DNA of 26,577 nt from a virus. The DNA is taken from the IMG/VR virus record IMGVR_UViG_3300028920_000240, positions 1-26,577 of that record, one strand, 5' to 3'. Shown piece after piece: positions 1 to 26,577 of the stretch (the first letter of the stretch is position 1; every line of letters starts with the position of its first letter). The position numbers and the translations under genes are program-made. The notes under the pieces were generated by a model. That model did no database searches. It was not told where the DNA came from and saw only the letters and a list, made by a program, of their open reading frames with translations.

Positions 1-172
1 AATTGACGTTGATCTGCTGGTCGTTGTCATTGACCCACTTCCACGTAAACTGGTCAAAGTCACCGTCCGCCTCGCTACTCGCAAACGTCCCCGTATTCGT
101 GGGATACGGGAACCCGCCATAGCCCGTCATCGGCAAGGCAACAGCCGCCAAGATTGCCAATGCTTTTTTCAC
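1..172 (-). CDS. Secreted protein of unknown function, truncated at window edge
   Basis: A minus-strand frame opens with GTG at 172-170 and stays open to the window edge, giving 57 visible codons. The N-terminus MKKALAILAAVALPMTGYG has two lysines, a hydrophobic stretch and a small-residue end, as expected of a Sec signal peptide. The mature part is polar and aromatic, with FDQFTWKWVNDNDQQ. The GTG overlaps the last base of the TAG stop of the preceding 1249-aa gene, and GAGGAGA lies at normal Shine-Dalgarno distance, so translational coupling is likely. The product cannot be recognised from this fragment. A secreted product at the end of a virion operon is unusual. Confidence 0.7.
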   Translation of the reverse strand, partial: MKKALAILAAVALPMTGYGGFPYPTNTGTFASSEADGDFDQFTWKWVNDNDQQINVN

Positions 173-3100
173 TATTCTGTCTCCTCGTTGTCTGTGACGC
201 CAATGTTGTAAATGCGCCTGATAGTTTGCAGCCGCTGCTTGCGCTCACGCTTCCAGTACCGCAATTCTTCCTTGATCTTGGCAGGGTTGCCCTTGAAATC
301 CCGCTTGGCCAGTGCTTCCTCTTTGGCTATCGCGCTGTTAAGCATACTGACGTAGAACTTGCCGCGTGCCTTTTTCTCTTTGCGGGTGTAGGCATAACCG
401 AGCTTGACGGGGCTGGCCTCCATGGTGAATAAAACCTTTTCAAAGGTGTTCAGTGCCTCGCCGAGCTGCTTGCGCTGTTCTTTTTTGTGCACGGGCATGT
501 TTTGGTCTTCCTTGCCCAACACGTTCAGGCCCTCACGGTACAGCCGGAATATGTTGCCCAGCGCGTACTTGGTACTGTCTGTGATCTGCTTGCCCCACCC
601 GTCGCTCGGACGCCTAGGACGACCCTCTTGAAAGCTGGACTCGTTATCAATGACATCGAACGCAACGCGGTAAATCGGGTGTATTTCCCACTTGAACAGG
701 GCAGCCAGAGCAGCACGCTTGTCGTCCAGCTTTTCGGGGCGCTGTTTGAGAAATCGGTCCATCCATTTGGTCGGCATGTTGACGATGTCGTTGATGCCAA
801 GCACCACCTCGCGCTTTTTACCGCCCCACATGAACGTCTTCTTGTACTTCCAGTTCGGGTAGGTGATACCGAACCGCTTCTTAACGCCCTCGTATTTCTC
901 TGCGCCGGTGTCCTCGGGCTCCCAGCCCAAGAACTTCATCCCCGCATTGACAATGGTGGGGATCGCCACGGTGCCGAGAAACGCTTTGCCGGCCGTTCGC
1001 GCCTTGTGCGCAGGCATGGGTTTGCCACGTAGGGCGTCCACGGCAATCTTGGCTGGTGCAATTAGGCTTTTGCCAACCTCGATAGGCATAAGGACACGGA
1101 AACTATGCACGAAAAACACCTTCCCTGCGTGGGCCTTGTACTTAGCCCCAAGCAATGAGTACCCGCCGTGGGCACGAGCCGCATAGTTCACTGCATCCTC
1201 ACGCGACCAGCCCTGGCCCTCAAGGTTGATCGCCGATAGTGTGCGCTGGACCCTGTCGTAGTACCACGTCAGGTTGCTTATGGCTCGGTACGGGGTAAGC
1301 AAAGCGTCTAAAACGGCCTTCCCACCTTTGCTTTTCCATGCCTCCTTTGTGTAGATTTGCCCTGTGGCACGTTCCATCTTTTTGCGTAGCCATCCCACGT
1401 CCGAACGGGTTTGGCGAGCCATTACGGATGTCATTTCGTCTGCGGTGGCGCGCGTCGGCAAGCTCGGATTCTGGTGCAACCCCATGCGCTGGTAGTCTTT
1501 TTGCCGATCATCGCCGCGCAGGACAGACCGCCAAGCCTCAAAATACTGCGGGAGCGCCTTGTGGGGGCGATACTCGCCCATGCCCCGCATGTGCCGCTGT
1601 GCAAAGTTGTAGTTCCAAATAATTCCGGGCTTGAAAAACTGCGCTACCTTGCCGATGGAACGCACCTTGTCCATGACGGAAAACTGTGGCTTTCCAACCC
1701 CCGCCAGTTCCTCCAGCCCCAAGGCCATGAGCCTATGGACGCGCTTGCCTTTCAGTGCCTCTGTTTTGGCCGCGCCCTTCAACAGTTCAGACTGGACCCA
1801 ATCTCCGCCCTGAGCCGCCACATCCTTGCCGCTTTTAATCAGCCCCTCGCTCTCGCCCCAATCCAGTAGCCCCTTGACGGCCAGCTTTTTGTGCGAGTCA
1901 GCCGCCATATCCATGGCCAGTTTGCCCACGTCCGCATCCTCTGGCTTAATGACGCCAGCGGCGATGTACTCCTTGAGCGTGCCACGCCCCTTGCGCTGCC
2001 TATGGAACGCATCTAACTTGGCGGCAATATCGCGCCTGCCCCGTTCACCGGATTCCATATAGATCCGCTGCATAACCCGGCGTGCGACAACGCTATGGGG
2101 CATGTAGCCCTTGAATTTCTCCAAGGCCTTGAGATCCTCCATGAGCGCCCTGCGGCCTTTTGCCGAGGTCGTTTCGTTGAGTTTTTCCCGGACGCGGTTG
2201 ATGGCGCTTTGCGGGAACCCCTCGCCCAACACCCCGGCCTCCTGCTCGGCCTTTGTAACCTCTGACCGCAACTTCTCGACCGCCTCGTAAAGGGGCTTGT
2301 TCTTGTCCGACACCGTCGCGCCCTTGCGCTCCAACGCATCCACGACCTCAAGGCTGTCGTCGATAGTGCGCTCGCCAACACCACTGAGCAGCTTGTGCAC
2401 GTCGTCCGTAGCACGCTCAACGGAACTTGCCATTTCATGGTATGTACGCGACAGTTTATTGTAGAGCGGCTTGTTCTCCACACGCTGACGCCCGAACGCC
2501 TTGAAATACCCGACAAAACTGCCAAACCCCTCTTTGAGCCGACTGGACGGCTTGTCGGCGGCAATGCGGCCTGCCTTGTTGCGAGCAGACAACTCGCTGA
2601 TAGGTAGCATAACGGTCTTCTCAAGGCCGGTCTTTTTGTTGCGGAAATGCACCTCCGCCATTTTTCCCTCGGGATCAACGGAAACCACCCGACCTTGGTT
2701 CCCCCGATCCGCCGCTGTAACGCGCGATCCCACCTCAACGTCCTTGGCATTGGTGGGCAGTTTTATTTCTTCTTTTTGGAGCGGTTCTGCCTGTTTGGCT
2801 TGGAGTTCCTTGGCCAGATCCGCCATACTCGGGATCGCCCGCGTCCCTGTCCCCGGCGCGGGCGGCTTGGTGCCACGCGTTTTATGGAACATATCGGCCA
2901 TTTCTTTTACGGTCTGCTTCCGCACCGCCTCAAACTTGACGGGATCTGCACGGTAACGGGAAAGGTCGTCTGCCGCGAACCCAGCGCTGATGGCAAGCTG
3001 CGGCAACTCGCTCAGTAAAAACTGCTTGCGCTCCTCTTTTGTTTTGAGTTCCCCGCGTGTAGCTGCGATTGCCACGTCGGTCGCAAGGTCAACGGCGATC

Positions 3101-3921
3101 TGACCGGCAAAGTTGGCTGCACCACCAGGGATGAGTTGTTCTGGTAGAAAAGCGACGCTGCTGGACAACATTCCCGTGGCGGTGTCCTTGATGGCCTCAC
3201 CTATGGTGGTCTTGCCTTGGGCCAGCAATGCAAGCTGGTTCGTGCCGGCGTGGACTGCGGCGGTTGCTGCCCGCGTGCCAAGCTGCCCCATAAAACTCGT
3301 CGCTTTTGTGGCTGCGCCAATGCCGCGCCCTATGGCCATAGCAGGGATCATGCCTGCCGCTGCTCTCGTTGCTCCAGACAGCACCGACTCCGTCATGCTC
3401 TGCGGTTGCAATGCCTGTTCGGCGTCGGGGGCATACTTGTGCAAGGCCCAATCCGACAAACCAAGCGTAACACCGCCCAGGGCCTCTTTGGTGCCCAAGG
3501 CTGCCCCGCGAACCCGCTGCTCCTTGACGGCAGACTCACGCGCCTCCATGTCGGCGTCCCACTGCTTTTCGCGTATCTCCATGAGCTTGGCCCAAGCCTT
3601 TTCGTCGCCAGCCTCGCGCGCATTGCGGATGGCCTGCGTTATGTCTGGGCTCGGTGGCTTTGACTGCGGCGATGGCGTGGGGGCGGGGGCGGGGGCGTGG
3701 GCGGCAGCTTGTCCGTGAGTCTCAGCCCACAACCGCCTTAAATCCTCTTGTGGCCTAGGCCGGGGTTGCGGTGCGGGCTCCTGCGCATTGTGCGTTTGCA
3801 ACCACAATTCGCGTAATGGGGTGCGGGCGGGTTGTACAGGGGCGGATGCAGGGACCTCCTCTGGACGGGTCTGCCGCCATAGTTCCCTTAGCTGGTCTAG
3901 GCTCCCATCGTTCGGGGGCAT
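172..3921 (-). CDS. Very large putative internal virion/ejection protein (1249 aa)
   Basis: This is the largest gene of the window and sits late in the structural operon. The N-terminus holds three copies of a short motif, LRELWRQT (residues 11-18), LRELWLQT (36-43) and LRRLWAET (61-68), exactly 25 residues apart and joined by Pro/Ala-rich linkers. A helical, Ala/Gly-rich segment follows, then a basic part containing a KOW-like stretch (about 395-445), long charged helices, and a C-terminal third rich in Trp, Tyr and Lys. The C-terminal part recalls the 'large polyvalent protein' domains of phage multi-domain proteins, though this is recollection and not a search result. Size, position and helical content suggest a protein packaged in the head and ejected with DNA, as in podoviruses. 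The ATG follows the upstream TAA by one base. Confidence 0.6.
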   Translation of the reverse strand: MPPNDGSLDQLRELWRQTRPEEVPASAPVQPARTPLRELWLQTHNAQEPAPQPRPRPQEDLRRLWAETHGQAAAHAPAPAPTPSPQSKPPSPDITQAIRNAREAGDEKAWAKLMEIREKQWDADMEARESAVKEQRVRGAALGTKEALGGVTLGLSDWALHKYAPDAEQALQPQSMTESVLSGATRAAAGMIPAMAIGRGIGAATKATSFMGQLGTRAATAAVHAGTNQLALLAQGKTTIGEAIKDTATGMLSSSVAFLPEQLIPGGAANFAGQIAVDLATDVAIAATRGELKTKEERKQFLLSELPQLAISAGFAADDLSRYRADPVKFEAVRKQTVKEMADMFHKTRGTKPPAPGTGTRAIPSMADLAKELQAKQAEPLQKEEIKLPTNAKDVEVGSRVTAADRGNQGRVVSVDPEGKMAEVHFRNKKTGLEKTVMLPISELSARNKAGRIAADKPSSRLKEGFGSFVGYFKAFGRQRVENKPLYNKLSRTYHEMASSVERATDDVHKLLSGVGERTIDDSLEVVDALERKGATVSDKNKPLYEAVEKLRSEVTKAEQEAGVLGEGFPQSAINRVREKLNETTSAKGRRALMEDLKALEKFKGYMPHSVVARRVMQRIYMESGERGRRDIAAKLDAFHRQRKGRGTLKEYIAAGVIKPEDADVGKLAMDMAADSHKKLAVKGLLDWGESEGLIKSGKDVAAQGGDWVQSELLKGAAKTEALKGKRVHRLMALGLEELAGVGKPQFSVMDKVRSIGKVAQFFKPGIIWNYNFAQRHMRGMGEYRPHKALPQYFEAWRSVLRGDDRQKDYQRMGLHQNPSLPTRATADEMTSVMARQTRSDVGWLRKKMERATGQIYTKEAWKSKGGKAVLDALLTPYRAISNLTWYYDRVQRTLSAINLEGQGWSREDAVNYAARAHGGYSLLGAKYKAHAGKVFFVHSFRVLMPIEVGKSLIAPAKIAVDALRGKPMPAHKARTAGKAFLGTVAIPTIVNAGMKFLGWEPEDTGAEKYEGVKKRFGITYPNWKYKKTFMWGGKKREVVLGINDIVNMPTKWMDRFLKQRPEKLDDKRAALAALFKWEIHPIYRVAFDVIDNESSFQEGRPRRPSDGWGKQITDSTKYALGNIFRLYREGLNVLGKEDQNMPVHKKEQRKQLGEALNTFEKVLFTMEASPVKLGYAYTRKEKKARGKFYVSMLNSAIAKEEALAKRDFKGNPAKIKEELRYWKRERKQRLQTIRRIYNIGVTDNEETE

Positions 3922-3922
3922 C

Positions 3923-5086
3923 TTACATACCTACCTTTTGGAGCAACCGGCCTCTCATTTCTTCCTCTATGGCCGATATTTGCTCCTCGCTCCATCCTTC
4001 TGCGCGGGCTCGCTCACGAAACGTCTGGTCGGCATCGCCGCTCTCAGCCGGGGCTGCGTCTGGGCCAGTCGTTTGTTCAGGTGCGGTTGGTTTTTTTGTA
4101 TCACCAAACCCGCTTTCGGCCATGATCGCGGCAAGCCCCGTTTGCTGTTCGACCAGCCTAAGTTGCGCTTCCTGCCACCGCTCGTACTCAGCCTGGGCCT
4201 CCTCAATCTGTTCCGTCAGTGTCTTGGCGCGTCCTTCTTCCATGTTCGCAATCATCTTGTCGCGGGACTTTATCAGCGTGTCTATTTGCTTGGCCGCACG
4301 CTTCAATTGCGCGTCTCCCGCTGCAATGCGCTGTTTGGATATTTCAATCGCGCCCTTGGCCAGCACCGTGCCGCGCTTAATCTGCATGGCATTACCAGAC
4401 TTAAGATCCTCCTCAATCTTGGTGTACTTGTGCTCTAGCTCCATGAATCGCTCCTTGGCCTTGTAGGAGGACTCCGCCATCTGTTTGCTGTTGGCAAATT
4501 TTAGACCTTGACGACGCGTGATTTCGCCTTGCTTGAGTTCTTCCTTGTCAATGTCCAGTTGGCCAGCCACCTCAGCCTTTTTGACCCGCTGCTCGCCCTT
4601 GGTTTCCTCAAGCTGTAGGCGTTCCAAGTGATCTCGCTTTTGCTGATAGTCCTGCGTGGCTTCTGCGTGCTGGCGGCGGTAGGTGCCGTATGCCGCCTCT
4701 CCTGCTTTTCTGTGCGGCCCGGATTGCAGCTTCCCACGCATCCAGCGCTCCATGAAAGCGTCCTTGCCCATTGGGGCCGCAGGGCGTTTTAACGTCGCAA
4801 GCTGCTGTGCGGTGGGGGCCGCTGGCGCGGGTTGCTGTGCTTCTACCGTGGCGGGTGAACTTACCCCACCGTAAGGGCCTGGCGTCTCGTACATCGACAA
4901 GTGCTGGCTAGGCATGGGGTGCGCAGGGGCTGGCTGCCCAGGAGCGAACGACGTGGTCATGCCAGGCACACGTTTGTACGCGCCATTTGGGGCCAATTCT
5001 TGGATGGGCACCCCCCGGTCAATCTCAACAACACCCGGCGACGTGCGCGGGTCGTAGTATTGCTTCAAGTAATCCATGATTGCCAT
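3923..5086 (-). CDS. Coiled-coil virion protein, unknown function (387 aa)
   Basis: The start ATG at 5086 is preceded by AGGAGACGAGAAA, a strong ribosome site; a second in-frame ATG three codons later is possible. The N-terminal ~110 residues are Pro/Ala-rich and probably disordered. From about residue 125 to 330 the protein is highly charged and heptad-like (many Glu, Lys, Gln), indicating a long coiled coil. The C-terminus is acidic and ends in a short helix, EEQISAIEEEMRGRLL. It lies directly before the 1249-aa protein with a one-base gap, so the two are probably co-translated and may form one internal or ejection assembly. No enzymatic motif is visible. This is inference from context. Confidence 0.6.
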   Translation of the reverse strand: MAIMDYLKQYYDPRTSPGVVEIDRGVPIQELAPNGAYKRVPGMTTSFAPGQPAPAHPMPSQHLSMYETPGPYGGVSSPATVEAQQPAPAAPTAQQLATLKRPAAPMGKDAFMERWMRGKLQSGPHRKAGEAAYGTYRRQHAEATQDYQQKRDHLERLQLEETKGEQRVKKAEVAGQLDIDKEELKQGEITRRQGLKFANSKQMAESSYKAKERFMELEHKYTKIEEDLKSGNAMQIKRGTVLAKGAIEISKQRIAAGDAQLKRAAKQIDTLIKSRDKMIANMEEGRAKTLTEQIEEAQAEYERWQEAQLRLVEQQTGLAAIMAESGFGDTKKPTAPEQTTGPDAAPAESGDADQTFRERARAEGWSEEQISAIEEEMRGRLLQKVGM

Positions 5087-5102
5087 TTTCTCGTCTCCTC
5101 GT

Positions 5103-6338
5103 TTACGGGGCGGCCCCTACGGTGTTTGTTCTGTAGTCGAAGTTCCAGTAGAGGAACACATGCCCGTAATAGTGGCTATAGCCTTTGTTTGTCGTCACCG
5201 TCTCCCCTACCTCTGTGGGTTCTTCCGGTTCATCTACCCAGCTTGGCAGAACAGTGTCTGCTACGGCGGTGTAGTAATCTGTTGTGCGGCTCGGCGTTTC
5301 GCGTGTCGCCATAATGTCGAACTGCTCCCAGTGTGCGTGTTTGTTAAAGTCCCCGTTTAGGTGAAGAACGTTCATTGTCTTGTTGGTGCAAAACTTCCAC
5401 GCTTTCAACATGTGTTCTGGTGCCGTCGGGATATCTTTTACGCCCAGTTTGGCTCGCGACCTATACGCCGCAGCGTGCCACAAGCTGTTTGTTGTTGGTG
5501 CATTGGTCCCGTGATCCTGCACTTGCAGCACTCGTGTCCCCTCCGTGTAGACCTGGTTGCCGGGCGGCACCCAATTTGTGGCGTTTGCCCCGGCATCCGT
5601 CTTCGCGCTTCCCCATGAGTTGGTGCTTTCACCATTCCAACATGTCCCTGTTGTACATACCCATTCACTTACGTGGTATGTGACTTGCAGGAGATTCAGG
5701 ATGTTATAGGCGTCGTTAAACCATTCCTTGACCTCTGTGCCAAATTCCCACACCGGACCCGAAGCCCATTGCGATCCGCTCCATGTGTTGGTCAGTCTGT
5801 CTGGGATGCGGGTGAAACCCTTGTAGGGGGCGGCGTTGGTGCGTCCTATCGTCTCCAGTAAATCGTTCAGTGTCCAATAATTGACATTCAAATCGTTCGT
5901 TGTCCCATCGCCCCCAAACGGCGCAAGATGGTTGAGGAAAACACGCTCGTCGCATAGCTGATCTATTTCCGTTACGATACCCTCCTGCCAAACCGAATTT
6001 GCGCATGCACACGCTTGAACCCCCGTATAGGCGTAGAGCGTCTTGAAATACCCATCACCTGGATCAACAGGAATAGAAAAATCCTCCCGGATCCAATCGG
6101 GCGGTGGGTTATCACATCCGTAACGCGGGTTTTCGTTTGTGTACAACACAGCAATACGCTCATTCAAGGCGTTCCATATAGCCTTGTAGTATTCTATGCC
6201 TATGTGCGCGAAGTTTGTCGGGGTGTCCGGTATCGGCCACGTCATGCCAGAACTTGACCAATCATCCGCGTATGCGCATAAAAGCACACCGACAATTAAG
6301 CCACAGCAAACGGCAAGAAAATGGGTTCTCTTTTCCAT
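5103..6338 (-). CDS. Secreted protein of unknown function (411 aa)
   Basis: The N-terminus has a short basic region followed by the hydrophobic core FLAVCCGLIVGVLLCAYA, a clear Sec signal peptide with likely cleavage near residue 24. The mature protein is rich in Trp, Asn and Thr and has several cysteines, including CACAN and a CTTGTC segment around residue 230, compatible with disulfides in an exported protein. No catalytic motif is recognised. The start overlaps the end of the preceding gene by 43 bases and has only a weak ribosome site, so it may depend on coupling. The flanking genes look like virion components, so an exported or surface-exposed particle protein is possible but unproven. 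Confidence 0.65.
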   Translation of the reverse strand: MEKRTHFLAVCCGLIVGVLLCAYADDWSSSGMTWPIPDTPTNFAHIGIEYYKAIWNALNERIAVLYTNENPRYGCDNPPPDWIREDFSIPVDPGDGYFKTLYAYTGVQACACANSVWQEGIVTEIDQLCDERVFLNHLAPFGGDGTTNDLNVNYWTLNDLLETIGRTNAAPYKGFTRIPDRLTNTWSGSQWASGPVWEFGTEVKEWFNDAYNILNLLQVTYHVSEWVCTTGTCWNGESTNSWGSAKTDAGANATNWVPPGNQVYTEGTRVLQVQDHGTNAPTTNSLWHAAAYRSRAKLGVKDIPTAPEHMLKAWKFCTNKTMNVLHLNGDFNKHAHWEQFDIMATRETPSRTTDYYTAVADTVLPSWVDEPEEPTEVGETVTTNKGYSHYYGHVFLYWNFDYRTNTVGAAP

Positions 6339-6973
6339 TGCACTATATCCACTATGCCCCCGGTCTGGTTAGATACGAGTTTGGCAATCGCTACCGGGAT
6401 CGTCCCGTCCACGAACGCGGGTGGCCAATCGGACTCTACGGTCCTGGTCATAGCCATTGGATCTTCGGGGGCGGTGAAGTTGTAAAAGATAATGGCCCAA
6501 TTCTCGCCGGACGTATTCCATGCCGTTGTCATGGCTCGTTCTGCAACCTGAACCCAGCCCGTTCCTCCGAAATATGCCCACCCGCCAGCACATGTAACCT
6601 TCCCATCCCCAGAATCGTCAACCGTAACTTCCCACATGCCCCCATACGCGCCGTAGGCGTCGTTGGAAATCACGGCTCCCTTGCCGTACCTTGATACCAC
6701 TATCCCATTGTCGCCGTGCAGTTCCGTTATTGGAACGGCGTCCCCGGCGGCCACGTCTTCCAACGGCTTTGCGCCACTTTCTTCCTCCAGTTGCAACACG
6801 CGCGCCTGTAGGTCCCCGATGGTGTTCCTCAACCCAGCCGCCGTTACAACCGCAGGCTCATCGGGTGTTTCAGCGGCGGCCACGTCCTTGGCACTGCCCC
6901 CCTTAATGATATACTCAGGCAGATAGAGCACCGCAGCCCCCTCGGCCTGTATGGTTGGATCATTCTCTGGCAT
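6296..6973 (-). CDS. Putative virion/fibre-like protein (225 aa)
   Basis: The N-terminal ~50 residues are flexible. A short coiled coil follows (LRNTIGDLQARVLQLEEES, about residues 48-66), then a Gly-, Trp- and Val-rich beta domain to the end. A coiled-coil neck in front of a beta-rich domain is common in trimeric phage fibre and spike proteins, but no specific family is recognised. The ATG follows the previous stop by 11 bases, with AAAGGA about 14 bases upstream, a rather long spacing. The 3' end runs 43 bases into the next gene, in keeping with the compact operon. Confidence 0.6.
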   Translation of the reverse strand: MPENDPTIQAEGAAVLYLPEYIIKGGSAKDVAAAETPDEPAVVTAAGLRNTIGDLQARVLQLEEESGAKPLEDVAAGDAVPITELHGDNGIVVSRYGKGAVISNDAYGAYGGMWEVTVDDSGDGKVTCAGGWAYFGGTGWVQVAERAMTTAWNTSGENWAIIFYNFTAPEDPMAMTRTVESDWPPAFVDGTIPVAIAKLVSNQTGGIVDIVQWKREPIFLPFAVA

Positions 6974-6984
6974 TATCTAAGTTT

Positions 6985-8085
6985 CTATCCTTTGCCGCCA
7001 TCCCACGGATCGCTCGTATTCCACGAAGTCGGCGTGCCTGCCGTCCGCTTGACAGACAACCACTTCCCATTCCCTAGATACCGCACCTTGGACCCAGGAT
7101 CATTGTTTCCTGCATGCGTACCGGCGGTGGTCGCACTGCTGGACACTTTTACCTCCTCGATAACGGGGATTGTCCGCCAATCATACTTATGCGGCACGGT
7201 CGCGTTATGCCGTTTTTGGACTATGTTGTCCGTATAAGTGGCGGTCTCAGACCCGCCAATCTCGTACTCAAATTGGCAATAGGTAGCCAATAGGCGGTGC
7301 GATCCATCCACGTTGGGGATGATCTGCGTTTTAGCCAAAGAATAACCGCTTACATCCGCGTCCGTGATATAGGTATGAGTCGCACCTCCCTCAAGGTCGG
7401 CTCTGAGCAACTTGGCGTTTGCCAAGCTGACTTTGGGGAACTCAAGGATTTTGCGGGCAACCGGTGCGCGAGTATCGGGCTCCGCCACGCGGATGTTGTA
7501 CTTGTCTCTTGAATTCAACTCAACCCATGTATGGGCTTCCGTGAGCTTCCATATCGCGCAACTTCCGTCTGATTCTCGGGTGATGCGGACCTCGATTGTA
7601 CCGCCGGTCAGGTCGATATCCTTGGCGATGGTATCCGCACTGTCTGGGTCAATGCCCCGATACTTGTAAACGCGTGTTTCTTTTTCACTGGTCGGATCGA
7701 CGCCAAATGGGGTAAATAGCAGGTTGGCCCCTTCCACGAGTAAGGCCGTCGGTAGATCTTCTTCTGTAGTGCCGGTTATCCAGCCTTCCTTGAGTTCCTG
7801 ATAGATCGTGACGCCGCCCGCGGGCTCGTCCTCGGTCCAGACCCGGCTGTTACGCCACTTCTCGTTATTGCCCCAATACTCTACGCCGTTGGCCTTGGGG
7901 TCCTCATAGGAGTCCACGGCCCATAGGGTTTCTACCAGTCCAGTATCGCCGCCCGCCTTTTTTTTGTCGATATGGGGCCACTTGCGGATAAGCGTGGGTT
8001 CTCCGATCTGCGGCGGACCGTCAAAGCGGACAAGGACCGCATCGGCTTCGGCCGTGGTTGTAAAGAGTTCGTTTGCTTTTGCCAT
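6985..8085 (-). CDS. Structural-region protein of unknown function (366 aa)
   Basis: The start ATG at 8085 has GGAGTAAGCC immediately upstream. The protein is acidic and beta-rich with no signal peptide or membrane segment. It opens MAKANELFTTTAEADAVLVR and ends in a short Gly/Trp-rich tail. No motif is recognised. It sits three bases from the stabilisation-like gene and before the coiled-coil fibre-like gene, so an attached tail, spike or fibre component is the likeliest role. This rests only on position. Confidence 0.55.
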   Translation of the reverse strand: MAKANELFTTTAEADAVLVRFDGPPQIGEPTLIRKWPHIDKKKAGGDTGLVETLWAVDSYEDPKANGVEYWGNNEKWRNSRVWTEDEPAGGVTIYQELKEGWITGTTEEDLPTALLVEGANLLFTPFGVDPTSEKETRVYKYRGIDPDSADTIAKDIDLTGGTIEVRITRESDGSCAIWKLTEAHTWVELNSRDKYNIRVAEPDTRAPVARKILEFPKVSLANAKLLRADLEGGATHTYITDADVSGYSLAKTQIIPNVDGSHRLLATYCQFEYEIGGSETATYTDNIVQKRHNATVPHKYDWRTIPVIEEVKVSSSATTAGTHAGNNDPGSKVRYLGNGKWLSVKRTAGTPTSWNTSDPWDGGKG

Positions 8086-8088
8086 GGC

Positions 8089-9207
8089 TTACTCCCCAAA
8101 GCCCCAGATGCTATCGGTGTTGCCGTAGCCCAAAATCGCGTTGATCCGCAGGTTGCTACTGAGCGCGGTTATCTTCATCGCCCAGCGCCGGGACGCAAGC
8201 GGGATTCTCACTGGGAACTCTTGCCGGGTATACCGCTCTCGCAGGTACGGCAAATCAATGGATTCCGCCTGAGACCAAGACTGCTCATGCTTGATCTGAT
8301 ACGTGAGCGTGCCCTTGCTGGTGTCGGTGTGCTCGATGAAAAAACCCAGCCTAGTAAAACAGAACGGCTCCAAGTTACGCGACACGAACGTACGGCTTGT
8401 CCACAGGAACCCGCTGGTCGTGTAGTCGTACAGGCCGGGACGTTCACTACTGAGATCTATTACCCACTTTTTGGTGCCGTCGTTACCAACTAACCTGAAC
8501 CGCTTCTCGTCGATGATGTACCCGCTGTTGTTCGCAGACCCGTCAAGATGCGCGTCGGTAAAGTTCCCTAGGTTTTGGCGTATGGCCTGTGTGAGATTCC
8601 GCACATTCTGACCGTCGAACGCAAAAACACCATTACTGTGGGCCGCGTAGACCACACCACCGTGAACCGTAACGTCGGTCATGTTAGACGCACCGAACCC
8701 ATGCACCACGTCCCCCACCACGAAGTTGCCCTGCATGCTAATCCCGTTCGGGATCACATACGAGTGGTTGGCCTTCATGGCGAGGATGTTGTTCCCGAAC
8801 GGTATGATCCCCACCACATTCCCCGTATCTGCGTCACAGGCCAGCTTACCGAACCCCTGCAAGTACAGGTCGGTGAAGTGGTACGGCGCGAAGTAGTACA
8901 CGTCTGGCGAGCCTGCGGTGATTGTTGCCCACGGCCTGCGGAATATCTCGCGCCACGTGCAGTTACCCACGGTAAGGTTGTGCGCGGTGTGATCCGTAGT
9001 TGGCGTATTGAGCGCCCATGTAGGCCGTGCCGTGCCGGTAGGGATTGACGCAGCGTACAGCGCGCCGGGTCGGTCGATACCAAGCCCGTATGCGTCGGGA
9101 GTCTGCCCATCTTCAAGCAGTTCCGGCGGCCCATTCTTGGCAAGAGTCGCCGGGAACCGCTCTGCCAGTGTGATCCAGACCGGTTTCTGTCCGCGTCTAT
9201 CAGCCAT
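8089..9207 (-). CDS. Putative tail/stabilisation (nozzle-like) protein (372 aa)
   Basis: This beta-rich protein has repeated short strand patterns, such as VVGIIPFGNNILAMKANHSY and GGVVYAAHSNGVFAFDGQNV, that resemble beta-propeller blades. Podovirus nozzle/stabilisation proteins of the P22 gp10 type are beta-propellers and are encoded next to the head-tail adaptor, as here. The match is by pattern and gene order, not by search. The ATG at 9207 is preceded by CGAGGCACTAACC, and it begins two bases after the adaptor stop, suggesting coupled translation. It is somewhat shorter than P22 gp10. Confidence 0.5.
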   Translation of the reverse strand: MADRRGQKPVWITLAERFPATLAKNGPPELLEDGQTPDAYGLGIDRPGALYAASIPTGTARPTWALNTPTTDHTAHNLTVGNCTWREIFRRPWATITAGSPDVYYFAPYHFTDLYLQGFGKLACDADTGNVVGIIPFGNNILAMKANHSYVIPNGISMQGNFVVGDVVHGFGASNMTDVTVHGGVVYAAHSNGVFAFDGQNVRNLTQAIRQNLGNFTDAHLDGSANNSGYIIDEKRFRLVGNDGTKKWVIDLSSERPGLYDYTTSGFLWTSRTFVSRNLEPFCFTRLGFFIEHTDTSKGTLTYQIKHEQSWSQAESIDLPYLRERYTRQEFPVRIPLASRRWAMKITALSSNLRINAILGYGNTDSIWGFGE

Positions 9208-9209
9208 GG

Positions 9210-9866
9210 TTAGTGCCTCGACGTGTGTGTACTACGTTGCAACCCTGCGCGGGCAGCGCGATACCGCATATTATCGTCATGGATAGCATCCCGCAACAGT
9301 TCCGCTTCGTCCGTAGTCTCCAGGATGATATCGTCAAAGGACGAGAAACCACGCTTTTTGAGCGCACGTGCGGTCCTTGACAGGATCAGTTCCTCGTACT
9401 CGTCTGGAACCAACAGCGTCTTGGCGTTGGCCGAAATCGCAGCGGGCAGGCGGTAGTAGGAGTATTTGATGGTATAGGCGTCGTCGGGAATGGGGCTGAA
9501 ATACATGGTTTTGCCCACTACCCAGTACAGGCTGGGCTCCCCTTCTGTGCTGCCATCTTCGTATTCCCTATCCCACCATTCTTTCAGCGTTATGAAGGTC
9601 AACTGCGTGCCGTTTGTAGTGTCGCGCACGCACTTGTTGTTGATAAGAGTGCGGAATGTAGCGGGTAACGAAACAGAGCGCGTACCGTCTACGGTGCTTA
9701 CGGTGGCATCCAATACCATCTGAAAGCCCCACATGCCGCCACGCTTGTTACAGAGCCAACTCTGCGCCTCGTTGATGCTGCGATAGAACGCACCAACGAA
9801 ACGGGCGTTGTCCTGGCTCGTCGTAAAGTCCGAGACAAGCTGCACCAAAAGGTCGTCAGCGTCCAT
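9210..9866 (-). CDS. Head-tail adaptor-like protein (218 aa)
   Basis: The protein is helical at both ends with a beta core. It begins MDADDLLVQLVSDFTTSQDN, then an INEAQSWLCNKRGGMWGF segment, a Tyr/Trp-rich strand region (SLYWVVGKTMYFSPIPDDA, IKYSYYRLP) and a C-terminal helix containing PDEYEELILSRTARALKKRG. An N-terminal helical bundle, a 'YxxxP' strand pair and a 'P-E-Y-xx-L' helix are what I associate with phage adaptor (gp4/gp6-like) proteins that sit below the portal. AAAGGGGG lies about eight bases before the ATG. It is followed directly by the nozzle-like gene, as expected for connector completion. Confidence 0.6.
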   Translation of the reverse strand: MDADDLLVQLVSDFTTSQDNARFVGAFYRSINEAQSWLCNKRGGMWGFQMVLDATVSTVDGTRSVSLPATFRTLINNKCVRDTTNGTQLTFITLKEWWDREYEDGSTEGEPSLYWVVGKTMYFSPIPDDAYTIKYSYYRLPAAISANAKTLLVPDEYEELILSRTARALKKRGFSSFDDIILETTDEAELLRDAIHDDNMRYRAARAGLQRSTHTSRH

Positions 9867-9885
9867 TGCGGACCCCCTTTCGGCG

Positions 9886-10305
9886 TTAGCGCCTGATATA
9901 GACTGTTACGCTTACGACGTTCGTGTTGCCCAAAACATTGCTGGACGTGCAGATCAGGCGCGCGTCGTAGATGTACTGTGGCTTATAGTCCCCTGTAAGC
10001 GCACCATCCGCTGCCGTGCAGGTCTGGATACTCGGGAAGAACCAGATGTCCCCACCGCAGCTATTCGTTGTCGCAATCGTCTGGGCTGGCGTACCGTCGG
10101 TCGTGATGGTCAGGTTGTTCGTACAGCCGGCCGTCTGGTCAACCTTGACCGCCTCGACATAGCCACGTACCAGCACGTTCGTCTGCGCCGCGTTCGCGTT
10201 GTTCGTGAGCGTCAGCAAAAACGGAATGGCCTGGATACCATCCTGCGCAACCAAGACCACCCCGCTCATCAGCAGGATACTCAAAATGCCTGCAAATCGC
10301 TTCAT
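9886..10305 (-). CDS. Small secreted protein of unknown function (139 aa)
   Basis: I place the start at ATG 10305 because GGAGGG lies about ten bases upstream; a TTG six codons earlier would put that site inside the gene. The N-terminus MKRFAGILSILLMSGVVLVA is a typical Sec signal peptide. The mature ~115 residues are Thr/Asn-rich and probably a beta-sandwich, with four cysteines (CTNN, CGG, CTA, CTS) that could form two disulfides after export. It lies between the membrane-anchored repeat protein and the adaptor. No family is recognised. Possible roles include an exported accessory or a host-surface modifier, both inferences. Confidence 0.65.
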   Translation of the reverse strand: MKRFAGILSILLMSGVVLVAQDGIQAIPFLLTLTNNANAAQTNVLVRGYVEAVKVDQTAGCTNNLTITTDGTPAQTIATTNSCGGDIWFFPSIQTCTAADGALTGDYKPQYIYDARLICTSSNVLGNTNVVSVTVYIRR

Positions 10306-10324
10306 TGCTTTCAAGCCCTCCAAG

Positions 10325-10365
10325 CGTGATCCAGGGACGGGTTATGACACCGCCCCCAGATCACG
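10325..10365. other. Intergenic inverted repeat
   Basis: CGTGATC (10325-10331) and GATCACG (10359-10365) are exact inverted arms, with additional GGG/CCC pairing inside. The hairpin lies between the stop of the repeat protein and the start of the 139-aa gene on the minus strand. There is no T-tract, so it is unlikely to be an intrinsic terminator. An RNA-processing or stability hairpin is possible. Confidence 0.4.
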
Positions 10366-10377
10366 ATGTTCGTCGCC

Positions 10378-11454
10378 TCACTCCGATTCTGTTGTGTCGG
10401 CATCCAGCGTGTTCGTCACCGCCCCGTCAATAATCACAAACGACGTGCCCACCATCGTCAGGTAGATGTCCGACGCCAGGTATATTTTGTCCGCGCCGAC
10501 GCTAGCCCCCTTGATGAAGCCTGCGCACGACATATCGCCGTCCGCCCACGTCCCATCTGTCTCCACGCTGTCCACGTCGCCCGTCACCGTCGCCCCGCCA
10601 TCCATCGTCACAGCGCCAGTCACGTCCAGTGTTCCGCCAACCGTAGCGTCGCCAGTCACGTCCGCCGTACCTGTCGCAGTCAGGTTCGACACGGTCGTGT
10701 CACCAGTCACGTCCAGTGTTCCGCCAACCGTAGCGTCACCGGTCACGTCCGCCGTACCCGTAGCCGCAAGGTTCGAAACGGTAGTGTCACCGGTCACGTC
10801 CAGCGTACCACCAACCGTAGCGTCACCAGTCACGTCCGCCGTACCTGTCGCAGTCAGGTTCGACACGGTTGTGTCACCGGTCACGTCCAGTGTTCCGCCA
10901 ACCGTAGCGTCACCAGTCACGTCTGCCGTACCCGTAGCCGCAAGGTTCGACACGGTCGTGTCACCAGTCACGTCCAGCGTTCCGCCAACCGTAGCGTCAC
11001 CGGTCACGTCTGCCGTACCTGTCGCAGTCAGGTTCGAAACGGTTGTGTCACCGGTCACGTCCAGTGTCCCGCCAACCGTAGCGTCACCGGTCACGTCTGC
11101 CGTGCCTGTCGCTGCCAGGTTCGACACGGTCGAACTGACAGCAGGGAGTGTCGCCGTGCCCGTACACGTCAGATTCGAGACGGTCAGTGTGCCAGTAGAC
11201 TCCTCGTAGTAGCAGTTGTCGTCCAGCACCCACTCCGCGTCCTGCTGCTCACCGATCACCGCACCGATAAAGGCGCAGGCAACAATCATGCTCACCAATA
11301 CGGCCACGCGTGCGCGACCGACCTTCCCATCATTGTCCAGGTCAACGCCAAAGACGTTTTCCAAGACGCGCACAATTTTGCGCACGATGGTCCAAAGAGC
11401 GACGATGTCAACTTTCTCGTCGGGCTCTTTTTCGGATTTCTTTGCTTTTGCCAT
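10378..11454 (-). CDS. Membrane-anchored tandem-repeat (fibre-like) protein (358 aa)
   Basis: The start at ATG 11454 is chosen because AAGGAGAAAAAGAAA precedes it; an upstream in-frame ATG lacks a ribosome site. Residues 1-35 are Lys-rich. D38-L-D-N-D-G-K-V-G46 fits a DxDxDG calcium-loop pattern. Residues 49-68 form one hydrophobic membrane segment. From about 109 to 283 come six copies of a 29-residue unit (TVSNL[A/T]ATGTADVTGDATVGGT…), a regular beta-forming repeat like the shaft repeats of phage fibres or surface stalks. The C-terminal ~75 residues are non-repetitive and acidic. Sited between capsid and adaptor genes, it could be a fibre, a capsid decoration or a surface protein. The membrane anchor is unusual for a virion fibre. 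Confidence 0.7.
   Translation of the reverse strand: MAKAKKSEKEPDEKVDIVALWTIVRKIVRVLENVFGVDLDNDGKVGRARVAVLVSMIVACAFIGAVIGEQQDAEWVLDDNCYYEESTGTLTVSNLTCTGTATLPAVSSTVSNLAATGTADVTGDATVGGTLDVTGDTTVSNLTATGTADVTGDATVGGTLDVTGDTTVSNLAATGTADVTGDATVGGTLDVTGDTTVSNLTATGTADVTGDATVGGTLDVTGDTTVSNLAATGTADVTGDATVGGTLDVTGDTTVSNLTATGTADVTGDATVGGTLDVTGAVTMDGGATVTGDVDSVETDGTWADGDMSCAGFIKGASVGADKIYLASDIYLTMVGTSFVIIDGAVTNTLDADTTESE
10621..11142. repeat. Six tandem 87-bp coding repeats with 174-bp higher-order period
   Basis: The 87-bp unit begins near 10621, 10708, 10795, 10882, 10969 and 11056; the last copy diverges at its 5' (minus-strand) end. The units alternate strictly between encoding SNLTAT and SNLAAT, giving a 174-bp higher-order repeat present three times. 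Synonymous differences are scattered among copies, so the array is not brand-new. It lies entirely inside the fibre-like gene. The repeat also keeps long antisense frames open. Confidence 0.9.
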
Positions 11455-11474
11455 TTTCTTTTTCTCCTTGTGAA

Positions 11475-11501
11475 GGGGGCCGGGGATTACACCCGACCCC
11501 C
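11475..11501 (-). other. Strong GC-rich hairpin downstream of the capsid gene
   Basis: On the minus strand, GGGGGTCGGG (11501-11492) and CCCGGCCCCC (11484-11475) form a 10-bp stem, one pair being a G-T wobble, with a 7-base loop. It starts about 20 bases after the capsid stop and ends before the next gene's ribosome site. There is no T-tract, so complete termination is unlikely. A CCCCC upstream can also pair with the same GGGGG, giving an alternative fold. Confidence 0.55.
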
Positions 11502-11520
11502 TCGCACTGGGGGACACTTC

Positions 11521-12432
11521 TTATGCAACACCATCCGAACCGTAGATGCCCAAGTAGTCAAAGGCACCATGGGAGAGCCGTGCGCTAATAATCCAGCTAC
11601 GACTCTCATTCGTCGCGGTATTGACCACACGCACTCTCGGCTTGCGCCGGAAGTAGAAGTCAATAGGCGACTTGCGTGCCAAGAGATACCACGCTGCTGA
11701 AGCGGTCAGATAATGACCGATCACATAGCGCAGACCCTTTTTTCGGACCGCATTGGTTTCGTTGGTGGACTTGTAGGCAACCTTGTCGCTTTCCAAGATC
11801 TCCACGGCTGTCCGCTCTTCATTCGGGTGAATAACCAGCTTTTCCATAATGACCATTGCCGGGTTGCCAGCGTGGTCCTTGAGGGTCGCCATAGAGTTCA
11901 GTCCTGCCCACACTGCATCAATGCCGAGCGTTACGTCCGTAGAGGGCGCATTGCTCTGCGTACCGCCACCAGAACCCGTCCACGCAGCGTGGTTGGTCTG
12001 GATCAGGTACTCATCGGTGCCGTTCGCCGGGATTGTGGCGACCGTGAACGCGGAGTTCAGGTCATACGCACCCTGCGTTTCGATCCTGTGCGCCATTGCT
12101 CGTCCGACCGCACCAGCCGTCTTATCAAGGACGGCATGACGCTGATCTTCAAGCAACTCCTCGGAGGCAGTGACCTTGAACCCATACTTCGTGTGGGTCC
12201 ACGTCTTGCTCTGCCCCTCGACGAACTGCGCCTCGGGGATCTGTTCAAACTCACCGACCTCGCCCGGCATGGTGAGTTCAGTCGCGCCACTCGCACGTTC
12301 CTCAGAGTTTTCCGAAGACATGACGTTGCACCACTGTGGGTATTCTTTCGGCCAGGTTGACAGCTCTTGGTAAAAATACCGCGAGACCCTGGCATCGAGC
12401 AAATTGCTCATTTGTGAGCTGAGCATAGCCAT
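11521..12432 (-). CDS. Major capsid protein, Mu gpT-like HK97 fold (303 aa)
   Basis: The sequence shows the pattern of the Mu gpT-type major head protein family: an N-terminal helix, a TKYGFKVTASEELLEDQ segment (about residues 82-98), the 'Q-T-N-H-A-A-W-T' turn, a long central helix with SMATLKDHAGNPA, the strand MVIMEKLVIHPNEERTAVEIL, YLTASAAWYLL and a basic C-terminal RRKPRVRV strand. This family has the HK97 fold and forms the icosahedral shell. Length is typical. GAGGAGAAACTACA precedes the ATG. It follows the decoration-like gene and scaffold in the usual head order. No protease is visible, so assembly probably uses the separate scaffold. Confidence 0.85.
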   Translation of the reverse strand: MAMLSSQMSNLLDARVSRYFYQELSTWPKEYPQWCNVMSSENSEERASGATELTMPGEVGEFEQIPEAQFVEGQSKTWTHTKYGFKVTASEELLEDQRHAVLDKTAGAVGRAMAHRIETQGAYDLNSAFTVATIPANGTDEYLIQTNHAAWTGSGGGTQSNAPSTDVTLGIDAVWAGLNSMATLKDHAGNPAMVIMEKLVIHPNEERTAVEILESDKVAYKSTNETNAVRKKGLRYVIGHYLTASAAWYLLARKSPIDFYFRRKPRVRVVNTATNESRSWIISARLSHGAFDYLGIYGSDGVA

Positions 12433-12464
12433 TGTAGTTTCTCCTCTCTATGTCAGGTTGCGGT

Positions 12465-12959
12465 TTACGCGTCCTCAACGTCGGCCTGTACCCCGGTCAG
12501 GAACCGGAACACAACACGCGCATTGGTGTCGCCAATCGCCGACCCTGGGGCCGGGCGAATGACATGCACCAACTTGGTCGAGGTGTCGCTCTGGTCAACT
12601 GTCCACTCGCCGTTCGTCTGCTTGAGCAGGCTGTAGTCGGTGTCCAGATGAGCAGCCGTCAACTCTAGGTCTGACGTGCCGTTCATAAAGTTCCCGACAA
12701 ACAGGTTGTAGTCGTTGGCCTCGTAGTATGGCTGCTTACTGCCAGCCGTCCCGGTGGCGTCTGCGGCAGCGATGCCCGTAATGAGCGTCGCGTCCGTTCC
12801 GCCTGCCCACTCCTCGCCTTCCTGGGAGCTGCCGTCGTAAACGAGCGGAGCACCTTCCACGTAGGTCTGGGAGGCTTCCTCACCCAGTCCGGTGTAGCGC
12901 ACACCATCCACCCCATCCTGATTAAGGATGCGAATAGGCATCAGGTTAATAGTCGCCAT
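12465..12959 (-). CDS. Putative capsid decoration protein (164 aa)
   Basis: A small, acidic, beta-rich protein without signal peptide, encoded between the scaffold-side genes and the major capsid gene. Motifs such as EGAPLVYD and LITGIAAADATG, together with size and position, resemble head-decoration or stabilisation proteins that cap HK97 shells. That assignment is by context. TAGGAGAGGAAA precedes the ATG at 12959. A structural match to a lambda gpD/P22 Dec-like beta-tulip fold would settle it. Confidence 0.5.
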   Translation of the reverse strand: MATINLMPIRILNQDGVDGVRYTGLGEEASQTYVEGAPLVYDGSSQEGEEWAGGTDATLITGIAAADATGTAGSKQPYYEANDYNLFVGNFMNGTSDLELTAAHLDTDYSLLKQTNGEWTVDQSDTSTKLVHVIRPAPGSAIGDTNARVVFRFLTGVQADVEDA

Positions 12960-12968
12960 TTTCCTCTC

Positions 12969-13424
12969 CTAGTCTGTTACTGGTTGCACGATATTCAATG
13001 GACCTTTTCCGTCTTGGGCCGCTGCGTTGATGGACCGTGCCGTTTGCTCAACAAACTCCTTCGCGGAAGGAATGGGCTTTTTCTGGCCCTCAAATTTGTT
13101 GGCGCGTAGCTGTCGCCGTTTCATGGCGATATCTCGCGGGCACTTCATAAGAATGCGATTGCCGTCAAGGATCTTGGGCTTTCCTTTGCCGGCCTTCTTC
13201 CCGAACACCCACTGCTCGTCACCAGTCGCGGGTTCGTATCCGTAGAAACGGGCTGTCCGCATGTCCTCATGGTCGTTACCGTCGTTGTCCTTCATCTGGA
13301 ATCCGACGTAGTGGTAGTTCGGGTCTTTGCCGCTGACTTCAAACTTGCTACGGTCGTCGTCAATGGCAATATTCGCTCGGGGATCAACCGAGGTAGCTGA
13401 TTCTCTGTTTCTTGCTTCACTCAT
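12969..13424 (-). CDS. Small head-region protein of unknown function (151 aa)
   Basis: A charged, mixed alpha/beta protein without membrane segments. The middle has YHYVGFQMKDNDGNDHED and a basic C-terminal half (RDIAMKRRQLRANKFEGQKK). GGAGG precedes the ATG at 13424 at a rather long distance. It lies between the scaffold and the decoration-like gene, so it is probably a head assembly or minor head protein. No family is recognised. Confidence 0.6.
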   Translation of the reverse strand: MSEARNRESATSVDPRANIAIDDDRSKFEVSGKDPNYHYVGFQMKDNDGNDHEDMRTARFYGYEPATGDEQWVFGKKAGKGKPKILDGNRILMKCPRDIAMKRRQLRANKFEGQKKPIPSAKEFVEQTARSINAAAQDGKGPLNIVQPVTD

Positions 13425-13446
13425 TGTTTTTCTCTTGGGCCTCCAT

Positions 13447-14202
13447 TTAGGCGTTCAGTCCAGCCAGGTCTTTCTCAACTTCCAGCGGCACCCCCGTATT
13501 CTCGGGGCTCACAAAACCCGCCCACTTTTCAATCTCCTTAGGATCGGTGAATCCAGCCTTTCGGGCTGCCTCCATGACCTTTGGGTCGCGGGCGATCTGT
13601 GCCGCCAAGGAATCGGCGGTTTGCGTCCTGGCTGTCGCCTTGCCGCCTACGTCCGCCATGTTCTCGGCCGCTGTGGTGCGCTGTTGGGCCTCTGTCGCCT
13701 GCGAAAGCAACGAGCGCAATACCTCGACACCCTGCTCCTCGCTCCCGCTTTTGATCGCATCCAGCGTATCGACCAGTTTTGCGGTTTCTGGATTACTCCG
13801 CAGGATTTGGCGACTCATGTTGGCCTGCATTTCGCTCAGTGCTTTGGCCATTTCAGCTTGGGCCTGCTGCTGCTGAAAAGCCAGTCTGCGCGCCGCTTCC
13901 GCCACTGCCTCGCCGGGGTCTTCCTCGGCCTTGGCCCTGAGATCCGCTTCCCACGATGCGAACGTTTGCTGTTGCTCTGCTGCCTTCTGGGCCTTGCGAA
14001 GTTCGGCAGCTTCCTGCGCTGATTGGGTCATGCGCTTTTCGGCCTCGCGCCGCTGTTCCTCTTTCAGCTTGGCTTCCGCCTCCAACTCCGCAACCTTGGC
14101 TTGCAGCTTTTCTACATCAGCCGCCTCCTGCTTGCCTCCCTCGTTCGGCTGTTCAGGGTCGTCGGTTTGGGCCTCGACTTGGGCATCTTCTTCTGATCGC
14201 AT
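13447..14202 (-). CDS. Scaffolding protein (251 aa)
   Basis: Residues about 25-130 are a long, Glu/Gln/Ala/Lys-rich coiled coil (EKLQAKVAELEAEAKLKEEQ). The C-terminal half is helical and acidic and carries a DPKEIEKWAGF segment. Its high helix content, very charged composition and location between portal and capsid genes are the usual signs of a phage scaffold, which drives capsid shell assembly and then leaves. CAGGAGAGCAGAA precedes the ATG. No protease domain is fused. Confidence 0.75.
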   Translation of the reverse strand: MRSEEDAQVEAQTDDPEQPNEGGKQEAADVEKLQAKVAELEAEAKLKEEQRREAEKRMTQSAQEAAELRKAQKAAEQQQTFASWEADLRAKAEEDPGEAVAEAARRLAFQQQQAQAEMAKALSEMQANMSRQILRSNPETAKLVDTLDAIKSGSEEQGVEVLRSLLSQATEAQQRTTAAENMADVGGKATARTQTADSLAAQIARDPKVMEAARKAGFTDPKEIEKWAGFVSPENTGVPLEVEKDLAGLNA

Positions 14203-14241
14203 TTCTGCTCTCCTGTGTCGGTTGGGCCTACGTTTTGGGCC

Positions 14242-16365
14242 TTACGCTGCCGTCGGGGGAACTTGCGAACCCCCCTGGACATTGCCTAGGCCGCCACTGA
14301 TTTGACGGCCAAAATCTTGGCCTGGGGTTGGGGACTCAATCGCTCCCGGCGGCCCAAACGAAACCGAGTTCGGTTGCTGAATCCCCGCTCCCAGGACGTT
14401 CTGTTTCTGCTCCTTTTGATCGGCCAAATGCCGTTTGAGCAGCGCGATATTCTGTTTAGATCCGTTGTTCTGCTCGGCCTCAAAGATGCCGCGTTCATGT
14501 ACGATGATATGAACGTCGTCATCATCGCCAGCATCCACCTCGTCGTACCGGCCAGCCTGCAACATAATCTGGTTTTCAATTAGTGCGGCCTTGAAGGCCT
14601 GTAGTCGGCTCTCGGCGTTCACAAAACGGTTAGGGTCCAGTCGTCTACTTGCGTAGATTTCACGCAACAATTCGCCCCGGTTGGTAAGGGAATCTTGCCC
14701 CGTAATCTGATAAATTTGCAAAAGCTGCTGTGTTCGCTCGGCTTCGGTCGTGAAGTTCTTGACGCCCTCAGCCACGATATCGTACCGGCGCGAGAGGATA
14801 TCTGATGCGTACTGACTGATATCCATTCCCGCGTTGCCCAGTAGCTCGACCAGTAGCTCGGGCTTCATGGCCGTTTGAACATAGGCCGCGAACTTCGACA
14901 TGTACCCGACAATGATCGCGTCCTCGAAACGCGCAATCGCCTCGTAAATCGGCGTAGTCGCTGCCGCTTTGTTGCCCAGGTACGAGCTGGCACTTTCCCT
15001 GCCGCCTGCGGCAATGCCCATTACCGGGTTCGTGGCGTGCAGCGTTTCCTTGATCTGGTTCTGTAACCACTCCAGTTGCGTCAGGTTGGTTGCGGTCAAG
15101 TCCTTGATATCCAATTCCTTGACCAGATCGCTTGGGCTGCCGGTGCATGGGATAGATTCCTGTGCGTCAAAATCGTAGTCCTGCATTTCTGGGATGTTGA
15201 GTACGTCGAAAATCAGGGACCGCCGGTTGTTTTTCTCGCGGTTGTCGATAAGCTGGTTCTGCGTGATCTGGCATTGCTTGTAGTAGCTTTCCACGCGCTG
15301 GGAACGGGGCTGGTGGTAAAACCCGATATCATCCTCACTCTCATGCGCAGCGAGTAGCGGGACGCCAAGCGGGAACGCGTTCGGCTCGGCCAGCAGGATA
15401 TGAGGATCGTTCGGATCGCCAAGGATTACGACCTTGTGCCGGTAGGTCGGAGCGTCCTGGTCCCAACGCCCGCCCTTGCGTTTTGGTCCATACTTGACCG
15501 GCAGATTAATCCAGATAGTCCATTTCGTGTAACGCGTAGTTGAGGCGTAGGTTGCGTCGCCGTCGATGCCAGCCTCCTCCTGCGCGCGGATACGGGCGTC
15601 GGCGTACTGGCTCTCCTTATCGACCAGATACCGGCTCATTTTGTCAAGGTTGCGTTCCTCGGCAGGCGGAAGCACAAAGTCGGGGTTCGTCATCAGTTCG
15701 GTCCATCCAACATCTTCCTTGAGGAAAATCGCAGCTTGCTCGTCAAGATCCTCGGTGTCGGTGTCCAGCCAAGCGTTCTTGAGGTTGATCGCCCGTAGGC
15801 CTGGGCCGAAGTATTCCCTGCATGGCTCAAATCCGTTGCCGGACCACGTAGACAGGTCGTAGTTCTTCTCAACCCACGGCACGCCCACGATACAGTTGCC
15901 GTCTTTCCAAAACTGATGGGCTGCCTTGGATATTGCGGTTTTGGTGCCGGGCTGCTTGAAAGCCATATGCAGGAGTTCCGTCATTGCTCTTGAGGCCAGT
16001 TCTCGTAATGGTTTTTCGCGATCATCGGGCGTGCCCGTGGCAACGAACCGGTAATCCTGCAAATGGTCGTAGAGCGCCTTGACCGTCATGGCCTTGAGTT
16101 GGTGGACCGCAACGGCAAAGGTGGAGATGGCGGTTTCGGCACGAGACTCGTACTTGGTAGCGAGCGGCTTACAGCGCATCATTTTGTCTGCGGTTTCCAA
16201 AATATCATTGAGTTCCTCGCGCGATTGGTCGATGTTGGACCAGCGCGACATGACTAACAGGCGGATCTGTTCTGCGAGATTCTTGTCCTTGGCTAAGTTG
16301 GGGAGGTTGCCGCGTTTCCTGCCTGCTTGGAGCTTGGTCACATCGAAGTCGTATACGCTGGCCAT
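14242..16365 (-). CDS. Portal protein (707 aa)
   Basis: The gene lies first in the structural operon, before the scaffold and capsid. The product is the size of large podovirus-type portals. The N-terminus has a helical region with DQSREELNDILE, followed by a stem/wing region with aromatic strands (WTIWINLPVKYGP), a VESYYKQCQITQNQLIDN helix and a NPVMGIAAGGRESASS segment typical of portal proteins around the crown/stem transition. The C-terminus is Gln/Gly/Pro-rich and flexible. AAGGAAAAACATT precedes the ATG at 16365. It would form the dodecameric DNA channel at one capsid vertex. Expression is unusual: an intrinsic terminator lies only ~24 bases upstream. Confidence 0.8.
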   Translation of the reverse strand: MASVYDFDVTKLQAGRKRGNLPNLAKDKNLAEQIRLLVMSRWSNIDQSREELNDILETADKMMRCKPLATKYESRAETAISTFAVAVHQLKAMTVKALYDHLQDYRFVATGTPDDREKPLRELASRAMTELLHMAFKQPGTKTAISKAAHQFWKDGNCIVGVPWVEKNYDLSTWSGNGFEPCREYFGPGLRAINLKNAWLDTDTEDLDEQAAIFLKEDVGWTELMTNPDFVLPPAEERNLDKMSRYLVDKESQYADARIRAQEEAGIDGDATYASTTRYTKWTIWINLPVKYGPKRKGGRWDQDAPTYRHKVVILGDPNDPHILLAEPNAFPLGVPLLAAHESEDDIGFYHQPRSQRVESYYKQCQITQNQLIDNREKNNRRSLIFDVLNIPEMQDYDFDAQESIPCTGSPSDLVKELDIKDLTATNLTQLEWLQNQIKETLHATNPVMGIAAGGRESASSYLGNKAAATTPIYEAIARFEDAIIVGYMSKFAAYVQTAMKPELLVELLGNAGMDISQYASDILSRRYDIVAEGVKNFTTEAERTQQLLQIYQITGQDSLTNRGELLREIYASRRLDPNRFVNAESRLQAFKAALIENQIMLQAGRYDEVDAGDDDDVHIIVHERGIFEAEQNNGSKQNIALLKRHLADQKEQKQNVLGAGIQQPNSVSFGPPGAIESPTPGQDFGRQISGGLGNVQGGSQVPPTAA

Positions 16366-16388
16366 AATGTTTTTCCTTGCAAAACGAA

Positions 16389-16421
16389 AGGGGCACTACC
16401 GATCATCTCGGTAATGCCCCT
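16389..16421. terminator. Bidirectional intrinsic terminator between packaging and structural operons
   Basis: Reading the minus strand, AGGGGCATTACCGA pairs with TCGGTAGTGCCCCT across a five-base loop, a ~14-bp stem with one wobble. It is followed by TTTCGTTTT. On the plus strand the same stem is followed by TGCTTTTT, so it could terminate either way. It lies directly upstream of the portal start, with no visible promoter between, so portal transcription should depend on read-through, antitermination or RNA processing. Confidence 0.8.
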
Positions 16422-16445
16422 GCTTTTTCGCTCGGGACTCTTAGG

Positions 16446-16610
16446 CTATGAGCCTATAATAATTCGTTCTCTCTCGCCACCCTCTATATCCACGCGTCCA
16501 CCCAGTACGGTAACTTCTAGTTTCCCGTGCCCGTGTTTCAGAACGGGCAATAATCGTTCTTTCAGGCGCTCAAGGAGTTTAGTCACATCTTCTGTTCGTA
16601 ATTGTTGCAT
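16446..16610 (-). CDS. Small basic protein of unknown function (54 aa)
   Basis: ATG at 16610 begins three bases after the glycosyltransferase stop in TAGGCAATG, so the AGG both ends one gene and may serve as ribosome site. The 54 residues have an N-terminal amphipathic helix (MQQLRTEDVTKLLERLKERL) and a short beta hairpin (GKLEVTVLGGRVDIEGG), with a basic centre. It is the last gene before the terminator at 16389-16421. The helix-hairpin pattern and coding-like frame support a real gene, though it has no recognised family. Confidence 0.6.
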   Translation of the reverse strand: MQQLRTEDVTKLLERLKERLLPVLKHGHGKLEVTVLGGRVDIEGGERERIIIGS

Positions 16611-16613
16611 TGC

Positions 16614-17267
16614 CTATTTTGTTTTGTCAAGTAAATTCCGCAGGCTTTGTCGCTTTTCTGTGAAGACCATGAGATTTGTGCCTCTGGTGACGTAGCCCGT
16701 GGTAGCATGTACCACTGTGACGCCCCAATCCACCCAGCATTCGTACCCGCAAGCCTGCGCTTTCAGGCAGAACATAAAGTCTTCCGTCTGCGTGAATTGC
16801 CGATACGTGACGAACGCGAACCACGGGAACGGGATTTTTCGAAGCACGTCGGTTTTGATAAGCCAGATCCCGCCGCCAAACCCAGACACAGCCTCCAGTC
16901 CCGTGTCTTTGGTCTTGGCAGTGCGGAACATATGCGTGTTTGGGTCGTACTTGTCGTAGACGTGCGGTCTATGCGGGTGGCACCGGGCACAGCCCCACGC
17001 GGCCACAATGTCCTTGTCGTCCGCATAGAGCCGCTTGAACGCGTCAGGCTCCCACCCAACGTCGTTGGACGTGAGGACCAGATAGTCTGCCTCTGTGCGC
17101 AGTGCCTCGTCAGCGAGCAGGTTACAGGCCGCAGGCGTCACATGTCCTACGGGCCATCGCATTTCAACGTGCCAATCCTCCGGCCATTGCGTCAGCGCCA
17201 GCGACTGCGCAAACCAGCGGTAGCAGAAATCATTCGCAAACGGCGTGCCGATCAGGACTTTTTTCAT
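16614..17267 (-). CDS. GT-A-fold glycosyltransferase (217 aa)
   Basis: The start ATG 17267 has GGAG eight bases upstream. A TTG six codons earlier is in frame but puts the site inside the gene. The pattern fits family-2-like GT-A enzymes: an N-terminal nucleotide-binding strand (KVLIGTPF), YLVLTSNDVGWEPDAF at 62-77 where the metal-binding DxD normally sits, GFGGGIWLIKTDVLRKI (129-145), TEDFMFCLKAQACGY (161-175) with the probable acceptor acidic pair E162/D163, and a VVH at 185-187. The usual DxD is SND, so metal binding may be altered. It would transfer a sugar from a nucleotide-sugar, perhaps to virion protein, DNA base or host surface. The target cannot be told. It overlaps the preceding gene by 38 bases. 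Confidence 0.7.
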   Translation of the reverse strand: MKKVLIGTPFANDFCYRWFAQSLALTQWPEDWHVEMRWPVGHVTPAACNLLADEALRTEADYLVLTSNDVGWEPDAFKRLYADDKDIVAAWGCARCHPHRPHVYDKYDPNTHMFRTAKTKDTGLEAVSGFGGGIWLIKTDVLRKIPFPWFAFVTYRQFTQTEDFMFCLKAQACGYECWVDWGVTVVHATTGYVTRGTNLMVFTEKRQSLRNLLDKTK

Positions 17268-17565
17268 CGCTGGCGCTCCAATCAATCTTTGATACGCGTT
17301 CCGTCATGGCCTCGACCATGGCCTTCGTTACTTCCCCTTGCGCCTCCGCCATGTTCAGTTGTAGCGCCTCAATCAGGAATTTCTGCATATCGGCGATACT
17401 TGCAAAGGAGAGTTTCGGAATCATGGCGCTTACTTGGAACAGGCGCAAATAGACCCGTCCGTCCTTGTAGCTGTACCGCAGAGTGGATTGCACGGGCGGC
17501 AACGGCGGCGACAGGACAAACACGTTTTTTCTGTGATCCCAGTCGTAGACAATCAAATCGGTCAC
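17230..17565 (-). CDS. Small protein of unknown function in packaging operon (111 aa)
   Basis: GTG at 17565 overlaps the GroES-like stop codon in CAGTGACC, and GGGAGG lies at the right distance. The N-terminal half has beta strands (LIVYDWDHRKNVFVLS, VYLRLFQVS), the C-terminal half a helix. No motif is recognised. The 3' end overlaps the glycosyltransferase start. It is probably co-translated with the co-chaperone and could act with it, but that is only context. Confidence 0.6.
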   Translation of the reverse strand: MTDLIVYDWDHRKNVFVLSPPLPPVQSTLRYSYKDGRVYLRLFQVSAMIPKLSFASIADMQKFLIEALQLNMAEAQGEVTKAMVEAMTERVSKIDWSASDEKSPDRHAVCE

Positions 17566-18443
17566 TGGTCGTACCTCCCAAGCACGTCGCCTTCCTCGAT
17601 CAGCCGGATCAGCGGGTTCGTTGGCTCAATCGTGGTGCCGGGCAGGCCCATGGTGGATTCTGCCAGCCTGACCAGTACCCGGTCCCCGACCTTGATCTTC
17701 TTGTTTTCGACCTGTTCGCCGAGCGCCTTGATCTCGCCAATGGGCGATTCCTTGACGGTTTTCTGCGGCAACGCGATGTCCGGTGCGGTGGGCAGGGCCA
17801 AGCCTTGGTTTGGCAGAACGATTAGTTCCGAGCCCCTTGTCTCGAATTCGATGAGGATTTCGTTTCCGATTGGCTCAAATTGCGCCATTTTGCCCTCCTG
17901 TGTGCGTACTTTCGCCAATGCCTCGTTGATAAGGTGCCGGTCGTGGCCCTGTTCCTTGAGCCTGAACGCGAGGCTGGGCTCGTATACGATCTGGTCGCCC
18001 GCCACGATCTTGTCCGCTTCGTCGCTCGCGCGCACCACGGTCCCCAAAACCCGTTCTTTCTTGCTCTTGTCGGGCAGTAGAATCCCCCCAATCTCCTCGA
18101 TCATGGGCTCTGGCTCGACCAGGACGTAACCGTTGACCGGCATAACCTTCTCGCGTCCATGTTTGCCGCGCAGGCAGGCCAAGATAGACCAGTCCAGCGT
18201 CATGGCTATAAGTCGGTCGCGGAACGGCAGGATTGTCTCTGCTGACCGATAGATAATCTTGGCCCCAGGTTTCAGGTGATTGCTCTTGACCTTTTCGCCC
18301 ACGCGCTGAATATCGGCAATGATTTCATGCAGGCGGTAGACATCGGGAACCTCGATGACGCCATACTTCTCGCGGGCAGGTTCGCGTTTGATCGTCAGCC
18401 AATGTCCTATCGGTTGCAGGCCGTCGTGATCTACAAGTATCAT
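17562..18443 (-). CDS. Three-domain GroES (Cpn10)-like co-chaperonin
   Basis: Three copies of the GroES fold are visible. Domain 1 (about 10-93) has HWLTIKREP, mobile-loop-like GVIEVP (28-33) and HLKPGAKIIYRS, then SILACL. Domain 2 (100-182) has GYVLVEPEP, the canonical loop GGILLPD (119-125), and IVAGDQIVYEP. Domain 3 (186-293) has NEILIEF, SELIVLP (205-211), GEIKALG, KVGDRVLVRL and ends LIRLIEEGDVLGRYD. Each has a hydrophobic loop able to dock on GroEL, a 'G-x-V/I-x-A-x-G' strand and a 'K-x-G-D/A-x-V/I' strand. Bacterial GroES has one domain and is a heptamer; phage gp31/CocO are also single-domain. The gene overlaps its neighbours by 4 bases on each side. It likely replaces or modifies GroES in capsid folding. 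Confidence 0.85.
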   Translation of the reverse strand: MILVDHDGLQPIGHWLTIKREPAREKYGVIEVPDVYRLHEIIADIQRVGEKVKSNHLKPGAKIIYRSAETILPFRDRLIAMTLDWSILACLRGKHGREKVMPVNGYVLVEPEPMIEEIGGILLPDKSKKERVLGTVVRASDEADKIVAGDQIVYEPSLAFRLKEQGHDRHLINEALAKVRTQEGKMAQFEPIGNEILIEFETRGSELIVLPNQGLALPTAPDIALPQKTVKESPIGEIKALGEQVENKKIKVGDRVLVRLAESTMGLPGTTIEPTNPLIRLIEEGDVLGRYDQ

Positions 18444-18730
18444 TCGCTTCCCTCCGATTGCATCAGCCGTTTACGCAAAGTGTACAGGTCTTTGCAGAGT
18501 TGCACGCGCTCATTAATGAGCCCGTCCTGTAGTCCTTGCCCGTATGGGTTGTCTGTCGTACACGCCGTCAGCTTGACGGTTACTACCCGCCAGTTCGCCC
18601 AATCGATCAACGCCTGCCACGCTGCGCTACAGACCGCATCCGCCAATGCGGCCTGTATCTCCGAGTCTAACATTTTCTCTGGCGAAATAATATTTTTCCG
18701 CGACTCACGAAGCAGGTCTTGTGCCTTCAT
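18440..18730 (-). CDS. Small helical protein of unknown function (96 aa)
   Basis: ATG at 18730 overlaps the TerL stop (CGATGA) and the stop overlaps the next ATG, both four-base overlaps, so it is translated as part of one coupled chain. The protein is mostly alpha-helical with two Trp (SAAWQALIDWANWRVV) and a basic C-terminus. No motif is recognised. Location between the terminase and the co-chaperonin suggests a packaging- or head-related role. Confidence 0.65.
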   Translation of the reverse strand: MKAQDLLRESRKNIISPEKMLDSEIQAALADAVCSAAWQALIDWANWRVVTVKLTACTTDNPYGQGLQDGLINERVQLCKDLYTLRKRLMQSEGSE

Positions 18731-20469
18731 CGTCTCCCCTTTTTTATGACTTTCAACTTGTCTCTGCTCACAGCGATAGCCTTGGAGTAGCGCGCTGCCA
18801 TGTATTCCAGGCAGTCGATAAGGTGGTCATCCTTGTCCTGCCGCGTTTCCTTGGGATTATGGCGATCCTCGCCGTGCATGCGCTGGTCTTGCAGGCAATG
18901 CTCAATTTCGTCTACCAAGTGTCGGCATTTTGTGCTGATATAAAGGCGCGGAGCGCCCGCCTTGCCGGTTACAAGATGCCGGCGGAACTGGTCTACGCGG
19001 AGCATTGAGCGCAGGCATTGCGCGCGCTGCTCGATCTTGTCCTCCACGCTTTTTTGAACAGGCAGCCCGCCAAGCTGGAAATACCTGGCGATGCTCAGAC
19101 CGCCGCCCGACTCGCTAAAGCAATGCCAGTCCAATTCGGTTCGCTCGTATGCTTCTCCGCCAAGCCGTGCGCCTTTCAGATGCGGGCGCTGCTCCTTGAA
19201 CTGCTGCATGACCCCGCTATGCGTGCCGATTTGTCCGACCAGCTTGCGGATATTGCCGCTCTGCTTGATGATCGCCTCTGCGTGGTCGTATGCCTGTTTT
19301 TTGCGCACGTAATACTCGTCATACACCACAAATTCGCCCATATTGCTGATCCAAACCCACAGACAGGCGGTAGGTGCTGACCAGCCATAGTCAAGGAACC
19401 GAGCGAAGCGACCGGGTAGTTTCTTGAGGTCGTCGTAGCGCCACGTAATCAGGTGGTAATTGCGCGAAAACTCAGGATAGAACACGGCAGCCGGTGCCTG
19501 CGATATGCCGTAGTAGCGGGCCTGCCCCTCGCGCATGGCGGCCTCGTCCCCGCGCTGTTTCGGCAGCAGCACCCATTTCTTGTACGCGGCCTTTTTTTGT
19601 TTTTCTGGGTACAGGTGCTCGGGTACGTCGTCTACCGTGATCCGGGTCCGCAGCACTTCTTTGCCCTGCGTGTTGGTGCCATCCCACATGGGGTCGAGCC
19701 AGCTTGCCGTCCCGGTATCTGCCCTACCCTCAACCTTGTGAGGCGTATACGACGACACCCATATGGTGCCAAGGTCGCTTACGTTGCGCCCACGTTCGTC
19801 CACCTCGTTGAAATGACTCAACGGGATCTGCTCGTCGGCCATGGCGTAGTGGGCGACCATGCCTGCGCCAGCGGACGCAGACTGCTCATAGGACATAAAT
19901 ACGAGCCGACTTTCGGACTCGCTCAGCGTGATCTCGGGGTGGCGCTCCCAGGCCGGAGTTTTGCTTCCGCCCCGGCGGTAATCGCCCAGTTCCCAGTCTG
20001 GCGTCCATTTCTGGACCTCGGGCCATAGCGTCCGGCGCAGCCATCCCTTATCGTAGCCGTACAGGATGAACACTTTCGGCCCTTCCCAATGCGGCCTTTT
20101 CACCCCGAATTTCTTGAAAATCGGCCAATCCGCGCCCGTTTTGATAGCACGAAGGATAAGTTTCACCAACGCAAGGCAGCTTTTGCCGGTGCGGTTCGGG
20201 GACTTGTTCATGTAAAAATTGAATTCGTCGTCGTTCAGCCAGTCCAGGGCCGAGACAAGGTGGCAGCCTGCGTCGGGCGCGAATCTGGCGTGCCCGTGCG
20301 GGATGAAGAACTGGATCGGGTTCTCCTCGTTCTTCTTGAACAGGGCAGCGATATCCTGTGCCAGCCCGGGGTCGTTATCCACCTCAGACCGATCAAACGT
20401 CTGTGGCGGCATGCTCCCCAGGCGCAGGACTATCTGCCCCGCCTGGTCCGGTGTCACTATCTGAGTCAA
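18727..20469 (-). CDS. terL: Terminase large subunit (580 aa)
   Basis: The ATPase domain carries a Walker A-like S90-P-N-R-T-G-K-S97 and the Walker B end A-M-A-D212-E213 with a GTIWVSSYTP coupling strand (234-243). The C-terminal nuclease (RNase H-like) domain has FLDYGWS with D360 and DKDDHLIDCLEYMA with D547/D548. The middle acid of the usual triad is not obvious, the corresponding region reading GTHSGV. The protein pumps DNA into the prohead through the portal and cuts concatemers. TTG at 20469 is preceded by GAGGTGA, a perfect anti-Shine-Dalgarno match. The gene overlaps the small-subunit-like gene by 77 bases. Confidence 0.9.
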   Translation of the reverse strand: MTQIVTPDQAGQIVLRLGSMPPQTFDRSEVDNDPGLAQDIAALFKKNEENPIQFFIPHGHARFAPDAGCHLVSALDWLNDDEFNFYMNKSPNRTGKSCLALVKLILRAIKTGADWPIFKKFGVKRPHWEGPKVFILYGYDKGWLRRTLWPEVQKWTPDWELGDYRRGGSKTPAWERHPEITLSESESRLVFMSYEQSASAGAGMVAHYAMADEQIPLSHFNEVDERGRNVSDLGTIWVSSYTPHKVEGRADTGTASWLDPMWDGTNTQGKEVLRTRITVDDVPEHLYPEKQKKAAYKKWVLLPKQRGDEAAMREGQARYYGISQAPAAVFYPEFSRNYHLITWRYDDLKKLPGRFARFLDYGWSAPTACLWVWISNMGEFVVYDEYYVRKKQAYDHAEAIIKQSGNIRKLVGQIGTHSGVMQQFKEQRPHLKGARLGGEAYERTELDWHCFSESGGGLSIARYFQLGGLPVQKSVEDKIEQRAQCLRSMLRVDQFRRHLVTGKAGAPRLYISTKCRHLVDEIEHCLQDQRMHGEDRHNPKETRQDKDDHLIDCLEYMAARYSKAIAVSRDKLKVIKKGRR

Positions 20470-21124
20470 TGTCCGTCACCTCACCCGTGATGTCTACAAC
20501 GTTAGACAGTTGCTCGGTTGTATCCTTTGCGTCGGAAGTTGTGTCGCTATTCTGTTTGGGCAACGTTTTCTTTACCGTGCGCTTGCGGGTAACGCGTTCC
20601 AGGATTTCAAATACCTCCTCAGTCGCGTCCACCTCGCGCGTCGTGGTTCTGATGCGGTCCAGTACGTCAGCCAGCTTAGCCATGGAACTCGCCAGCGCCT
20701 CGGGCTTTGTGAGCGCAATCGCGTCAGATACGTTATGGGCCAGGAACGCGCGCAGGCTTTCGGACAGGCATTGCGTGGTCAACTCCTCCATAACCTGCCG
20801 TCGCATAAGCTGCACGTCGGGCACAACCTTGGATACCTGCCGGATGATCGCGTTAACGCTCGCCTTTTTGATGCCGTACATATCCGCCACGTCTTGGCGG
20901 CGGGCAATCAGCGTTTGCATAAATATGGCGAGTTGCTTCGGCTTGACGCCCGCTTTGACCAGCCGGTTCAGTAGGGACGGGGCGACCAAATGCTCTTTGG
21001 CCTGGTCCAGCGCCTCAAGGAAGCGGGCGGTTTCTCGGGGTTCCCCCTCGCCCCTGTACGGCGCAATAGCGAACTCTGATTCGCCGACCTTAGTCTTCTG
21101 TTGCTTCTCTTTTGAGTCGCTCAC
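20393..21124 (-). CDS. terS: Putative terminase small subunit with HTH (243 aa)
   Basis: The start GTG 21124 follows GGAG ten bases upstream. A longer TTG-initiated frame exists but lacks a ribosome site. The N-terminus is basic. A helix-turn-helix with ARRQDVADMYGIKKASVNAI (about residues 73-92) resembles the DNA-recognition motif of small terminases. A helical middle and an acidic, disordered C-terminus follow. Its place directly before terL, with overlap, supports recognition of the packaging site. A transcription regulator is the alternative. Confidence 0.75.
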   Translation of the reverse strand: MSDSKEKQQKTKVGESEFAIAPYRGEGEPRETARFLEALDQAKEHLVAPSLLNRLVKAGVKPKQLAIFMQTLIARRQDVADMYGIKKASVNAIIRQVSKVVPDVQLMRRQVMEELTTQCLSESLRAFLAHNVSDAIALTKPEALASSMAKLADVLDRIRTTTREVDATEEVFEILERVTRKRTVKKTLPKQNSDTTSDAKDTTEQLSNVVDITGEVTDIDSDSDTGPGGADSPAPGEHAATDV

Positions 21125-21269
21125 GCTTGTTTTTCTCCGCTTGATCGAGCGTCCCAATGAGTGACACAACCGGAGGTGGCGCCGAATAGGTGGTGGGCGG
21201 GCAAGCCTTCAATCAGAAGTTCGTAAAGCGCAATATCGAGGGCCATTTTCCGTTTGGGCTCCTGCTGTT

Positions 21270-21344
21270 TGGTCGCAGGGGTGGGAGTCGAACCCACTTA
21301 AGAAGGGCATGAGCCTTCCCTCTGAACCGTCCGAGTCCCCTGCA
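21270..21344 (-). tRNA. tRNA with anticodon CAU, Met-like, with unusual D-arm
   Basis: Reading the minus strand from 21344: acceptor TGCAGGG/CCCTGCG (7 bp, first pair T-G), bases G8-A9, a 3-bp D-stem CTC/GAG, anticodon stem GAAGG/CCTTC with loop CTCATGC (anticodon CAT at 21311-21309), variable TTAA, T-stem GTGGG/CCCAC with canonical loop TTCGACT, then A and an encoded CCA. Acceptor, anticodon and T-arms are perfect, so it is a genuine tRNA gene. U8 is replaced by G and A14 is missing. The anticodon stem lacks the three G-C pairs of initiator tRNA, so it is an elongator-Met or lysidine-modified Ile candidate. Confidence 0.8.
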
Positions 21345-21364
21345 TCCCGGTCTGTATTGGGCCT

Positions 21365-21388
21365 ATTGACGTATTGTAATGCGTCAAT
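21365..21388. promoter_or_regulatory. Near-perfect 24-bp dyad, candidate operator
   Basis: ATTGACGTATT (21365-21375) and AATGCGTCAAT (21378-21388) are inverted arms of 11 bases, with one mismatch and a GT centre. The dyad sits at or just after the expected start of transcription from the minus-strand promoter at 21394-21423 and before the tRNA. It would suit a dimeric repressor, although it could also fold in the transcript. Confidence 0.55.
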
Positions 21389-21393
21389 GCGTA

Positions 21394-21423
21394 GGTATAG
21401 AGAATACCAGCGCGTGTTGTCAA
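21394..21423 (-). promoter_or_regulatory. Minus-strand sigma70-like promoter for tRNA and packaging genes
   Basis: On the minus strand TTGACA (21423-21418) is followed after 18 bases by TATACC (21399-21394). Spacing and hexamers fit a sigma70 promoter. The next features downstream are the dyad at 21365-21388, the tRNA and terS. No gene occupies 21424-21584 apart from this upstream region. Confidence 0.55.
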
Positions 21424-21584
21424 GAAAAATCGACAAGGCTGTTCGTTTTTACCAGAGAAACTCGGCGGTGGCCAGATTGCTCACCCCCGTCACAAGGATA
21501 GAGGCAACCCACGACCTGCGGCTATGTACTGGCCGGGCGGGGCAGAAATGTTGGGGCGCGGAGTTACATGCCGTTACTCGCCCA

Positions 21585-21782
21585 TCACCGCAGATCATAC
21601 CCGAGTGTAACCTCACCGCCGCTTTTTCTCTTTTCAAACTCTTTCCGAAAACAACCCATGCACATCATGTCAAGCGGGTACTCTGCCTCTGCACCGCGAT
21701 ATACCCCAACCTCGCATGCCTTCTGCCCGCAGACCTCGCATAAACCTATCTCCCGGCACTCCGCTTTGGTCAGTCCGCTCAT
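21585..21782 (-). CDS. Small cysteine-rich, zinc-binding-like protein (65 aa)
   Basis: Cysteines C9, C15, C18, C23, C41 and C44 lie in CxxC pairs (CEVC and CMGC), resembling a zinc-ribbon or zinc-finger. The middle has a GVYRGAEAEYPLDM stretch and the C-terminus is basic. ATG at 21782 overlaps the preceding stop in ATGA, implying coupling. Function unknown; small zinc proteins of phages often bind DNA or host factors. Confidence 0.6.
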   Translation of the reverse strand: MSGLTKAECREIGLCEVCGQKACEVGVYRGAEAEYPLDMMCMGCFRKEFEKRKSGGEVTLGYDLR

Positions 21783-22033
21783 GTGTCGTTTCTGCCTAAG
21801 TCACTGTAGTGCGGATACAATGCCGCCGCAGGGGGCATGGCAACATCAGCCTTGCGACCGAGCACAAGGATGCACTCGTACTGCTGTATGTGGGAGATGT
21901 AGCCGTCGTCATGCACCACGATCCACGCATCACCCGTGGCGCACGGGACATGCCGCACTGTGCCCTCAAGCGTTTCTTCGCCAGCCCAGCACACGCGCAC
22001 CCTGTCGCCTTCTCTTGCTCCGTCCGTTCTCAT
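21779..22033 (-). CDS. Small beta-rich protein of unknown function (84 aa)
   Basis: ATG at 22033 has GGGAGGGAAGC just upstream and overlaps the preceding stop (ATGA). The N-terminal ~60 residues (GDRVRVCWAGEETLEGTVRH, DAWIVVHDDGYISHIQQYEC) look like a small SH3/KOW-type beta-barrel, followed by an uncharged tail. No family is recognised. The chain of ATGA overlaps with both neighbours supports translation. Confidence 0.6.
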   Translation of the reverse strand: MRTDGAREGDRVRVCWAGEETLEGTVRHVPCATGDAWIVVHDDGYISHIQQYECILVLGRKADVAMPPAAALYPHYSDLGRNDT

Positions 22034-22281
22034 GCTTCCCTCCCGTCGGTTGCCAACAAAGCAGTGGACGCTATCGGCGAGGACGCCGAAGCGTCACTGC
22101 CAGCGTTAGGACTATCTCTTCTTTGGCGGCTGTCTGCGCGTACCACGGTTCCCCACTCCTCGGCCTGAACCATCCCGTTTGCGTGTGCCTCCGCAAGCAC
22201 CCCTACCACCACGTCCTGCGTTGCCTCTGCGCGTTGCCATGTCGTCCTACCTTTCTGCCTTTCGGCGTTCACTTGATTCAC
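22030..22281 (-). CDS. Small protein of unknown function (83 aa)
   Basis: I take GTG at 22281 as the start. It lies 13 bases after the recombinase stop with AGGCAGGAAACCAT before it. A longer frame starting inside the recombinase is possible. The stop overlaps the next ATG. The product is helical with a Ser/Ala-rich C-terminus (DASASSPIASTALLAT). A competing 41-codon Arg/Gly-rich frame begins at ATG 22240 and is less likely. Confidence 0.45.
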   Translation of the reverse strand: MNQVNAERQKGRTTWQRAEATQDVVVGVLAEAHANGMVQAEEWGTVVRADSRQRRDSPNAGSDASASSPIASTALLATDGREA

Positions 22282-22294
22282 ATGGTTTCCTGCC

Positions 22295-22981
22295 TCAATG
22301 ACTCCCAAGGATATACCGAACCGTGCTGGCATACCAGCGGCAGCCACGTTTCGTACATACTTCACCACTGTTCAGACCATCGGCTATCGCTTGCAAACTC
22401 CTCCCCTCTCCTCGCTCCCGCTTCATCCGCTCTATAACCTCCTGCTCTCGGGCTACCTTAACCAAATCTTCCCCCACCTGCTTGTACCCAAACGGTATAG
22501 GCCCATACACCTTCCCGTGCGCTTTCTTGTATTGCAGCGCCGCCGTAGTCCGTTCCCGGATGAAATTCCGCTCCAACTCCGCAAATGCCGCCGTCATCGT
22601 CAAAAACATGCGGCCCATGCTCGTCTTCGTGTTCACCGCCTGCCCACCAAAATCCACGAAATGCAACGCAATCCCCGCCTTGTCCCATTCGCTCGTCTGC
22701 CTCAACGCGTCCGCAGCGTCCCGAAACAGCCGATCCAACTTTAAGCACACCACGTGCCCAACACCCTCACCACCCAGTAACCGCAGCAATTCCTTCCCCC
22801 CGTCACGCTTCCCCAACTCCTTCCCACCACTCACCCCGTTGTCCTTCACCACACCCACAACCTCAAGCCCCTGCGACTCGCAATACGCACAAACCCGCTC
22901 CTCTTGCACGTCAAGACTCACCCCGCCCCGCGCCTGCTCTCGCGTACTCACCCGCACGTACCCTACCGCTTTATCACTCAT
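22295..22981 (-). CDS. Serine recombinase, compact form (228 aa)
   Basis: The resolvase domain opens with VGYVRVSTREQ; S12 is the nucleophile, with R10 and D83-R84-L-F-R87 supplying the catalytic arginines. The long helix after MGRMFLTMTAAFAELERNFI (122-141) is the dimer helix of this fold. After about 160 comes a short recombinase-type DNA-binding region (PFGYKQ, IADGLN, W-STVRYIL) ending at 228, without the zinc ribbon and coiled coil of large serine integrases. It cuts DNA at paired sites by rotating strand ends and could integrate, invert or resolve DNA. GGGGAGG precedes the ATG. Confidence 0.9.
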   Translation of the reverse strand: MSDKAVGYVRVSTREQARGGVSLDVQEERVCAYCESQGLEVVGVVKDNGVSGGKELGKRDGGKELLRLLGGEGVGHVVCLKLDRLFRDAADALRQTSEWDKAGIALHFVDFGGQAVNTKTSMGRMFLTMTAAFAELERNFIRERTTAALQYKKAHGKVYGPIPFGYKQVGEDLVKVAREQEVIERMKRERGEGRSLQAIADGLNSGEVCTKRGCRWYASTVRYILGSH

Positions 22982-23092
22982 TCGGCCCCTCCCCTTCGGT
23001 CTTCATGCTCAGAATCAATGACGCATCGTCTGTCCACACCCAACCCAATCCCCACGCCGGTAGCCCACTGTTACTGCTCTGCTACCCTGCCA

Positions 23093-23572
23093 TTACGGTG
23101 ACGCGCACCACGCTACTTTCTGCACGCCCCGCCAGAACGATCGGCTTGCTTCGTCCATCTCCATGTCTTCCGGAATCTCCACCCGCCCGTCCTTGTGAAT
23201 CGTCACCCCGCCCACCGTCACCGATTCCGATATTCTCACGCTTTCCACCGCCGTCAGTATATCTGCCCGGACCCTTGTCATTCCCGTCCCCGCCACGGTC
23301 TCCGTCGTCGCCGCCTGCCCCCGGCCTTCCCGCCTCTCCGTCTCGCGCCGCAGCCCTTCCGCCCGCGCCGCTTCCTTCTTCTTGTTCTCCGCGGACACCA
23401 GCCCCAGCGTCAGCATCGCGCCCAGCATCAGTCCGAATAGCCCCACTATCACGCCATCCTTCACCATCGCCCCCCTTCCCCGTTCAGCATTTCCCATGCA
23501 AGCGCCGCCACTGCCGGAACCCGGCCGTGACAACATCAACCATTCCCGAATACGCTTCGGCCCATCCTTCAT
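23093..23572 (-). CDS. Single-pass membrane protein of unknown function (up to 159 aa)
   Basis: The hydrophobic stretch VIVGLFGLMLGAMLTLGLV (start of the stretch near residue 41) is one membrane segment, followed by a charged coiled-coil region (ENKKKEAARAEGLRRETERR) and a beta-like C-terminus with VGGVTIHKDGRVEIP. ATG at 23572 has AGGA five bases upstream. A second ATG at 23467, preceded by AAGGGGGGCG, would give 124 aa starting just before the membrane segment. Both starts are plausible. A signal-anchor plus coiled coil could be a lysis spanin-like or envelope protein, but no lysis gene is otherwise visible. Confidence 0.6.
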   Translation of the reverse strand: MKDGPKRIREWLMLSRPGSGSGGACMGNAERGRGAMVKDGVIVGLFGLMLGAMLTLGLVSAENKKKEAARAEGLRRETERREGRGQAATTETVAGTGMTRVRADILTAVESVRISESVTVGGVTIHKDGRVEIPEDMEMDEASRSFWRGVQKVAWCASP

Positions 23573-23579
23573 CTACATC

Positions 23580-23598
23580 CATCCTGTGGAAATACACC
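23580..23598 (-). promoter_or_regulatory. Upstream repeat motif, copy A
   Basis: On the minus strand GGTGTATTTCCACAGGATG lies between the stop of the cysteine-rich gene and the start of the membrane-protein gene. TTCCACAGGATG is identical to copy B at 24483-24502. The flanking GTGTA also matches, offset by one base. Being upstream of two genes suggests a shared control element, though part of it may serve as ribosome site. Confidence 0.45.
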
Positions 23599-23601
23599 TT
23601 A

Positions 23602-24468
23602 TCAGTCCACGAAAACGGTCTTCTCTGTCACCCACTCGTTGTCTTCCACCTTGATCGCTGCGTCTTTTGCTGGCACACCCATGAGTTTTAACGACTCCAG
23701 CTTCACGCCGCCCCACGTCTTGTCGTAGGCGTCCTTGCTACTCGTAATCACTTGTTTCCCGGTCCAACGCCACTCAACGGGATACCTACTGTCGTCCGGC
23801 CCGAACTCAATTGGGGCTCTCAAGGTCCGTAGCAGCGCCATGCGACCCACATGGTCGGGCATTTTATCCAGATCCGGTCGTTCTTTGCATAGCTCCTTCC
23901 ACATCGAAGGATCTTCTTTCCGTAGATGCAGCAGGAACTTGGGCATTTCCTCTTTTTGGTAGCTCTTGATCTCCCCGCCAATCATGGCGTGCGGGCGAAA
24001 GACAATAATACTCTTAACCGTGGCCACGCTCCATGAAGACTTGGGCAAAAACGGGTTCTCTGACAAAAATGCGCCACCAGGAGCCAGCCACGGAAGCGTT
24101 TCATTCATGGCGGCATGGGGATACGGCAGATACACATAGTCACCCACGAAAGCCATCTTCTTGCCCGGATAGCCCAAGCTTGGCACACCCTCATATCGCT
24201 CTTTACGCTCCCGGACCCATGCCCCGCACTTCCCCGCTCGCTTTGTGAACCCTTCTTCAATGGACATTTTGCCGTATGGGCAGCGATGACGGCTCAATAT
24301 CCCAACCCACGTACATTCACCCCTGTCCCTGATGGGGCACTTCGCCAAGCTGCAACGGATAACCGTGCATTGCGCCCTTTCGTTGGCTTTTGCCTTGAAA
24401 ACCGACGGCACTCGCGGGTCGTAGATGTTGCAATGGACAACCTGATATTCGTCTGTTTTCTCTTTCAT
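23602..24468 (-). CDS. Cysteine-rich protein of unknown function (288 aa)
   Basis: Start ATG 24468 follows GGGGAGGAGAC; an upstream in-frame GTG gives a poorer site. The N-terminal 85 residues hold seven cysteines (C13, C34, C39, C44, C52, C63, C81), suggesting metal binding. The rest is mixed alpha/beta with FRPHAMIGGEIKSY and MPKFLLHLRKED segments. It ends in TGATAA. First gene downstream of the divergent minus promoter, so probably an early or accessory function. No family is recognised. Confidence 0.65.
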   Translation of the reverse strand: MKEKTDEYQVVHCNIYDPRVPSVFKAKANERAQCTVIRCSLAKCPIRDRGECTWVGILSRHRCPYGKMSIEEGFTKRAGKCGAWVRERKERYEGVPSLGYPGKKMAFVGDYVYLPYPHAAMNETLPWLAPGGAFLSENPFLPKSSWSVATVKSIIVFRPHAMIGGEIKSYQKEEMPKFLLHLRKEDPSMWKELCKERPDLDKMPDHVGRMALLRTLRAPIEFGPDDSRYPVEWRWTGKQVITSSKDAYDKTWGGVKLESLKLMGVPAKDAAIKVEDNEWVTEKTVFVD

Positions 24469-24482
24469 GTCTCCTCCCCATC

Positions 24483-24502
24483 CATCCTGTGGAATGTACA
24501 CT
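24483..24502 (-). promoter_or_regulatory. Upstream repeat motif, copy B
   Basis: AGTGTACATTCCACAGGATG on the minus strand repeats the core TTCCACAGGATG and GTGTA of copy A. It lies in the short leader between the promoter at 24533-24560 and the 288-aa gene. An AT-rich TATAAT lies two bases upstream but has no matching -35. Confidence 0.45.
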
Positions 24503-24532
24503 CATTATACCAACAAGCAGCAACATACCTTA

Positions 24533-24560
24533 TGTATACAACAACCACCCGCCTTGTCAA
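24533..24560 (-). promoter_or_regulatory. Minus-strand sigma70-like promoter for the accessory module
   Basis: TTGACA (24560-24555) is separated by 16 bases from TATACA (24538-24533). Transcription would begin near 24526 and run through the cysteine-rich, membrane, recombinase and small genes toward 21585. Together with the plus promoter at 25165 it makes a divergent pair around a 600-bp repeat-rich region. Confidence 0.6.
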
Positions 24561-24730
24561 GCCCAAAGATAAAAAAATGCGCGGGCGAGGGGAGGTATAG
24601 GGTCATATAGAGGGGCGGGGCGGGCGGACCGGCATCCCCCCCCTACCCGTTACGCTTGCGCACACACTCGCTTTTCGCGCGCGTTGCGGCGGCCCACCCT
24701 GCGTGCGTGCGTACGTGCCGGCCGTGCTCG

Positions 24731-24763
24731 AATCGCCAGTGTCCCAGCACAATCGCCAGCGTC
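24731..24763. repeat. Two 13-bp direct repeats at 20-bp spacing
   Basis: AATCGCCAGTGTC (24731-24743) and AATCGCCAGCGTC (24751-24763) differ by one base and begin exactly 20 bases apart, about two helical turns, so a protein could bind both on one face. No third copy is seen. Confidence 0.6.
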
Positions 24764-24782
24764 TACGTGGGGCTCAGGCCGG

Positions 24783-24820
24783 ACAGTACCGTACGGCATA
24801 GCATATGGGTGGGGTACTGT
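24783..24820. repeat. 8-bp inverted repeat around a palindrome
   Basis: ACAGTACC (24783-24790) and GGTACTGT (24813-24820) are exact inverted arms with a 22-base spacer. The overlapping CCGTACGG (24789-24796) is itself a perfect palindrome. The related direct pair GTACCGTACGGC (24786) and GTACTGTATGGC (24814) starts 28 bases apart. Candidate operator or recombination site. Confidence 0.55.
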
Positions 24821-24922
24821 ATGGCCGTGCGTTCCCCGTAGCAACCCATCCTGGTCTCGACTCGCATGACGCGTGCATATCGGGCGCGGTCGCTGCGCCG
24901 AGGCGGCACCCATCATCCTCTC

Positions 24923-24943
24923 ACTTAGTCCAGTGGACTAAGT
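24923..24943. promoter_or_regulatory. Perfect palindrome, candidate operator
   Basis: CTTAGTCCAGTGGACTAAG (24924-24942) is perfect around a central G, and the next outer pair also matches. TGGACTAAGTCCA (24934-24946) overlaps its right arm, giving a third AGTCCA half-site. Such overlapping half-sites are common at repressor operators. No CI-like repressor gene is seen in the window. Confidence 0.6.
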
Positions 24944-24947
24944 CCAT

Positions 24948-24979
24948 ATGGTTAACTGGATTGATGGTTAACTGGATTG
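24948..24979. repeat. Two perfect tandem 16-bp repeats
   Basis: ATGGTTAACTGGATTG occurs at 24948-24963 and again at 24964-24979 with no gap and no mismatch. Each contains the palindrome GTTAAC. They begin five bases after the 24923-24943 palindrome. The arrangement resembles a small iteron array or a tandem operator. Confidence 0.75.
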
Positions 24980-25164
24980 TTGGCTGCGCGATCGACATGC
25001 AGACTGAGGATGTGATTGGATCTGGGACTGGGAATGGGTACCTATCAATGTCTTATCTCTGTAATCTAATCTCATGAGCGCGTACGCGCGCGCGCGAGGG
25101 CGGCCGGTTATTTGGTGGTGTGGTTTCGCCCCGGAATCTTTTTTGCTTTTTTGCATTTTCCCTC

Positions 25165-25193
25165 TTGACAGCGTGCGGTTCGGACGTTATAGT
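25165..25193 (+). promoter_or_regulatory. Plus-strand sigma70-like promoter for the early module
   Basis: TTGACA (25165-25170), a 17-base spacer and TATAGT (25188-25193) make the best promoter in the window, preceded by an AT-rich tract that could be an UP element. Transcription would start near 25200, exactly at the first arm of the structured leader. Confidence 0.8.
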
Positions 25194-25198
25194 ATGCA

Positions 25199-25303
25199 GT
25201 GACAATGAGAGCACCGCACGACAACAACGATCAACACGCACCCCAAGGGCACGGAGTCTCGCCGATAGGTGTTTCTCATTGTCACGTGCCTGCGGGGTGC
25301 TCT
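25199..25303 (+). promoter_or_regulatory. Structured 5' leader with two competing helices
   Basis: Arm A GTGACAATGAG (25199-25209) pairs perfectly with A' CTCATTGTCAC (25275-25285). Arm B AGAGCACC (25208-25215) pairs with B' GGTGCTCT (25296-25303), with GCACG/CGTGC extending it. The order A-B-A'-B' means the helices either exclude each other or form a pseudoknot, and B' ends a few bases before AGGAG and the ATG at 25321. A further GGGCACG/CGTGCCT pairing is possible. A 34-codon ORF from ATG 25205 with no ribosome site ends over AGGAG. This looks like a regulatory leader; its ligand is unknown. Confidence 0.55.
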
Positions 25304-25320
25304 TATTAGGAGAAGGGCAA

Positions 25321-25512
25321 ATGACACAGCACGAAATTGACTACTTGGAAGCACGCGGATTTGACGAACATGGGCGCTGCGATAGTTGCGAGGCACTATC
25401 CATTAACGGGATACGCTGCCATGAGACCGGCTGCCCAAATGCGCGCCACGAATGCGCGGGGTGTAACGCTCTTATCCCCGTACGTGAGAAGTACTGCCCG
25501 GAATGCCGGTAA
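25321..25512 (+). CDS. Double zinc-ribbon protein (63 aa)
   Basis: ATG at 25321 has AGGAGAAGGGCAA upstream. C20/C23 with C33/C38 and C45/C48 with C59/C62 form two four-cysteine knuckles (CDSC, CAGC, CPEC), so the protein should bind two zinc ions. The first ten residues form a short helix (HEIDYLEARG). Zinc-ribbons bind nucleic acids or proteins. As the first gene after an early promoter it may be a regulator or host-takeover factor. No specific family is recognised. Confidence 0.75.
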   Translation: MTQHEIDYLEARGFDEHGRCDSCEALSINGIRCHETGCPNARHECAGCNALIPVREKYCPECR

Positions 25513-25552
25513 AACAGACTAACCAACACAACAGCAGCAGGAGAAACGTACA

Positions 25553-26074
25553 ATGCAGACAGGATATTTCTCGAATTGCCTCACCATGGAAAGCGTCAAA
25601 GCCCGGTATCGGGACTTGGCAAAGCAGCATCATCCCGACTTGGGCGGCGATACGGCCGTCATGCAGGCCGTTAACGCGGCCTATCATGCGGCACTCGCAG
25701 CCAAGGACGGGCAAGTCACGCATGACGCGCAAGGTAAGGCTCATACTTACCACTACAATGCAGAGCGCGAAAGCGAAATTATGGCGCGGCTGTATGACAT
25801 TCTGCGAGCCGTGCCGGCCGGGGTAAGTGTTTCCCTCATAGGCTATTGGCTATGGGTAACGGGCACGGAGAAAGGCGATAAGGCAACGCAAGCCAAGCTG
25901 AAAGCGCTTGGGTGTCGGTGGCACAGCAAGCGGGTGTGCTGGTACTGGCGGCCCGAGACCATGCGGCACTATGGCAAGCACAGTCACGGCAGTCTCGACT
26001 ACTTGGCAATGCGGTATGGTTGCCGGGTGTATGAGGGGCGGGTGGCGGATGATACGGCCCTGGCGGTAGCCTAA
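25553..26074 (+). CDS. J-domain (DnaJ-like) protein with C-terminal accessory domain (173 aa)
   Basis: Residues 1-48 fit a compact J-domain: helix II KARYRDLAKQ, the invariant H27-P28-D29, then LGGDTAVMQAVNAAYHAAL. HPD stimulates Hsp70 ATP hydrolysis. The rest lacks the Gly/Phe and zinc regions of DnaJ. Residues 95-160 hold a small domain with WLWVTG, LKALGCRWHSKRVCWYWRP and YLAMRYG, known to me from plasmid and phage J-domain proteins. AGGAGAAACGTACA precedes the ATG. It would recruit host Hsp70, for replication-complex remodelling or virion folding. Confidence 0.8.
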   Translation: MQTGYFSNCLTMESVKARYRDLAKQHHPDLGGDTAVMQAVNAAYHAALAAKDGQVTHDAQGKAHTYHYNAERESEIMARLYDILRAVPAGVSVSLIGYWLWVTGTEKGDKATQAKLKALGCRWHSKRVCWYWRPETMRHYGKHSHGSLDYLAMRYGCRVYEGRVADDTALAVA

Positions 26075-26083
26075 TCGCAGAGC

Positions 26084-26136
26084 ATTGCCCGGTTGCGAGC
26101 CGGGCAATAATGCGGCAAGCCGGTTGCAAGCCCGGC
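26084..26136 (+). other. Two tandem intergenic hairpins of shared sequence
   Basis: ATTGCCCGG (26084-26092) pairs with CCGGGCAAT (26100-26108) across a 7-base loop. GCCGG (26119-26123) pairs with CCGGC (26132-26136) across an 8-base loop. Both share CCGGTTGC[G/A]AGCC. There is no T-tract, so simple termination is unlikely. They lie between the J-domain gene and a small gene and could tune mRNA stability or bind a protein. Confidence 0.6.
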
Positions 26137-26149
26137 GGAAGGGGGAAGC

Positions 26150-26326
26150 ATGAAAGCGCGGCATCAACTCGCAACGCTGGCCTTTTTTGCAAAGAATCAG
26201 GGCTGGCACTCTATCGACGCGCATGATCAAAACACAAGGCGGGCGGTCGAGCAGCTTGTGCGGGCGGGCTACTTGCAGGGGAACGCCTACGGGCAATATC
26301 GGCACACGGGGAAAGTGTTTGCGTAA
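26150..26326 (+). CDS. Small winged-helix-like protein (58 aa)
   Basis: ATG at 26150 has GGGGGAAGC immediately upstream. The pattern LATLAFFAKNQGWHSI, then TRRAVEQLVRAGYL as a recognition helix and a short NAYGQYRHTGK hairpin resembles a winged helix-turn-helix. That would suit a small regulator or DNA-binding protein. The assignment is inference; no family was matched. Confidence 0.6.
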   Translation: MKARHQLATLAFFAKNQGWHSIDAHDQNTRRAVEQLVRAGYLQGNAYGQYRHTGKVFA

Positions 26327-26338
26327 GCGAAGGGGGGA

Positions 26339-26452
26339 ATGATGAAACGGCACGCAATCGCAGAGATGATTCGATCGGCGCTGTGGGCGATCCTTGCCGG
26401 CAACGTTGAGCGGGCACGGGTATGTCTGGATCTGGCGCGCATGGCGCTGTAA
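26339..26452 (+). CDS. Very small helical protein (37 aa)
   Basis: AGGGGGGA precedes two consecutive ATG codons (26339 and 26342); the second has the better spacing. The product is one or two helices (MIRSALWAILAGNVERARVC) and may be amphipathic. It lies 12 bases after the previous stop and 12 before the next start. A short upstream-type gene is plausible but unproven. Confidence 0.4.
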   Translation: MMKRHAIAEMIRSALWAILAGNVERARVCLDLARMAL

Positions 26453-26464
26453 GGGGGAAAGGCA

Positions 26465-26577
26465 ATGCACAAGAAACTGTACTACCACAAGACTGACCAC
26501 GGGGCGGAATATCTCACGGACCGTTGGACACGCAATCCAGACGGGAGTAAAGAAGGCACGTTTCGGAATGCCCGGAT
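26465..26577 (+). CDS. Protein of unknown function, truncated at window edge
   Basis: ATG at 26465 is preceded by AGGGGGAAAGGCA. The 37 visible residues begin MHKKLYYHKTDHGAEYLTDR and stay open to the window end. The N-terminus is basic with His and Tyr. The family cannot be judged from this fragment. The same purine-rich ribosome site recurs before the preceding small genes, supporting one operon. Confidence 0.5.
   Translation, partial: MHKKLYYHKTDHGAEYLTDRWTRNPDGSKEGTFRNAR

Follow-up and report, generated by a model that had tools for sequence, protein, structure and literature searches.

Plastids are the main known source of natural co-chaperonins in which the number of domains is not a divisor of seven, and the working stoichiometry of these plastid proteins is a subject of argument. 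The Cpn20 proteins of chloroplasts and apicoplasts carry two Cpn10 domains arranged head to tail; a tetramer of one of them, Pf-cpn20, replaces GroES (PMC3542282), and the chains counted in the structure 7ekq (two Cpn20, one Cpn23, and one Cpn11) give seven domains in total. The mobile loop of GroES holds a conserved GroEL-docking tripeptide, I25/V26/L27 (PMC5575113). Engineered concatemers of six to eight covalently linked, identical GroES modules also work with GroEL even when they do not supply exactly seven domains, as those with six or eight show (PMC5780408, PMC5575113). Among phage proteins, T4 gp31, a single domain of 111 aa that forms heptamers, replaces GroES in T4 capsid folding (PMC6318259).

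Here, we analyzed a window of 26,577 bases that comprises an entire virus record, which is classed as linear; an earlier note had described in it a phage protein with three tandem GroES-like domains. The coordinates it gave for the gene, 17562–18443, are right; the strand, which it had not given, is the minus strand, and on the plus strand the frame is interrupted by stops. The gene encodes 293 aa, with an ATG at 18443 and a stop at 17562. At its 5' end the ATG shares bases with the stop codon of the preceding ORF (ATGA), and at its 3' end the stop codon overlaps the following ORF, which starts with GTG. In GC content, both overall and at third codon positions, the gene is similar to its neighbors.

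According to sequence profiles and, for domains 2 and 3, a structural model, the protein is composed of three tandem Cpn10/GroES domains, domain 1 being assigned from sequence profiles alone. Domain 1, which is Cpn10-like and carries the family signature TxLPFxDRxxAxT, spans residues 8–93 (18165..18422, minus strand), domain 2 spans residues 97–183 (17895..18155, minus), and domain 3, a Cpn10 domain with an extended mobile loop, spans residues 188–291 (17571..17882, minus). The whole protein matches the Pfam Cpn10 family (PF00166) with 49.3 bits (E 5e-13), against a cut-off of 21.1 bits. Domain 2 taken alone reaches 28.5 bits. For domain 3 the value is 21.7 bits, rising to 32.1 bits in the three-domain homolog of a 49 kb record (L004). 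Domain 1 of the window protein or of L004 gave no Pfam match by itself; orthologues of this domain in other relatives pass the Pfam cut-off with 29.8 and 27.9 bits, and Pfam Cpn10 also matches domain 2 in relatives.

Profile–profile comparison with nine independent single-domain Cpn10s (E. coli GroES, T4 gp31, and seven other phage proteins) returned 97.7% for domain 1 with the family profile, 97.5% for domain 2, and 91.1% for domain 3, while 11 unrelated phage alignments used as controls all stayed below 5%. For each domain, all 300 column shuffles scored below the observed value, and a domain 1 profile built from the window and L004 sequences alone, although lower at 37.9%, was still above every shuffle. 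More than one domain thus matches Cpn10, and the three-domain description given earlier holds by Pfam, by shuffled profile comparison and, for domain 1, through its orthologues. Searched against solved structures, the family-domain profile found Cpn20 first (E 3e-23), followed by GroES, mitochondrial Hsp10, and others. Domain 3 additionally matched PHROG 931, labeled "head morphogenesis" (E 0.0037), a label that T4 gene 31 also carries. A match to ADH_N was considered as a sign of alcohol dehydrogenase homology and rejected; the match can be put down to the GroES-like barrel common to both families, and it is weaker than those to Cpn10.

With an alignment of two sequences, AF2 prediction of the full-length protein gave a pLDDT of 31. 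Prediction of residues 96–293, which cover domains 2 and 3, with an alignment of 12 rows gave a pLDDT of 77 and a pTM of 0.69, with the lowest confidence in the two loop regions. In this alignment, domains 1 and 2 of the relatives occupy the register of window domains 2 and 3, so the modeled fold of domain 3 rests partly on the alignment. Both Foldseek and VIA returned Chlamydomonas Cpn20 (7ekq_R) as the best match of the model, with a Z-score of 12.2 over 171 residues covering both domains. Domain 2 of the model matched GroES and Cpn10 structures with Z-scores up to 10.8, and domain 3 matched gp31 in the GroEL–gp31 complex (2cgt) with a Z-score of 8.3 and an rmsd of 2.2. As modeled, domains 2 and 3 both adopt the Cpn10 beta-barrel fold, so for these two domains the structural check came out in favor of the proposed fold. 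In a separate observation, the model of domains 2 and 3 matched, over 196 columns, the viral protein A0A516L046 in BFVD (304 aa), which may, judging from this structural similarity, be another three-domain co-chaperonin.

Judged by sequence, hydrophobic docking-type tripeptides sit at the mobile-loop positions of all three domains: IEVP in domain 1, ILLP in domain 2, and IVLP/LALP/IALP in domain 3. The domain 1 motif (residues 30–33) lies in a loop with a charged residue; the loop region is poorly conserved between the window protein and L004 (4 of 19 residues), and the motif itself, I-x-[IVL]-P, is kept in 11 of 11 aligned sequences. The domain 2 motif (residues 121–124) is kept in the window protein and degenerate in several two-domain relatives, which suggests that docking is not needed of all domains. 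The domain 3 loop (residues 207–226; 17766..17825, minus), LIVLPNQGLALPTAPDIALP, is about 14 residues longer and holds three GroES-type docking motifs in the arrangement LIVLP-NQG-LALP-TAPD-IALP, which reads LIVLP-GQKG-LALP-SAPN-VVLP in L004. No other stretch of 20 residues is as well conserved between the two proteins, identity being 75% here against 41% overall. No other ORF among the 480 checked (at least 100 aa) and at most 4 of 50,000 shuffles contained three docking-type motifs within 20 residues, frequencies that are descriptive only, since the pattern was defined after the motif had been seen. The earlier note had taken SELIVLP as the mobile-loop motif of the third domain. It is the first of the three motifs in this loop but lies within the insertion of about 14 residues, and in the family alignment it is DIALP that corresponds to GGIxxP.

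In common with T4 gp31 and other phage co-chaperonins (PHROG 3188, PHROG 931), the protein is phage-encoded and combines a Cpn10 fold with a docking loop. It differs in fusing three domains, whereas gp31 and CocO-type proteins have one Cpn10 domain of ~90–111 aa per chain, and all annotated phage GroES genes that we inspected encode a single domain (87–131 aa). Cpn20, its best PDB match by both sequence and structure, shares the tandem head-to-tail arrangement and the same seven-fold mismatch but is a plastid protein with exactly two domains and ~20% identity to the window protein. The mismatch pointed out in the earlier note is real, although Cpn20, the GroES concatemers, and 7ekq are precedents for it. 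Compared with the concatemers, which are synthetic and repeat identical modules, the window protein is natural and consists of three diverged ones.

The gene lies in a head and packaging operon, transcribed on the minus strand in the order TerL (terminase large subunit, 18727..20469), a 96 aa ORF directly upstream that overlaps the co-chaperonin start (18440..18730), the co-chaperonin, a 111 aa ORF, a 223 aa protein, the portal protein (14242..16365; PHROG 332 connector), a probable scaffold, two small genes, and the major capsid protein (11521..12432; Phage_capsid_4), which is a candidate folding client. This placement, proposed in the earlier note, is kept in every relative that holds the interval. 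The relatives were gathered chiefly with a capsid protein pattern, TerL and GroES patterns having given few loci. L004, from another metagenomic phage, encodes a three-domain protein of 292 aa, 41% identical to the window protein over its length, likewise between TerL and portal. All 14 other records holding the interval (L006–L016, L018, L020, and L042), from uncultured phages, encode homologs of 175–190 aa, in ten distinct sequences, with exactly two Cpn10 domains. These proteins have orthologues of domains 1 and 2, occupy the same position between TerL and portal, and end after domain 2. Since L004 and the two-domain versions share one locus, the family forms a conserved part of the head/packaging module.

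Counting with the family profile gave three domains in the window protein and L004 and two in each of 12 other records; no further Cpn10 was found outside the co-chaperonin gene in these 14 records, most of which are fragments. A separate gene for domain 3 in the two-domain relatives was considered and rejected, there being no other Cpn10 in their records (mostly fragments). No Cpn60/GroEL was detected in the same 14 phage records, again mostly fragments, by a search that detected it in 14 of 14 control genomes. Searching isolated phages by tblastn with P0001, P0002, and L006 gave no match or one weak partial match. Portal and TerL trees unite the two three-domain phages with full support, and the three-domain form is, by sequence, a variant of one clade; as the trees have no outgroup, they are compatible with gain as well as with loss of domain 3. 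A tree of the domains did not separate an origin of domain 3 as a copy of domain 1 or 2 from acquisition of a gp31-like domain.

The earlier note had contrasted the protein with phage co-chaperonins of one domain. Single-domain versions are indeed common, but multi-domain ones are not absent, and the contrast fails on the two-domain phage family at the same locus and probably on a protein of the isolated Cellulophaga phage phi18:3 (Baltivirus; L045). Its gp96 (41458–42060; 200 aa), annotated as chaperonin cpn10, is encoded shortly upstream of TerL, from which a single gene separates it. The C-terminal domain is clearly Cpn10, and the N-terminal half has a weak profile match (17%) alongside a structural match of the whole protein; gp96 is thus probably a two-domain protein with a Cpn10-like N-terminal half. 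In contrast to the window protein it has at most two domains, and no orthology between the two was detectable. The same phage encodes a separate single-domain Cpn10, gp80 (31108–31362), a pair that resembles the pairing of Cpn20 and Cpn10 in chloroplasts.

With the anatomy of a co-chaperonin and a place in the head/packaging operon, the protein can be expected to assist the folding of capsid or portal in the manner of gp31. We consider it most likely, from sequence, model, and analogy, that it is a phage co-chaperonin, a functional analogue of gp31 and GroES with three head-to-tail Cpn10 domains serving the host GroEL, and put the probability of this reading at about 0.65. The charged residue and poor conservation of the domain 1 loop count against it, as do the degenerate domain 2 loops of several two-domain relatives. 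Having three domains where known phage versions usually have one, it would probably cap the seven-fold GroEL ring in an unusual way. Its loops would dock on the apical domains of the host ring, and the protein would form a lid suited to the phage head proteins, whether capsid, portal, or scaffold. By analogy with the known systems, the likeliest lid would contain two chains, giving six domains and one empty GroEL site, or the two chains joined by a single host GroES subunit, giving seven. Among the loops, the triple-motif loop of domain 3 could provide the firmest or the most versatile hold on GroEL. A distinctly improbable elaboration is that two chains form a six-domain lid in which the domain 3 loop binds at two or more GroEL sites or occupies the seventh, making the lid asymmetric; if true, such a self-completing lid would be a co-chaperonin architecture not described in the literature searched.

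The same protein could instead be a structural head-morphogenesis or packaging factor whose tandem Cpn10 barrels bind, for example, portal or terminase and have lost the GroEL partnership. Its strict linkage to TerL and portal in every relative would suit this role, as would the degenerate domain 2 loops in several of them; moreover, Cpn10-type modules can cap other machines, because 7ekq is titled a chloroplast ClpP complex. We nevertheless regard this as unlikely, given that all 11 domain 1 sequences keep the docking-type motif, that conservation within the three-domain pair peaks in the triple-motif loop, and that phage Cpn10s are common, with gp31 a proven co-chaperonin.

More doubtful still is a decoy or modulator whose polyvalent loops would occupy the host GroEL, or a different seven-fold ring such as ClpP, and thereby slow host folding or proteolysis. 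The gene is found in the head/packaging operon and conserved with head genes rather than in an early region, which speaks against such a role, although the polyvalent domain 3 loop is unusual and Cpn20, Cpn23, and Cpn11 do sit on ClpP in 7ekq. We give hardly any credence to an artefact, either a chimeric assembly or a chance resemblance in one or two domains. It could appeal to the missing Pfam match of window domain 1 and to the presence of domain 3 in just two sequences, but it is already contradicted by the 41% identical three-domain protein at the same place in an independent record, and the scores that no shuffle reached and the match of the model to Cpn20 also count against it. A gp31-like co-chaperonin for the host GroEL remains our preferred reading.

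No description of a natural three-domain GroES protein was found in the literature searched, a search that most subscription papers lay beyond. The genetic series of one-, two-, and three-domain proteins offers a way to probe how far GroEL tolerates symmetry mismatch, and it bears on how phages tailor the folding chamber to their head proteins. Some viral "cpn10" annotations probably conceal further multi-domain proteins.

Several minor features of the locus were also recorded. The 96 aa ORF has positional equivalents of 75–87 aa in the two-domain relatives and of 110 aa in L004, and in the window and the two-domain relatives this small ORF often overlaps the co-chaperonin start. The small ORFs of the relatives (L006:3709-3957, L007:4819-5049, L009:3643-3870, L018:3833-4096) share a pattern that is roughly EPG...E...R..G..F.DG.LKG.V. 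The 223 aa protein (16614–17285, minus) belongs to PHROG 1574, a family of unknown function; from its NDVGWEP and TEDF motifs we presume a glycosyltransferase-like fold. In the window and L004 its gene is located downstream of the co-chaperonin gene, and in L006, L007, and L014 upstream of TerL; its position is thus mobile within the packaging module. Upstream of the capsid gene, a 164 aa protein (12465–12959, minus) is encoded as a single copy in the window and in L004, L006, L007, L010, and L014, and as two tandem copies in several relatives (L009, L011, L016, L018, and L020).

No relatives of the capsid protein were found in bacterial genomes, so no host was assigned to the phage. A tRNA-Met gene (CAT; 21270–21344, minus) adjoins the packaging genes, and a serine recombinase with Resolvase and Recombinase domains is encoded near them (22295–22981, minus); their presence beside the packaging genes suggests a temperate phage or an integrated element.
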